DNA of 64,000 nucleotides from Cellulomonas cellasea. GTDB taxonomy: Bacteria > Actinomycetota > Actinomycetes > Actinomycetales > Cellulomonadaceae. The position numbers and the translations under genes are program-made. Shown piece by piece: positions 1-64,000 of the stretch (its first letter is position 1; every line of letters starts with the position of its first letter). Location of the stretch: the NCBI RefSeq assembly GCF_006538745.1, contig NZ_BJLR01000028.1, positions 1 to 64,000 on the forward strand, in the 5' to 3' direction. The notes under the pieces are model-generated. The model was not told the origin of the DNA. It was given only the letters and a program-made list of their open reading frames with translations, and did no database searches.

Positions 1-94
1 CGGGGAGCCCGGTCGGCGGCACGCGCGGTGTCGCGAGGGGTGGCAGCGACGTCCGTGCGCGTCGGGCGTTCGGTCACGTCGTCTGCCACCTCGT

Positions 95-1390
95 TCACTC
101 GCTCTCGGCCGCGGCCTGCGTGGCGTCGACGATGCCCTGGGGAGTTCCCTGGCCGGCGAACAGCAGCGCGATCTCGTCGTTCATCGCCCCACCGATGTTC
201 TCACCGAAGGCCGTGTCGAAGTAGAGCTGGACGAACGGCGCCTCGTCGCGGAACGTGAGGAGCTCGGCGAGGGCCGGGTCGGCCACCGAGCCGGTCGCGG
301 CGGGGTTGGTCGGCAGGCCCATGCTCTGCTCGGCGAAGCCGGTCTGGACCTCGTCGCTCAGCAGGTAGTTCACGAAGTCGACGCACGCCGGCGGGGCCTC
401 GGCCGAGCAGGCCCACGCGTCGCCGCCACCGAGCGCGGCGGCGGGGTCACCCTCGCCACCCTCGACCGACGGGAACGGGAACCAGCCCGTGTCGGCGCCG
501 AGACCCTGCTTGTCCTCGGTGAGTCCCTGCATGACGCCGGGCTCCCAGTGGCCCGCGAGCTCCATGGCGACCTTGCGGGTCGCGAGGAGGCCGGAGGCGC
601 TCGTCGGGCCGGTCTGCGCCGGCGTCGCGAGGAAGCCGGAGTTGAACGGCTCGGCCGCGATGAGCTTCTCGAGGTCCTCGCCGGCCGCGACGAAGCACGG
701 GTCCGAGAAGTCCTTGAGCGTGACGGCGTCCGTCAGGACCTGCTCGCTGCAGTGGCGCAGGGCCATGTAGTACCAGTAGTGCGCGGCGGGCCACTTGTCG
801 CCCGCGCCCACGGAGATCGGCTCGATGCCGGCGGCCTTGAGCTTGTCCGCCGCGGCGATGAGGTCCGCCATCGTGGCGGGGGGCTCGGTGATGCCGGCCT
901 GCTGGAAGAGCGCCTTGTTGTACCAGAAGCCCACGACGCCGAGGGAGAACGGCAGCGCGTAGGTCTTGCCGTCGACCTGCCAGCCCGCGACCGAGCCGCC
1001 GATCTTCTCGATGGCCTCCGACGAGCCGTCGGACAGGTCCTGGACCAGGCCGGCCTCGACGTGCGCCGCGAGCTCGCCGCCGCCGCGCTCCATGTAGACG
1101 TCGGGGGTGTCGCCCGTCTGGAAGGACGCGTCGAGCTTGGTGAGCATGTCCTCGTGAGCCAGCGCGCTGATCTCGACGGTGACGCCCGGGTTCGCGGCCT
1201 CGAAGTCGGCCGCCACCTTCTCGTAGTAGCCCTTGCCGGGCTCGTTGTTGGAGTTGTGCCACCAGGTGAGCGTGGTGCCGTCCGCGGAGTCGTCGGGGGT
1301 GTTGCCGCTCCCGCCGCCGCTGCAACCGGCGGCCAGCAGGGCCACTCCGGCAGTCATCGCAACAGCCGAGAGCAGTCGGTTCCTCGCCAT
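95..1390 (-). CDS. sugar ABC transporter substrate-binding lipoprotein
   Basis: Extracellular solute-binding protein (family 1 type) that should capture a sugar or oligosaccharide for an ABC importer on the outer face of the membrane. The 431-residue product opens with a basic stretch, a hydrophobic core and a lipobox ending LLAAGC, so Cys is the expected lipidated residue. The mature part starts with a Ser/Gly linker followed by a typical binding-protein beta strand (TTLTWWHNSNN). The ATG at 1390 has the GGAA-type ribosome site AAGGAA about 6 bases upstream. A longer in-frame start at 1441 would bury the signal peptide and is rejected. No permease genes are visible; they would lie left of the window. 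It is divergent from a LacI regulator with a palindromic operator between them. Substrate unknown. Confidence 0.93.
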   Translation of the reverse strand: MARNRLLSAVAMTAGVALLAAGCSGGGSGNTPDDSADGTTLTWWHNSNNEPGKGYYEKVAADFEAANPGVTVEISALAHEDMLTKLDASFQTGDTPDVYMERGGGELAAHVEAGLVQDLSDGSSEAIEKIGGSVAGWQVDGKTYALPFSLGVVGFWYNKALFQQAGITEPPATMADLIAAADKLKAAGIEPISVGAGDKWPAAHYWYYMALRHCSEQVLTDAVTLKDFSDPCFVAAGEDLEKLIAAEPFNSGFLATPAQTGPTSASGLLATRKVAMELAGHWEPGVMQGLTEDKQGLGADTGWFPFPSVEGGEGDPAAALGGGDAWACSAEAPPACVDFVNYLLSDEVQTGFAEQSMGLPTNPAATGSVADPALAELLTFRDEAPFVQLYFDTAFGENIGGAMNDEIALLFAGQGTPQGIVDATQAAAESE

Positions 1391-1462
1391 AGTGAGTTCC
1401 TTCGTCGTCGTTGACTGGGTATTTCGCGGCGAGCATGCCACACCGTTTCGGGCACGGTCAAT

Positions 1463-1476
1463 CGTTATCGATAACG
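1463..1476. promoter_or_regulatory. LacI-type operator palindrome
   Basis: CGTTATCGATAACG is a perfect 14-bp palindrome with a central CG, the usual form of a LacI-family operator. It is conspicuously AT-rich for this genome. It sits between the divergent binding-protein gene and the lacI-like gene, 73 bases upstream of one start and 27-75 upstream of the other, so it could control both. Assignment to the adjacent regulator is by position only. Confidence 0.7.
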
Positions 1477-1502
1477 TTTTCGTACCGGTAGCATCACCGT
1501 CC

Positions 1503-2564
1503 GTGACCGAGCGTCAGCAGCTCCCGCCCGGGGCCGAGGACCTCCACCGCGTGACGATCACCGACGTCGCACGCGCGGCGGGGGTCTCCGTCGCGACCGT
1601 CTCCAAGGTGATCAACGAGCGCTACGGCGTCGCGGCCCGCACGTCCGAGCACGTGCAGCGCGTGATCGAGCAGCTCGGGTACGAGTCGAGCCTCGTCGCG
1701 CGGAGCCTGCGCAGCCACAAGACGCACGTGATCGGCATCCTCGTGCCCGAGTTCGAACCCTTCAGCACCGAGGTCCTCAAGGGCACCTCGCGCGCCATCA
1801 CCGGGACGGGCTACGAGCTGCTCGCCTACTCGGGCGGCGGCCGCGCGGGTGAGGTCGTCGGGTGGGAGCGGCGCTACCTGTCGCGGCTCAGCGGCACGCT
1901 CATCGACGGCGCGATCATGATGACGCCCACCGTGGTGCGGACCGCCGGCTCGGTGCCGGTCGTCGCGATCGACCCGCACGCCGGCCCCGCGGACAGCCCG
2001 ACGGTCGACGCCGACAGCTACGCGGGCGCGGTCCTCGCGACCGAGCACCTGCTGCAGCTCGGGCACCGGCGCATCGGCTTCCTCGGGGGGCGCCCCGACC
2101 TCGACTCGGCCCGGCTCCGCGAGGACGGCTACCGGGACGCGCTCGCCACGGCGGGCATCCCGGTCGACCCGGACCTCGTGCGCCTCGGCGGATACCGGCG
2201 GCAGGTCGCCGCGGCCCCCACCCGCGAGCTGCTGTCCCTGGCCGACCGGCCGACCGCGATCTTCGCCGCGAACGACCTCTCGGCCATCGGCGTCCTCGAC
2301 GTCGCGCGCGAGCTCGGGCTCACGGTGCCCACGGACCTCTCGGTCGTCGGCTTCGACAACGTGCCCGAGTCCGCCCTCACCGAGCCGCCGCTGACGACCG
2401 TCCAGCAGCCGCTCCAGGAGATGGGCGCGCAGGCCGTGCACCTGCTGCTGCGGCTCGTGCACGGCGAGCCGGGCGCCAGCACGCACGTGCGCCTGCCCAC
2501 GTCGCTCGTCCGGCGCGGCTCGACGGCTCCCCCGGCCGCGGCACCCGGACGCGCGGGCGGCTGA
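1503..2564 (+). CDS. LacI-family transcriptional regulator
   Basis: DNA-binding repressor of about 353 residues with a sugar-binding effector domain. The N-terminal helix-turn-helix reads VTITDVARAAGVSVATVSKV, followed by the hinge region (LVARSLRSHKTHVIGILVP) and a periplasmic-binding-protein-like core containing TAIFAANDLSAIGV and SVVGFDNV. GTG at 1503 is chosen. GTG at 1551 is an equally credible start: it has GAGGA ten bases upstream and would put the HTH at the very N-terminus, giving 337 residues. The gene is divergent from the ABC binding protein and probably regulates it through the palindrome at 1463-1476. Function of the family is well established; the effector sugar is unknown. Confidence 0.93.
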   Translation: MTERQQLPPGAEDLHRVTITDVARAAGVSVATVSKVINERYGVAARTSEHVQRVIEQLGYESSLVARSLRSHKTHVIGILVPEFEPFSTEVLKGTSRAITGTGYELLAYSGGGRAGEVVGWERRYLSRLSGTLIDGAIMMTPTVVRTAGSVPVVAIDPHAGPADSPTVDADSYAGAVLATEHLLQLGHRRIGFLGGRPDLDSARLREDGYRDALATAGIPVDPDLVRLGGYRRQVAAAPTRELLSLADRPTAIFAANDLSAIGVLDVARELGLTVPTDLSVVGFDNVPESALTEPPLTTVQQPLQEMGAQAVHLLLRLVHGEPGASTHVRLPTSLVRRGSTAPPAAAPGRAGG

Positions 2565-2586
2565 CCGGCGACCGCGGGGCGACGGG

Positions 2587-3447
2587 CTAGAGCGCCGCCG
2601 CCCCGAGGTGCAGCTCGGCGAGCGGCTCGGCGTCGAGCACGTCGCCGACCACGGCCGCGACGGTCAGCGCGTGCAGCGTGGGCAGCGCCGCGCGGAGCAG
2701 CACGGGGTCGGGGTCCGGCTCGGCACCGACGAGCGCGGCCGTGACGTCGAGCACCGCGACGAGCTGCGCGCGCAGCCGGCCCGTCCCGTACGCCGCCCAC
2801 GCACCCGCGTGCATCGCGCGCGCCCACCGCCCGGGCGGCCAGCCCACCTCCGCAAGCCGGTCGAGCGTCACCTCGCGGCGCGCGAGGGCCCGGCACAGGT
2901 CCGCGACGGCGTCCGCGCGCGGCCCGTGCGACGCGCTCGGCTCGACGAGCGGCACCTCGACCTCCCCGAGGCCGGCGTGCCACGGCCGGCCGAGGACGAG
3001 CGCGTCCCGTGCCGCGAGACCGGGCGACGTCCACCAGACGCCGACGACGCCGGCGGCCGCCGCGGCGGACGCCGGCACGACGTCACCGCCGGAGACCGCG
3101 ACGCCGGGCGCGTCGGGCCACGCGACGGCCTCCCGGGTCACGAGCCGGACGACGTCCGTGACCCGTCCGAGCCGGCTGCGGGCGAGCGTGCGCGCGGAGC
3201 CCGGACCGCCGTGCGACGCGGTGCGCAGGAGCGTCGGGGTCGTCGGGGTCCGCGCGTCGAGCCCGTCGAGGGCCCGCCACGCTGCGGCGCGCTCCCCCGG
3301 CGCGACGTCGAGGACCGCGAGCCCGAGGTGCGTGAGGGCGGCGTCGGTCAGCCGGAACGTCGCGCTCAGCGTCGCCAGCAGGTCGCGCGCGGCGGGGTGG
3401 CACGCGGCGTCGGTCGCGAGCACCGTCGGCGAGGAGAGCGTGTACAC
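2587..3447 (-). CDS. hypothetical protein, 286 aa
   Basis: I do not recognise this protein. It is 286 residues, soluble-looking, rich in Ala, Leu, Val and Arg, with no signal peptide, no clear membrane span and only one Cys (AACHPAARD near the N-terminus). Codon third positions are almost entirely G/C, which supports real coding. It opens MYTLSSPTVLAT and ends in a leucine-rich segment (LAELHLGAAAL). It is convergent with the lacI-like gene, the stops being 22 bases apart. The region upstream of its start carries a GC-rich minisatellite. Confidence 0.7.
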   Translation of the reverse strand: MYTLSSPTVLATDAACHPAARDLLATLSATFRLTDAALTHLGLAVLDVAPGERAAAWRALDGLDARTPTTPTLLRTASHGGPGSARTLARSRLGRVTDVVRLVTREAVAWPDAPGVAVSGGDVVPASAAAAAGVVGVWWTSPGLAARDALVLGRPWHAGLGEVEVPLVEPSASHGPRADAVADLCRALARREVTLDRLAEVGWPPGRWARAMHAGAWAAYGTGRLRAQLVAVLDVTAALVGAEPDPDPVLLRAALPTLHALTVAAVVGDVLDAEPLAELHLGAAAL

Positions 3448-3750
3448 CCGGGGGCCTCCCCTGCGCGCGGAACTCGGTCAGCTCGACGGTAAACGCCCAG
3501 GGGCCGACGGAGCGGACGAATCCCCCGTGTGCCGCGCGGCGGGAGCACGCGGGCCGGGTCGCGTCACCCGGCCGGGCGACGCGGCGGGGCGGTGGCCGTG
3601 CGGCCGAGCGGTCGACCCGGGTGGTGCCGCGCCGGAGCGGCGGGCCCCCCGGAGCGCTCCGCGCCGGAGCAGCGGGCCCCCCGGAGCGCTCCTCGCCGGA
3701 GCAGCGGGTGCCCCCGGGTGCGCTCGCAGGAGACGCCCGGGGCGGGTCGG
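3448..3750. other. intergenic region with minisatellite
   Basis: No gene is seen in these 303 bases. They form the upstream region of the unknown gene at 2587-3447 and the downstream region of the one at 3751-4452. The right half holds a near-perfect 32-nt tandem repeat, listed separately; the left half has no recognisable promoter. Confidence 0.6.
3629..3725. repeat. 32-nt tandem repeat, about three copies
   Basis: Two 32-nt units (3629-3660 and 3661-3692) differ by a single base; a third, diverged unit runs to about 3725. Each of the first two units ends in the perfect palindrome GGAGCGCTCC, and the C/G runs (GGGCCCCCC) can pair strongly. The position just after the stop of the minus-strand gene at 3751 suits transcript termination, but no function is shown. 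Copy number may vary between strains. Confidence 0.8.
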
Positions 3751-4452
3751 TCAGGCGTCGGGGCCGGGCTCGAGGTGGGCTTCGAGCGCCTCCCGGGCGA
3801 TGCCCGCGTGGTCGGCGATGTGCGTGCGCGTCAGGACGCGTGCGGCGTCGACCCCCCGGACGGCCTCGCCGACGAGCGCGGGGTGTGCGGCCGGGCCGCG
3901 GGCGGCGAGCTCGCGCAGCAGCCGGTCGCCGTGCGTCGCGTACCAGGCCGCCGCGAGGTCGGCGCGGTTCGGCGCCAGCGCCAGCACCGCGCGGCACAGC
4001 GCGCCCGTCGCCGCGACGAGCCCCGGTCCGTCGGAGTGCGTGAGCCAGGCGGCGACGAGCCGGGTCTCGCGGCGTGCGTCGGTGTCGTCGCCCGCGGGCA
4101 GGTGCTTGAAGGTGCGGCGCAGGTCGAGGGCGACCTGCATGCGGGTGTCCCAGTCCCACGACCCGACGGCCTCGGTCGAGGTCGCGAGCGCGAGCGTCCA
4201 CGGCTCGTCGTGCCCGTGCTGGACCGCCTCGATCGCGCGGAACCGCAGCAGGTGGGCGGCGCTCTGCCCGGCGGACGCGGTGCGCCGGGCCGCCTTGTGC
4301 CCGGTGCGCGGGCGCTCCTGGCCGGCCTCGGCGGTGGCCCACGCGCCGTCGTCGTCCACCGACGGCGGGGCGGCGGCGCGGGTGGCCTCGACCAGCTCGA
4401 TGATCGGGCCGGCCCACTCGGCGGGCAGCGGGGCGTGCGCACGCGGGGTCAT
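3751..4452 (-). CDS. hypothetical protein, 233 aa
   Basis: I cannot assign a family. The product is 233 residues, with no signal peptide and no membrane spans; it is mostly helical-looking and Ala-rich, with conserved-looking aromatic stretches (EAVGSWDWDTRMQVALDLRR and LAAAWYATHGDRLLRELA). The ATG at 4452 has a good AGGAGG ribosome site seven bases upstream, and codon usage matches the neighbours, so translation is likely. Its stop is followed by the 32-nt minisatellite. It is divergent from the ArsR-type regulator at 4583. Confidence 0.72.
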   Translation of the reverse strand: MTPRAHAPLPAEWAGPIIELVEATRAAAPPSVDDDGAWATAEAGQERPRTGHKAARRTASAGQSAAHLLRFRAIEAVQHGHDEPWTLALATSTEAVGSWDWDTRMQVALDLRRTFKHLPAGDDTDARRETRLVAAWLTHSDGPGLVAATGALCRAVLALAPNRADLAAAWYATHGDRLLRELAARGPAAHPALVGEAVRGVDAARVLTRTHIADHAGIAREALEAHLEPGPDA

Positions 4453-4550
4453 CGGGCGCCTCCTGGCGTCGGGTCGCGGTCGGTGCCCCGGACGCGCTCG
4501 CGCGTCCGGGCGGACCCCGGCAGCCTACGGCGCCTCGTCATAGGCATTGT

Positions 4551-4560
4551 CTTATATAAG
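4551..4560. promoter_or_regulatory. AT-rich palindrome before the arsR-like gene
   Basis: CTTATATAAG is a perfect 10-bp palindrome inside the AT-rich run ATTGTCTTATATAAG, 22 bases upstream of the GTG start of the ArsR-type gene. It overlaps a plausible -10 element. This layout suits autoregulation by the downstream repressor, but binding is inferred. Confidence 0.5.
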
Positions 4561-4582
4561 CCGCGGCCGATAAGGTGGCACC

Positions 4583-4933
4583 GTGCACGCCTTCGACGTC
4601 CTGGGTGACCCGGTCCGCCGCCGCATCCTCGAGCTCCTGCTCGAGGACGAGCGATCCTCCGGCGACGTCACGGCCGTCATCCGCGCCGAGTTCGGCATCA
4701 GCCAGCCCGCCGTGTCCCAGCACCTGCGGGTGCTGCGGGAGAACGGGTTCGCCCGGGTGCGGGCCGAGGGTGCACGCCGCCTGTACGCCGTCGAGGCACG
4801 TCCGCTCCAGGACGTCGACCGCTGGCTGCAGCCGTTCCGCGAGTTCTGGGCCCAGCGCCTCGACGCGCTGGGCACCGAGCTCGCCCGGGGGCGCCGGGAC
4901 CGGCGCTCCCGAGGACCGAACCAAGAGGACTGA
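4583..4933 (+). CDS. ArsR-type winged-helix regulator
   Basis: Small (116 aa) DNA-binding repressor of the ArsR superfamily. The N-terminus reads MHAFDVLGDPVRRRILELL and is followed by the recognition helix region FGISQPAVSQHLRVLRENG and the wing (VRAEGARRLYAV). No Cys is present, so it lacks the metal-binding site of true ArsR sensors. It belongs to the group paired with SRPBCC (AHSA1) proteins, and indeed the next gene starts three bases after its stop. GTG at 4583 is the only start compatible with the conserved N-terminus. The palindrome at 4551-4560 may be its operator. Confidence 0.9.
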   Translation: MHAFDVLGDPVRRRILELLLEDERSSGDVTAVIRAEFGISQPAVSQHLRVLRENGFARVRAEGARRLYAVEARPLQDVDRWLQPFREFWAQRLDALGTELARGRRDRRSRGPNQED

Positions 4934-4936
4934 ACG

Positions 4937-5548
4937 ATGATCGACCTGCTCCAGGAGCTCGCCGCACTCCACCGCGCCGTGGTGCGCGACGAGGGCACGC
5001 AGACCGTCTCGGTCACCGTCGCCCGCACGTACGAGGCCGACACCGAGGACGTCTGGGACGCGCTCACCGACCCCGACCGGCTCCCCCGGTGGTTCTACCC
5101 CGTGACCGGTGACCTCCGCGTCGGCGGCACCTTCCAGCTCGAGGGCAACGCCGGCGGCGACATCCGGGCCTGTGAGCGCCCCGCGCGGCTCGAGGTGACC
5201 TTCGGCATGCCGGACAGCGTCGTGACGGTGACCCTGGTGCAGGACGCGGACCGGACGACCGTCGAGCTCGTGCACACGGTGCCGCTCGCGATCGCGGGCA
5301 GCGGCGCCGGCGCGCTGTTCGTGGGCCCCGGCTGGGACGGCGCCCTCGTGCAGCTCGCCCGGGAGCTGCGGGGCGAGTCCTCGGGCGACCCGCTCGCCTT
5401 CGCCGGCTCGCCCGCGATGGTCGAGTACAACCGCGGCTCGATCGACCGCTGGGCGGAGGCCGTCGAGCGGTCCGGCACCGCGTCGGCCGAGGAGGTCGCC
5501 GGCGGGCGCGCGGCGGCGGAGGCGCAGTACACGACGACGCCGTCCTGA
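4937..5548 (+). CDS. SRPBCC (AHSA1-like) family protein
   Basis: 203-residue protein of the START/SRPBCC fold, the usual operon partner of an ArsR-like regulator. After about 25 residues of helix, the family signature appears: VARTYEADTEDVWDALTDPDRLPRWF, split here as the strand VTVARTYEA and the helix TEDVWDALTDPDRL. It is followed by a GGTFQLEGNAGG turn and the strands typical of a hydrophobic ligand pocket. It is co-transcribed with the regulator (three-base gap). The family binds hydrophobic small molecules or modulates Hsp90-like partners; the ligand here is unknown. Confidence 0.88.
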   Translation: MIDLLQELAALHRAVVRDEGTQTVSVTVARTYEADTEDVWDALTDPDRLPRWFYPVTGDLRVGGTFQLEGNAGGDIRACERPARLEVTFGMPDSVVTVTLVQDADRTTVELVHTVPLAIAGSGAGALFVGPGWDGALVQLARELRGESSGDPLAFAGSPAMVEYNRGSIDRWAEAVERSGTASAEEVAGGRAAAEAQYTTTPS

Positions 5549-5675
5549 GGGCCGTCTGCGCGGGCGCCCGGGCCGGGTCGACGTGCGGGCCACGCCGGCC
5601 CGGCCTACGTTCGAGGCCACGACTCGCACGGGGGCGCGCTGGAGTCGGTCGCCCGTGCGCACGAGGAGGAGCACC

Positions 5676-7034
5676 GTGGGAGCAGCACCCGACCTCGACG
5701 TCGGCCCCGTCCTCGCCGACCGCTACCGGCTCGACGACGTGCTGGGGCAGGGCGGGATGGCGACCGTGCACCGCGCCCACGACCTCGTGCTGGACCGCGA
5801 CGTGGCGGTCAAGCTTTTCCCGCCGGTCGCCGAGGGGGCCGACGAGCTCCAGCGCCACCAGGCCGAGATGCGGGTCCTCGCGCGGCTGAACCACCCGGGC
5901 CTCGTGACGCTGCACGACGCCGGGAGCGTCACGGCGGGCGGCCCGCTGCGCCAGACGTACCTCGTCATGGAGCTCGTGGTCGGTCGTACGCTCGCCGACC
6001 GCCTGCACGACGGCCCGTTGACCCCAGGGCACGTCGCGCACCTCGGCCGCCAGGTCGCCGAGGCGCTCGTCGTCGTGCACGCGGCCGGGGTCGTGCACCG
6101 CGACATCAAGCCGGCGAACGTGCTCCTCGCGGAGGCGGGCGACGGACCCGACGAGCGGCTGACCGGCGACGGGCACGACGCGTCGGCCGGCGAGCTCCGC
6201 GTCAAGCTGGCCGACTTCGGGATCGCGCGCCTGTCCGACGGCGCCCGGCTGACCGTCACCGGCACGACGCTCGGGACCGCGAGCTACCTGAGCCCCGAGC
6301 AGGCCACGGGGTCGGCGATCGGTCCGACGAGCGACGTGTACTCGCTCGGGCTCGTGCTGCTCGAGTGCCTCACGGGCGAGCGCGCGTTCACCGGGACCAT
6401 GCTCGAGGCCGCTGCGGCACGCCTCACGAGCTCGCCGGTGATCCCCGGCAGGTTCGGCTCCGCGTGGGCCGACGTGCTGAGCGCCATGACGGCGCGCAGC
6501 CCCGGCGACCGGCCCTCCGCCGCCGAGGTCGCCGTGCGCCTGGCGGTGCTGGGCGGCGAGCCCGCGGGCGCGGGCGCCCTGTCCCCGCCCACGGTGGCGG
6601 CACCCGTCGTCGATCCGCCGTTCGCCCCGCCGCCGACCGCGGCCGCGGCGGCCGTCCCCGCGTCGACCGCTCCCGTCCGGGCGGCCGTCCCCGCCTCGAC
6701 CGCGCCCGTCCCGGCGGCCGTCCCCGCGTCGACCGTGCCCGTCCCGGCGGGGCCCCCGTCCCCGGCGGCCGGCGTGACGGCGGAGATGCCGACGACGTCC
6801 GCGGACGTCCCGCCGGTGCCGGCCGCCGACCCGCGCCCCGACGGTGTCGCCGACCGGCGCGCGCGCCGCGGGACCCGCCTCGCCGCAGCCGCGCTGCTGC
6901 TGTGCGTCGGGGGCGCGGCCGTGCTCGCCACGCAGGCGTCCGACGACGCCCCGCCCGTCGTGCCGTCCTACCCCACGGTCGAGGGCGGGCTGGGCGACGC
7001 GCTGCAGGACCTGCAGCGGAGCGTGCAGCCGTGA
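5676..7034 (+). CDS. membrane Ser/Thr protein kinase (PknB-like)
   Basis: Hanks-type eukaryotic-like kinase. The catalytic domain spans roughly residues 10-285: glycine loop GQGGMATVHRAHD, lysine in VAVKLF, catalytic loop VHRDIKPANVLL, DFGIAR activation start and SYLSPEQATG. It is followed by a Pro/Ala/Thr-rich linker containing a threefold 11-residue repeat, then a single membrane span near residues 400-418 (AAAALLLCVGGAAVLA) and a short extracellular tail without PASTA modules. GTG at 5676 follows a GAGGAGGA ribosome site; a longer in-frame start at 5583 lacks one. The stop overlaps the start of a lipoprotein gene, suggesting coupled translation and joint function at the envelope. Confidence 0.93.
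   Translation: MGAAPDLDVGPVLADRYRLDDVLGQGGMATVHRAHDLVLDRDVAVKLFPPVAEGADELQRHQAEMRVLARLNHPGLVTLHDAGSVTAGGPLRQTYLVMELVVGRTLADRLHDGPLTPGHVAHLGRQVAEALVVVHAAGVVHRDIKPANVLLAEAGDGPDERLTGDGHDASAGELRVKLADFGIARLSDGARLTVTGTTLGTASYLSPEQATGSAIGPTSDVYSLGLVLLECLTGERAFTGTMLEAAAARLTSSPVIPGRFGSAWADVLSAMTARSPGDRPSAAEVAVRLAVLGGEPAGAGALSPPTVAAPVVDPPFAPPPTAAAAAVPASTAPVRAAVPASTAPVPAAVPASTVPVPAGPPSPAAGVTAEMPTTSADVPPVPAADPRPDGVADRRARRGTRLAAAALLLCVGGAAVLATQASDDAPPVVPSYPTVEGGLGDALQDLQRSVQP
6648..6746 (+). repeat. 33-nt coding tandem repeat, 3 copies
   Basis: Three consecutive 33-nt units (6648-6680, 6681-6713, 6714-6746) encode an 11-residue motif of the form AAVPASTxPVx in the kinase linker. The units differ at only a few bases. 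The segment separates the kinase domain from the membrane span and is likely disordered. Confidence 0.85.
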
Positions 7035-7582
7035 GGGCCGGACGCGGCGCGACCGCGCTCCGCCCGGTGCTCGGCACCGCGGTCGCGCTCGTCCTCGTGC
7101 TCGCGGGCTGTGCGCAGGCCCCGGAGCTCGACGCCGCGCGCGCGGGCGCGCTGCAGTCGGCGGTGCTGACCGTCTCGGAGGAGGCTGCCGCGGGCCGGTA
7201 CGACGCCGCGCAGGCCGCCCTGGCGCAGGTTCGCGAGCAGCTCGAGGCGGCCGCAGACGCCGGCGAGGTGTCGACGGCCCGCTACCGCCAGATCGACGAC
7301 GCGCTCGACCGCACCGCGCAGGAGGTCGCGGCGGCCGTGGATGCCCAGGCCGCAGCGGCGCGCGCGGCCGCCGAGCAGGCAGCGGCGGAGCAGGCGGCGG
7401 CCGAGCAGGCGGCCGCGGAGCAGGCTGCGGCGGAGCAGGCCGCCGCCGAGAGAGCCGCGGCCGAGCAGGCAGCCGCCGCCCGGGACGCCGCCCCGCGCGC
7501 CGGCGAGGGCGCCGGCGAGGGCGCCGACCCGAAGGACGACAAGGGCCCGAAGGGCAAGGGCAAGGAGGGCGACGACGACTGA
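7031..7582 (+). CDS. Ala/Glu/Gln repeat lipoprotein
   Basis: 183-residue predicted lipoprotein: a basic start, a hydrophobic core and the lipobox VLVLAGC near residue 25. A helical region follows (residues about 35-110), then seven copies of the pentapeptide AAAEQ (7364-7468), predicted as one long helix or coiled coil, and a highly charged Asp/Lys/Gly tail (KDDKGPKGKGKEG). The GTG start at 7031 overlaps the kinase stop (GTGA), so it is very probably translated together with the kinase. This suggests an extracytoplasmic partner or sensor; no homologous family is recognised. Confidence 0.8.
   Translation: MRAGRGATALRPVLGTAVALVLVLAGCAQAPELDAARAGALQSAVLTVSEEAAAGRYDAAQAALAQVREQLEAAADAGEVSTARYRQIDDALDRTAQEVAAAVDAQAAAARAAAEQAAAEQAAAEQAAAEQAAAEQAAAERAAAEQAAAARDAAPRAGEGAGEGADPKDDKGPKGKGKEGDDD
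7364..7468 (+). repeat. 15-nt coding repeat, 7 copies (AAAEQ)
   Basis: Seven in-frame 15-nt units encode AAAEQ (one copy AAAER). The repeat is prone to slippage in multiples of 15, so length variation without frameshift is expected. Confidence 0.85.
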
Positions 7583-7599
7583 CCGGACGGAGTGTCCGG
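7583..7599 (+). terminator. weak hairpin after the lipoprotein gene
   Basis: CCGGAC and GTCCGG form a 6-bp stem with a 5-base loop immediately after the stop codon. There is no T-run. It could be a weak terminator for the kinase-lipoprotein pair. Confidence 0.35.
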
Positions 7600-7740
7600 C
7601 CGGCATCCCTTGATCCGGGGCCCGCACCAGCCGATAGTGCCTGAGAGGCGCGGCGCAGGTCACCGCGCGCAGGGCGCCCGCGACGCGTCCGACGACCGAC
7701 GCCCGGGGACCGCTCGGGTCGAACCCTGAGGGGAGGGTCC

Positions 7741-9897
7741 GTGCCCGGCAGCAGGTCCGACCTGGAGCCGTCCGAGCCGACCGCCCCGACCGCCGCGGCG
7801 CCGCCCGTGCCCGTCCCGCGCGTGGGGGAACCTGCACCCGTCGCGGCACCCGCCCCGAGCCTCGCGTCTGCCCTGGGGTCCGGCGCCGTCGAGTCGGCCC
7901 AGATCGGCACCTACGCGTGGGACCTCACGACCGGCGAGCTCGCGCTCGACGAGCAGCTCATGGCGGTCTTCGGGTTCGGCTCCGACGAGTTCGACGGGAC
8001 GATCGGGGCGGTCGGCGAACGGCTGCACCCGCACGACCGGCCGCGCGTCGCGCGCGCGTTCGAGCTCGCCGTCGAGTCGCAGGGCTACCTCGAGATCGAG
8101 TTCCGCGTGCTCGTCCCCCACGGCGACGCGCGCTGGGTGCTCGCGCGCGGACGCCTCGTGCAGGGCGGCGACGGACGTCCGGCGCGGGCGGTCGGTGCCG
8201 CGTTCGACGCGACCGCACGCCAGCAGGGCGAGGCGCGCACGGCACGCCTGCTCGAGGCCATGCCGACCGCGTTCTTCTCGGTCGACGCGGAGTGGCGCTT
8301 CACGTACGTCAACAGCGAGGCCGAGCAGCTCCTGCGCCGGCCGCGCGAGGAGCTCCTGGGCGGCACGCTGTGGGAGCTCTTCCCCGAGACGCGCGGCACC
8401 GAGTTCGAGACGGGCTACCTGCGCGCGGCGCACACCGGCGAGACGGTCGGCTTCGAGGCGCACCACCCCGCACCGCTCGACGCGATCTTCGAGGTGCGCG
8501 CATGGCCCGGGCCCGATGGCCTCGCGGTCTACCTCCAGGACGTGACCGAGCGGCACCGCGCCCAGCGTGCGAGCGAGCACTCCGCGCGGCTCGAGCGGCT
8601 CAAGGCGCAGGTCACCGACCGGCTCACCGAGACCCTCGACGCGGAGCAGTCGGTCTCGCGGCTCGCCACGCTGCTCGTGCCGACGCTCGCGGACTGGTGC
8701 ATCGTGACCGTCGTCGACCACGCCGACGACCCCGCGACACCGCCCGTGATGCGCGACGTCGGCTTCGCGCACCGCGACGCGCGCCTGCTGCCGCTCGTGG
8801 CCCGCTACGCCGGGCGCCGCCTCGAGTCGCTCCGGGACGACTCCTACGTCGAGCGGTCGCTGCGCACCGCGCAGGTCGTCGAGGTGCGCAGCGGCGCGAC
8901 GGAGGCGGTGCGCGCGGTCCTCGCGCCCGGCGAGGCACGTGACGTCCTCACGCGGCTCGCACCGGGGAGCGGGGCCGTCCTGCCCCTGCGCGGGCGCGGC
9001 CGCACGCTCGCGCTGGTCAGCCTGTTCAACGGCCCGGGGCGCGGTCCGATGACGCGGCAGGAGCTGCGCGCCGCGCAGGACATCGCCGGTCGCGCGGGCC
9101 TCGCGCTCGACAACGCCCGGCTGTACCGCCAGCAGCGCCACCTGGCGGAGGAGCTCCAGCGGTCGCTGCTCGCCGAGCCCGCCGGCCCCGAGCACGTGCA
9201 GATCGTCGCGCGCTACGTCCCGGCCGCCGAGGCCGCGGAGGTCGGGGGCGACTGGTACGACGCGTTCCCGCAGCGCAACGGCGACACGGTCGTCGTGATC
9301 GGCGACGTCCTCGGCCACGACAGCGCCGCAGCAGCGACCATGGGCCAGCTGCGCGCGGCGCTGCGTGGGATCGCCGTCGCGACCGGCGCCGGTCCCGCGG
9401 AGCTGCTCGGCGTCGTCGACCAGACGATGCACACGCTGCGCACCCCGACGATGGCCACGGCGTTCGTCGCGCGGCTCGAGCACTCGTGCGAGCAGGCGGC
9501 GCGCGGCGAGGCGACCGTCCGGTGGTCGAACGCGGGCCACCCCTCCCCGCTGCTCATCGGGCCCGACGGGACCGTCGAGGACGTCGTCGGCGTCCGCCCG
9601 GACCTGCTCCTGGGCGTCGACCCCGACGCGACCCGGTCCGAGGCCACGCGCACCCTCCAGCCCGGCGCGACGCTCGTGCTGTTCACCGACGGGCTCGTCG
9701 AGCGGCGCGACGAGAGCATCAGCGACGGCCTCGCGCGGCTGCGCACGACGCTCGAGGAGCTCGCGGGCCGCGACCTCGACGACCTCTGCGACCAGGTCGT
9801 GGCCCGGATGCTGCCGTCCCGCCCGCAGGACGACGTCGTGGTGCTCGCGCTGCGCCTCGACCCCGTGCGGGCGCGAGCCCCGGAGGTCGTCCGGTGA
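7741..9897 (+). CDS. PAS-PAS-GAF-PP2C (SpoIIE/RsbU-type) phosphatase
   Basis: 718-residue signalling phosphatase expected to dephosphorylate an anti-anti-sigma (STAS) protein in a partner-switching stress pathway. After a Pro/Ala-rich N-terminus come a PAS/PAC region (about 45-160, YAWDLTTGELALDEQLMAVF), a second PAS (about 165-275, TAFFSVDAEWRFTYVNSEAE), a GAF-like region (about 290-460) and the C-terminal PP2C domain. Metal-binding signatures in the last are GGDWYDAF, GDVLGHD, SNAGHPSPLL, LFTDGLVERRD and the closing DDVVVLALR. GTG at 7741 follows GGGGAGGG. It overlaps the next gene, an HATPase, by four bases. No STAS protein or sigma factor lies in the window. Confidence 0.92.
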   Translation: MPGSRSDLEPSEPTAPTAAAPPVPVPRVGEPAPVAAPAPSLASALGSGAVESAQIGTYAWDLTTGELALDEQLMAVFGFGSDEFDGTIGAVGERLHPHDRPRVARAFELAVESQGYLEIEFRVLVPHGDARWVLARGRLVQGGDGRPARAVGAAFDATARQQGEARTARLLEAMPTAFFSVDAEWRFTYVNSEAEQLLRRPREELLGGTLWELFPETRGTEFETGYLRAAHTGETVGFEAHHPAPLDAIFEVRAWPGPDGLAVYLQDVTERHRAQRASEHSARLERLKAQVTDRLTETLDAEQSVSRLATLLVPTLADWCIVTVVDHADDPATPPVMRDVGFAHRDARLLPLVARYAGRRLESLRDDSYVERSLRTAQVVEVRSGATEAVRAVLAPGEARDVLTRLAPGSGAVLPLRGRGRTLALVSLFNGPGRGPMTRQELRAAQDIAGRAGLALDNARLYRQQRHLAEELQRSLLAEPAGPEHVQIVARYVPAAEAAEVGGDWYDAFPQRNGDTVVVIGDVLGHDSAAAATMGQLRAALRGIAVATGAGPAELLGVVDQTMHTLRTPTMATAFVARLEHSCEQAARGEATVRWSNAGHPSPLLIGPDGTVEDVVGVRPDLLLGVDPDATRSEATRTLQPGATLVLFTDGLVERRDESISDGLARLRTTLEELAGRDLDDLCDQVVARMLPSRPQDDVVVLALRLDPVRARAPEVVR

Positions 9898-10283
9898 GGA
9901 CCGACTGCCGCGCGGAGCTGCGGCTCGACGCCGATGCCACCGCGCCCCACCGCGGCCGGCACTGGGTCGTGCCGGTCCTGCGCGCGCACGACGCCCCCCA
10001 GCCCGCCGTCGACCTCGTCGAGCTGCTGACCAGCGAGGTCGTGACCAACGCCGTGAAGTACGGGTCGGCCGAGCACGGCATCGTGCTCTCCGTGGGCTGG
10101 GCCGACAGCCGGGTCACGGTGCGCGTGAGCGACGCCAACCCTTCGGCCCCCGTCGTGCAGCGCTCGGCCCCCGAGGACCTCGGGGGCCGCGGCATGGAGC
10201 TCGTCGACCTGCTCGCCGAGTCGTGGGGCGTCGAGACGCACGCCGAGGGCAAGACGGTGTGGTTCACCGTGCACGCGTCCTGA
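9894..10283 (+). CDS. RsbW-like HATPase / anti-sigma serine kinase
   Basis: 129-residue GHKL ATPase domain protein. The N box reads LTSEVVTNAVKYG, the G1-type region is RVSDANPSAPVVQ, and the glycine loop is DLGGRGMELVDLL. Such proteins phosphorylate STAS antagonists and sequester sigma factors. The GTG start overlaps the stop of the PP2C phosphatase (GTGA), pairing the kinase and phosphatase of a partner switch in one transcript. Whether it binds a sigma factor is unknown. Confidence 0.88.
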   Translation: MRTDCRAELRLDADATAPHRGRHWVVPVLRAHDAPQPAVDLVELLTSEVVTNAVKYGSAEHGIVLSVGWADSRVTVRVSDANPSAPVVQRSAPEDLGGRGMELVDLLAESWGVETHAEGKTVWFTVHAS

Positions 10284-10385
10284 CTCCCCCGCGGTGGGGC
10301 CGGGTGCGCGACGGCGTCCGGGGCGTGCCCGGGGTTCGGGCGGGCGTGCGGTCGAACGGCGGCCGCCGTCGAACGGCGCGCGGCC

Positions 10386-12098
10386 TCAGGGCGTGCGCGC
10401 CACCACGTCGTCGAGCTGGGCGACGAGCGGTGTGCCGGTCGCGGAGCTCGAGAGGTACAGGTACGCGCCGATCTCCCCCGCCGCCTGCAGCCCGGCGGTC
10501 GCGTCCGTCGCCGTGAGCTGCCACGCGGACGGCTCCGGGTCGCCGGCGCGCCAGACCCGCGCGCGCACGGTCGTCGGCGACGTGCCCGTGACCTGGACCC
10601 GCACCTGCAGCCGCTGGCCGACGACGTGCGTGAGCCCCGGGACGACCGTGCTCGGCGCGAGCGCCGTCTCGCTCGAGCCGGCGGTGCGCGTCAGCCCGAC
10701 GGACACGGCGCCGCTCGAGCCGACGTGCACCTTCGCCCGGTAGCCCCCGACGCCGGGGACCCGCCGGCCGTCGACCGAGAGGTAGAGGCCGCCGCCCGTC
10801 GGGGCCCGGTCCGTCGCGGCCGTGAGCGTGAGGTCGGTCGACGCCGACGAGACGGGGAGCGCGAGGTCGCGCCCGGTCCCGGCCCCGAGCTGCACGCGCG
10901 CGGTGCCGCCCGCCACGGAGTAGCCGGTGCCGCTCGTGCGCCACGCACCGCCCGTCTCGGCGCTGCCGAGCCCCGACGCGACCGTGCGCGTGAACGTGTC
11001 GGCCGCGAACGGCGCAGCGCCGGGGTCGGGCGTCCCGCCGATCGTGAACGCGTCCGTGAAGGTGCCGCCGTCGGCGCGCACGAACGCGGCGGTGAGCGTC
11101 GTCGCGCTCACGCGCACGTCGAGCACGCCCCAGGTGGCCGTCGCGAGCCCGGACGCCGCCGCGAAGTAGGGCGCCTCGGGGTCGGACGGGTTGACGTCGC
11201 GCTGCACGACGCCGCCCGTGCCGACCGTCGCGAAGACGGTCCCGGCACCCTTGACCATGCTCGCGTCGGCGTCGACGACGCAGTCGAGGTCCGCGGTACC
11301 GGGCGTCATGCGCGTGCAGCCGGTGCCGTGCCCGAGCTGCTTCGTGCGCTGGTAGAGGTGCTCGTGCCCGTGCAGCACGAGGTCGACGTCGGAGCCGAGC
11401 AGCAGGTTGAGCAGGTCGGGGCCCATGTCGCACGGGTACTGGCCCATCGACAGGCAGGGGGTGTGCGACCCGACCACGACCCAGGGGATCTGCTCGGCCC
11501 GAGCGCCGTCGATCGCCGCCGCCGTCCACGCGTACCGCGGCGAGCCCGCGGCGTAGGACGCGAGGCCCTCGGGGAAGGTCAGGCCCGGCGAGATCATGAC
11601 GTAGCGCACGAGCGGGTCCTGTGCGGGCACGTCGACGTACCACTGGCGCCCGTAGGTCCCGACGAGACCCGGGAGCTGGTTCGGCAGGCACGACGAGAAG
11701 TCGTTGATGTGGCCGTTGGTGCCGTTGGACTCGTGGTTCCCCGCGAGCAGCTGGAACGGGAAGCCCGCGCCGACGTGCTGCGTGACGAGGTCGCACCAGG
11801 CCTGCTCGCCGCCGACCGCCCCGTAGGACAGGTCGCCCAGCGCGAGGTTGAGGTCGGGGGCGAGCCGCCCGATCGCGGCGAGGACCGCGCGGGACTGCGG
11901 GCCGGCGCCGTAGTCGCCCGCGGCCGTGAAGTGCACCTCGCCCTCGGTCGCGGCGGCGGCCACGTCGGCCGCGGCGACCACGGGCGGGCCTGCCGGGAGC
12001 GCTGCGGGCGCGCGGGCGACGTCGGTCGCGAGCAGCGCGGTGAGGGCCGCGGCCGCGAGCGTCGCGACGAGCGGGGCGAGAGCGGTGCGGTGCGACAT
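10386..12098 (-). CDS. secreted calcineurin-like metallophosphoesterase
   Basis: 570-residue exported phosphoesterase. A signal peptide (about residues 1-30, ATLAAAALTALLATDVARA) leads into a two-metal phosphoesterase domain with all expected blocks: TAAGDYG, NLALGDLSYG, LLAGNHES, VVVGSHTPC and VLHGHEHLYQR. The last 200 residues form a beta-rich module starting FAADTFTRTVASGLGSAETG, a concanavalin-like domain seen in actinobacterial secreted proteins. ATG at 12098 has a perfect GGAGG ribosome site; a longer start at 12143 would hide the signal peptide. The substrate may be a purple-acid-phosphatase-type phosphomonoester, which is inference. Confidence 0.9.
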   Translation of the reverse strand: MSHRTALAPLVATLAAAALTALLATDVARAPAALPAGPPVVAAADVAAAATEGEVHFTAAGDYGAGPQSRAVLAAIGRLAPDLNLALGDLSYGAVGGEQAWCDLVTQHVGAGFPFQLLAGNHESNGTNGHINDFSSCLPNQLPGLVGTYGRQWYVDVPAQDPLVRYVMISPGLTFPEGLASYAAGSPRYAWTAAAIDGARAEQIPWVVVGSHTPCLSMGQYPCDMGPDLLNLLLGSDVDLVLHGHEHLYQRTKQLGHGTGCTRMTPGTADLDCVVDADASMVKGAGTVFATVGTGGVVQRDVNPSDPEAPYFAAASGLATATWGVLDVRVSATTLTAAFVRADGGTFTDAFTIGGTPDPGAAPFAADTFTRTVASGLGSAETGGAWRTSGTGYSVAGGTARVQLGAGTGRDLALPVSSASTDLTLTAATDRAPTGGGLYLSVDGRRVPGVGGYRAKVHVGSSGAVSVGLTRTAGSSETALAPSTVVPGLTHVVGQRLQVRVQVTGTSPTTVRARVWRAGDPEPSAWQLTATDATAGLQAAGEIGAYLYLSSSATGTPLVAQLDDVVARTP

Positions 12099-12237
12099 GA
12101 GTGCCTCCGGACGGCGAGGGGCGCGCACGACCCACACCACCACGAACCGGGACGAAGCGGAACAGGCGGCGTGGGTGAAGCGTCCGCCCGGCGCCGACGA
12201 CCCGGCGCCGCGCCGCGTCCGGTCGCGCGCCTTCCCG

Positions 12238-12489
12238 TCAGCCCGTGGGGCAGACCCAGCTCCCCCGGGCGGCCACGAACGCGAGCTCGCCCGGTCGGCC
12301 GCCGAAGGGCGCGCGCGCGAGGACGTAGTCCGCCTCCGGCGCGCCGCCCGGACCGGGACCGTGCCCGACGTCGGCGACCTCGACGGTGACCGTCTCGCCC
12401 GCGCGCACGGCCGAGGACCAGCTGAAGACGTGACCCGCGAGGATCCCGTCGAGACACGTGTACTCCGGCACCGCGGACCTCCCGGTCAT
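12238..12489 (-). CDS. small hypothetical protein, 83 aa
   Basis: Unrecognised 83-residue protein starting MTGRSAVPEYTCLDGI and ending WVCPTG, with two Cys that could pair. There is no signal peptide at the chosen ATG (12489). A longer frame to 12753 exists, but its extra N-terminus is Arg-rich and non-coding-like, so the short form is preferred. It lies upstream of the metallophosphoesterase on the same strand with about 140 bases between. Confidence 0.5.
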   Translation of the reverse strand: MTGRSAVPEYTCLDGILAGHVFSWSSAVRAGETVTVEVADVGHGPGPGGAPEADYVLARAPFGGRPGELAFVAARGSWVCPTG

Positions 12490-13094
12490 GACCTGCCCAC
12501 CGTCGTGGTGGACGGCGCCACGGTACGGACGCGCGATGAACGCGCTGTGTCGCGGGCGTGACAGGCGGGACGTCGCCCGGACGGCCCGCGTCCGACCTGC
12601 GGCGACGCTCCCGAAGTTCACCCGCCCTCCCCCGGACGGCCCACGCGGAACTGTGGCGCGAGGTTTCGGCCGCGTGTCGGGCGTACGTCGAACGGGTGAA
12701 CGGCGCCGGTCCCGTTGACATCCGCGAGCCGCGACCACACTCTGAGCCGTCACCTAGTGACACGATTCACCAACCGAGAACCTCAGCGTGGAGGACTCTT
12801 CGATGGGCAGCACGAGCTCGCCTGCGGCCGCACCGGCCGCCACCGCCCCACCCCGTCCGCGGACCGGGTCGGGCTGAACCACCGCCCGCGCGCGACCCGG
12901 ACCGGGCCGGCACACCGCCGCCCGGCACCGTCGCGTCGGGCCGCACGACCGACGACACAGAACCCGGTGCGCACCACGCGCCGGGGCACCACTCGCTGAC
13001 CGGGGGACGCGGGTGACCAGCGGGCCGGACGGTCCGCGGCGTCCGACGAACCCGTCGGCCGCCCTGTGCACGACCGAGATCGGGAGACATCCGG
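12490..13094. other. long leader region of the GH81 gene
   Basis: This 605-base stretch contains no convincing gene. It holds a candidate promoter (12715-12761) and then about 330 bases of leader before the GH81 start, rich in short complementary GC segments. The segment CGACGAACCCGTCGG (about 13043-13057) is a hairpin-like piece. A structured regulatory leader is possible, but I could not match it confidently to a riboswitch class. Confidence 0.4.
12715..12761 (+). promoter_or_regulatory. candidate promoter/operator upstream of the GH81 gene
   Basis: A consensus -35 hexamer TTGACA (12715-12720) is followed at normal spacing by a weak -10 (CACTCT) and by the small inverted repeat GTCAC-CTA-GTGAC (12749-12761), which could be an operator near the transcription start. 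This predicts a 5' untranslated leader of roughly 330 bases. Confidence 0.4.
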
Positions 13095-16000
13095 ATGTCT
13101 GCAGGGAGAGAACCAACGACGCCGACCTGGCGGCACCGAGCCCGCCCCCAGGGCCGCGTCCTCGTCGCGCTCGTCGTCCTCGCGGCGCTGCTCGCCTACG
13201 TCCTCCAGGCGGCCGTCGCGCCGCGGGCGGACGCCGCGACCGTCGGGGCCGGGAGCTACGCCGAGGGCACGCCGACGGGCGGAGCGGTCCCGACGGAGTG
13301 CAACGGCACGCCCGTCACGAACCCCCGGGCGCACGTGACCAGCAACTTCCCGGCGGGCGCCGTCCCGACGAACGACTGGTGGACGTCGCTGCTGTGGCGG
13401 AAGTTCGACTGCGCGTCGATCTCCGAGAACCTCATGGCGCACCCCCTCGCGTTCCACGCGTACACCGACGGCCTCGGGGTCAGCTACCCGACGACGGCCA
13501 GCATCTCGGGGACCGCGACCGGTGTCGGGGAGTACCACTACACCTACACCGAGGACTTCCGCCTCGGCATCGCGGGCCTGAGCTCCGACGGCAAGGTCGA
13601 CGGCTACTCCGACTGGACCGTGAGCGAGCTGTGGACCAACGGCAGCAGCAGCCTGCGCACGACGTTCGGGCACGGCCTGCCGTTCGTGTACGCCACGAAG
13701 ACCGGCGGGAACGCGACGCTCACCGGCAAGGCCGTCCCGACCGTGTGGAGCAACGGAGGCGGCGCGGTCGGATACACGATCAACGGGCACGACTACGCCG
13801 CGTTCGGCCCGTCGGGCTCGACGTGGACCGTCTCGGGCAGCACCCTGAGCTCCTCGCTCAACGGCGGCTCGTTCTTCTCGGTCGCGGTGCTGCCCACGTC
13901 GTCGGGCAGCTCGAACGCCGACCGCGTCGCCGCGCTCAACGCCTACGCGCCCTACGCGCACAACCACGTGACCGGCACCAAGGTCTCGTGGTCGTACGAC
14001 GAGGCGAGCGCCCGGATGACCGCGACCTACGCGTTCACCACGACGGCGCGCCAGGGCTCGGGGACCGGCACGGTCTACGCGCTCTACCCGCACCAGCGCG
14101 ACCAGCTCAGCGGCGCCACGCCGAGCGCGTACTCCTACGTCTCGCCGCGCGGCCCGATGCGCGTCGTGATCGGCAGCTCGCAGTTCCAGACCGTCGCCAC
14201 GTTCAACGGCGTGCTGCCGCAGCTCGCGAACACGGGCTTCCCGGCCGGCTCCGCCGACGCGACGCAGCTCAACGGGTACATCGAGCAGGTCGCGACGAGC
14301 GACCCGTTCGCGGGCTTCGGCGACGACACGTACTGGACCGGCAAGGCGTTCGGCCGGATTTCGCAGGTCGCGCACATGGCGAACCTCACCGGCAACACCG
14401 CCGCGCGGGACCGCCTCGTGAGCTCGATGAAGACCCGGCTGACCGACTGGATGACGGCGTCGCCCGGCGAGACGACGCGCTCGTTCTGGTACAACCCCGC
14501 GTGGGGCACGCTGATCGGCTACCCCGCGTCCTACGGCTCGGACACCGACCTCAACGACCACCACTTCCACTACGGCTACTACGTCGTGGGGGCCGCGACC
14601 GTCGCGCAGTTCGACCCGGCGTGGGCCGCGGAGTCCGCCTACGGAGGCATGGTCAACACGGTCATCAAGGACGCGGCGAACTGGGACCGCAGCGACACCC
14701 GCTTCCCGTTCCTGCGCGACTTCGACATCTACGCGGGCCACGACTGGGCGGCCGGCCACGGCGCGTTCGGGGCGGGCAACAACCAGGAGTCGTCGTCGGA
14801 GGGCATGAACTTCGCGAGCGGGCTCATCCAGTGGGGCCAGGTGACCGGCAACAAGGCGGTCCGCGACCTCGGGATCTACCTGTACACGACCCAGGCGTCG
14901 GCCATCGAGAACTACTGGTTCGACACCGACGACGAGGCGTTCCCGGCCGCGTTCGGCCACTCGACGGTCGGCATGGTGTGGGGCGACGGCGGCTCGTACT
15001 CGACGTGGTTCAGCGCCGAGCCCGAGATGATCCAGGGCATCAACCTGCTGCCCAGCACCGCGGGCCACCTGTACCTCGGGTACGACCCGGCGTACATCAC
15101 CCGCAACATCGCCGAGCTCGAACGCAACAACGGCGGGCCGGCGACGGTGTGGAAGGACATCATCTGGGAGTTCCAGGCCCTGGCCGACGCGCCGACCGCG
15201 CTCTCCCAGTTCCGCGCCCAGGCGAGCTCCTACGCCGTCGAGGAGGGCGAGTCGAAGGCCCACACCTTCTACTGGCTCAAGAACCTCGCCGGCCTCGGGA
15301 CGGTCGACCGCTCGGTCACGGCCAACACCCCGCTGCACGCGGTGTTCGTCAAGAACGGGGTGCGGACCTACCAGGCGGCCAACATGAGCGGCAGCCCGAT
15401 CACGGTGCGGTTCTCCAACGGCGTGACGCTCAACGTCCCGGCCCGCTCGGTGACGGCGTCCACGACGTCGGCGCCGACCGACACCACGGCGCCGTCCGTG
15501 CCGGCGGGCCTCACGGCCTCGGGCACGACGTCGAGCGCGACGACGCTCTCCTGGAGCGCGTCGAACGACGGCCCGGGCGGCACGGGCGTCGCGAGCTACG
15601 AGGTGCTGCGCGGCGGCTCGGTCGTCGGCACGGCGACCGGGACGACGTACACGGCGACCGGCCTGTCCCCCGCGACGGCGTACAGCTTCACGGTGCGCGC
15701 GGTCGACGGCGCCGGGAACCGCTCGGCGTCGAGCAGCGCGGTGTCGGTGACGACGTCCTCGTCCTCGACGGGCGGCGACACCACCGCGCCGTCGGTGCCC
15801 TCGGGCCTCGGGGCCTCGGGGACCACCGCCTCGACCACGACGCTCTCGTGGAACGCCTCGACCGACGCCGTGGGCGTCACGGGGTACGACGTGCTGCGGG
15901 GCGGCACGGTGATCGGCTCGACCGCGAGCCGGACGTTCACCGTGACGGGCCTGTCCCCCGCGACCGCGTACTCGTTCACGGTCCGGGCCTACGACGCGGC

Positions 16001-16472
16001 GGGCAACCGGTCCGCCGCGAGCGCCGCGGTCGCCGTGACCACGTCGCCGTCGACGAGCACCGGCGTCGACGCGACGTCCCGCATCCAGGCCGAGGCCTAC
16101 AGCGGGATGGTCGGCGTGCAGAAGGAGGCGACGCAGGACGTCGACGGCGGGGAGAACATCGCCTGGATCGCCAACGGCGACTACGTCCGCTTCGACAACG
16201 TCAACTTCGGCACGACGCCGCGCGGCACGTTCAGCGCGCGGGTCGCCTCGGGCGCGGGCGGGTCGGTCAGCGGCCTCGTCAACGTCCGCCTCGGCAGCCG
16301 CACGGCCCCGCCGATCGGCAGCTTCGCAGTCGGCAACACCGGCGGCTGGCAGTCGTGGCGCACGATCCCGGCCAACATCCAGGCCACGACGGGCGTCCAC
16401 ACCGTGTACCTGACGTTCGACTCCGGCCAGCCGGCCGACTTCCTCAACGTCAACTGGTTCACGTTCAGCTAG
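13095..16472 (+). CDS. secreted GH81 endo-1,3-beta-glucanase with Fn3 and CBM6-like modules
   Basis: 1125-residue secreted enzyme predicted to cleave beta-1,3-glucan (laminarin, fungal or yeast cell wall). Signal peptide about residues 1-47, ending in PRADAA. The GH81 catalytic region spans about 55-790 and contains the family hallmarks DHHFHYGYY, YAGHDWAAGHG and NNQESSSEGMN (about residues 560-570), whose acidic residues are the catalytic candidates. Two fibronectin type III modules follow (about 796-890 and 896-985, each beginning DTTAPSVP), then a C-terminal CBM6-like beta-sandwich (about 996-1125, RIQAEAYSGM ... GDYVRFDNVNFG). The ATG follows GGGAGA. Transcription ends at a 15-bp hairpin. 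A LacI regulator is convergent downstream. Confidence 0.95.
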   Translation: MSAGREPTTPTWRHRARPQGRVLVALVVLAALLAYVLQAAVAPRADAATVGAGSYAEGTPTGGAVPTECNGTPVTNPRAHVTSNFPAGAVPTNDWWTSLLWRKFDCASISENLMAHPLAFHAYTDGLGVSYPTTASISGTATGVGEYHYTYTEDFRLGIAGLSSDGKVDGYSDWTVSELWTNGSSSLRTTFGHGLPFVYATKTGGNATLTGKAVPTVWSNGGGAVGYTINGHDYAAFGPSGSTWTVSGSTLSSSLNGGSFFSVAVLPTSSGSSNADRVAALNAYAPYAHNHVTGTKVSWSYDEASARMTATYAFTTTARQGSGTGTVYALYPHQRDQLSGATPSAYSYVSPRGPMRVVIGSSQFQTVATFNGVLPQLANTGFPAGSADATQLNGYIEQVATSDPFAGFGDDTYWTGKAFGRISQVAHMANLTGNTAARDRLVSSMKTRLTDWMTASPGETTRSFWYNPAWGTLIGYPASYGSDTDLNDHHFHYGYYVVGAATVAQFDPAWAAESAYGGMVNTVIKDAANWDRSDTRFPFLRDFDIYAGHDWAAGHGAFGAGNNQESSSEGMNFASGLIQWGQVTGNKAVRDLGIYLYTTQASAIENYWFDTDDEAFPAAFGHSTVGMVWGDGGSYSTWFSAEPEMIQGINLLPSTAGHLYLGYDPAYITRNIAELERNNGGPATVWKDIIWEFQALADAPTALSQFRAQASSYAVEEGESKAHTFYWLKNLAGLGTVDRSVTANTPLHAVFVKNGVRTYQAANMSGSPITVRFSNGVTLNVPARSVTASTTSAPTDTTAPSVPAGLTASGTTSSATTLSWSASNDGPGGTGVASYEVLRGGSVVGTATGTTYTATGLSPATAYSFTVRAVDGAGNRSASSSAVSVTTSSSSTGGDTTAPSVPSGLGASGTTASTTTLSWNASTDAVGVTGYDVLRGGTVIGSTASRTFTVTGLSPATAYSFTVRAYDAAGNRSAASAAVAVTTSPSTSTGVDATSRIQAEAYSGMVGVQKEATQDVDGGENIAWIANGDYVRFDNVNFGTTPRGTFSARVASGAGGSVSGLVNVRLGSRTAPPIGSFAVGNTGGWQSWRTIPANIQATTGVHTVYLTFDSGQPADFLNVNWFTFS

Positions 16473-16492
16473 CCCCGCGCGAGCAGCAGCAC

Positions 16493-16524
16493 ACCGGCCC
16501 GGCAGCGAGCGCTGCCGGGCCGGT
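16493..16524. terminator. strong bidirectional terminator hairpin
   Basis: ACCGGCCCGGCAGCG pairs perfectly with CGCTGCCGGGCCGGT (15 bp, two bases between arms), 20 bases after the GH81 stop and between convergent genes. Confidence 0.85.
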
Positions 16525-16662
16525 GCTACGTCGGGGGCGGGACGGCGGTCCGCGGCGCGCGCGGGAGCGCGTCGGCGACCGGGAGGCGCGGCGTGAACCG
16601 GGGAAGGCCGGCTGGCCGCGCATCCCGGGACGGGCGGCCCGCTGGGCGAGGACCCGCGGGGG

Positions 16663-17649
16663 TCAGGTCGACGCGCGCTGCACTACGTGGAAGAGGTCGC
16701 TCGGCGCGTGCAGCGACTCGCTCGAGCCGTCGAGCGCCGCGAGCACCGCGCGCGTGAGGTGGCGAGCCTGCGCGTCCGTCGCCTGCCACACCGTCGTCAG
16801 CGCGGGCGCCGCGAGCGCGGCCGCCGGGATGTCGTCGACGCCGATCACCGCGACGTCCTCCGGGATGCCGAGCCCCTCGGCCCGCAGGCCCGCGAGGACC
16901 GCGAGCGCGACCTCGTCGTTGTACGCGACGACGGCCGTCACCGGCTCGGATTCCGCGCGCCACGCCCGCACCGCGGCGGTCGCCGACGCGACGTCGAGCT
17001 CGACCGCGTGCGGCTGCGGCGCCGGGAGCCCGCGGGCCTCGCACGCCAGCCGCGCGCCGGCGAGGCGCCGGTCGGCGAACACCGCGAGGCGCGGGTCGGC
17101 CGGCGCGGCGTAGCCCAGCACCCGGTGCCCGCGCCCGACGAGGTGCTCGACCTGCAGCTGACCGATCCCGGTCTGCGGCACCGAGAAGCTCTCGGGGTGC
17201 GGGTCCTCGTCGAGCGAGCTCGTGAGCACCTGGATGCCCGCTCGGCGCATCGCCTGCTCCTCCTCGTCCGTGAACGCCGTGAGGCCGACGACCGCGCGCG
17301 GGGTCACGGCGCGCCACAGCTCGGCGATCGGCCGGCGCCCGCGGTCGTGGTGCACGAGCATCGACAGCCCCCGGTCGGCGAGCTCGCTCGCGAGGTGGTC
17401 GAGGAGCGTGTCGATCACCGGGCCGACGGGCCAGTTCGGCAGGACGCACAGGACGAGGTCGCTGCGGCCCATGCGCAGCGCGCGGCCCGCGACGGACGGG
17501 GTGTAGCCGAGGCGCGCGGCGGCGTCCCGGACCCGCTTGCGCGTCGCCTCGGGGATCGCCACGTCGGGGCGGGCGTTGAGGACGTAGCTGACGGTCGTCC
17601 GGGACACGCCGCTCTCGCGCGCCACATCGGCACCGGTGACGCCTGGCAC
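16663..17649 (-). CDS. LacI-family transcriptional regulator
   Basis: 328-residue repressor. The HTH GADVARESGVSRTTVSYVL and hinge SVAGRALRMGRSDLV are followed by a sugar-binding-type effector domain (TAVVAYNDEVALAV, VAVIGVDDIP). The GTG start at 17649 has a GAGGAGGA ribosome site. It is convergent with the GH81 gene, so regulation of that enzyme is plausible by proximity, but no operator clearly matching it is seen. The C-terminal half lacks nothing typical of the family. Confidence 0.9.
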   Translation of the reverse strand: MPGVTGADVARESGVSRTTVSYVLNARPDVAIPEATRKRVRDAAARLGYTPSVAGRALRMGRSDLVLCVLPNWPVGPVIDTLLDHLASELADRGLSMLVHHDRGRRPIAELWRAVTPRAVVGLTAFTDEEEQAMRRAGIQVLTSSLDEDPHPESFSVPQTGIGQLQVEHLVGRGHRVLGYAAPADPRLAVFADRRLAGARLACEARGLPAPQPHAVELDVASATAAVRAWRAESEPVTAVVAYNDEVALAVLAGLRAEGLGIPEDVAVIGVDDIPAAALAAPALTTVWQATDAQARHLTRAVLAALDGSSESLHAPSDLFHVVQRAST

Positions 17650-17854
17650 GGATCCTCCTCGACGCCGCCGACAGCACGTTCAGCGGTCACCCTAACGTTG
17701 CGCCCGCGCGCGGCGCAGCAGGCCACCGCCGCGGCCGAGGGGCGGGACGCCGTCCACCGGCGGCGCCGTCGTCGGCCCGGGCCCTTCGTCCCGGCGACCG
17801 CCGCCGGGGCGTCGCTACCGTGCCCGGACCACCCCGTCGAGGCACGGAGCAGTC

Positions 17855-18331
17855 ATGACCCGCACGCAGGACGCCGCCCGGCAGTTCCTCGACCTCCGGC
17901 GCATCGCCGTGACGGGTGTCTCGCGCACCGCCGGGGGCCACGGGGGCAACGTCGTCTACCAGCGGCTGCGGGAGACCGGCTACGAGGTGTTCGCGGTCAA
18001 CCCCAACGCCGAGGTGGTCGAGGGCGACCCCAGCTGGCCGGACCTGCGCTCGATCCCGGGCGGCGTCGAGGCGGTCGTCGTCGCGACCCGTCCGGAGCAC
18101 GCCGCGGCGACGGTGCGCGAGGCGGTCGAGCTCGGCGTCACGCACGTGTGGATGCACCGGTCCGTCGACCGCGGGAGCGTCGACGACGAGGCGACCGCCT
18201 TCGGCCGCGCGCACGGCCTGACCGTGATCGACGGCGGCTGCCCGCTGATGTACGGCGCCCCGTCCGACCGCGCGCACCGCGTGATGTGCCGGCTCCTGAC
18301 GCTCACCGGCCGGGTCCCACGCACCGTCTGA
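17855..18331 (+). CDS. CoA-binding domain protein (YccU-like)
   Basis: 158-residue protein consisting of a single CoA_binding_2 Rossmann domain: IAVTGVSRTAGGHGGNVVYQRL, then YEVFAVNPNAEVVEG and the later GLTVIDGGCPLMYG. Proteins of this family bind CoA or nucleotide; the physiological role is unsettled. It stands alone between divergent and convergent neighbours and ends at a strong terminator. Confidence 0.88.
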   Translation: MTRTQDAARQFLDLRRIAVTGVSRTAGGHGGNVVYQRLRETGYEVFAVNPNAEVVEGDPSWPDLRSIPGGVEAVVVATRPEHAAATVREAVELGVTHVWMHRSVDRGSVDDEATAFGRAHGLTVIDGGCPLMYGAPSDRAHRVMCRLLTLTGRVPRTV

Positions 18332-18369
18332 CGCCCCGGCCTGGTCGCGCCTCCCGGCCCGGACGTGCG

Positions 18370-18410
18370 CCGGCCGGCGGGGCGCGCAGGGGGCGCGTCC
18401 CGCCGGCCGG
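18370..18410. terminator. strong bidirectional terminator hairpin
   Basis: An 18-bp stem (18370-18387 with 18393-18410) containing one G-T pair, with a 5-base loop, lies between convergent genes. The arms begin CCGGCCGGCGGGG and end CCCGCCGGCCGG. Confidence 0.8.
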
Positions 18411-18426
18411 GTGCCGGTGGTCGTGC

Positions 18427-19011
18427 TCAGCGCAGCCAGGGCGCCCTCTGCACGACGGGCAGCCGGGCCCACCAGCGGCCGAGGCCCCAGGTGTCGCCGG
18501 CGAGGAGCGCCGCGCACACGATCAGCACGAGCGCGTACACGACGTGGTAGTCGACGACCGGGTTGGTCGACCCCTGGAGGAGCGGCCACTCGGCCACCCA
18601 CATGAGCAGCATCATGACCGTCGCCGCGACCGCGGAGATCCGCAGCCCGATGCCGAGCACGACGGCGACGCCGATGCCGAGCAGCCCGAGCATGAACAGC
18701 CAGTCGGTCACCGGGCCGGCCATCGACGCGAAGGCGTCCCGGAACGGGCCGACCGTCGCGTAGGTCATGAACCCCTGGCTGGGGGTCCCGCCGTCGATCC
18801 AGGCGAGGCTCGGCTCGCCCTCGGCGACCGCGGCGCCGGTGCTGTAGTGCAGCCCGAACGTCTTGTCGAGGAACGCCCACAGGAAGATGAAGCCCGTCGC
18901 GATCCGGGTCACGGCGAGCCAGCGCCGGCCGGTGGCGGACGTCACGAGGTCGTGCTCGACGAGCGTGGCGGGGTGTGTCACGCGGGCTTCGGCGGAACGT
19001 GTGGCAGACAT
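18427..19011 (-). CDS. DoxX-family membrane protein
   Basis: 194-residue protein with about four membrane spans: IATGFIFLWAFLDKTFGL, then WLFMLGLLGIGVAVVLGIGL, VAATVMMLLMWVAEWPLL and VVYALVLIVCAALLAG. The first span with the downstream GxxF pattern is typical of DoxX/terminal-oxidase-subunit-like proteins. ATG at 19011 has a perfect AAGGAGG. DoxX proteins associate with redox or thiosulfate-quinone modules; none is adjacent, so its role is open. Confidence 0.85.
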   Translation of the reverse strand: MSATRSAEARVTHPATLVEHDLVTSATGRRWLAVTRIATGFIFLWAFLDKTFGLHYSTGAAVAEGEPSLAWIDGGTPSQGFMTYATVGPFRDAFASMAGPVTDWLFMLGLLGIGVAVVLGIGLRISAVAATVMMLLMWVAEWPLLQGSTNPVVDYHVVYALVLIVCAALLAGDTWGLGRWWARLPVVQRAPWLR

Positions 19012-19201
19012 GAGGTGCCTCCTTCGTCGCTGGCGTGTTCCGTGCGCCGTGGTGCCTGACCCTTCCCACGATCCTCGTGCGCCCACGCCGCGCCAGGGCC
19101 CAACGTCCCGGGCCCAGCCCCGAGACCGCGGCCCCGACCCGTGACGGGGACCCGCGGGTTCTGGCACGGTCGGGGGGAACCCCGGAGGCGGAGGAGATCT
19201 C

Positions 19202-19906
19202 GTGGCCACGTTCGTCCTGATCCACGGTGCCGGTGACGTCGGCTGGTACTGGCACCTCGTCGAGGCGAAGCTGCGCGCCCGGGGCCACGACGTCGTCGCG
19301 CCGGACCTCCCCTGCGACGACGACACCGCGGGGCTCGTCGAGTACGCCGACGCCGTCGTCGCGGCGGTCGCGGCGCGGCCGGACCTGCACCCCGACCTCG
19401 TCGTGGTCGCGCAGTCGTTCGGCGGCTTCACCGCCCCGCTCGTCTGCGAGCGGCTGCCGGCGCGCCTGCTCGTCCTCGTCGCGGCGATGATCCCCGCACC
19501 GGGCGAGGCCCCCGCGGAGCACACCGAGAACACCCGGTACGCCGACGACGCGTGGGGCGGGTACGGCGACGAGATCGAGGTCTTCTACCCCGACGTGCCC
19601 CGCGCGCTCGCGCTCGAGGCCGTGCGCCGGGCACCCCGGCAGTCCGAGGCCCGGATGCGCGAGCCGTCGCCGCTGCGGGCGTGGCCCGACGTGCCGACCC
19701 GGGTGCTGCTGTGCCGCGACGACCGCGTGCTGCCGGCTCGCTACCTGCGGCGCGTGGCCCACGAGCGCCTCGGGATCACCCCCGACGAGATCGACGGCGG
19801 GCACACCCCGGCGCTGAGCCGCCCGCGCGAGCTCGCCGACCGGCTCCTGGCCTACGCCGCCGAGCAGGGCATGGCGGCGTCCGGCCCGCCTCCGGAGCGG
19901 CCGTGA
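19202..19906 (+). CDS. alpha/beta hydrolase
   Basis: 234-residue cytoplasmic hydrolase. The oxyanion HGAGDVGWYW segment follows the first strand (TFVLIHG). The nucleophile elbow is VAQSFGGF (Ser), the acid is probably Asp in LLCRDDRVLP, and the His is in IDGGHTPALS. It resembles salicylate esterase/hydroxynitrile-lyase-like enzymes in size and motif placement. The GTG start follows GGAGGCGGAGGAGA. Its stop overlaps the start of a methyltransferase gene. Confidence 0.9.
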   Translation: MATFVLIHGAGDVGWYWHLVEAKLRARGHDVVAPDLPCDDDTAGLVEYADAVVAAVAARPDLHPDLVVVAQSFGGFTAPLVCERLPARLLVLVAAMIPAPGEAPAEHTENTRYADDAWGGYGDEIEVFYPDVPRALALEAVRRAPRQSEARMREPSPLRAWPDVPTRVLLCRDDRVLPARYLRRVAHERLGITPDEIDGGHTPALSRPRELADRLLAYAAEQGMAASGPPPERP

Positions 19907-20787
19907 CGGGCGACGCGCCGGACCACGCCCCGGCGCCGGGCGACGCGGCGCCGGGGGACGCGGCGGCCGCCGGGGGCTACGACGCCGAGCTGCGCCGGTA
20001 CGACCCCGTGCTGCGCCGCGCCGCCGCCGTGCGCCCCGACGACCGGGTGCTCGACCTCGGCTGCGGTGCCGGGCGGACGACGCGGGACGCCGCGCGGGCG
20101 GCGGTGCGGGGCCACGCGCTCGGGGTCGACGTCTCGGCCGCGGCGATCGAACGCGCCCGTGCGCTCGCCCAGGCCGAGGGCTTGACCCATGTGACCTTCG
20201 AGCAGGGGGACGCGCAGGTGCACCCGCTGCCCGAGGACGGCTTCGACCTGGCGATCAGCCGGTTCGGCACGATGTTCTTCGACGACCCGGTAGCGGCGTT
20301 CGCGCACGTGCGGCGCGCGCTCGCCCCCGGGGGACGGCTGGCGATACTGGTGTGGCAGGCGGCGGAGCGCAACGCCTGGGACGGCGCGCTGCGGGCGGCG
20401 CTCGGCGCGTCGGACCGCCCGGACGGCGCGGGCGGCGCCGGCGTCACGGGCGGCACGGGCGGCACGGCGCAGAATGGCACGGCCGCCCCCGACCCGTTCT
20501 CGCTCGGGGACCCGGACGCCGTCCGCAGCGTCCTGGGCGCGGCCGGGTTCGCCGACGTCGTGCTGACCGACGTTCGGGAGCCCCTCTGGTTCGGCCCGGA
20601 CATGACCGCGGCCCTCGCGTGGGTCCGCGGCTTCACGTGCACGGAGGCCGCGCTGGCGGGCCTCGCGCCGGACGCGGCGGAGCGTGCGCTGGACCGCGTC
20701 CGCTCGGTGCTCGCCGCGCACCTGCGGGACGACGGCGTGTGGTTCGACGGGCGCGCGTGGTTGGTCACGGCCCGCTGCGCGCCCTGA
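19903..20787 (+). CDS. class I SAM-dependent methyltransferase
   Basis: 294-residue methyltransferase with the SAM-binding motif I DDRVLDLGCGAGRTT, motif II LGVDVSAAAIERAR, FEQGDAQVHPLPE and the post-motif ALAPGGRLAILVWQ. The N-terminus is Pro/Ala-rich, and a Gly/Thr-rich insert (GGAGVTGGTGGTAQNGT) sits mid-protein. GTG at 19903 overlaps the hydrolase stop (GTGA), implying a two-gene operon. The substrate is not predictable. Confidence 0.9.
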   Translation: MTGDAPDHAPAPGDAAPGDAAAAGGYDAELRRYDPVLRRAAAVRPDDRVLDLGCGAGRTTRDAARAAVRGHALGVDVSAAAIERARALAQAEGLTHVTFEQGDAQVHPLPEDGFDLAISRFGTMFFDDPVAAFAHVRRALAPGGRLAILVWQAAERNAWDGALRAALGASDRPDGAGGAGVTGGTGGTAQNGTAAPDPFSLGDPDAVRSVLGAAGFADVVLTDVREPLWFGPDMTAALAWVRGFTCTEAALAGLAPDAAERALDRVRSVLAAHLRDDGVWFDGRAWLVTARCAP

Positions 20788-21040
20788 CCACCGCCGGGAT
20801 CCGCGACGACCGGGCGGCCGGGCGAGCCTCGCCCCCGGCGGGGCCTTCGACCGGGCGGCACGTCGCGGCGCTGCTCCCCGAGAGCCGCCCGGAGCCCTCG
20901 TGGTTCCGGCGGCGCCGTCGTCCACCCGCCACCTCCCCGACGCCAGGACGTCGCGCGCGGGCCCTCCCCCCGCCGTCGCGCGCGGCGTACGGTCGTGCCG
21001 AGGGGCGGGCGGCCGTCCCCGGGCTCGTCGGGGAGAGATC

Positions 21041-22789
21041 ATGAGGAACGGACTTCTCGTGCGGGTGGCGCTCGCCGCGGCCGTCGCCGCGGCGCTCTCG
21101 GGGCTCGTCGTGCCCACGGCGAGCAGCACCGAGACGGACGACCGGGGCACGTACCGGCCGAGGACCGTCGACGTCCAGCTGCTCGCGCTCAACGACTTCC
21201 ACGGGGCGCTCGAACCCCCCACGGGCTCGGGGGGACGCGTGCAGGTCGGGCCCGCCGTGGGGACCGACCCGGCGCCGACCGTCGACGCGGGCGGCGCGGA
21301 GTACCTCGCGACCCAGCTCGCGCAGCTCGCCGCCGAGCAGCGCAAGCGCCGGACGATCACCGTCGCGGCCGGCGACCTCATCGGCGCCTCGCCCCTGCTG
21401 TCCGCCGCGTTCCACGACGAGCCGACGATCGAGTCTCTCGGGCTCGCGGGCCTCGACTACGCGAGCGTCGGCAACCACGAGTTCGACGAGGGCGCCGCCG
21501 AGCTGCTGCGCATCCAGGGCGGCGGCTGCCACCCGGTCGACGGCTGCGCCGACGGGACGCCGTACGCGGGTGCCGACTTCCAGTACCTGTCCGCCAACGC
21601 GTTCCTGACCGAGACCGGGGAGCCGCTGCTCCCGCCGTACGCGATCCACCGCGCCGGCGGGGTCCGCGTCGGGTTCATCGGCATGACGCTCGAGGGCACG
21701 GCGGACATCGTGAGCCAGGAGGGCGTCGCGGGCCTCGAGTTCGCCGACGAGGTCGCGACCGCGAACTGGTACGCCGCGGAGCTCCAGCGGCGCGGGGTCG
21801 AGGCCATCGTCGTCCTGCTCCACGAGGGCGGGTCGCAGTCGGGCCCGGACGCGTGGGACGTCGACGGGTGCTCCGGCCTGACCGGTCCGATCGTCGACAT
21901 CGTCCAGGGCTTCACCGACGCGATCGACGTCGTCGTCAGCGGGCACACGCACCAGGCGTACCGCTGCGACCTCGACGGCACGCTCCTGACGAGCGCCGGG
22001 TCGAACGGCCGGCTCGTCACGGACATCGACCTGACGATCGACCGGCGCACCGGCGACGTCGTGACCGCGGTCGCCGACAACGTCGTGGTGACGCGCGACG
22101 TCGCGCCGGACCGCCGCCAGTCCGCCCTGATCGCGCGGTACGGCGAGGTGCTCGGCCCGATCGCCGACGAGGTGGTGGGCGAGACGGCGGAGGCGCTGAC
22201 GCGGACCCAGGAGACCCTGTTCCCCGGCGCCCTCGGTGAGTCGGCGCTGGGCGACGTGATCGCCGACGCCCAGCTCGCCGCGACGGACGACGAGGAGGGC
22301 GCGGTCGCCGCGCTCATGAACCCGGGCGGCGTGCGGGCGGACCTCGACGCGGGCCCGGTCACGTACGAGGAGGCGTTCACGGTGCAGCCGTTCGCGAACA
22401 ACCTCGTCACGCTGGACCTCACGGGCGCCCAGCTCCAGTGCGTGCTCGAGCAGCAGCTCCAGGTCGGCCGCACGCTCTACCCGTCGGCGACCCTGACGTA
22501 CGCGGTCGACCCGGCCGGCACCACGGCTCCCGCGGGCACCGACCCGTGCGCGGGCACGCGCGTCCCGGACGCGAGCGTCGCGATCGGCGGGGTGCCGGTC
22601 GACGCCGCCGCGACCTACCGGATCACCGTCAACAACTTCCTCGCGGGCGGGGGCGACGGGTTCAGCACGCTGACGCTCGGCACGAACCGGACCACCGGGC
22701 CCATCGACCTCGACGCGCTGATCGCCTACCTCGACGCGAACCGCCCGCTCGCCGCGCCGACCGACGACCGCATCACCGTCGTGGGCTGA
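21041..22789 (+). CDS. secreted 5'-nucleotidase / UshA-like phosphoesterase
   Basis: 582-residue exported nucleotidase. Signal peptide about residues 1-28 (VALAAAVAAALSGLVVPTA). The metallophosphatase domain carries LLALNDFHG, AGDLIGASPLL, SVGNHEFDEG, VVLLHEGG and VVSGHTHQAYRC. The C-terminal 5'-nucleotidase domain has MNPGGVRADL, EAFTVQPFANNLV and NNFLAGGGDGFSTL. It likely salvages phosphate and nucleosides from extracellular nucleotides. ATG at 21041 follows GGGGAGAG. No cell-wall sorting signal is seen at the C-terminus. Confidence 0.95.
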   Translation: MRNGLLVRVALAAAVAAALSGLVVPTASSTETDDRGTYRPRTVDVQLLALNDFHGALEPPTGSGGRVQVGPAVGTDPAPTVDAGGAEYLATQLAQLAAEQRKRRTITVAAGDLIGASPLLSAAFHDEPTIESLGLAGLDYASVGNHEFDEGAAELLRIQGGGCHPVDGCADGTPYAGADFQYLSANAFLTETGEPLLPPYAIHRAGGVRVGFIGMTLEGTADIVSQEGVAGLEFADEVATANWYAAELQRRGVEAIVVLLHEGGSQSGPDAWDVDGCSGLTGPIVDIVQGFTDAIDVVVSGHTHQAYRCDLDGTLLTSAGSNGRLVTDIDLTIDRRTGDVVTAVADNVVVTRDVAPDRRQSALIARYGEVLGPIADEVVGETAEALTRTQETLFPGALGESALGDVIADAQLAATDDEEGAVAALMNPGGVRADLDAGPVTYEEAFTVQPFANNLVTLDLTGAQLQCVLEQQLQVGRTLYPSATLTYAVDPAGTTAPAGTDPCAGTRVPDASVAIGGVPVDAAATYRITVNNFLAGGGDGFSTLTLGTNRTTGPIDLDALIAYLDANRPLAAPTDDRITVVG

Positions 22790-22852
22790 CCCGGCCGGCG
22801 GGCCGGCGGCACCCGCCCGTCCGAGCGCCCGGCCAGCCGGTCGGGCCGCCCG

Positions 22853-23896
22853 CTACAGCCAGCCGTTGCGCTTGAACAGCCGGTGGAGCACCGTGCACGC
22901 GGACGCGATGACCGTCAGGACGGCGAAGTAGCCGTACTTCCAGTGCAGCTCGGGGATGTTGTCGAAGTTCATCCCGTACAGCCCTGCGATCGCCGTCGGC
23001 ACGAGCGCGATGGCCGCCCACGCGGAGATCCTGCGCGTGTCCTCGTTCTGCCGCAGGGCGATGCCCGACTGCACGACGGTGACCCGCGCGACGTTCGCCT
23101 GCAGGACGTCGCTGAGCAGCCGGTCGATCCCCTCGACCCGGTCCGCGGCGCGCAGCGCGTGGTCGTGCACGTCTCGGAACCAGCTTCCGGCGGCGGGCGC
23201 GACGTGCTCGACGCCTCCCGCAGCGAGCTGCTCGAGCGGGCGCAGCAGCGGGACGAGCGCTCGTCGGAACTCGGCGACCTCACGCTTCAGGTTGTAGATC
23301 CGCTCGGCGTGGTCGTCCTCCCCCGGCCCGAACACGCGCGCCTCGATGTCGTCGACGTCCACGTCGATGCGCTCGATGACCCGCTCGTACCCGTCGACGA
23401 TGAGGTCCGCGGCCCGGTACAGCACCGCGGTCGGCCCGAAGGCGGCGACCTCCTCGGCCAGGCCGCCGCCGAGCTCGCGGCGCACGCGGCCGAGGACGTC
23501 GGTGCTCCCGTGCCGGACGGTGATGACGAACCGCTCGCCCACGAACACGGCGATCTCGCCGACGTCGACGACCTCGATGCGGTCGACGTACCGGACGGGC
23601 TTGAGCACCGCGAACGCGACGTCGTCGTAGACCTCCAGCTTGGGCCGCTGGTGCGCCTGCACGGCGTCCTCGACCGCGAGCGGGGGCAGGTGGAACAGCG
23701 CCGCGACCTCGGTGATCTGCGCCGCGGTCGCCTGCTGCAGCCCGATCCAGACGAACCCCTCGCCGCCCCGCGCCACGGCCGCGGCGTCCGCGAGGTCGAG
23801 CCGGCGCGGCCCGCCCGGGCCGTCGCCGTAGACCGCGCACTCGCCGACGGCGCTCGCCACCCGGCCCTGCGGCAGGCGGTCACGCAGGTCGTCCAT
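22853..23896 (-). CDS. corA: CorA-family magnesium/divalent cation channel
   Basis: 347-residue CorA-like channel. A long cytoplasmic domain (about 1-280) includes WIGLQQATAAQITEVAALF and a coiled helix region. Two C-terminal membrane spans follow: AWAAIALVPTAIAGLYGMNF, ending in the signature GMN, and YFAVLTVIASACTVLHRLF. The tail KRNGWL is basic, as in CorA. Convergent with the nucleotidase gene, with a short GC-rich gap. Confidence 0.93.
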   Translation of the reverse strand: MDDLRDRLPQGRVASAVGECAVYGDGPGGPRRLDLADAAAVARGGEGFVWIGLQQATAAQITEVAALFHLPPLAVEDAVQAHQRPKLEVYDDVAFAVLKPVRYVDRIEVVDVGEIAVFVGERFVITVRHGSTDVLGRVRRELGGGLAEEVAAFGPTAVLYRAADLIVDGYERVIERIDVDVDDIEARVFGPGEDDHAERIYNLKREVAEFRRALVPLLRPLEQLAAGGVEHVAPAAGSWFRDVHDHALRAADRVEGIDRLLSDVLQANVARVTVVQSGIALRQNEDTRRISAWAAIALVPTAIAGLYGMNFDNIPELHWKYGYFAVLTVIASACTVLHRLFKRNGWL

Positions 23897-24127
23897 CTCC
23901 GGCTCCGTCCGTGGCGGGTGCGCACCGCGCGTCCCGCGGGCGGCCCGGGGTGCGCGGGCGGCTCACCGTACCGACCCCGGCGGCGCACGACGACGCACGG
24001 GGCGGGAGGCACCGTTCGGACGGCCCGTCCGTCGACGCCACACCTGGGGCGCCGCGACAAACCGGGACGCACCGGGCGGACCGCACCTTCGGGCGGTGCC
24101 TCGCCACGACCCGGGCGCTCCCTCACA

Positions 24128-25768
24128 ATGGGCCGGGTGAACCCGACCTCCGGGGTCTCGACCGCGACAGGGGCGCCGGCCCGCCCGTTCGGGGTGCTCG
24201 TGGTCGGCACGCGCAACGTGTGCCGCTCACCCGCCGCCGAGCGGCTGCTGCGCGCCCGCCTCGGGGAGCACGGTGACGTCACGGTCCTCAGCGCGGGGAC
24301 CGACGCGACGCCCGACGGCGAGCTGCCCGGTCCCCTCGTCGGGCACCTGGGCTCCGCGGGCGTGGAGACCGACGAGCACGCGGCGCGCGACCTCGACCCG
24401 GAGCTCGTGCGGTCGGCCGACGTCGTGCTCACGGTGACGCGCGAGGAGCGGGCCGCCGTGGTGCGGACGGTGCCCTCGGCGATCCGGCGCACGTTCACGC
24501 TGCGCGAGCTCGCCCGGGTCGCGCGTGCGCTCGGCCCCGAGTCCCTCCCCGAGGGCGACGTCGCCGAGCGCCTGTCCGCGCTCGTCGACGCGGCCGCCCG
24601 GCACCGCACGCCGGCGACACCCCGGGCGACGGTCGACGACGACCTGCTCGACCCCTACGGCCGCGACGAGGACACGTACGCGACCGCGTTCGACCAGGTG
24701 CTCGCGGCCGTCGAGGGCATCGCGCGGACCGTGCGACCGGAGCTCGCGGCGGACGGGCCGGACCCGGGGGACGACGAGCCCCCGGTCGCCGCCGTGCGCG
24801 CCCGGCGCAGCGTCCTGCGGACCGTCGTGCTGGTCGCGCTCGCCTCGCTGCTGCTCCTCGTGGTCGCCGGCACCACCGGGGCGCTCGTGGCCGTCGACCG
24901 CCTCGACAGCCGGGTCCAGCGGTTCCCGGACCCGTTCGTGGACCTCCCGACCCGCCCGCCCGAGCCCACCGCGCCGGCGGCCGGCTCCGCGACGGACCCG
25001 GCGCTGACGATCCTCGTGCTCGGCGCGAGCGAGGACGACGCGGACGACGGCGAGGCCGGGACGGACGTCGTGCTGCTCGCGCACGTCACCGCGGACCGCC
25101 GCTCCGCCCAGGTCGTCGCGCTCCCGCCGGAGCTCCGGGTCGAGCTCCCCGGGGCGGGCCCGGGTCCGCTGCGCACCGCGGTCGCGGTCGGCGGGCCACC
25201 CGGCGCGGTGCAGGCCGTCGAGCAGCTCACCGGTGTCCGCGTCGACCACGTCGCGCTGACCGACGCCGAGACCTTCGCAAGGGTCACCGAGACGCTCGGC
25301 GGCGTCGACCTCGATGTCGCGGACGACGTCGTGGTCCGCGGCCGGGTCGTCGTCCCGGCGGGTCGGCACCGCCTGACGGGCGGGCTCGCGCTCACGTGGA
25401 TGCAGTCGACCGGTGACGACGACGCCGCGCGGGCCGAGCGCGGGCAGCTCTGGTTGCGCGCGATCCTCGACCGCATGGGCCACGACGACGTCCGGAGCGA
25501 CCCGACGGCATGGCTCGAGCTGCTCGACGTCCTCTCCGGGTCGGTCGCGGTCGACGAGGGCCTGGACCGCGGCGCGATGCTCGGCCTGCTGACGAGCCTG
25601 CGCACGCTGCGGCCCGGCGACGTCCAGGTGGTGACCGCGCCGACCACGAGCGGCACGGCGCCGGACGGGTCCGCGACCGTCGTCCCGGACCCGGGACCGT
25701 TCGGGGCGCTGATGGACGCGCTGCGCGCCGACACGTTGCGGGAGCACCTCGCCTCAGCGCCGCGCTGA
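24128..25768 (+). CDS. LMW-PTP-like domain fused to a membrane-anchored LCP-like domain
   Basis: 546-residue predicted membrane protein with an unusual architecture. Residues about 20-215 resemble low-molecular-weight protein tyrosine phosphatases: the P-loop region is VVGTRNVCRSPAAERLL, and a general-acid-type DLLDPYGRDED lies near residue 172. One membrane span follows (about 229-258). An extracytoplasmic domain resembling LytR-CpsA-Psr follows (about 290-450, ending in the D..R..R..Q helix region DDDAARAERGQLWL). The position of the catalytic Cys (C-x4-C-R-S) is Gly27; Cys32-Arg33-Ser34 remain. The usual Arg residues of LCP enzymes are also replaced (ALPPELRV, WMQST). Both halves may be enzymatically inactive. 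ATG at 24128 is chosen because the phosphatase fold begins just after it. Confidence 0.82.
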   Translation: MGRVNPTSGVSTATGAPARPFGVLVVGTRNVCRSPAAERLLRARLGEHGDVTVLSAGTDATPDGELPGPLVGHLGSAGVETDEHAARDLDPELVRSADVVLTVTREERAAVVRTVPSAIRRTFTLRELARVARALGPESLPEGDVAERLSALVDAAARHRTPATPRATVDDDLLDPYGRDEDTYATAFDQVLAAVEGIARTVRPELAADGPDPGDDEPPVAAVRARRSVLRTVVLVALASLLLLVVAGTTGALVAVDRLDSRVQRFPDPFVDLPTRPPEPTAPAAGSATDPALTILVLGASEDDADDGEAGTDVVLLAHVTADRRSAQVVALPPELRVELPGAGPGPLRTAVAVGGPPGAVQAVEQLTGVRVDHVALTDAETFARVTETLGGVDLDVADDVVVRGRVVVPAGRHRLTGGLALTWMQSTGDDDAARAERGQLWLRAILDRMGHDDVRSDPTAWLELLDVLSGSVAVDEGLDRGAMLGLLTSLRTLRPGDVQVVTAPTTSGTAPDGSATVVPDPGPFGALMDALRADTLREHLASAPR

Positions 25769-25862
25769 GCCCGCGGCCCTGGACCACGGCGACCGGCGCC
25801 ATGAGCGCGCCCCCGCGCGAAGGCGTTCGCCTGCTGTTCACTCCGCGCCGCCCCGCACTGTC

Positions 25863-25882
25863 TTGACGCGTGTCAATATAGA
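25863..25882 (+). promoter_or_regulatory. ars promoter/operator
   Basis: TTGAC-GCGT-GTCAA is an inverted repeat (25863-25876) immediately followed by TATAGA (25877-25882), a good -10 hexamer. The whole lies about 110 bases before the ACR3 gene in an AT-rich island. This is the form of an ArsR operator overlapping its promoter; control by the ArsR domain encoded two genes downstream is inferred. Confidence 0.6.
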
Positions 25883-25990
25883 CATGCATCGAAGCAAGCG
25901 TGCAACTCCGAGATCGCGCCGGGTGTCGCCCGGACCACGACGAGCTCTCCGCCGGGGCGCCCGTCTCCCCACCACCGACGAGGACCGTCC

Positions 25991-27094
25991 ATGACGCTGG
26001 CCGTCGCCGCACCCCAGCAGGTCGCCGCCCGGCGCCTGTCGACCCTCGACCGGTGGCTGCCCGCCTGGATCGGCCTCGCGATGGTCGTCGGCCTCGCGCT
26101 CGGCCGGTTCGTCCCCGCCTTGGCCGAGGGTCTCGCTCGCCTCGAGGTCGGCGGGATCTCGCTGCCGATCGGCCTCGGGCTGCTGGTGATGATGTACCCG
26201 GTCCTGGCGAAGGTCCGCTACGACCGCCTCACCGCCGTGACCGGTGACACGCGCCTCCTGGTCAGCTCGCTCGTCCTCAACTGGCTCGTCGGGCCCGCGC
26301 TGATGTTCGCCCTCGCCTGGGTGTTCCTGCCCGACCTGCCGGAGTACCGCACCGGGCTGATCGTCGTCGGCCTCGCCCGCTGCATCGCGATGGTCGTCAT
26401 CTGGAACGACCTCGCGTGCGGGGACCGCGAGGCCGCCGCGGTGCTCGTCGCGATCAACTCGCTCTTCCAGGTCGTCGCGTTCTCGCTGCTCGGCTGGTTC
26501 TACCTCACCGTCCTCCCGTCCTGGCTCGGGCTCGACACCCAGGGCCTGGACGTCTCGGTGGGACAGATCGCGGTCAACGTGCTGGTCTTCCTCGGCGTCC
26601 CGCTCGCCGCCGGGTTCGCCTCCGGCTGGATCGGCGAGCGCACGAAGGGCCGCGACTGGTACGAGTCGGCGTTCGTCCCGCGGATCGGGCCGTGGGCGCT
26701 GTACGGGCTGCTGTTCACGATCGTGCTGCTCTTCGCCCTGCAGGGCGACGCCGTGACCCGCAACCCGCTCGACGTCGCGCGCATCGCGCTGCCCCTGCTG
26801 GTCTACTTCGCGGTCATGTGGGGCGTCGGCCTCGCCGCCGGCAAGGGCCTGGGCCTCGGGTACGCCCGCTCGACGACGCTCGCGTTCACCGCGGCCGGCA
26901 ACAACTTCGAGCTCGCGATCGCCGTCGCGATCGGCACCTTCGGCGCCACGTCCGGTCAGGCGCTGGCCGGGGTCGTCGGACCGCTCATCGAGGTGCCCGT
27001 CCTTGTCGGCCTCGTGTACGTGTCGCTGTGGGCGGCGCGCCGCTGGTTCGCCACCGACCCCACCGCCCCGGCCCCGCGAGAGGTCCGCGCATGA
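25991..27094 (+). CDS. acr3: ACR3-family arsenite efflux permease
   Basis: 367-residue inner-membrane transporter with about ten spans that exports arsenite (and possibly antimonite). Family signatures include WIGLAMVVGLALGRFVP at the N-terminus, LARCIAMVVIWNDLACGD (with the conserved Cys), WALYGLLFTIVLLFALQG and FTAAGNNFELAIAVAIG. It is the first gene of an ars operon and overlaps the ArsR/ArsC fusion gene by four bases (ATGA). Regulation is expected from the palindrome at 25863-25876. Confidence 0.95.
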   Translation: MTLAVAAPQQVAARRLSTLDRWLPAWIGLAMVVGLALGRFVPALAEGLARLEVGGISLPIGLGLLVMMYPVLAKVRYDRLTAVTGDTRLLVSSLVLNWLVGPALMFALAWVFLPDLPEYRTGLIVVGLARCIAMVVIWNDLACGDREAAAVLVAINSLFQVVAFSLLGWFYLTVLPSWLGLDTQGLDVSVGQIAVNVLVFLGVPLAAGFASGWIGERTKGRDWYESAFVPRIGPWALYGLLFTIVLLFALQGDAVTRNPLDVARIALPLLVYFAVMWGVGLAAGKGLGLGYARSTTLAFTAAGNNFELAIAVAIGTFGATSGQALAGVVGPLIEVPVLVGLVYVSLWAARRWFATDPTAPAPREVRA

Positions 27095-28116
27095 GCGCGC
27101 TGTCCCCCGCGGCCCCCGCCACCGGCGCGGACTGCACGCCCACGGCCTCCCCCGACGCGCACGCCATGGGCGCCGAGGCCGCCGCACAGGTCGCGACCGT
27201 GCTCAAGGCGCTGGCCGACCCGCTGCGGCTGCGCATGCTGTCGTTCGTCACCACGAGCTCCGCCGGTGAGGCGTGCGTGTGCGACATCGCGACGGTCGCC
27301 GACGTCTCGCAACCCACGGTCTCCCACCACCTCAAGGTCCTCAAGGACGTCGGGGTCCTGACGTCCGAGCGGCGCGGCACGTGGGTCTGGTACCGGGTCG
27401 CCCCCGGGGTCAAGGGCGCCGTGTCCGCGCTGCTCGAGTCCTTCGCCCCGGCCGCCCTGGACGCCGCGCACCGCCGCGAGCAGCCCCTCGCCGGGCTGGA
27501 GGACGTCGACGCGACCCTGGTCCGCGTCGCCGACCGGCTCGCCGCCCGGCACGCCGACCTGGCCCCGGAGCTCGTGCTGCGCACCGTGCGCGAGTCGTAC
27601 GCCGCCCTCGCCCGCGGCGCCGGCATCAACGCCCACCTCGTCCCGACCGCCGAGCGGTTCGCCGACCAGCGCCTCGCGGACATCGCCCGGACCACCACCC
27701 CGGCCGCGGCGCCCGTGCCGCAGGTGCTGTTCGTGTGCGTCGCCAACGCGGGCCGCTCGCAGCTCGCCGCGGCGCTGCTGCAGCACCACGCCGGTGACGC
27801 GGTCATCGCCCGCTCCGCCGGGTCCGCCCCCGCCGGCGCGGTGCACGCCGCGGTCCGCCCGCTGCTCGCCGAGCTCGGGGCGAACGCGGACACGGTCTTC
27901 CCGAAGCCGCTCACCGACGACGCGGTCCGCGCCGCCGACGTCGTCGTCACGATGGGCTGCGGGGACACCTGCCCGATCCTGCCCGGCACGCGGTACGAGG
28001 AGTGGGTCGTCGGCGACCCCGCCCTGGCCTCCCCGGAGGGTGTCGCCGCGATCCGCGACGACATCGACGCCCGCGTGCGTGCCCTGCTGACCGACCTCCT
28101 GCCCACCACACCCTGA
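27091..28116 (+). CDS. ArsR repressor - helical linker - ArsC arsenate reductase fusion
   Basis: 341-residue fusion. Residues about 30-115 are an ArsR winged helix with the arsenite-sensing type motif EACVCDIATV and recognition helix SQPTVSHHLKVLKDVG. Residues about 125-200 form the three-helix domain often found in front of actinobacterial arsenate reductases (LVRVADRLAARHADLAPELV). Residues about 210-341 are an LMW-phosphatase-type arsenate reductase with intact P-loop VLFVCVANAGRSQ and downstream TMGCGDTCPILPG. One polypeptide can thus both sense arsenite and reduce arsenate. ATG overlaps the ACR3 stop. No frameshift separates the parts, so the fusion is genuine in this sequence. Confidence 0.93.
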   Translation: MSALSPAAPATGADCTPTASPDAHAMGAEAAAQVATVLKALADPLRLRMLSFVTTSSAGEACVCDIATVADVSQPTVSHHLKVLKDVGVLTSERRGTWVWYRVAPGVKGAVSALLESFAPAALDAAHRREQPLAGLEDVDATLVRVADRLAARHADLAPELVLRTVRESYAALARGAGINAHLVPTAERFADQRLADIARTTTPAAAPVPQVLFVCVANAGRSQLAAALLQHHAGDAVIARSAGSAPAGAVHAAVRPLLAELGANADTVFPKPLTDDAVRAADVVVTMGCGDTCPILPGTRYEEWVVGDPALASPEGVAAIRDDIDARVRALLTDLLPTTP

Positions 28117-28127
28117 GGAGCACCACG

Positions 28128-28580
28128 ATGACCGAGACCACCACCGCCGAGCAGACCCCCACCGGGACCGACCGGCCGAGCGTGCTGTTCGTCTGCGTCC
28201 ACAACGCCGGCCGCTCCCAGATGGCCGCCGGGTTCCTCACCGCGCTCTCGGGTGGGGCCGTCGAGGTCCGCTCCGCCGGCTCCGCCCCCGCCGACCGGAT
28301 CAACCCCGCCGCGGTCGAGGCGATGCTCGAGCTCGGCATCGACATCCGCGCCGAGCAGCCCAAGATCCTCACCACGGACGCGGTCAAGGCCTCTGACGTC
28401 GTCATCACCATGGGCTGCGGCGACACCTGCCCGTTCTTCCCCGGCAAGCGCTACGAGGACTGGGTCCTGGAGGACCCGGCCGGCCAGGGCGTCGAGGCCG
28501 TCCGCCCGATCCGCGACGAGATCCGCGCCCGCATCGTGACCCTGCTCGGCGAGCTGGGCGTGGAGCCCGTCGACGCCTGA
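28128..28580 (+). CDS. arsC: arsenate reductase (LMW-PTP type)
   Basis: 150-residue arsenate reductase, the second ArsC copy in the operon. The P-loop is VLFVCVHNAGRSQMAAGFL with catalytic Cys and CX5R; TMGCGDTCPFFPGKRYEDW and LEDPAGQ follow. Residues match those of actinobacterial thioredoxin- or mycothiol-linked ArsC. ATG at 28128 follows GAGGAG and starts 11 bases after the fusion gene. It ends before a bidirectional terminator. Confidence 0.95.
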   Translation: MTETTTAEQTPTGTDRPSVLFVCVHNAGRSQMAAGFLTALSGGAVEVRSAGSAPADRINPAAVEAMLELGIDIRAEQPKILTTDAVKASDVVITMGCGDTCPFFPGKRYEDWVLEDPAGQGVEAVRPIRDEIRARIVTLLGELGVEPVDA

Positions 28581-28596
28581 GCGCGGCGAGCACGAC

Positions 28597-28629
28597 GAAG
28601 GCCCGGGCGCTCGAGGTGCCCGGGCCTTC
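28597..28629. terminator. bidirectional terminator between arsC and the copper ATPase
   Basis: GAAGGCCCGGGC and GCCCGGGCCTTC form a perfect 12-bp stem with a 9-base loop between the convergent genes. Confidence 0.85.
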
Positions 28630-28690
28630 CTGCGTGGCGACGCCGGGTCGTCGCGGTGGTGCCCGGCCGCGGGTTACCCGGGTCACGGTG

Positions 28691-30802
28691 TCAGCCGCGG
28701 CGGGAGAGCACCGCCTGCGCACTCGCCGCGGGCCGCAGGTCCAGGCGCCTCAGCAGCTGGGCGTTGAGCGCCACGACGACGGTCGACGCGGACATCAGGA
28801 CCGCCCCGACCGCCATCGGCATCACGAACCCGACGGGTGCGAGCACCCCGGCCGCGAGGGGCACGGCGAGGAGGTTGTACCCGGCGGCCCAGGACAGGTT
28901 CTGCTGCATCTTCCGGTAGGACGCCCGGGACAGCTCGATCACCGACAGCACCGAGCGCGGGTCGTCGCTGGCCAGGATGACCCCGGCCGAGGCGATCGCG
29001 ACGTCGGTCCCGGCGCCGATCGCGATGCCGACGTCGGCCTGGGCCAGCGCCGGGGCGTCGTTCACGCCGTCGCCGACCATCGCCACGCGCCGGCCCTGCG
29101 CCTGCAGCTCGGCGACCTTCTCGCTCTTGTGCTCCGGGCGCACCCCGGCGAGGACCTGGTCCACCCCGATCTCGGCGGCGACCGCGCGGGCGACCGGCTC
29201 GGCGTCCCCGGTGATCATCACCACGTGCACGCCCAGCGCGTGCAGGGCGTCGACCGCCTGGCGGGACTCGGGGCGGATCTCGTCGGCCAGGGCCAGCGCG
29301 CCGGCGACCTGCCCGTCGACGAGGACGTGCAGGACGATCGCGCCCTGCTCGGACCACGCCCGGGTCTGGGACAGCGGGTGGGCGTGGTGCTCGGCGAGCA
29401 TCCGGGGCCCGCCGACGGCGACGTCGTGCCCGGCGACGGTGGCGCGGACGCCGACCGCGGTGCCGGCCCGGAACTCGCGGGAGCGGAGCATCGGCAGGGA
29501 GCGGGCGGAGGCGGCAGCCACGACGGCGCGGGCGAGCGGGTGCTCGCTGTCCGCCTCGGCGCCCGCGGCCAGGGCGAGGAGCTGGTCCTCGGTGCGGGTG
29601 CCCGTGACGGCCACGTGGGTGAGCGCGGGCTCGCCCTTGGTCAGGGTGCCGGTCTTGTCGAACAGGACGGTGTCGACGGTGCGCATCTGCTCCAGCGCCA
29701 TGCGGTCCTTGACCAGCACCCCGCCGCGCGCGGCGCGTTCGGTGGCGATGGACACCACCAGCGGGATGGCCAGGCCCAGGGCGTGGGGGCACGCGATCAC
29801 CAGGACGGTGATGACCCGGATCCACGCGGTCTCCGGAGTCCCCCACACGAGCCACGCGGCGAGCGTGAGGGCGGCGGAGCCGAGTGCGAACCAGAACAGC
29901 CACCCCGCGGCGGTGTCGGCCAGGCGCTGGGCGCGGGTGGAGGACGACTGCGCCTCGGCGACCAGGCGTCGGATGCCCGCCAGGGCGGTGTTCTCCCCGA
30001 CGGCGTCGACCCGGACCCGGATCGCGGAGTCCGTGGCGACGGTCCCGGCCACGACGTGCTCGCCGAGCCCGCGCCGGACCGGGCGGGACTCCCCGGTGAT
30101 CATCGACTCGTCGACGTCGGCGGACCCGTCGACCACGACGCCGTCGGCAGGCACGCGCCCGCCGGGGCGCACGATCACCACGTCCCCCAGTCGCAGGTCC
30201 GCCGGGGCCACGACCGTGACGGCGTCCCCGTCGACGCGTTCGGCCTCGTCGGGCAGCAGCGCGGCCAGGGAGTCCAGCGCGGAGGACGTCTGCGCCAGGG
30301 ACCGCATCTCGACCCAGTGTCCGAGCAGCATGATGACCACCAGCAGCGCGAGCTCCCACCAGAAGTCGAGCTCGTGCGACAGCACCCCGAGGCTCGAGCC
30401 CCAGGACGCGACGAACGCCACCGTGATGGCCATGCCGATCAGCAGCATCATCGCGGGCCGGCGTGACCGCAGCTCGGCAACCGCCCCGACCAGGAACGGC
30501 CGCCCGCCGACGACGTAGATGACCGTCCCGAGCACCGGCGACACCCACGCGATCGCGGGCACGTCGGGCAGGCGGTACCCCAGGAGCGTCGCGAACATCC
30601 CGCTGGCCAGCACCGTCGGGACCGCGAGCACGAGCGTCAGCCAGAACAGCCGCCGGAACTGCCCGACGTGGTCCCCGTGCCCGCCGTGGCCGCCGTGCTC
30701 GTGCTGGTGCCGGCCCGCGGGCGGTGCCGCGTGGTGGTCGTGGTGGTCGTGGTGCTCGGCCCCCGGCGGGGTGGTGTGGTGCTCGGCGTGCGACGTGCTC
30801 AT
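28691..30802 (-). CDS. copB: copper-exporting P1B-type ATPase (CopB-like)
   Basis: 703-residue P-type ATPase. The N-terminal 45 residues carry 15 His, a metal-binding tail replacing the usual CxxC domains. Membrane spans follow, then the actuator loop MITGES, the transport motif CPHALGLAIP (CPH, typical of CopB-type copper/silver pumps), the phosphorylation site DKTGTLTKGEP, the SEHPLARAV nucleotide-domain motif and GDGVNDAPALAQAD. ATG at 30802 is chosen so the His tail begins at once; a longer frame to 30922 runs through the operator. A CsoR-type palindrome lies directly upstream. It exports Cu(I) or Cu(II)/Ag from the cytoplasm. Confidence 0.95.
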   Translation of the reverse strand: MSTSHAEHHTTPPGAEHHDHHDHHAAPPAGRHQHEHGGHGGHGDHVGQFRRLFWLTLVLAVPTVLASGMFATLLGYRLPDVPAIAWVSPVLGTVIYVVGGRPFLVGAVAELRSRRPAMMLLIGMAITVAFVASWGSSLGVLSHELDFWWELALLVVIMLLGHWVEMRSLAQTSSALDSLAALLPDEAERVDGDAVTVVAPADLRLGDVVIVRPGGRVPADGVVVDGSADVDESMITGESRPVRRGLGEHVVAGTVATDSAIRVRVDAVGENTALAGIRRLVAEAQSSSTRAQRLADTAAGWLFWFALGSAALTLAAWLVWGTPETAWIRVITVLVIACPHALGLAIPLVVSIATERAARGGVLVKDRMALEQMRTVDTVLFDKTGTLTKGEPALTHVAVTGTRTEDQLLALAAGAEADSEHPLARAVVAAASARSLPMLRSREFRAGTAVGVRATVAGHDVAVGGPRMLAEHHAHPLSQTRAWSEQGAIVLHVLVDGQVAGALALADEIRPESRQAVDALHALGVHVVMITGDAEPVARAVAAEIGVDQVLAGVRPEHKSEKVAELQAQGRRVAMVGDGVNDAPALAQADVGIAIGAGTDVAIASAGVILASDDPRSVLSVIELSRASYRKMQQNLSWAAGYNLLAVPLAAGVLAPVGFVMPMAVGAVLMSASTVVVALNAQLLRRLDLRPAASAQAVLSRRG

Positions 30803-30834
30803 GATCCGGCCCTCCTCGACGACCTGCCCGTTCT

Positions 30835-30853
30835 TATACCCTGGGGGGGTATA
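30835..30853 (-). promoter_or_regulatory. CsoR-like copper operator
   Basis: TATACC-CTGGGGG-GGTATA is an inverted repeat with a G tract at its centre, the layout of CsoR-family operators, 33 bases upstream of the copper ATPase start. No csoR gene is present in this window, so a regulator elsewhere must act on it. Confidence 0.65.
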
Positions 30854-30951
30854 CGGATGCAGAACGCGGCCGGGTGCGGGGGCATTCCCCCGCGGCTCGA
30901 GACGTCCCGTTGAGCAGGGCACCCCGAGTGATCCGTCGGACGCATGCGTAG

Positions 30952-31384
30952 ATGTATCTGTCGGCGCTCGAGGGCGACGAGTCGCAACCGATCGTTGTCC
31001 ACTTCTCGCACCTGCTCGACCTCGACACGTCGCTGGTCAGCCTGCGCTTGCACATCGGTCAGTACGCGCTCCGCTCGTTCCGTGGCGACGACTGGTACGT
31101 CTACGGCCCCGACTCAGACGACGACATCGACGAGCAGCTCCGCTCGGGTGACATGGACGCGGCACAGAGCGCGATCCCCTGGCTGCACGTCCTCGCCGTG
31201 CGTCACCCGAGACCTCGCCGACGTGACGACGTCGAACGCGTGGGGCCCTCCGGACGATCCCGGCGCTCCGGTTCACCCGGGTCCGGATGTGCCGCGCGTC
31301 ACGCGCATTCGCCCGCGAACTGGCGTCACGAAGTCGCCTGCGGCCCGTCCCCTAGAGCGAAGGCGCAGGCAGACCTCGGGGTAG
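30952..31384 (+). pseudogene. frameshifted unknown gene
   Basis: The first 85 or so codons (from ATG 30952) look like real coding sequence with consistent G/C third positions: MYLSALEGDESQPIVVHFSH and later GDDWYVYGPDSDDDIDEQL. Near 31195-31210 this frame degenerates into Arg/Pro, while the +1 frame becomes coding-like (TRDLADVTTSNAWGPPDD) and ends at 31384. One base inserted after GCCGTG would explain it. No family is recognised. Sequencing error, decay and programmed shifting cannot be distinguished here. Confidence 0.4.
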
Positions 31385-31423
31385 CAACCCCGCACTGCGC
31401 CCTCTGGCCCGGGGGGGACCACC

Positions 31424-31660
31424 ATGACGATGCTCGACACAGACCGACCCACCACCGCAGCGACCGACGTGCACCTCACCGGCCGCGAACGGGTGGTGCT
31501 GCTCGAGCTCGCCGAGAACGTCACCCTCGAAGAGATCGCCGCCCGGCTGTGGGTCACCCGCAACACCGTCAAGACCCAGGTCCGGACCGCCTACCGCAAG
31601 ATCGGGGTGTCCACCCGCGCCGAAGCAGTCGCCTGGGTGCGGACCTCCGGCTTGCGCTGA
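31424..31660 (+). CDS. orphan LuxR-type HTH protein, 78 aa
   Basis: Single-domain DNA-binding protein: a short acidic start is followed by a complete LuxR/GerE helix-turn-helix (LTGRERVVLLELAENVTLEEIAARL, WVTRNTVKTQVRTAYRKIGV), ending TRAEAVAWVRTSGLR. No receiver or ligand domain exists, so it could act as a constitutive or interfering regulator. ATG at 31424 has a GGGGGG-type ribosome site. It may be the surviving C-terminal portion of a larger regulator (the whole HTH is intact). Confidence 0.8.
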   Translation: MTMLDTDRPTTAATDVHLTGRERVVLLELAENVTLEEIAARLWVTRNTVKTQVRTAYRKIGVSTRAEAVAWVRTSGLR

Positions 31661-32019
31661 CCCGCACACCGTCGCGACGGGGCCCCGGGTCCTGACCGGC
31701 GGGGGCTACCGTCGCTCCAGCGATCCTCACCCAGGTGTGCCGGTGATCTCCGCCGCAGGCGGCGCAAGGTTCGATCGATCCGAGCCTCCACCAGACGGCG
31801 CAGCGCGGCGCTGCTCGCCCGAGCTCCGCGCGAGTACATGTACTCATACCTTCGTTGGAGTGCACCGTGGCGCGTGGGCGTCGCGCTCGCAGAACGGCTT
31901 CAGCGCCCGGAGGTGGCGCCTCGTCGTGCGTAGGCTGCGGCGATGGGTGGTCTTCCGTGCCAGGTGACGCCCAGGACGCAGGCGCACTGTTCTGAGGTGT
32001 CGAGTGCCAGGATCGGCTC
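31661..32019. other. intergenic region with a 14-bp palindrome
   Basis: No convincing gene in this 359-base stretch. Its composition is less GC-biased than the surroundings. It holds the palindrome at 31832-31845, listed separately. Confidence 0.5.
31832..31845. promoter_or_regulatory. perfect palindrome, probable protein-binding site
   Basis: GAGTACATGTACTC is a perfect 14-bp palindrome in an AT-rich patch, about 175 bases before the DinB-like gene. The shape fits a dimeric regulator site (TetR/MarR or similar). No cognate regulator can be named. Confidence 0.35.
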
Positions 32020-32649
32020 ATGGATGCCTTCGACGAGATCGCCGACGAGCGGCGGGCACTGGCTGAGCAGCTCGCCGCTCTGACCCCTGAGCAGCAGGCG
32101 ACCAGGAGCCTGTGCGTGGCCTGGAGCGTTCATGACGTGCTCGCGCACCTGATCATGCCCTTGGAGGTGAGCACGCCCAGGGTCGTGCTGGCTGTCCTGC
32201 TGGCGGGCGGGAGCTTCCACCGGGCGAACGAGCGGGTGACCCGGCGCCTCGCGAAGCGTCCCTTCCGCGACATCGTCGAGGTGCTGCATCGCAAGGCGGA
32301 TACGCGGTTCACCCCGCCGGGATCGGGTCCGGAGGCGCCTCTGCTGGACGTGCTGGTGCACGGCCTGGACATCCGCTGGCCGTTGCAGCTGCATCGCGAG
32401 ATCCCCGGATCGCGGCTGCGCAGCTCGCTGGCATTCCTCATGACGGCACCCTCGGGCCTCGTGCCCAAGGGCGCGTTGGCCGGTCTGCGGTTCGAGGCGC
32501 AGGACATCGACTTCGCCCACGGTGCGGGCCCGGTGGTCAGCGGCACGGCCGAGGCGCTGTTGCTCACCTGCACCGGTCGAACCGCGGCTCTCGGTTCCCT
32601 CGTCGGCGAAGGGGTTCCCGCCCTGCGCGATCGGCTCTCCACGAGCTGA
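32020..32649 (+). CDS. DinB-like / mycothiol-dependent maleylpyruvate isomerase-type protein
   Basis: 209-residue protein of the actinobacterial TIGR03083-type family (DinB/MDMPI fold). The N-terminus has the bundle DAFDEIADERRALAEQLAAL and the motif CVAWSVHDVLAHLIMP, in which the conserved W-[ST]-V-x-D-[VL]-x-A-H-L carries a metal-binding His. The later LDVLVHGLDIRWPL supplies another His. Members bind metal and use mycothiol or other thiols; the exact reaction is unknown. Codon use is less G/C-biased than the core genes (several codons ending in A or T), suggesting a different history. Confidence 0.82.
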   Translation: MDAFDEIADERRALAEQLAALTPEQQATRSLCVAWSVHDVLAHLIMPLEVSTPRVVLAVLLAGGSFHRANERVTRRLAKRPFRDIVEVLHRKADTRFTPPGSGPEAPLLDVLVHGLDIRWPLQLHREIPGSRLRSSLAFLMTAPSGLVPKGALAGLRFEAQDIDFAHGAGPVVSGTAEALLLTCTGRTAALGSLVGEGVPALRDRLSTS

Positions 32650-32691
32650 CGATGCCCTGCTGCCGCCTCTTGCGGCCGGGCGGTCGGCCCC

Positions 32692-32796
32692 GACAAGGGT
32701 GTCACCGCCGCGACGATCTTGCACCAGTGGGAGACGGGTTCCCCCGGGACCTTTCCGTTCAGCCTGGACCGGGCGGGCCGGACACCGGCGTACTGA
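32692..32796 (+). pseudogene. 3' remnant of an unrecognised gene
   Basis: A 34-codon open stretch with strong G/C third positions, reading DKGVTAATILHQWETGSPGT and then SLDRAGRTPAY before TGA at 32794. There is no start or upstream domain: the frame is non-coding-like before about 32690 and has a stop at 32647-32649, also the stop of the DinB-like gene. It looks like the C-terminus of a gene whose front was lost in a rearrangement. Family not recognised. Confidence 0.35.
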
Positions 32797-33077
32797 GGCG
32801 TCCGTGAACGATCGTTGACGTCCATGCTCGTCGACGCGCGGGCGTGCGCCGAGTCCCGCGGCCGATCCTGCGGACGCGACCTGCGTGCGCGGAGAGAAGG
32901 ACGCCTCAGGCCTGGGTCACGACGAGCTCCCGCACCTCGGTAGACGTCAGGACGAGAGCTGCGCCCATCCCCTGGTCACGCGCCGTCCACAGGTCCGCTC
33001 GTCCGGGCGTCACACGGGCTCGTCCGCGAGCATCCACCGACGACTGAGGCTCTCTCACGTGGGCTCCACCGCGCAGA
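32797..33077. other. no gene seen
   Basis: This stretch between the gene remnant and the tRNA terminator has no credible coding sequence on either strand. It contains the palindrome AACGATCGTT (32807-32816). It would be the place for an attachment-site scar, since the tRNA 3' end is at 33128, but no repeat of the tRNA end was noticed. Confidence 0.4.
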
Positions 33078-33110
33078 AGAGGCCCGCCCCGACGTCCGGG
33101 ACGAGCCTCT
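33078..33110 (-). terminator. terminator downstream of tRNA-Pro
   Basis: AGAGGC pairs with GCCTCT around a GC-rich loop that has further internal pairing (CCC with GGG). It lies 18 bases beyond the tRNA 3' end on the minus strand. Confidence 0.55.
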
Positions 33111-33127
33111 GACCTGCTGAAACACTG

Positions 33128-33201
<74 letters not shown>

Positions 33202-33254
33202 TCGGCCCGCGAACGGGCCTCGGAAAGAATACCGCACCACGGCCGGGACGCTGG

Positions 33255-34367
33255 TCACCGACCGCGCGCCGCCTCCTCGGGACCGGCCTCGGCGGCCTTC
33301 GCGGCAGCCCGCGCGAGCCGCCGCTCCGCGATCACGTCGAGCTCCGCCGCGACGACGCCGAGCAAGAACAGGTCCCCGAGCAGCCCGAGCGTCGCGGCCC
33401 ACTCGTCGATCCGGAACAGGAAGATCTGGGTCACGAGCAGGCTGAGCAGGACCGCGCGCCGGAACCAGCGGTAGCCCTCCTCCCGGTCGCGCCGCACGAG
33501 CCCGAGCCCGCGCAGGGCGCACAGCACCGAGGCGAACCCGCTCACGAGCATGCCCGTGACGACCCAGCCCGGGACGTCGGCGCCGGCGGACCACGCCCAG
33601 ATCCCGCGCCCGACCGTCGCCGCCCCGGTGAGCGTGAGCGCACCCACGGTGATCCACGGGACCCAGCGGGCGCGCACGAGGTGGCGGGTGCCGCGCACGA
33701 TCCAGTGCGCGACCGTGCCGATGACGTCGGGCAGCTCCTCGGCGTCGTCCGAGACGCGGTCGAGCAGCGCGCCCACCTCGGTGGCGGCGGGCATGTCCCC
33801 CGCGTCCGCGACGAGCCCGCGCGCGTGCCGCCGTGCGCGGGGGCTGAACCCGCCGGCCACGCCCGCGACGGCGTGGTCCACCGCACCCGCGAGCGCCTCC
33901 GAGGGGTGCCGCGGCGAGCGCCGGTGCATCGCCTCCACGAGCAGCACGAGCCCGACGACGACCACGTAGATCAGCGCGGCCGTCGGCTCGTAGAAGTAGT
34001 CGTTGTCCGACGTGACGAACTTGCCGATCTCGTCGACGAACAGCCCGAAGCCGACGCCCCCGACGAGCGCCACGACGGGCCGCACGACCGGGCCGGCGTA
34101 GGACAGCGACAGCACGATCGCGACCGCGAGCAGCAGCCCGCCCCACAGCACGTGCGCGACGTGCAGCCCGCCGCCGCCGAGCTGCGGGTACCCGCTGACC
34201 GCGAGCAGCCCGCGGGTGAGCAGCACCGTGCTGACCGTCGCGACGAGGAAGCCCGCGAGGTGCTTGGTCGCGGACGGGTCGCGCGGCAGGCCCAGGCGCA
34301 GCAGCAGGTGACGTTCCCGCACGCCGTGGCCCGCGCCCGGCCCGGCACCGCGTGGCGCCCCGCTCAC
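33255..34367 (-). CDS. polytopic membrane protein of unknown function
   Basis: 370-residue integral membrane protein with about eight hydrophobic spans in two groups of four: [60 protein letters not shown] and [18 protein letters not shown], then after a 90-residue cytoplasmic-looking segment [51 protein letters not shown] and [15 protein letters not shown]. The motif [11 protein letters not shown] is distinctive of a widespread uncharacterised actinobacterial family. The GTG start overlaps the der stop by four bases, making it the last gene of the ctaB-der cluster. Confidence 0.85.
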
Positions 34368-35917
34368 CGCTTGCGCTTCTCCCGCACCCGCACCGAGATC
34401 GAGATCGGCGTGCCCTCGAAGCCGAACGTCTCGCGCAGGCGACGCTCGATGTAGCGGCGGTACCCCGCCTCGAGGAAGCCGGTCGCGAAGACGACGAACC
34501 GCGGCGGGCGCGTGCTCGCCTGCGTGGCGAACAGGATGCGCGGCTGCTTCCCGCCGCGCAGCGGGTGCGGGTGCGCCGCGACGAGCTCCCCGAGGAACGC
34601 GTTCAGCTTGCCGGTCGGGATGCGCGTGTCCCACGACGCGAGCGAGCGCTCCAGCGCGGGCACGAGCCGGTCGGTGTGCCAGCCGGTCTTCGCCGAGAAG
34701 TTCACGCGCGGCGCCCACTGCACCTGGACCAGGTCCTGCTCGATCTCGCGCTCGAGGAACGGGCGGCGGTCCTCGTCCATGAGGTCCCACTTGTTGTACG
34801 CGACGACGAGCGCGCGGCCCGCCTCGATGACCTGGGAGATCACGCGCGTGTCCTGCTCGGTGATCTTGACGCTCGCGTCGACGAGGACGACCGCGACCTC
34901 GGCCTTCTCGATCGCCGCCTGGGTGCGCAGCGACGCGTAGAAGTCCGCGCCGGACGTCTGGTGCACGCGACGGCGGATGCCCGCGGTGTCGACGAAGACC
35001 CACGGCCGGCCCTTGAGCTCGACGATCTCGTCGACCGGGTCGCGCGTGGTCCCGGCGACGGAGTCGACGACGACGCGCTCCTCGCCCAGCACCTTGTTCA
35101 GCAGCGAGGACTTCCCGACGTTGGGGCGCCCGACGAGCGCGACCCGGCGGGGGCCGCCCTCGGGGATCGCGGCACCGTGCTTCGACACGGTCGGCAGGGC
35201 GTCCATCGCGGCGTCGAGCAGGTCGCCCGTCCCGCGCCCGTGCAGCGCGGAGACCGGGTGCGGCTCGCCGAGCCCGAGGCTCCAGAGCTCGGTCGCGTCG
35301 GCCTCGACGCGCGGGCCGTCGACCTTGTTGGCGCACAGCACGACGGGCTTGCCGGACTTGCGCAGCAGGCGCACGACCCGCTCGTCGGTCGCGGTCGGGC
35401 CGACGGTCGCGTCGACCACGAAGAGCACGGCGTCGGCGAGGGAGATCGCGACCTCGGCCTGCTCGGCGACGCGCGCCTCGATGCCGGCGACGTCGACCTC
35501 CCAGCCGCCCGTGTCGACGAGCGTGAAGCGGCGCCCGGCCCACTCGGCGGGGTAGCTCACGCGGTCGCGGGTCACACCGGGCTTGTCCTCGACGACGGCC
35601 TCGCGGCGGCCGAGGATGCGGTTGACGAGGGTCGACTTGCCGACGTTCGGGCGGCCGACGACCGCGAGGACGGGCAGGGGCGCCGAGGATCCGGTGCCGT
35701 CCTCGTCGACCCCGTCGCCGGAGAGCAGCGCGAGGTCCTCGTCCTCCAGCTCGTACTCCGCGAGGCCGACGCGCAGGGCCTCCTCGCGCTGGGCGTCGGT
35801 CAGCTCGTCGGTCGGCTCGGTGGCCGCGGTGGCGGCGGGTGCGTCGGTGCCCGGGACCGCGGGCGCGGCCGGCGCGGTCTCGTCGGGCAGGCCCGTGGTC
35901 GGGTCGGTCTGGCTCAT
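34364..35917 (-). CDS. der: ribosome-biogenesis GTPase Der (EngA)
   Basis: 517-residue tandem GTPase needed for 50S subunit maturation. A 70-residue Ala/Thr/Asp-rich N-terminal extension precedes GTPase domain 1 ([31 protein letters not shown]) and domain 2 ([35 protein letters not shown]), followed by the KH-like C-terminal domain ending VREKRKR. The extension is common in actinobacteria. Located in the conserved cmk-plsC-der series. Confidence 0.98.
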
Positions 35918-35951
35918 GGGCCCTATCCTCCCCCGCGCACCGCTCGCGGGA

Positions 35952-36683
35952 CTAATGCGGGCGGGGCGTCGCCGCGGGTGAACGACGCGGCGCCTCCGGG
36001 TCGTCGGTCGGCAGCGTGAGCCCCGTGCGGGCCGCGGCGGCCGTCACGTGCGACGCGAGCCCCGTCCGGATCGCCTCCTGGGCGGCGGCGAGCGCCTCGC
36101 GCCGGGACGCGCCCGGCGCCGCCGCGAGGTCGAGCGGCGCACCGAACTCGACCGCGAGGCGGCGGCGGGGCGCGGGCAGGTGCCGGACGGACTCGCCGGT
36201 GCGGCGGGTGCCGAGCACCGCGACCGGCAGGACCGTCGCGCCCGAGTTGACCGCGAGCCACGCGATGCCGGCGCGCGCGCTCGTCACGTCGCCGCGCCCC
36301 CGGTTGCCCTCGGGGAACACGCCGACGACGCCGCCGTGCTTGAGGACCGCGAGCGCGGTGGTCAGGGCCGGGCGCCCGTTCGCGCGGTCGACGGGGATCT
36401 GCCGGCACCAGCGCAGCAGCGCACCGACGGGACCGCGGAACATCTCGTGCTTGACCAGCAGGTGGACCGGTCGCGGGGTCACGCCGAACAGCACGGGCCC
36501 GTCGAGCACGCCCAGGTGGTTCGCGGCGAGCAGCACCGGCCCGTCGGCGGGCAGGTTGTCCGTGCCGGTGACGCGCGTGTCCCAGACGCCGTGCGCGAGG
36601 AGGCGCCCGACCCACTGCCCGCGCGCGTGCCCCGGGGCGACGGCCGACGCGGTCGCCGCCGGGCGCACCGCGGCGGCGCTCAT
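35952..36683 (-). CDS. plsC: 1-acyl-glycerol-3-phosphate acyltransferase (PlsC-like)
   Basis: 243-residue membrane-associated acyltransferase of phospholipid synthesis. The catalytic HX4D block is [13 protein letters not shown], the acceptor-binding block [11 protein letters not shown], and the intervening motif [19 protein letters not shown] matches the family. Its ATG overlaps the cmk stop by four bases. The cmk-plsC-der order is usual in actinobacteria. Confidence 0.93.
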
Positions 36684-37429
36684 GCCCGCACGCCCGTGGC
36701 GCGGGCGACGACCTCGAGCACCGCGCGCACGGTCTGCTCGAAGTCGAGGTCCGAGGAGTCGACCGTGACGACGCCGTCCGCCGCGGTGTGGAACGTCGAG
36801 ACGGTCGCGTCGTCGGCGTCACGGCGCAGCACCTGGTCCCGCGTGGCCTCGACCGCGGCGGCGTCGTCGGAGCCGTGCACGTCCCGGGCCCGGCGCGCGA
36901 GCCGGGCCTCCTCGCTCGCGGTCAGCAGGAGCCGCACGTCGGCGTCGGGCGCGATCACGGTCGTGATGTCCCGCCCCTCCGCGACGACGCCGCGGCCCTG
37001 CGAGAACGACCCGGGTGCGCTCTCAGCGGCGATGGCCTCGCGCTGGAGCCGCCCGAGCTCGGCGCGCACGTCGAGGTTCGTCGCGACCGCGCTGACCGCC
37101 GCGGAGATGCGGGTCTCGCGGATCGCCTCCGCGACGTCGTGCTCGCCGACGTGGACCGTCGGGGCGTCCGGGTCGACGCCGACGACGAGCGGGAGGCCCC
37201 GCACCGTCGCCGCGACCGCCGCGGTGTCGTCGAGCGGCACCCCGGTCTCGAGGCACCACCACGTCGCCGCGCGGTACATCGCGCCGGTGTCGAGGAACGC
37301 GAGCCCCAGCCGCCGGGCCACCTCGCGCGAGACGCTCGACTTCCCGGACCCCGAGGGCCCGTCGACCGCCACGACCACCGTGCGCCCGCCCGTCGCGGAC
37401 ACCTGCGTGCTCAACTCACCAGCCTCCAT
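36680..37429 (-). CDS. cmk: cytidylate kinase
   Basis: 249-residue (d)CMP kinase for CDP synthesis. P-loop VAVDGPSGSGKSSVSREVA, substrate-binding YLDTG-like LGLAFLDTGAMYRAAT, GRGVVAEGRDITTVI and the lid RRARDVHGSDDAA. The start is not firm: ATG at 37429 lies 19 bases inside the end of tyrA; GTG at 37402 gives a nine-residue shorter form. It overlaps plsC at its 3' end. Confidence 0.95.
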   Translation of the reverse strand: MEAGELSTQVSATGGRTVVVAVDGPSGSGKSSVSREVARRLGLAFLDTGAMYRAATWWCLETGVPLDDTAAVAATVRGLPLVVGVDPDAPTVHVGEHDVAEAIRETRISAAVSAVATNLDVRAELGRLQREAIAAESAPGSFSQGRGVVAEGRDITTVIAPDADVRLLLTASEEARLARRARDVHGSDDAAAVEATRDQVLRRDADDATVSTFHTAADGVVTVDSSDLDFEQTVRAVLEVVARATGVRA

Positions 37430-38526
37430 CCGCGGGCCGTCAGCTCCGCCTCGAGGTGTTCCGAGCGACCCGGGAGGACCGAGATCGCCGCCATGCCGAC
37501 CGGGCGGCCCGCCGAGTGCTCGAGCTGCAGGTCCTCGAGGTTGACCCCCGCGTGCCCGACGTCCGTGAGCAGCCGCGCGAGCTCGCCCGGGCTGTCGGGG
37601 ACCAGGACCGTGACGACCTCGTACGTGCGCTGCGCGCCGCCGTGCTTGCCGGGGACGCGCGCGACGCCCGTGTTGCCGTCCGCGATGACCTGAGCCACGG
37701 TCGCGAGCGCGCCGAGCTCGATGTCGTCCCAGGTCACCGCCGCGTCGATCTGGTCGAGCGCGTCGATCACGGTGTCCAGGTCGCCGCGCAGGGCGCGCAG
37801 CACGTCGCGCACCGCACCGGCGTTGCCCGCGAGGATCGACGTCCACAGCGCGGGGTCGCTCGCGGCGAGGCGGGTCACGTCGCGCAGCCCCTGCCCGGCG
37901 AGGCCGAGCGCCTCGGGCGGCGTCGTGCGCAGCCGCGCGGCGACGAGGCTCGCGGCGACCTGCGGGACGTGCGAGACGACGGCCACCGCGGCGTCGTGCG
38001 ACACCGCGTCCATCGTGACCGGGACGGCCCCGAGGTCCACCGCGAGCGCGCGCACGGCGAGCACCGCCTCGGGCGTCGACTCCCCCGAGCCGACGACGAC
38101 CCACGGGCGGCCGACGAACAGGTCCGGCACCGCGGCCGACGGGCCCGAGCGCTCCCGGCCGGCCATCGGGTGGGAGCCGACGAAGCGCGTGAGGTCCGCA
38201 CCCCACGCGCGCAGCTCGTCGAGCACGACGCCCTTGACGCTCGCGACGTCCGTCACCACCGCGCCGGGGTGCGCGGCAAGCTCGTCGCGCACGACCTGCG
38301 CCGTGACGTCCGGCGGCGCCGCGACGACGACGAGCGTGGGCGGGTCGTCGTCCGGGTGGGCCGGCCGCCCGGCGCCGACGTCGCGGGCGAGCGCGAGCGC
38401 GGTGCGGGACGGGTCGTGCAGCACGACGTCGACCCCGCGCGTCGCGAGGCCCAGCCCCACGGAGGCACCGAGCAGCCCGGTGCCGACCACGCGCACCGGG
38501 CCGCGCGTGGCGACCGCTGAGCTCAC
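37411..38526 (-). CDS. tyrA: prephenate dehydrogenase
   Basis: 371-residue NAD(P)-dependent enzyme converting prephenate to 4-hydroxyphenylpyruvate for tyrosine synthesis. Dinucleotide-binding start VRVVGTGLLGASVGLGL, substrate-region SVKGVV and FVGSHPMAGRERSGP (conserved His), and a C-terminal ACT-like regulatory domain (VTVLVPDSPGELARLLTDVG). GTG at 38526 overlaps the rluB stop. The ACT domain suggests feedback control by an aromatic amino acid. Confidence 0.95.
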   Translation of the reverse strand: MSSAVATRGPVRVVGTGLLGASVGLGLATRGVDVVLHDPSRTALALARDVGAGRPAHPDDDPPTLVVVAAPPDVTAQVVRDELAAHPGAVVTDVASVKGVVLDELRAWGADLTRFVGSHPMAGRERSGPSAAVPDLFVGRPWVVVGSGESTPEAVLAVRALAVDLGAVPVTMDAVSHDAAVAVVSHVPQVAASLVAARLRTTPPEALGLAGQGLRDVTRLAASDPALWTSILAGNAGAVRDVLRALRGDLDTVIDALDQIDAAVTWDDIELGALATVAQVIADGNTGVARVPGKHGGAQRTYEVVTVLVPDSPGELARLLTDVGHAGVNLEDLQLEHSAGRPVGMAAISVLPGRSEHLEAELTARGWRLVS

Positions 38527-39629
38527 ATCCCCACCTGCGTCATGAGCGAGCCGAGCTCCTCCTTGCCGAGCACGCGCGTCTTGCCCGGGCGCAGGTCGCC
38601 GAGCTTGATCGGGCCGACCTGGGTGCGCACCAGGCGGGTGACCGGGTGACCGACCTCCTCGAACATGCGGCGCACGATGCGGTTGCGGCCCTCGTGCAGC
38701 ACGACCTCGATCAGCGCGGCCTGCGGCGTCGAGTCGACGATCCGGTACCGGTCGACCTTCGCGAGCCCGTCCTCGAGCTCGACGCCGTGCAGCATCTTGT
38801 TCGCGACGTTGCCGGCCACGTGGCCCTCGACGTGCGCGAGGTACGTCTTGGCGACCTCGTGCGACGGGTGCGACAGGCGGTTCGCGAGCTCGCCGTCGTT
38901 CGTCAGTAGCAGCAGCCCCTCGGTCTCGGCGTCGAGCCGCCCGACGTGGAACAGCCGCTCCTCGCGGTGCGCGACGAGCTCGGCGAGCGACGGGCGCCCC
39001 TCCGGGTCGTGCATCGTCGAGACGACGCCGAGCGGCTTGTTGAGCGCGATCGTGATGAGCGACGTGTCGAGCTGGATGCGCAGCCCGTCGAGGTGGATGA
39101 CCGCCGTCTTGGGGTCGACCCGCACGCCGAGCTCGCGCACGAGCACGCCGTCGACGGTCACGCGACCGTCGGCGATCAGGTCCTCGCACGCGCGCCGCGA
39201 GCCCAGGCCCGCGGTCGCGAGCACCTTCTGCAGGCGCACGCCCTCGGGGTCGTGCACGTCGCGCAGCGGCTCGGCCGCCGGAGCGGGCCGGGTCCGACGC
39301 GCGGGCTGTGCGCCGCGGGGGGCCGCGGTGCGCGAGCCGCGCTGCGGGACGCCGCGCCCGGTGCCGGCTCCGGTGCGCTCGCCGCCGGAGCGGGGTCCAC
39401 CCGTGCGCTCGCCGCCGCGCGGTGCGCCCGCACGCTCGCCGCCGGCGCGTGCGGGGCCACCGCGCTCGCCGCTCCGCTCCCCCGCACGCTCGCCGCCACG
39501 ACCTGCGCCGCCGCCCTGCCCGCGGCCCGCGCCGCTGCTCTGCCCACCGCGACCCGTCCCCGCACGTCCCGTGCCTCCGGCTCGCTCAGGTCGCCCTGTG
39601 CCTCCGCGCCGTCCGTCTGATGCGCTCAT
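38523..39629 (-). CDS. rluB: rRNA pseudouridine synthase with Arg/Gly-rich extension
   Basis: 368-residue RluB/RsuA-family enzyme modifying 23S rRNA. The first about 115 residues are low-complexity Gly/Arg/Ala/Glu (repeats of GGERAG and GERSG type), probably an RNA-binding tail. An S4 domain follows (VRLQKVLATAGLGSRRACEDLI), then the catalytic domain with LNKPLGVVST, the catalytic-Asp motif HVGRLDAETEGLLLLTNDG and the C-terminal GRNRIVRRMFEEVGHPV. The start ATG overlaps the scpB stop by four bases. Confidence 0.95.
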   Translation of the reverse strand: MSASDGRRGGTGRPERAGGTGRAGTGRGGQSSGAGRGQGGGAGRGGERAGERSGERGGPARAGGERAGAPRGGERTGGPRSGGERTGAGTGRGVPQRGSRTAAPRGAQPARRTRPAPAAEPLRDVHDPEGVRLQKVLATAGLGSRRACEDLIADGRVTVDGVLVRELGVRVDPKTAVIHLDGLRIQLDTSLITIALNKPLGVVSTMHDPEGRPSLAELVAHREERLFHVGRLDAETEGLLLLTNDGELANRLSHPSHEVAKTYLAHVEGHVAGNVANKMLHGVELEDGLAKVDRYRIVDSTPQAALIEVVLHEGRNRIVRRMFEEVGHPVTRLVRTQVGPIKLGDLRPGKTRVLGKEELGSLMTQVGM

Positions 39630-40438
39630 CGTGCCTCTCCGTTCGCCCTGTCCACGCCCTCGAGCGTGTCGATGTCCGGTAGGTAGGGCGCGAGCGGTGG
39701 CAGCTCGTCCAGGCTCGCGAGTCCCATCCGCTCCAGGAAGTATCCCGTGGTCTGGTAGAGCACCGCACCGGTCGTCGGCTCGGTGCCCGCCTCGGCGACC
39801 AGCCCGCGCGCCGTGAGCGTCCGCACGACGCCGTCCACGTTGACCCCGCGCACCCCCGAGACCTGCCCGCGCGTGACCGGCTGGCGGTACGCGATGACGG
39901 CGAGCGTCTCGAGCGCGGCCTGCGTGAGCCGCGCGGTCTGCCCCTCGAGCACGAACCGCCCGACGACGTCCGCGTACGGCGACGCCGAGTAGATCCGCCA
40001 GCCCGCCCCCGCGAGCCGCAGCTCGAAGCCGCGCGGGCGCCCCCCGTGGTCCCCCCGGTACTCCGCCGCGAGCTCGTCGAGGAGCTCCTGCACCCGCGCG
40101 GTCGGCAACGCGAGCACCGACGCGAGCCGCACCGCCGGGATCGGCTCGTCGGCCACCATGAGCACGGCCTCGAGCGCCGCGAGCGCGCCGCCGGGCAGGT
40201 CGTCGACGTCGAACGCGAGCTCGTCGGCGGCGACGTCGGTCGCCGTCGCGGTGAGGTCGGCGGGGGCGGACGAGCCGGCGGTCACGGTCGGCTCCACGGG
40301 AGCGAACGGCTCACGGGAAGCGGTCGCCTCGACGGGCACGGTCGCCTCGACGGGAGCCGTCGGGTCGGCCGCGGGCGTGGCGTCCGGCGCGACCGCCTCC
40401 GGCGACGGGACCGCGTCGGGCGGCGGGACCTGGCTCAT
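39626..40438 (-). CDS. scpB: segregation and condensation protein B
   Basis: 270-residue ScpB, a winged-helix partner of ScpA and SMC in chromosome condensation. The first about 75 residues are Ala/Pro/Val/Thr low complexity (PVEATVPVEATA). Two winged-helix domains follow: LAALEAVLMVADEPIPAVRL, FELRLAGAGWRIYS and the signature TLAVIAYRQPVTRGQVSGVR. Overlaps scpA and rluB by four bases each. Confidence 0.95.
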   Translation of the reverse strand: MSQVPPPDAVPSPEAVAPDATPAADPTAPVEATVPVEATASREPFAPVEPTVTAGSSAPADLTATATDVAADELAFDVDDLPGGALAALEAVLMVADEPIPAVRLASVLALPTARVQELLDELAAEYRGDHGGRPRGFELRLAGAGWRIYSASPYADVVGRFVLEGQTARLTQAALETLAVIAYRQPVTRGQVSGVRGVNVDGVVRTLTARGLVAEAGTEPTTGAVLYQTTGYFLERMGLASLDELPPLAPYLPDIDTLEGVDRANGEAR

Positions 40439-41436
40439 GCGGTGGGCTCCTGCGGCTGGTCGGTGAGGTCGACCGGGAGGTCGGGGGTCGGAGGCGTGGT
40501 GGCGTCGGGGGCGGCGGCGTCGGGAGTGGCGGCCTCGCCGTCGGGCCCGTCGAAGTCATCGGACACCTCGACGTCGCCCTCCTCCGCCCCGGTCCAGCGC
40601 ACGGTGAGCTCCCCGAGCGGCTCGACCTGGTCGAAGCCGACGGCCCCCTCGCGGAACAGCTCGAGCAGCGCGAGGAACCGGGCCACCACGACGATCGTGG
40701 CGTCCGCGTCGGCGGTCAGTGCCCGGAACGACAGCGCGCCACCGTGCCGCAGCCGGTCGACGAGCACCGCGGCCTGCTCGCGCACCGAGACCGCCGGGGC
40801 GTGCAGGTGGCTGAGGTCGACACCGGGCGGCGGGGCCTTCGGCGCGAGGACCTTGGCGGCCAGCGCGGCGAGCTCGTCGGGCCCGATCTGCCACACGAGC
40901 TCGGGCAGCAGCGCCGCGAGCTGCGGCTCGAGAGTGACCGTCCGCGGGAAGCGCCGCGCCTCCGCGGCCAGCCGCTCCCCGATGTCGCGGGCGACGACCT
41001 TGTACGCGCGGTACTGCAGGAGCCGGGCGAACAGCAGGTCGCGCGCCTCGAGCAGCTCGAGGTCCTCGGCGTCCTCGACGTCGCCGGACGGCAGCAGCCG
41101 GGCCGCCTTGAGGTCCAGCAGCGTCGCGGCCACGACGAGGAACTCGCTCGCCTGGCTCAGGTCCCACGACGTCCCGCCCTCGGCCGCGGCGCGCTCGGCC
41201 GCGCGGATGTGCGCGATGAACTCGTTCGTCACCTGCCCGAGCGAGACCTCGGTGATGTCGAGCTTGTGCTTCGCGATGAGCCCGAGCAGCAGGTCGAACG
41301 GGCCCGAGAAGTTCGTGAGGTGGACCTCGAAGCCGCCGGCGCCGGGCGCGGCACGTCCGGGGACCTCGGGCTGCGGGGGCGTCGTCGCGCTTGCGGAGGC
41401 CGCCTCAGGCGGCGTCGCCACGGGCGATGAGCTCAC
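40435..41436 (-). CDS. scpA: segregation and condensation protein A
   Basis: 333-residue kleisin of the SMC-ScpAB complex. Signature FEVHLTNFSGPFDLLLGLIAKHKLDITEV, split here as GPFDLLLGLIAKHKLDI plus the upstream strand, then SEFLVVAATLLDLKAARLLP. The C-terminal winged helix (VVVARFLALLELFREGAVGFDQ) binds SMC heads. The tail is Pro/Thr/Asp-rich. GTG at 41436 overlaps the end of the parA gene by 32 bases; shorter starts cannot be excluded. Confidence 0.95.
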   Translation of the reverse strand: MSSSPVATPPEAASASATTPPQPEVPGRAAPGAGGFEVHLTNFSGPFDLLLGLIAKHKLDITEVSLGQVTNEFIAHIRAAERAAAEGGTSWDLSQASEFLVVAATLLDLKAARLLPSGDVEDAEDLELLEARDLLFARLLQYRAYKVVARDIGERLAAEARRFPRTVTLEPQLAALLPELVWQIGPDELAALAAKVLAPKAPPPGVDLSHLHAPAVSVREQAAVLVDRLRHGGALSFRALTADADATIVVVARFLALLELFREGAVGFDQVEPLGELTVRWTGAEEGDVEVSDDFDGPDGEAATPDAAAPDATTPPTPDLPVDLTDQPQEPTA

Positions 41437-42277
41437 GGGCCAGCTGCCGGTACGCCGTGGCGCCGCTGTGGGTCGGCGCGTACGTGGTGATGGGCTCCGC
41501 GGCGACCGAGGAGTCCGGGAACTTGACCGTCCGGCCGATCACGGTGTGCAGCAGGGTGTCGCCGAAGGCCTCGTTGAGCCGGGCCACGACCTCGCGCGCG
41601 TGCAGCGTCCGCGGGTCGTACATCGTGGCCAGTATCCCGTCGACCTCGAGGCGCGGGTTGAGCCGGTCGCGCACCTTCTCGATGGTCTCGATGAGCAGCG
41701 CGACCCCGCGCAGCGCGAAGAACTCGCACTCGAGCGGGATCAGGACGCCGTGCGCGGCCGTGAGCGCGTTCACGGTGAGCAGGCCGAGCGACGGCTGGCA
41801 GTCGATGAGCACGACGTCGTACTCGTCGAGCACCGGGCGCAGGACGCGCGCGAGCACCGACTCGCGGGCGACCTCGCCGACGAGCTGGACCTCGGCGGCG
41901 GAGAGGTCGATGTTCGCGGGCAGCAGGTCGAGCCCGGGGACCGACGTCGCGTGGATGACCTCGCGGACGGGGGCGTGCGGCTCCATCAGGAGGTTGTAGA
42001 CGGTCCGGTCGAGCTCGTGCGGGCTGACGCCGAGCCCGACGGACGCAGCGCCCTGGGGGTCGAAGTCGACGATGAGGACCCGGCGGCCGTACTCCGCGAG
42101 CGACGCCGCGAGGTTGATGGTCGAGGTCGTCTTGCCGACCCCGCCCTTCTGGTTGCACATCGCGATCACCCGCGCCGGGCCGTGGCTCGCGAGGGGTGCC
42201 GGGAGGGGGAACTCGGGCAGCGCTCGCCCGACGGGGTCGAGGATCGCCTCGGTCGTCTGCTCGCTCGCCACGCGCAC
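41405..42277 (-). CDS. parA: ParA/Soj-type ATPase
   Basis: 290-residue deviant-Walker ATPase: VIAMCNQKGGVGKTTSTINLA (key residues KGGVGKTT), Walker A' VDFDPQGAAS, and the Walker B-like VLIDCQPSLG. It lies next to scpA-scpB, the usual position of this ParA paralog in actinobacteria, where no parB accompanies it. It probably works in chromosome organisation rather than in oriC partition. GTG at 42277 or 42271 are alternative starts. Confidence 0.93.
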   Translation of the reverse strand: MRVASEQTTEAILDPVGRALPEFPLPAPLASHGPARVIAMCNQKGGVGKTTSTINLAASLAEYGRRVLIVDFDPQGAASVGLGVSPHELDRTVYNLLMEPHAPVREVIHATSVPGLDLLPANIDLSAAEVQLVGEVARESVLARVLRPVLDEYDVVLIDCQPSLGLLTVNALTAAHGVLIPLECEFFALRGVALLIETIEKVRDRLNPRLEVDGILATMYDPRTLHAREVVARLNEAFGDTLLHTVIGRTVKFPDSSVAAEPITTYAPTHSGATAYRQLARELIARGDAA

Positions 42278-42299
42278 AACTTACCGGAGGGCTCGCTCG

Positions 42300-42327
42300 G
42301 CGAGCGTGCGACAGACCGCACGCTCGC
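42300..42327 (-). terminator. hairpin between xerD and parA
   Basis: GCGAGCGTGCG and CGCACGCTCGC pair perfectly (11 bp, 6-base loop), between the xerD stop and the parA start. It could reduce read-through and allow separate expression of the parA-scpAB part. Confidence 0.6.
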
Positions 42328-42383
42328 GCGGTTCTCGCGCGGCCGGCCCGGGGCGGACCGGGCGCCGGGCCCGGCGACGGGCG

Positions 42384-43361
42384 TCAGCGACCGGCCGGCT
42401 CGCGGCGGAGCGCCCTCGGGTGCGCGGTCGCGTAGACCTCGCGCAGCGTGTCCCGCGTCACGAGCGTGTAGACCTGCGTCGTGGTCACCGACGCGTGCCC
42501 GAGCAGCTCCTGCACGACGCGGACGTCGGCCCCGCCGGCCAGCAGGTGCGTCGCGAACGAGTGGCGCAGCGTGTGCGGGGACACGTGGGCGGACGCGGGC
42601 AGCTGCGCACGCTCGGCCGAGGCCCGCAGCACCGCCCACGCGCTCTGCCGGCTCAGCCGCGAGCCGCGCGTGTTGAGGAACAGCGCGCTCGTCCCGCGCC
42701 CGGCGGCGGCGAGCGCGGGCCGCCCGCGCACGACGTAGGCCTCGACCGCGTCGACCGCGTAGCTGCCGACGGGGACGACCCGCTCCTTGCTGCCCTTGCC
42801 GAGCAGGCGCACCGCGGAGCGGCCCCGCGTGAGGTCGAGGTCGTCGACGTCGAGCCCGACCGCCTCGGAGATGCGCGCGCCCGTCGAGTACAGCAGCTCC
42901 AGCAGCGCACGGTCGCGCAGCGGCCCGGGCCCGTCGCCCGCACCCGCCGCCTCGAGCAGCCGCTCGACGTCGTCGGTCGAGATCGCCTTGGGCAGGCGCC
43001 GGGGCTGCGCGGGCGGCCGGACGGCGCTCGCCGCGTCGGTCCCCGTGAGGCCCTCGAGCGCGCAGAACCGGTGCCAGCCGCGGACGGCGACGACGGCGCG
43101 CGCGGCGGACGACGCCGAGAGGACCGCTCCCCCGTCGGAGCCGGTGCGCACCACGAGCACGAAGTCCTCGACGTCGCGCTCGGTCACGTCGGCCGGGGCG
43201 CTGCGGCCCGCCGCCTCGAGGTACTGCACGTACCGCGCGAGGTCCCGGCGGTAGGCGCCGAGCGTGTTGGCCGAGAGGCCGCGCTCGACGGTCAGGTGCG
43301 CGAGGTAGTCCCGCATGGCGTCGTGCAGGGGACCTGTGGGGTCCGGCCGGTCCTCGGGCAT
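42384..43361 (-). CDS. xerD: site-specific tyrosine recombinase XerD
   Basis: 325-residue recombinase resolving chromosome dimers at dif. The N-terminal SAM-like core-binding domain ([20 protein letters not shown]) is followed by the catalytic domain: Arg in [13 protein letters not shown], Lys in [27 protein letters not shown], His in [14 protein letters not shown] (Tyr nucleophile). All six catalytic positions are present. Located 13 bases downstream of ctaB. Not linked to a mobile element. Confidence 0.95.
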
Positions 43362-43374
43362 CGACCGGCCGCGA

Positions 43375-44322
43375 TCAGAGCGGGAGGAAGACGTCCACCG
43401 CGACGGCGACGCACAGGAGCGTGAGGTAGGTGATCGAGCCGTGGAACACCTTCATCGCGCCGAGCTTGCCGCGCGAGGGGTCCTGCGCGCGCCGCAGCAG
43501 GCCGACGCAGGACCAGAGGAACCAGGCGCCGAGCCCGAGCGCCACGACGCCGTAGACCCACGTCATGTCGGCCACGGGGACGAGCAGGAGGGAGCACGCG
43601 ATCATCGCGATCGTGTACGCGATCATCTCGCGGGCGACCTTGGTGTCGGCGGCCACGACGGGCAGCATCGGCACCCCGGCGGCGGCGTACTCGCGCCGGA
43701 ACTTCATCGACAGCGGCCAGTAGTGCGGCGGCGTCCAGAAGAAGATGACGCCGAACAGCAGGGCCGCGGCCCACGACACGGTCCCCGTGACGGCGGACCA
43801 GCCGATGAGCACCGGCATGCAGCCGGCCGCGCCGCCCCAGACGATGTTCTGCGCGGTGCGGCGCTTGAGGATCATCGTGTAGCCGACGACGTAGATCGCG
43901 ATGGCGCCGAACGTGAGCCACGCGGCGGCCGGGTTGACCACGAGCGCGAACCACGCGATCGACAGCGCCCCGAGCACGAGCCCGAAGACGAGCGCGGCGC
44001 GCGGGGTGATCTCGCCCGTGACGAGCGGCCGGCGCTTCGTGCGGTTCATGACCTCGTCGATGTCGCGGTCGAGGTAGCAGTTGAGCGTGTTGGCCGAGCC
44101 GGCGGCGGCCGCTCCCCCGACGAGCGTCGCGAGCACGAGCCCGACGGACGGGAACCCGCGCTCCGCGAGGATCATCGTCGGCAGCGTCGTGACGAGCAGC
44201 AGCTCGATGATGCGCGGCTTCGTCAGCGCGACGTACGCGGCGAGGTGACGCAGCACCCGGCGTGCCCGGTCGGCGGTGCCGGCCTCGGCTCCGGCGCGGG
44301 CGGCGGTGGGGGCGACGTTCAC
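43375..44322 (-). CDS. ctaB: protoheme IX farnesyltransferase
   Basis: Integral membrane prenyltransferase that makes heme O from heme B, for cytochrome oxidase. About 315 residues with nine spans; the Asp-rich catalytic loop is [20 protein letters not shown], and the second conserved block [20 protein letters not shown]. The 5' end is uncertain: GTG at 44322 gives a typical length, while GTG at 44397 would add 25 residues. It is divergent from tkt. Confidence 0.93.
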
Positions 44323-44729
44323 GACGGTGGGCCGCCACGGGGTCGCTCGTCCGGACGCTCCGGCGTCGTCCAGGGGGGCGGGGCTCGTGGTGCGCACGCG
44401 CTGCGGTCTTCCGTTCGTCTGGTTCGGGGTGTTCGCCCAGCCATCGTACGGCCCCACCCCGCGCGACCCGCGCGCCGAGCAGGTGCGAAGTGCCCGCCGA
44501 CGGTGTGAGATCGGTCGGCAGGGGCGCGAGAGTGGCAGTGGGAAAGCGCTATCCGCTCTCGTGGGACGCCACCGCACGCCCGGCGGATTGCGAGATAGGC
44601 TCGATATGCACAGTGCGCGGCGAGGCCGTCGGCCCCGCCCAGACGCCATGTGACCGGCACCCACCGAGGGTCGCCCGGCCAGTTCGATCGACGCCCCGAG
44701 CATCGAGCCCGCGGCGGGAATGAGGTGCG
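44323..44729. other. ctaB-tkt divergent promoter region
   Basis: No gene is seen in this intergenic stretch between divergent ctaB and tkt. It is markedly less GC-rich around 44540-44620 (GATAGGCTCGATATGC), as expected for promoters. An imperfect palindrome is listed separately. Confidence 0.6.
44541..44554. promoter_or_regulatory. LacI/CebR-like imperfect palindrome
   Basis: GGAAAGCGCTATCC has a central AGCGCT and near-symmetric arms (one mismatched base pair), the shape of actinobacterial CebR/LacI boxes. It lies between ctaB and tkt and is flanked by GAGAG and CTCTC. Which gene it would control is unknown. Confidence 0.35.
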
Positions 44730-46898
44730 GTGAACGCGAAGGCCCCCCAGGCACAGACCGTCGGATGGACCGAGCTCGACCACAAGGCGGTCGACACCGT
44801 CCGGGTCCTCGCGGCCGACGCGGTGGAGAAGGTCGGCAACGGCCACCCCGGCACGGCGATCAGCCTCGCGCCCGCCGCGTACCTGCTCTACCAGAACGTG
44901 CTGCGCCACGACCCGGCGGACCCGCACTGGCTCGGCCGCGACCGCTTCATCCTCTCGGCGGGCCACTCGAGCCTCACGCAGTACATCCAGCTCTACCTCG
45001 CGGGCTTCGGCCTCGAGCTCGAGGACATCGCGGCGCTGCGCACGTGGGGCTCGAAGACCCCCGGCCACCCCGAGTACAAGCACACCGAGGGCGTCGAGAT
45101 CACGACCGGCCCGCTCGGCCAGGGTCTCGCGAGCGCCGTCGGCTTCGCGATGGCCGCCCGCCGCGAGCGCGGGCTGCTCGACCCGGAGTCCCCCGCGGGC
45201 GAGAGCCCGTTCGACCACCACGTGTACGTCATCGCCTCCGACGGCGACCTGCAGGAGGGCGTCACGAGCGAGGCGTCGTCGATCGCCGGGACCCAGAAGC
45301 TCGGCAACCTCATCGTGCTGTGGGACGACAACCACATCTCGATCGAGGGCGACACCGAGATCGCGTTCACCGAGGACGTGCTCAAGCGGTACGAGGCCTA
45401 CGGCTGGCACGTCCAGTTCGTCGACTGGACCGCGGGCCCCGACGGCTACGTCGAGGACGTCGACGCGCTGCACGCCGCGATCGAGGCCGCCAAGGCCGTC
45501 ACCGACCGCCCGTCGTTCATCGGCCTCCGCACGATCATCGCGTGGCCGTCGCCGACCAAGCAGAACACGCACGGCTCGCACGGCTCGAAGCTCGGCACCG
45601 ACGAGGTCCGCGGCCTCAAGGAGGCCCTCGGCTTCGACGCGACGAAGAGCTTCGACGTCGCACCCGAGGTCATCGAGCACACCCGCAAGGCGCTCGAGCG
45701 CGGCACGCAGGCCCAGGCGGAGTGGGCGCCGAAGTTCGAGGCGTGGCGCGCCGCCAACCCGGACCGCGCCGCGCTGCTCGACCGGCTCCGCGCCGGCGAG
45801 CTCCCGACCGGGTGGACCGACGCCCTCCCGACGTTCCCCCCGGGCAAGGCCGTCGCCACGCGCGCGGCCTCCGGCGAGGTCCTCTCGGCGCTCGCCGACG
45901 TCCTGCCCGAGCTGTGGGGCGGCTCCGCCGACCTCGCCGGCTCGAACAACACGACGATGAAGGGTCAGCCGTCCTTCCTGCCGCCCGAGCGCTCGACGCA
46001 CGAGTTCGCGGGCGACGAGTTCGGCCGCACCCTGCACTTCGGGATCCGCGAGCACGCGATGGGCTCGATCCTCTCGGGCATCGTGCTGCACGGCCTCACG
46101 CGGGCGTACGGCGGCACGTTCTTCACGTTCAGCGACTACATGCGCGGTGCCGTGCGCCTCGCGGCGCTCATGGGCGTCCCGGCGATCTACGTGTGGACGC
46201 ACGACTCGATCGGCCTTGGCGAGGACGGCCCGACGCACCAGCCCGTCGAGCACCTCACCGCGGTCCGCGCGATCCCCGGCCTCGCGGTCGTCCGCCCCGC
46301 GGACGCGAACGAGACCGCCGCGGCGTGGAGGGCCACGCTCGAGCGCACCGACGGCCCGGTCGGCCTCATCCTCACGCGCCAGAACGTGCCGACGTTCCCG
46401 CGCGGCGAGGACGGGTTCGCCGGCGCGGAGGGCGTCGTGCGCGGCGCCTACGTGCTGCTCGAGTCGAGCACCCCGACCCCCGAGGTGATCCTGATCGGGA
46501 CCGGCTCCGAGGTGCAGCTCGCCGTCGCGGCGCGCGAGACCCTCGAGGCCGCGGGCGTCGGCACGCGCGTCGTCTCGGCGCCCTGCCTCGAGTGGTTCGC
46601 CGAGCAGGACGACGCCTACCGCGAGCAGGTCCTGCCCGCGTCGGTGCGCGCCCGCGTCTCGGTCGAGGCCGGCATCGCGCTGTCGTGGCACAAGATCGTC
46701 GGCGACGCCGGCCGCAGCGTCTCGCTCGAGCACTACGGCGCCTCCGCGGCGTACGAGACGCTCTACGAGGAGTTCGGCATCACCGCCGACGCCGTCGTCG
46801 CCGCGGCCCACGAGTCGATCGCCGCCGCCTCGGGCGATGCCGCTCCCTCCGCCGCCGGCGCGACCCCCACGGAGAGCGGGACCGGCGACCAGCTCTGA
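44730..46898 (+). CDS. tkt: transketolase
   Basis: 722-residue thiamine-diphosphate enzyme of the pentose phosphate pathway, transferring C2 units between sugar phosphates. Motifs: [31 protein letters not shown], the TPP-binding [15 protein letters not shown] with the downstream [12 protein letters not shown], the pyrimidine-domain [19 protein letters not shown] and the C-terminal GTGSEVQLA. The GTG start follows GAGGTG. First gene of the tkt-tal-zwf-opcA-pgl series. Confidence 0.98.
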
Positions 46899-46965
46899 CC
46901 TCGGTCTCCGACATCGAGGCGCCCGCACCACCGGGCGCCGGCAACAGCACGGAAGGGGAACCACC

Positions 46966-48087
46966 ATGGCACCGTCCGGCAGCAGCGCCCTCGACCGCCT
47001 CACCGCGGCCGGGGTCGCCATCTGGCTCGACGACCTCTCACGCGAGCGTCTCCGCACGGGGAACCTCGCCGAGCTCGTCGAGACGCGCGGCGTCGTCGGC
47101 GTGACGACGAACCCGACCATCTTCGCGAGCGCGCTCGCGAAGGGCGACGCCTACGACGAGCAGCTCCGTGAGCTCGCCGCCCAGGGCGCCGACCTCGACA
47201 CGGCCGTGTTCACGATCACGACCGACGACGTGCGGGAGGCGGCGGACGTGCTGCGCCCGCTGCACGAGAGCACGGGCGGTGTCGACGGCCGCGTGTCCAT
47301 CGAGGTGGACCCGCGCCTGGCCAAGGACACCGAGGGCACGATCGCGTCGGCCAAGGCCCTGTGGGCCACGGTCGACCGGCCCAACGTGTTCATCAAGATC
47401 CCCGCGACCCGGGAGGGTCTCGCGGCGATCACGGCCGTCCTCGGCGAGGGGATCAGCGTCAACGTGACGCTGATCTTCTCGCTCGAGCGGTACCGCGCGG
47501 TGCTCGACGCGTTCCTCGAGGGCCTCGAGAAGGCCCGCGCCAACGGCCACGACCTCGCGCCGATCGCGTCGGTGGCCTCGTTCTTCGTCTCGCGCGTCGA
47601 CGCGGCGATCGACCCGCGGCTCGACGAGCTCGGTACGCCCGAGGCGGCCGCGCTGCGCGGCAAGGCGGCGATCGCCAACGCACGTCTCGCGTACGGGGTG
47701 TACGAGGAGGTCGTCGCCTCGGAGCGCTGGCAGCAGCTCGCTGCCGCCGGCGCGCGGCCGCAGCGCCCGCTGTGGGCCTCGACGGGCGTCAAGGACAAGG
47801 CCTACCCCGACACGCGGTACGTCGACGAGCTCGTCGTCGCGGGCGTGGTCAACACCATGCCCGAGGCCACGCTCCAGGCGGTCGCCGACCACGGCGACAT
47901 CCACGGCGACACGGTGACGGGCACGCAGGCCGAGGCACAGGCCGTGATCGACGGCCTCGCGGCGCTCGGCATCGAGATCGACGAGGTCACCGAGACCCTC
48001 GAGACGGAGGGCGTCGGGAAGTTCGAGGCCAGCTGGGGCGAGCTGCTCGACACGGTCACCGAGGGCCTCGCGCGGGTGAGCCGGTGA
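46966..48087 (+). CDS. tal: transaldolase
   Basis: 373-residue transaldolase exchanging a C3 unit between sedoheptulose-7-P and glyceraldehyde-3-P. TIM-barrel motifs [33 protein letters not shown], the Schiff-base lysine region [25 protein letters not shown] and [20 protein letters not shown] follows GAAGGGGAA. The stop overlaps the zwf start (GTGA). Confidence 0.98.
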
Positions 48088-49625
48088 GCCCCTCGAAAAT
48101 CTCGGCGGCGCACAACCCGCTGCGCGACCCGCGCGACCGCCGTCTGCCGAGGATCGCGGGGCCGTGCGGCCTCGTGATCTTCGGCGTGACGGGTGACCTC
48201 GCCCGCAAGAAGCTCATGCCCGCGGTCTACGACCTCACGAACCGGGGGCTGCTGCCCCCCGGCTTCGCCCTGACCGGGTTCGCTCGGCGGGACTGGGAGG
48301 ACCAGGACTTCGCGCAGATCGTGCACGACTCGGTCAAGGAGCACGCCCGCACGCCGTTCCGCGAGGCGACGTGGCGCCAGCTCGCCGAGGGCATCCGGTT
48401 CGTCCAGGGCACGTTCGACGACGACACCGCGTTCGACCGGCTGCGCGAGACCGTCGAGGACCTCGACGCCAAGCGCGGCACGGGCGGCAACCACGCGTTC
48501 TACCTGTCGGTCCCCCCGAGCTCGTTCCCGGTGGTGTGCCGCCAGCTCGCACGCTCGGGGCTCTCGCAGCCCCGCGAGGGTGCGTGGCGCCGGGTCGTCA
48601 TCGAGAAGCCGTTCGGTCACGACCTGCAGAGCGCACGCGAGCTCAACGACGTCGTCTCCGAGGTCTTCCGGCCGGACGACGTCTTCCGGATCGACCACTA
48701 CCTCGGCAAGGAGACGGTCCAGAACCTGCTCGCGCTGCGGTTCGCGAACCAGCTCTTCGAGCCGATCTGGAACTCGCACTACGTGGACCACGTCCAGATC
48801 ACGATGGCCGAGGACATCGGCATCGGCGGTCGCGCCGGGTACTACGACGGGATCGGCGCCGCCCGCGACGTCATCCAGAACCACCTCCTGCAGCTCCTCG
48901 CGCTGACCGCGATGGAGGAGCCGGTGTCGTTCGATGCGGACGACCTGCGCGCGGAGAAGGAGAAGGTGCTCTCGGCGGTCCGACTCCCCCGTGACCTGGG
49001 CCGGCACACGTCGCGCGGCCAGTACGTCGCCGGGTGGCAGGGCGCCGAGGAGGTCGTCGGGTACCTCGAGGAGGAGGGCTTCTCGAGCACCTCGACGACC
49101 GAGACGTTCGCGGCCATCCGCGTCGACATCGACACCCGCCGCTGGGCGGGCGTGCCGTTCTACCTGCGCACGGGCAAGCGCCTCGGACGCCGCGTCACCG
49201 AGATCGCGGTCGTCTTCAAGCGCGCGCCGCACCTGCCGTTCGAGACGACCGCGACCGAGGAGCTCGGGCAGAACGCGCTCGTCATCCGCGTCCAGCCCGA
49301 CGAGGGCGTGACGCTGCGGTTCGGCGCGAAGGTCCCCGGCACCGCGATGGCCGTCCGCGACGTCACGATGGACTTCGGGTACGGGCACGCGTTCACGGAG
49401 TCCTCCCCCGAGGCGTACGAGCGGCTCATCCTGGACGTCTTGCTCGGCGACCCCCCGCTCTTCCCGCGGCACGAGGAGGTCGAGCTGTCCTGGAAGATCC
49501 TCGACCCCATCACGGCGTACTGGGCGTCCAAGGGCAAGCCCGACCCCTACCGCTCGGGCACGTGGGGCCCCGACTCCGCTGACGAGATGATGGCCCGCGA
49601 CGGCCGCGCCTGGAGGCTCCCGTGA
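48084..49625 (+). CDS. zwf: glucose-6-phosphate 1-dehydrogenase
   Basis: 513-residue NADP-linked entry enzyme of the oxidative pentose phosphate pathway. N-terminal cofactor motif [17 protein letters not shown], active-site signature [20 protein letters not shown] (Lys and His), substrate motif EKPFGHD, and C-terminal [20 protein letters not shown]. The start GTG overlaps the tal stop, and the stop overlaps opcA. OpcA downstream is its allosteric partner in actinobacteria. Confidence 0.98.
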
Positions 49626-50539
49626 TCATCGACCTGCCCGGCACGAGCACGCGGGCGATCAACCGCCGGCTCGTCAAGGCGCGCGACGAGGGCGGCGCGG
49701 TCGCGCTCGGCCGCGTCCTCACGCTCATCATCGACGTCGACGGCCGCGACGCCGAGGAGGCGATCGAGGCCGCGAACGACGCGAGCCGCGAGCACCCGTG
49801 CCGCGTCATCGTGATCGCGGAGGACACCACGGCGGACGAGTCCCGGCTCGACGCGCAGATCCGCCTCGGCGGCGACGCGGGGGCGAGCGAGGTCATCGTG
49901 CTCCGTCCGGTCGGCGCGCTCGCGCAGCACCTCGACACGCTCGTCATGCCGCTCCTGCTGCCCGACGCGCCCATCGTCGTGTGGTGGCCGTACGAGATCC
50001 CGCAGGACCCCGCCCAGCACCCGCTCGGCCGCATGGCCCAGCGCCGGATCACGGACTCGACGCAGTGCGCGAAGCCGGGCGAGGTCCTGCGCCGGCTCGC
50101 GCAGGTCTACGCGGAGGGCGACACCGACCTCGCCTGGACGCGCGCGACCCTGTGGCGCGGGCTCATCGCCGCGACGCTCGACCAGCCGCCGTACGAGCAG
50201 GTGCAGCGGGTCGTCGTCTCGGGCGAGAGCACGCACCCGTCGGTCGACCTCATCGCGGCGTGGCTCGCGCAGTCCCTGCGCTGCCCCGTCGACGTCGAGC
50301 GCATCGCCGACGCCCCGGCCATCACGACGGTCCGGCTCGAGCGCGCGTCCGGTCCGATCGTGCTGGACCGCCCCGACGGCAAGACGGCGGCGCTGATCCA
50401 GCCCGACCAGCCCGAGCACCGCATCGCCCTGCCGATCCGGCAGCTGCGGGAGTGCCTCGCCGAGGAGCTGCGACGGCTGGATGCCGACGAGGTCTACGGC
50501 GAGGTGCTGCAGAAGGGCCTCGCGAGGTTGAGCTCATGA
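49622..50539 (+). CDS. opcA: OpcA, glucose-6-phosphate dehydrogenase assembly protein
   Basis: 305-residue accessory subunit controlling G6PDH oligomerisation and activity. The family is recognised by [68 protein letters not shown] and the later HPSVDLIAAWLAQSL. It overlaps zwf and pgl by four bases each. Its presence immediately after zwf supports actinobacterial origin. Confidence 0.95.
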   Translation: MIIDLPGTSTRAINRRLVKARDEGGAVALGRVLTLIIDVDGRDAEEAIEAANDASREHPCRVIVIAEDTTADESRLDAQIRLGGDAGASEVIVLRPVGALAQHLDTLVMPLLLPDAPIVVWWPYEIPQDPAQHPLGRMAQRRITDSTQCAKPGEVLRRLAQVYAEGDTDLAWTRATLWRGLIAATLDQPPYEQVQRVVVSGESTHPSVDLIAAWLAQSLRCPVDVERIADAPAITTVRLERASGPIVLDRPDGKTAALIQPDQPEHRIALPIRQLRECLAEELRRLDADEVYGEVLQKGLARLSS

Positions 50540-51342
50540 CCACGCCGGCCCCCGAGCCTGCCGTGACGGCTCCCGAGCGGCAGCCGCACCACCGGCGCCG
50601 CGTCGTCGTCCACCCGGACGCCGGCACGCTCGCGGAGGCGGTGGCCGCGCGGCTGCTCACCCGCCTGCTCGACGTGCAGTCGCTGCACTCCCCCGTGCAC
50701 GTCGGCCTGACGGGCGGCACCGTCGGCATCGCGCTGCTCCGGGCCGTGGCCCGCAGCCCGATCCGCGACGTCGTCGACTGGTCCGGCGTGCACGTGTGGT
50801 GGGGCGACGAGCGGTTCCTGCCGTCCGGCGACCCCGACCGCAACGAGACCCAGGCGCGCGACGCGCTGCTCGACTCCCTCGGGGACGTGCTGCCGGCGGA
50901 GAACGTGCACGCAATGCCCGCGCTGGGCGACGGGGTCGACACCCCGGAGCGGTCCGCCGAGGCGTACGCCGCCGAGCTCGCGCGGTTCGCCGCCGACGGG
51001 GCAGCGGCGCCCGAGCTCGACGTCCTGCTGCTCGGCATGGGACCCGACGGGCACGTCGCCTCGCTGTTCCCGGGGCACGACGCCCTCACGGTCACCGGGA
51101 CGCCGACGGTCGGGGTGCACGGCTCGCCGAAGCCGCCGCCGGAGCGCGTGTCCCTGACGTTCGAGGCGATCAACGCCGCGCACCAGGTGTGGTTCGTCGT
51201 GGCGGGCGCCGAGAAGGCCGCACAGCTCGGCGCGGCGCTCTCGGGTGCCGACGTCGCCGCGACGCCCGCAGCGGGCGCCTACGGGCGCGAGCGGACGTTG
51301 TGGCTCGTCGACGCGGCTGCGGCCGCCGGCCTCCCCGCGTGA
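50536..51342 (+). CDS. pgl: 6-phosphogluconolactonase
   Basis: 268-residue lactonase hydrolysing 6-phosphogluconolactone after G6PDH. Motifs: HVGLTGGTVGIALL, VWWGDERFLPSGDPDRNE, LLGMGPDGHVASLFPG and SLTFEAINAAHQVWFVVAG. Its ATG overlaps the opcA stop. Last gene of the operon, ended by a perfect 16-bp hairpin. Confidence 0.97.
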   Translation: MTTPAPEPAVTAPERQPHHRRRVVVHPDAGTLAEAVAARLLTRLLDVQSLHSPVHVGLTGGTVGIALLRAVARSPIRDVVDWSGVHVWWGDERFLPSGDPDRNETQARDALLDSLGDVLPAENVHAMPALGDGVDTPERSAEAYAAELARFAADGAAAPELDVLLLGMGPDGHVASLFPGHDALTVTGTPTVGVHGSPKPPPERVSLTFEAINAAHQVWFVVAGAEKAAQLGAALSGADVAATPAAGAYGRERTLWLVDAAAAAGLPA

Positions 51343-51374
51343 GGCCGACCGTCTGAGCCTCCGGCCCGCCGCGA

Positions 51375-51406
51375 GCTCGGACACGACGAAGCTCGGACAC
51401 GACGAA
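51375..51406. repeat. 16-nt direct repeat, two tandem copies
   Basis: GCTCGGACACGACGAA occurs twice in tandem (51375-51390, 51391-51406) just before the terminator hairpin, so the terminator stem begins within the second copy. It probably arose by duplication. Confidence 0.85.
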
Positions 51407-51438
51407 GGGCGCCTGACCTCGCGGTCAGGCGCCCTTCG
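51403..51438. terminator. strong bidirectional terminator
   Basis: CGAAGGGCGCCTGACC and GGTCAGGCGCCCTTCG form a perfect 16-bp stem with loop TCGC, between convergent pgl and rbpA. Confidence 0.92.
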
Positions 51439-51463
51439 CGCTGTCTGGGGTCGTGCGCCCGCG

Positions 51464-51811
51464 TCAGCCGCCGCGACGTGCGCGGAGCGCGGCCAGCGCC
51501 TCGTCGAGGATCGCCTCGCCGTCCTCGTCGGAGCGACGCTCCTTCACGTACGCGAGGTGCGTCTTGTACGGCTCGTTCTTCGAGGGCGACGGCGGGTTGG
51601 CCTCGTCCTGCCCGGCCGGGAACCCGCAGCGCGGGCAGTCCCACGTCACGGGCGCCTCGGCGGCGGCCTCCTCGGCGAAGCTGGGCCGGGTCTCGTGCCC
51701 GTTGGCGCACCAGTAGGAGATCCAGACGCGCGGCGCGCTGTCCCCCCGCTCGGCCTCGCCCATCGGGCCCGCACCGACACGCGAACCCCTGATCGCGCTT
51801 CCACTCGCCAC
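51464..51811 (-). CDS. rbpA: RNA polymerase-binding protein RbpA
   Basis: 115-residue actinobacterial transcription factor that stabilises the sigma-factor-bound polymerase and open complex. Zinc-ribbon cysteines WCANGHE and WDCPRCGFPAG, the basic linker region and the sigma-binding C-terminal helix ERRSDEDGEAILDEALAALR. The first gene upstream on the strand, secG, ends 10 bases away, so both are co-transcribed. RbpA itself marks the host as an actinobacterium. Confidence 0.97.
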   Translation of the reverse strand: MASGSAIRGSRVGAGPMGEAERGDSAPRVWISYWCANGHETRPSFAEEAAAEAPVTWDCPRCGFPAGQDEANPPSPSKNEPYKTHLAYVKERRSDEDGEAILDEALAALRARRGG

Positions 51812-51821
51812 GATGGGCCCC

Positions 51822-52064
51822 CTAGCTGACGCGCTGGATCAGGCCCAGCAGCACGATGATGATCGCCCACGTGATCGCGACGGTGATGGTGATCCGGTTG
51901 AGGTTGCGCTCGGCGACCCCGGAGCTGCCTGCGCTGCTGGTGATGCCGCCACCGAACATGTCCGACAGACCGCCGCCCTTGCCCTTGTGCAGCAGGACCA
52001 GCGGGATCAGCAGGACGCTGGTCAGCACCAGCAGGATCTGGAAGGTGATGCGCAAGGCGTCCAC
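51822..52064 (-). CDS. secG: protein translocase subunit SecG
   Basis: 80-residue two-span subunit of the SecYEG channel: span 1 ITFQILLVLTSVLLIPLVLL, the cytoplasmic loop HKGKGGGLSDMFGGG typical of SecG, and span 2 ITITVAITWAIIIVLLGLI. The GTG start is used. It lies between a terminator after tpiA and the rbpA gene. Confidence 0.97.
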   Translation of the reverse strand: MDALRITFQILLVLTSVLLIPLVLLHKGKGGGLSDMFGGGITSSAGSSGVAERNLNRITITVAITWAIIIVLLGLIQRVS

Positions 52065-52172
52065 GTCGGCGTCGGTTCCTCACTCGTTCTGGGACGTCAC
52101 CCGAAGGTGGGTGCGGTACAGGTGACCGCGGTACAGGGTAGGCGACGTCGGCACCGGAAGGCCAACATCACG

Positions 52173-52213
52173 CCGGGACGGGTGCGCACTCGTCGAGCGC
52201 GCACCCGTCCCGG
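52173..52213 (-). terminator. terminator after tpiA
   Basis: CCGGGACGGGTGCGC pairs perfectly with GCGCACCCGTCCCGG (15 bp, 11-base loop), 12 bases beyond the tpiA stop and before secG. Confidence 0.85.
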
Positions 52214-52225
52214 GTGGTACACGAC

Positions 52226-53020
52226 CTACAGGCCGACGTTGTGCGCCTGGAAGCGCGCGATCTTCGCGAACTCCTCGGGGTCGAGGCTCGCGCCGCCGAC
52301 GAGCGCGCCGTCGACGTCCTGCTTGTCGAGGATCGACGCGACGTTCGACGACTTCACCGAACCGCCGTAGAGCACGCGGACGGCGTCGGCGATCTCGGCC
52401 GAGTACAGCTCCGCGAGGCGGGCACGGATCGCCGCGGCGACCTCCTGCGCGTCCTCGGGCGTCGCGACCTCGCCGGTGCCGATGGCCCAGACGGGCTCGT
52501 AGGCGATGACGACCTTCGCGACCTGCTCGGGCGTGAGACCCGCGAGCGAGCCCTCGAGCTGGGCGAGCGTGTAGGGGACCTGCTCGCCCGCCTTGCGGAC
52601 GTCGAGGCCCTCACCGACGCACACGATGGGAACGATGCCCGCACCGAACGCCGCGACGGCCTTGGCCGCGACGACCGCGTCCGACTCGGCGTGGTACTCA
52701 CGACGCTCCGAGTGGCCCACGGCGACGTAGCTGACGCCGAGCTTGGCGAGCTGCGCGGCCGAGACCTCGCCGGTGTACGCGCCGCTCGCGTGCGCCGAGA
52801 CGTCCTGCGCCCCGTAGCCGATCTCGAGCTTGTCGGCGTCCACGAGCGTCTGCACGGAGCGGATCGCGGTGAACGACGGCAGCACGACGACCTCGGCGGC
52901 CGCGAAGTCGTGCTTCGCGTCCTTGAGCGACCACGCGAGCTTCTGCACGAGGTGGATCGCCTCGTTGTGGTCGAGGTTCAGCTTCCAGTTGCCCGCGATG
53001 AGCGGGATGCGCGTTGCCAT
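52226..53020 (-). CDS. tpiA: triosephosphate isomerase
   Basis: 264-residue TIM barrel enzyme interconverting dihydroxyacetone phosphate and glyceraldehyde-3-phosphate. [11 protein letters not shown] (Lys), GHSERREYH (His), [12 protein letters not shown] (catalytic Glu) and [10 protein letters not shown] are all present. It starts four bases after pgk, in the gap-pgk-tpiA order. Confidence 0.98.
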
Positions 53021-53024
53021 GGGA

Positions 53025-54224
53025 TCAGCCCTCCAGGACGGCGATGCCGGGGAGGGTCTTGCCCTCGAGGAACTCGAGGCTGGCGCCGCCACCCGTCGAG
53101 ATGTGACCGAAGCCGGCCTCGTCGAAGCCGAGGATCCGGACGGCGGCGGCGGAGTCGCCACCACCGACGATCGTGAACGCGCCGTTCGCGCCGGCGTCGA
53201 CGATGGCCTGCGCCACCGCACGCGTGCCGCCCGAGAACGCCTCGAACTCGAACACCCCCGCGGGCCCGTTCCAGACGACCGTCTTCGCGTCCACCAGCTT
53301 GCTGCGGAAGAGCTCCGCGGAGGCCGGTCCGATGTCGAGGCCGATCCGCTCGTCGGGGATCGCGTCGGCCGCGACCACGTCGTGCGGGGAGTCGGCCGCG
53401 AAGGCGTCCGCGACGACGATGTCCGTCGGGAGGACGATCTCGACGCCGCGCTCCTCGGCCTGCGCCAGGTAGCCCTTGACGGTCTCGATCTGGTCCTCCT
53501 CGAGCAGCGACTTGCCGACCGAGCAGCCCTTCGCCGCGAGGAACGTGAAGACCATGCCGCCGCCGATGAGCAGGCGGTCCGCCTTGGTCAGCAGGTTCGC
53601 GATGACGCCGAGCTTGTCGGAGACCTTCGAGCCGCCGAGCACGACCACGTAGGGGCGCGCCGGGTCCTCGGTCGCCTTGCGGAGGGAGTCGACCTCCTTG
53701 AGGACGAGCTCGCCGACCGCGGCGGGCAGCACCTGCGCGATGTCGTAGACCGACGCCTGCTTGCGGTGCACGACGCCGAAGCCGTCGGACACGTACGCGT
53801 CCGCGAGGGACGCGAGCTCGCCGGCGAGCTCCGCACGCTCCGCGTCGACCTTCGAGGTCTCACGCGGGTCGAAGCGGATGTTCTCGAGCAGGGCGATCTC
53901 GCCGTCACCGAGCGCGGCGACCGTCTCGCGGGCCGACTCGCCGATGGTGTCCTTCGCGAGCGTGACGGGCTTGCCGAGCAGCTCGCCGAGGCGGGCGGCG
54001 ACGGGCGCGAGCGAGTACTTGTCCTCCGGAGCGCCCTTGGGGCGGCCCAGGTGCGCGGTCACGACCACACGGGCGCCGGCGTCGAGCAGCGCCGTCAGCG
54101 TGGGGAGCGCCGCGCGCACGCGGCCGTCGTCCGTGATCGTCGTGCCGTCGAGCGGCACGTTGAAGTCGGAACGGACGAGGACGCGCTTGCCGCGCAGGTC
54201 CCCGAGGTCCTCGATGGTCTTCAT
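53025..54224 (-). CDS. pgk: phosphoglycerate kinase
   Basis: 399-residue ATP-forming glycolytic kinase. Motifs [74 protein letters not shown] and [16 protein letters not shown] at 54224. The upstream gap gene is separated from it by 136 bases holding a long hairpin. Confidence 0.98.
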
Positions 54225-54284
54225 GGTCCTACTTCCTGACTCGGGGCAGCGGGGCCGGAGCCCGACCGCCCGGGACATGACGAC

Positions 54285-54330
54285 GTCCGCGTGCGCCCCG
54301 CGACCCGAGGGCCGTGGGGCGCACGCGGAC
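54285..54330 (-). terminator. 15-bp hairpin in the gap-pgk spacer
   Basis: GTCCGCGTGCGCCCC and GGGGCGCACGCGGAC pair perfectly across a 16-base loop that can pair further. It may be a partial terminator or an mRNA-processing/stability element that sets a higher gap than pgk output. Confidence 0.65.
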
Positions 54331-54360
54331 GCATTGCCGTGCTGGTGAGGGGACGACGCG

Positions 54361-55602
<1,242 letters not shown>

Positions 55603-56583
55603 CTAGAGGTCGAGGAGCTCGGGCGCGAGGCCCGCCTCGGTGTCCGGGATGCCGAGCTCGGCCGCCCGCTTGTCCGCGGTGGCGAGCAGGCGGCGGATCC
55701 GCCCGGCGACCGCGTCCTTCGTCAGCACCGGGTCGGCGAGCTTGCCGAGCTCCTCGAGCGACGCCTCCTTGTGCGCGAGCCGCAGCTCCCCCGCCTCGCG
55801 CAGGTGCTCCGGCAGGTCCGCGCCGAGGATCTCGAACGCCCGCTCGACGCGCGCCCCCGCGGCGACCGCCGCCCGCGCCGACCGGCGCAGGTTCGCGTCG
55901 TCGAAGTTGGCGAGCCGGTTCGCCGTCCCGCGCACCTCGCGGCGCACGCGGCGCTCCTCCCACACCAGCATGGTGTCGTGCGCGCCGAGCCGGGCGAGCA
56001 TCGCGCTGATCGCGTCGCCGTCCCGGATCACGACGCGGTCGACCCCGCGCACCTCGCGCGCCTTCGCGGTGATGCCGAGCCGGCGCGCGGCCCCGACCAG
56101 CGCGAGCGCCGCCTCCGGCCCGGGGCACGTGATCTCGAGCGACGACGACCGTCCCGGCTCGGTCAGCGAGCCGTGCGCGAGGAACGCCCCGCGCCACGCC
56201 GCCTCGGCCTCGCCCACCCCGGCCGACACGACCTGGGGCGGCAGCCCGCGCACCGGGCGGCCGCGGTTGTCGAGCAGGCCGGTCTGCCGCGCGAGCGACT
56301 CCCCGTCCTTGACGACCCGGACCACGTACCGGCTGCCGCGGCGCAGGCCGCCCGCGGAGACCACGATGACGTCGCTGCCGTGCCCGTAGACCTCGGCGAT
56401 CGCCTGGCGCAGCCGCCGGGCCGCGATCCCCGTGTCCAGCTCGGCCTCGATCACGATGCGGCCGGAGATAATGTGCAGCCCGCCCGCGAACCTCAGCGTC
56501 GCGGAGACCTCGGCCTTGCGGCAGGACGTCTTGTCCACCTGGAGCCGTGCCAGCTCATCCTTCACCTGTGCCGTCAGCGCCAT
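55603..56583 (-). CDS. whiA: WhiA family DNA-binding protein
   Basis: 326-residue transcription factor/cell-division regulator with an N-terminal homing-endonuclease-like (LAGLIDADG-derived) domain and a C-terminal winged helix. Recognised by [39 protein letters not shown] (shown as [11 protein letters not shown]), [32 protein letters not shown] and the C-terminal [17 protein letters not shown]. Positioned after yvcK and rapZ as in other Gram-positive genomes; acts in sporulation or division control in actinobacteria. Confidence 0.97.
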
Positions 56584-56608
56584 GGCGTCATCCTGCCACC
56601 ACCTGAGG

Positions 56609-57598
56609 TCAGCTCGTGCGGGTACCGACGTCCCCGAGGTAGCCCTCCACGACGTCCCGCAGGGCCGCCGCGAGCCGCAGCGGGTCGTGCCGCGCGGAGC
56701 CGTCGCCGACGCGGACCTGGCGCAGCAGGACCCGTGCGCCGAACGCCTGTGCCCTGGTCATGAGCACGTCGACGTCGTCGACCGCTCCCGGGTCGGCGAC
56801 GACCGCGTCGAGGTGCAGCGCCGGCGCGTGCTCGTGCAGCACCGCGAGGTGCTCCTCGGCGCACATGCCCGCGGTCTCCCCCGAGTCCGGTGAGAGGTTG
56901 AGCACGACGACGCGGCGCGCGGACGTCCGGTGCAGCGCGGCCGAGAGCTCGGGCACCAGCAGGTGCGGGAGCACCGACGTGAACCACGAACCGGGTCCGA
57001 GGACGACCCAGTCCGCGGCGTCGACCGCCGCGACCGCCTCCTCGCACGCCGGCGGCGACCCCGGGACGAGCCGCACGTGCGCGATCCGGTCCGTGGTGAC
57101 CGCGACCGCGCTCTGCCCGCGGACCACGGTGGTGCGGCCGGTGCCGTCCTCGACGTCCGCCTCGATCTCGAGCGGCACCGCCGACATGGGCAGCACCCGG
57201 CCACGCGCCCCGAGCAGCTTGCCGACCCAGTCGAGGCCCTCGACGGGGTCACCGAGGAGCTCCCAGAGCGCCACGATCAGCAGGTTGCCGACCGCGTGCC
57301 GGTCGAGGTCGCCCGACGAGGAGAACCGGTGCTGGAGCACGTCCCGCCACGTCCGGCCCCAGTCGGAGTCGTCGCACAGGGCCGCGAGCGCCATGCGCAG
57401 GTCCCCGGGCGGCAGGACGCCCAGCTCGTCACGCAGGCGACCGGACGAGCCGCCGTCGTCCGCGACCGTGACGACCGCGGTGAGCCGGTCCGACATGAGC
57501 CGCAGCGCCGAGAGCGTCGCCGAGAGGCCGTGCCCTCCCCCGAGGGCCACGAACGCCGGGGCCAGGTAGGCCGGGTCCGACGCGCGCGCCGCGCTCAT
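56609..57598 (-). CDS. yvcK: YvcK/CofD-like gluconeogenesis factor
   Basis: 329-residue protein binding UDP-sugars and controlling carbon flux and cell-wall growth. Motifs [53 protein letters not shown] and the later [18 protein letters not shown]. Its ATG overlaps the rapZ stop by four bases. Confidence 0.95.
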
Positions 57599-58539
57599 TC
57601 CTTGCCGAGGTCGCGCGCGGTCACGGTCACGCGCTGACCCTGCTCCCGCAGGCGGCGGGCGAGCGCGTCGCTGATCGCGACCGAGCGGTGCTTGCCGCCC
57701 GTGCAGCCGACCGCGATCGTGACGTAGCGCTTCTCCTCGTGCAGGTACCCGGCGAGCGCCGGCTCGAGCGCCGAGGCGTAGCGGTCGACGAAGTCCGTCG
57801 CGCCGGGCCGCCCGAGCACGTAGTCGCGCACCGGCTCGTCGCGGCCCGTCAGGTGACGGAGCTCGGTGATCCAGTACGGGTTGGCCAGGAAGCGGACGTC
57901 GACCACGTGGTCCGCGTCGAGCGGCAGCCCGTACTTGAAGCCGAACGAGACGATGTTGACGCGCAGCACGTCCTCGTTGTCGCCCGTGACCGCTGCCCTG
58001 ACCTCGCGCGCGAGGTCGTGGACGCTCAGCCCGGAGGTGTCGATCAGCACGTCGGCACGCTCGCGGATGTCCGTCAGGAGCGCGCGCTCGGCCTCGATGC
58101 CGTCGAGGATCCGCCCGTCGCCCTGCAGCGGGTGCGGGCGGCGCACCTGCTCGAAGCGGCGCACCAGGACCTCGTCGGAGGAGTCGAGGAAGAGGATGCG
58201 GTAGTCCGTGCCCGTCGCCCGCAGGCCCGCGAGCACCTCGGCGAGGTCCGCGAAGAACTCGCGCGTCCGCACGTCGACGACCGCGGCGATCCGCTGCTGG
58301 CCGCCGCCCGGGCCACCCTTCGCCACGAGGCCGACGAGGTGCACGAGCATCTGGGCCGGCAGGTTGTCCACGACGTACCAGTCCAGGTCCTCCAGCACCG
58401 CCGCCGCGCGCGTGCGCCCGGCGCCGGACATGCCGGTGATGATCAGGACCTGGGGAGCGATCAGGCGCGGCGCCTCCGCGGCCGCCTCGAGGGCGGGGAT
58501 CCCGGAGGGGACGGTGATCGGCGAAGGCTCGTCGCTCAT
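57595..58539 (-). CDS. rapZ: RapZ family P-loop protein
   Basis: 314-residue RapZ/YvcJ nucleotide-binding protein. Walker A LIITGMSGAGRTRAAAVLED, DLDWYVVDNLPAQML, and the C-terminal domain GCTGGKHRSVAISDALARRL. In some bacteria it controls amino-sugar metabolism by RNA binding; the role in actinobacteria is less clear. The uvrC-rapZ-yvcK-whiA order is conserved. Confidence 0.95.
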   Translation of the reverse strand: MSDEPSPITVPSGIPALEAAAEAPRLIAPQVLIITGMSGAGRTRAAAVLEDLDWYVVDNLPAQMLVHLVGLVAKGGPGGGQQRIAAVVDVRTREFFADLAEVLAGLRATGTDYRILFLDSSDEVLVRRFEQVRRPHPLQGDGRILDGIEAERALLTDIRERADVLIDTSGLSVHDLAREVRAAVTGDNEDVLRVNIVSFGFKYGLPLDADHVVDVRFLANPYWITELRHLTGRDEPVRDYVLGRPGATDFVDRYASALEPALAGYLHEEKRYVTIAVGCTGGKHRSVAISDALARRLREQGQRVTVTARDLGKE

Positions 58540-58557
58540 GGGCTCAGCATGCCAGCC

Positions 58558-60627
58558 TCACGCGCGGACCGTCGGGGACGGGGACGCGGACGCGACGGCG
58601 CTCTCGGGGCCGGCAACCACGTCACCGGCACCGCCGCCCCCGCCGAGGGCGGCGACGACCGCGGCGGCGGTGCGCTCCCCCATGCCGGGCACCGACATGA
58701 TCTCCTCGACCGACGCGGCCTTGAGCCGCTTGAGCGACCCGAACTGCTTGAGAAGGGCGGCTGAGCGCGCGGGACCGAGACCGGGGACGGAGTCGAGCGC
58801 CGAGACGGTCATGCCCTTGCTGCGGCGCTTGCGGTGCGCCGTGATGGCGAAGCGGTGCGCCTCGTCGCGCAGGCGTTGGAGCAGGTAGAGGCCCTCCGAG
58901 CTGCGCTGCAGGATCACCGGGTACTCGTCGCCGGGGACCCAGACCTCCTCGAGCCGCTTCGCGAGCCCGCACAGCGCGACGTCGTCGATCCCGAGCTCCG
59001 CGAGCGCGGCTGCGGCGGCAGCGACCTGCGGCGGGCCGCCGTCGACGACCACGAGGTTCGGCGGGTACGCGAAGCGCTGCGGTCGGCCGGTCGTGGCGTC
59101 CACGGGGCCCGAGCGGCGCAGCCCCTCGTCGTCGTCCTCGTCGGGCATGCCCTGGCCGAGGTCCATGTCACCCGACTCGGCACGCTCCGCGAGGTAGCGC
59201 CGGAACCGCCGGGTGATCACCTCGTGCATCGCGGCGGTGTCGTCACGCGCGCCCTCGCCCTCGGGCCCGCGGATCGAGAACTGGCGGTACTCGCTCTTGC
59301 GCGCCATGCCGTCCTCGAAGACGACCATCGACGCGACCTGGTAGGTCCCCTGGTTGTGCGAGACGTCGTAGCACTCGATGCGCAGCGGCGCCGTCGGCAG
59401 GTCGAGCGCCTCCTGGATCTCGCGGAGGGCCTGGCTGCGCGTCGTGAGGTCGCCCGCACGGCGGGTGCGGTGCAGCGCGAGCGCGTGCTCGGCGTTGCGC
59501 CGCACGGTCTCGGCCAGCTCGCGCTTGTCGCCGCGCTGCGGGACGCGGACCTCGACCCGGCTCCCCCGCAGCCCGGTGAGCCACGCCTGCACGCCCGGGA
59601 CGTCGGGGGGCAGGACGGGGACGAGCACCTCGCGGGGCACCGCGCGCGACTCGCGGACCTCGGCCGCACCCGGTCCCGGGCCGGCGAGCACCTCGTCGCC
59701 GTAGACCTGCTGGAGCAGGTGCTCGACGAGCTCGGCGTCGGTGACGTCCTCGACCTTCTCGACGACCCAGCCGCGCTGACCGCGGATCCGGCCGTCCCGG
59801 ACGTGGAACACCTGCACCGCGGCCTCGAGCTCGTCGCCGACCAGCGCGAAGATGTCCGCGTCCGTGCCGTCCGCGAGCACGACCGCGTTGCGCTCGGTCG
59901 CCCGCTCGAGCGCCGCGATGTCGTCGCGCAGCCGGGCGGCCTGCTCGTAGTCGAGCTCCGCCGCCGCCTCCCGCATGCGCGCGGTCAGCCGGCGCGTGAA
60001 CTTGGCGGTGTCGCCCGCCATGAAGTCGCAGAAGTCGCGCGCGAGGTCCGCGTGGTCCTCTTGCGTGATGCGCCCGACGCACGGCGCCGAGCACTTGTCG
60101 ATGTAGCCGAGCAGGCACGGGCGGCCCTGCTGGTTTGCGCGCTTGAAGACCCCCGCCGAGCACGTGCGCACCGGGAACACCCGCAGCAGCAGGTCGACCG
60201 TCTCGCGGATCGCCCACGCGTGCGCGTACGGCCCGAAGTACCGGGTGCCCGCCCGCTTGGCGCCGCGCATGACCTGCACGCGGGGGAACCTGTCGGCGAG
60301 CGTGACCGCCAGGTACGGGTAGCTCTTGTCGTCGCGGTACTTGACGTTGAACCGCGGGTCGAACTCCTTGATCCACGAGTACTCGAGCGCGAGCGCCTCG
60401 ACCTCGGTGCCCACGACCGTCCACTGCACCGACGCCGCGGTCGTGACCATCTGCTGCGTGCGCTGGTGCAGGCCCGCGACATCCTGGAAGTAGCTGTTGA
60501 GGCGCGAGCGCAGGCTCTTCGCCTTGCCGACGTAGATGACCCGGCCGTGCTCGTCACGGAAGCGGTAGACGCCCGGGGAGTCGGGGATCTCGCCCGGGGC
60601 AGGACGGTAGGTCGCGGGATCGGCCAT
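58558..60627 (-). CDS. uvrC: UvrABC excinuclease subunit C
   Basis: 689-residue nuclease making both incisions in nucleotide excision repair. N-terminal GIY-YIG nuclease ([22 protein letters not shown]), Cys-rich segment ([18 protein letters not shown], then CSAPCVG), UVR motif ([18 protein letters not shown]), an RNase H-like C-terminal nuclease ([30 protein letters not shown]) and tandem helix-hairpin-helix region ([18 protein letters not shown]). A Gly-rich stretch with an Ala/Ser/Pro tail follows. Confidence 0.98.
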
Positions 60628-60786
60628 GCCCCGAGCCTAAGTCGGGGCGCCCACAGCGGACGTCATGCGTTCGCCGCCGGCGGACGGGCGGCGGACGACT
60701 CGCCGGTGGCCGACGACGCCGGGGCAGCGGACGGCGGGCGGCGTCCGTCCGTGCCTCGCTGCGGACGAGGGCGCTAGCGTGGCCGG

Positions 60787-61320
60787 ATGGGTCCCCTGCA
60801 CACGTTCGCCGCCGAGGTCGTCTGGACGGGCGCCGGCACGAGCGGCACCACGAGCTACACCGGGTACAGCCGCGATCACGAGGTGCTGATCGGCGACAAG
60901 CCCCCGCTCCCCGGCTCCTCCGACCCCGCGTTCCGGGGCGACCCGGCCCGGTACAGCCCCGAGGAGCTGCTGGTCGCGTCGCTCGCGCAGTGCCACATGC
61001 TGTGGTTCCTGCACCTGGCGTCCGCCGCCGGGGTCGTCGTGACGGGCTACCGCGACCGGGCGGGCGGCACGATGCGCGTCGAGGCGGCCGGGCACGGCCA
61101 GTTCACCGAGGTCGTCCTGCGGCCGCGCGTGACCGTCGCGGCGGGCACCGCGGACGCCGGCACCGATCTCGCCGACCTGCACGCCCGCGCGCACGAGCAC
61201 TGCTTCATCGCGCGGTCCGTCAACTTCCCCGTGCGGCACGCGCCGTCCCCGGTGCACGTGGGACCGCCCGCGACGTCGGACGCGCTCCTCGCCGGGGCCC
61301 GCGAGGGCGCGCCCGGCTGA
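60787..61320 (+). CDS. OsmC-like peroxide-handling protein
   Basis: 177-residue OsmC/Ohr-superfamily protein that probably reduces organic peroxides with a reactive thiol. The Glu and Cys of the active site are seen in YSPEELLVASLAQCHMLWFL; the second Cys is in HEHCFIARSVN. It is divergent from uvrC and convergent with uvrA, in a repair-gene neighbourhood. Closer to the OsmC-like subgroup with YhfA features than to Ohr. Confidence 0.9.
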   Translation: MGPLHTFAAEVVWTGAGTSGTTSYTGYSRDHEVLIGDKPPLPGSSDPAFRGDPARYSPEELLVASLAQCHMLWFLHLASAAGVVVTGYRDRAGGTMRVEAAGHGQFTEVVLRPRVTVAAGTADAGTDLADLHARAHEHCFIARSVNFPVRHAPSPVHVGPPATSDALLAGAREGAPG

Positions 61321-61403
61321 CGTGCCGCGCCTGCGCGCCATCGCCGGTCGACGGCCCGCGCCTCGCGTCCGCGCACCCCGCGCCGCGGGGAGCGGACGTC
61401 ACG

Positions 61404-64000
<2,597 letters not shown>

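Follow-up and report, generated by a model that had tools for sequence, protein, structure and literature searches.

We report that a single gene of Cellulomonas cellasea encodes, in one open reading frame, an LMW tyrosine phosphatase (LMW-PTP) domain followed by a membrane span and an LCP domain, and that the active sites of both domains are degenerate. The gene lies in a 64,000-nucleotide stretch of contig NZ_BJLR01000028.1 (positions 1 to 64,000), called the window below. The sequence comparisons show it to be a fusion between an LMW tyrosine phosphatase of the exopolysaccharide (EPS)-cluster type and an LCP glycopolymer ligase. Our preferred reading, to which we assign a probability of roughly 45%, is that the protein is a transmembrane double pseudoenzyme that would act as a non-catalytic regulator or scaffold of an EPS kinase/phosphatase/ligase system. 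Excerpts of PMC12220298 describe how capsule chain length is set by BY-kinase phosphorylation together with a PTP and how LCP proteins attach the polymer to peptidoglycan, a role in capsule attachment that the same excerpts call well established only for Staphylococcus and Streptococcus. How Gram-positive bacteria coordinate polysaccharide polymerization with attachment to the wall outside the cell is an open question, and the fusion could serve as a single gene with which to test the coupling of the two.

The reading frame is uninterrupted from 24128 to 25768 (+ strand, as are all features of this gene given below) and yields 546 residues when counted from the ATG at 24128. The initial annotation had proposed two domains joined by one span, and several models agree: LMWPc (PF01451) is matched over residues 23-127 with 64.1 bits against a cut-off of 23.2, LytR_cpsA_psr (PF03816) over residues 312-450 with 68.7 bits against a cut-off of 24.6 (Pfam), and the LCP domain model TIGR00350 with 69.1 against 62.3 (NCBIfam). 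Among PDB chains, phmmer matched the protein to TagT (E 1e-12) and to YwlE (E 9e-9). An AlphaFold2 model, built from an input alignment of 61 sequences, reached a mean pLDDT of 89.2, with residues 219-228 as the only run of at least three consecutive residues below 50 and an average of 54 over residues 1-10; its pTM of 0.60 is modest, and the relative placement of the PTP and LCP halves in the model is not to be trusted. In a Foldseek search, the top match was the LCP structure of A. oris LcpA (5v8c, E 8e-18), and the PTP half matched YwlE, Wzb and MPtpA, with TM-scores to target of 0.80-0.88 for YwlE and Wzb.

From these results the LMW-PTP-like domain spans about residues 21-207 (24188..24748) and the LCP-like domain about residues 290-540 (24995..25747). 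The helix predicted between the two halves (residues 229-262) contains the membrane span, at about residues 229-252 (24812..24883), which is preceded by the basic stretch VRARRSVLR. Under the positive-inside rule this stretch would point to an N-in/C-out topology, and we infer a cytoplasmic phosphatase-like and an extracytoplasmic LCP-like half.

The protein is probably slightly shorter than the longest frame suggests. In an alignment with homologs, their ATG or GTG start falls on a GTG of the window copy (24137..24139), and a conserved CACAAT-like element extends into the ATG at 24128, so that the product probably starts at GTG 24137 and has 543 residues, not 546. The element itself, CACAAT (24124..24129), stands shortly 5' of the aligned start codon, resembles a -10 element and may have a promoter role; it recurs in the upstream DNA of 6 of 15 homologs, and the rest have CACACT- or CAGA-like variants. 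The mRNA of the fusion is perhaps leaderless. In one fusion clade, all nine members (L024, L026, L029, L031-L036) carry a second conserved block, [CT]ATAGCG, further upstream.

The phosphatase half has lost its nucleophile. Its P-loop reads VGTRNVCRS (G27-T-R-N-V-C-R-S34, 24206..24229), as the initial annotation had it, with Gly27 where the catalytic Cys is expected, and an alignment of 15 fusion proteins has Gly in place of this Cys in every one. The fusion protein lacks the CX5R(S/T) loop of catalytic LMW-PTPs (PF01451) and has their fold, their profile match and the Asp of their DP motif, a general-acid-type residue (D175-P176, 24650..24655) that is kept in 14 of 15 fusions. The Asn and Ser of the P-loop persist in all 15, and its Arg in 10, the other five having Pro (four) or Asp (one); the window protein itself retains Arg33, Asn30, Ser34 and Asp175. 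A nucleophile relocated to Cys32 is ruled out as a feature of the family, since this second Cys is present in just 6/15 fusions.

The separate relatives are intact at these positions. All 35 distinct PTP matches with a readable P-loop read CX5RS, a 36th being a fragment without that region; the separate PTP and LCP relatives considered here are the best search matches and do not cover all PTPs and LCPs of the family. When the fusions were compared with 28 active rows (the divergent PTP rows L056 and L052 having been dropped), 30 positions of the N half were conserved in both groups, including R121-T-F-T124, E127 and A129-R130, 10 were lost and 9 newly fixed. The N half looks like a phosphatase stripped mainly of its chemistry. 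We also considered derivation from the neighboring arsC-like genes and judge it unlikely: ArsC models give the N-domain only 15.6 and 17.3 bits (cut-offs 174.3 and 215), which places it outside the thioredoxin-type ArsC proteins, and separate EPS-type PTPs are 44-53% identical to it. The phosphotyrosine phosphatase model PRK11391 gives it 40.4 bits, also below that model's cut-off.

The C half looks to have been rebuilt more than the N half. Aligned with TagT, the window protein has S301 (25028..25030) at the position of D82, and the GxDxR motif is gone; Ser, Thr or Ala replaces this Asp in 15/15 fusions. G311-T312-D313 (25058..25066) takes the place of R-S/T-D, the Arg (TagT R95 equivalent) being missing and the Asp (D97 equivalent, D313) kept throughout the 15. 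The catalytic P-R-D loop has become P333-P334-E335 (25124..25132), within LPPE in the window protein and PP[D/E] in every fusion, so that Pro334 or its counterpart occupies the TagT R118 position and residue 335 is always Asp or Glu. The YVRxR segment is replaced by W424-MQS-T428 (25397..25411); its first Arg survives in 10/15 fusions and its second, equivalent to TagT R219, in none. Both segments read as initially annotated, PPE and WMQST. The R219 position is ambiguous under MAFFT with active LCPs, which places another residue there, and the loss of this Arg is read from the TagT alignment and from the YxRxR pattern, missing in 15/15 fusions. R435 and R438 are each retained in 14/15.

The protein has the profile match and fold of PF03816 and lacks its set of catalytic Args and metal-site Asps. 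Separate LCP relatives have GxDxR and PRD in 22/22 and a YxRxR-type pattern in 20. Compared with the 22 active rows, 44 positions of the C half are conserved in both groups, 37 lost and 31 newly fixed, and this half is 35-42% identical to the separate LCPs; the identities for both halves come from an alignment that used 25 PTP and 21 LCP rows of the 30 + 22 separate rows in the trees. What the lost Args do in active LCP proteins has been described: excerpts of a review (PMC7831098) cover the roles of TagT R118 and R219 and of the Cps2A phosphate-contact Args, and according to excerpts of PMC6381275 A. oris LcpA needs both R149 (the PRD Arg) and R266, since R149A and R266A each abolish glycosylation. 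R149A abolishes pyrophosphatase activity as well, and R128A leaves glycosylation unimpaired (same excerpts of PMC6381275). We take the correspondence of LcpA R266 with TagT R219 from these papers and from the present alignment.

The full-length fusion was found in 15 of 221 genomes of the family, spread over three genera (g1 2, g2 2, g4 11), and most of the family can do without it. No further match at E<=1e-58 came from 394 sampled genomes of the class, and the one named relative in a related-locus search of genome contigs was L052, a Cellulosimicrobium PTP. One genome (G014) carries two fusion copies with equal scores on contigs C6 and C41; its estimated contamination is 9%, and the second copy is probably an assembly duplicate.

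The frame is open in all 15 genomes, whose fusions are 51-86% identical to the window copy. In both trees, one for the N half (45 rows) and one for the C half (37 rows), a 100/100 branch splits off the 15 fusions, with stems of 0.42 and 0.83 changes per column, respectively; the bootstrap of the N tree is not fully settled, and the C tree holds three rows of unusual composition (two are fusions, one is the window copy's closest relative). Since both active sites are dead in the 15 fusions and intact in their separate relatives, their loss belongs, as far as seen, to the fusion clade. Nei-Gojobori dN/dS for seven pairs, calculated by region, ranged from 0.09 to 0.47 (maximum in the pair L029-L036), with dS values that are rough owing to high GC. 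Between G000 and G005 the fusion gives 0.21 in the N half and 0.20 in the C half, against 0.16 for the intact separate PTP of the same two genomes, which served as a yardstick; pairs among the fusions with Pro in the P-loop give 0.16-0.22 in the N half. These ratios indicate that the gene is under purifying selection. The initial annotation had taken the protein for a pseudoenzyme and not for a copy that had simply decayed, and this distinction holds: none of the 15 fusions has an intact CX5R or intact LCP Args, and with losses shared by 15 fusions and dN/dS at these values, decay of a single copy is rejected.

A connection to polysaccharide export, which the initial annotation had invoked, is indirectly supported by the neighborhoods of relatives and by co-occurrence with PTPs. 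A separate PTP with an intact CTGN[IV]CRS is present in 15/15 fusion genomes, and a PTP match at E<=1e-18 was found in 119/206 genomes without the fusion (Fisher one-sided p 0.0004, uncorrected for kinship and genome size). Broken down by genus, the counts are 2/2 fusion genomes versus 0/5 others in g1, 11/11 versus 45/70 in g4 (p 0.012) and 2/2 versus 11/17 in g2 (p 0.46, not significant); a stricter threshold chosen post hoc (PTP E<=1e-40, genera g1-g4 only) gives 15/15 versus 46/94 (p 7e-5). The converse fails, most genomes that carry a PTP having no fusion.

Within stretches of 6 to 20 kb around the separate PTP, a BY-kinase homolog was found in 8/15 fusion genomes and a DUF4012 homolog in 11/15, so that the DUF4012 protein may belong to the EPS system as a component not yet studied. 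The search found no BY-kinase homolog near the PTP in the other seven; three to four of these are short contigs, on which such an absence carries little meaning, and G068, G038 and G008 had no kinase match in about 20 kb around the PTP. The genome that the window comes from has its separate intact PTP at C36:113666, and a Wzz plus AAA_31 protein, a bacterial sugar transferase and a DUF4012 gene are all found no more than about 7 kb from it. The DUF4012 gene of contig C36 (L103:6681-8519, - strand) has the BY-kinase-like gene on one side and the separate PTP on the other.

The fusion gene lies 25-88 kb from the separate PTP on one contig in G038, G051, G070 and G108, all of one nine-member fusion clade, more than 1 Mb from it in G005 and G043, and on a different contig in nine genomes. 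The window copy is flanked by a 5'-nucleotidase/CorA pair and an arsenic-type set, with no EPS cluster there. Gene contexts from a crude gene caller, which missed the fusion itself in 2/14 contexts, and Pfam spot checks revealed no neighbor common to the fusions across genera. Neighbors are shared at closer range: four upstream genes between G005 and the window, two families between the two g2 genomes and several among four close g4 genomes. One neighbor of the G038 fusion is a family 2 glycosyltransferase.

How the two halves may have come together is suggested by a search of 396 sampled genomes of the order at E<=1e-55, which gave two further full-length alignments, in G249 and G447 of another family. 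Here, ptp and lcp are separate genes in that order and in the same frame, parted by a single stop codon with two codons between it and the following ATG (L053, L054, also L071, L072); these are the only two tandem matches at E<=1e-62 among 24 genomes of G249's family. Gene order, frame and domains are those of the fusion. Unlike the fusion, the pair makes two polypeptides with intact catalytic residues, namely CTGN[VI]CRSP and DPY in the phosphatase and GSDSR, RTD, PRD and YTRQR in the LCP protein, and a gene of BY-kinase type lies nearby: in G249 a Wzz plus AAA_31 protein adjoins the pair, and in G447 it lies one gene further off. Nine genomes have separate PTP and LCP genes of these subfamilies side by side, arranged in tandem (2), convergently or divergently; the PTP match of one of them (G179) is partial. 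In G021 (L038 / L075), an EPS-type LCP gene is flanked on both sides by intact PTP genes.

A tandem ptp-lcp pair with a single stop codon is a plausible pre-fusion state. The trees do not group G249 and G447 as sisters of the fusions, and the pair is therefore a model of the ancestral state, not a demonstrated ancestor. The fusion likely arose by loss of the single stop that separated a ptp gene from the lcp gene behind it, accompanied by loss of catalysis in both halves. Intact adjacent genes, an intact tandem one stop apart and a fused dead protein could then be read as a natural series leading from a catalytic pair to a regulator.

The regulator or scaffold that we favor would work on both sides of the membrane. 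In the cytoplasm, the pseudo-phosphatase would retain a Wzb-type protein-binding face and would either bind the BY-kinase or something around it, or act as a competitor of the active PTP; outside, the tethered pseudo-LCP domain would bind the polymer itself, the lipid that carries it or an active LCP protein at the export site. As a result, polymerization and wall attachment might be coupled or restrained without phosphate chemistry. The docking partners of both halves are our proposal. In a more tentative extension, the dead phosphatase inside and the dead LCP domain outside would mechanically couple the length cycle of BY-kinase and phosphatase to polymer release or wall attachment, in which case the protein would represent a new class, a non-catalytic governor of the active set. 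With its long stem (0.83) and 31 newly fixed positions, the C half may instead have gained a new ligand or activity.

Other explanations were weighed against this reading. An envelope sensor, in which the pseudo-LCP domain would sense a wall polymer or a lipid-linked intermediate, with the cytoplasmic domain relaying the signal to a partner not necessarily of the EPS system, fits the single-span layout, the constraint on both halves and the lack of EPS genes beside the window copy. We consider it unlikely, as no transduction element was seen in the fusion protein and the 15/15 co-occurrence with an intact EPS-type phosphatase favors an EPS link over a non-EPS partner. The mechanism given in the initial annotation, here taken to mean that the dead P-loop captures a phosphotyrosine protein in the manner of a substrate trap, the LCP pocket holds a polyprenyl-PP-glycopolymer and the protein physically links the two, now appears quite unlikely. 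Some Cys-less PTPs can bind phosphotyrosine, the P-loop Arg persists in 10/15 fusions, and the window protein, which has Arg33, Asn30, Ser34 and Asp175, may still do so; as a conserved function such binding is improbable, the Arg, which would contact the phosphate, being gone in 5/15 (Pro 4, Asp 1) and the Pro pairs nevertheless showing the low N-half ratios given above. Binding of a polyprenyl-linked glycopolymer is weakened by the loss of the R118 and R219 equivalents, which belong to the LCP substrate site, in 15/15 fusions.

That the LCP-like half is an enzyme with altered chemistry or substrate, for which the dead PTP would be only an anchor or adaptor, seems distinctly improbable: the equivalents of R149 and R266, essential in LcpA according to the excerpts of PMC6381275, are missing from all 15 fusions, and this counts against what the invariant D313 and Asp/Glu335, the nearly invariant R435 and R438 and the newly fixed C-domain positions might otherwise suggest. 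A gene decaying without function would account for the loss of both active sites and for the patchy spread (15/221), and is hardly credible in view of 15 open frames at 51-86% identity, the range of dN/dS, the newly fixed residues and the confidently predicted fold.

Both domains are well known, and their joined, doubly inactive form was not found described among the matches listed in the open-licence literature; the same matches described neither a bacterial LMW-PTP pseudophosphatase linked to an LCP domain nor an LCP pseudoenzyme. Compared with the Wzb-type LMW-PTP of its own genome (PF01451, C36:113666), an actinobacterial PTP of EPS-cluster type, the fusion has the same fold, the RTFT..E.AR region and the DP motif, and differs in the Cys-to-Gly change (15/15), the membrane tether and the missing P-loop Arg (5/15). 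With TagT and A. oris LcpA (PF03816) it shares the fold, a single span before the domain and the D97-equivalent Asp; it differs from them in being without the GxDxR Asp, the RSD Arg, the PRD Arg and the second Arg of YVRxR, and in the phosphatase-like domain that precedes the span. Pseudophosphatases are known from other settings: STYX is a eukaryotic one, and some that lack the Cys bind phosphotyrosine. The idea of a non-catalytic regulator of phosphatase signaling, which STYX-like proteins embody, is reminiscent of the role proposed here. The same idea is found in Streptococcus suis, where excerpts of PMC10148854 describe CcpS as a non-catalytic protein that controls and inhibits the capsule phosphatase CpsB. 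In this likeness, drawn by description, the fusion alone has a transmembrane coupling to an LCP-like domain.

Two further features of the window were recorded. The arsenic-type set next to the fusion (25991-28580) consists of a PF01758 (SBF-fold) transporter, followed by a protein with ArsR-type HTH, Phosphatase-like_N and LMWPc domains and then by a second LMWPc/ArsC-like gene; with the fusion, three PF01451-type proteins are encoded within about 4.4 kb. Elsewhere, at 13095-16469, the window encodes a protein with a GH81 C-terminal domain, fn3 and CBM6, likely an endo-beta-1,3-glucanase.
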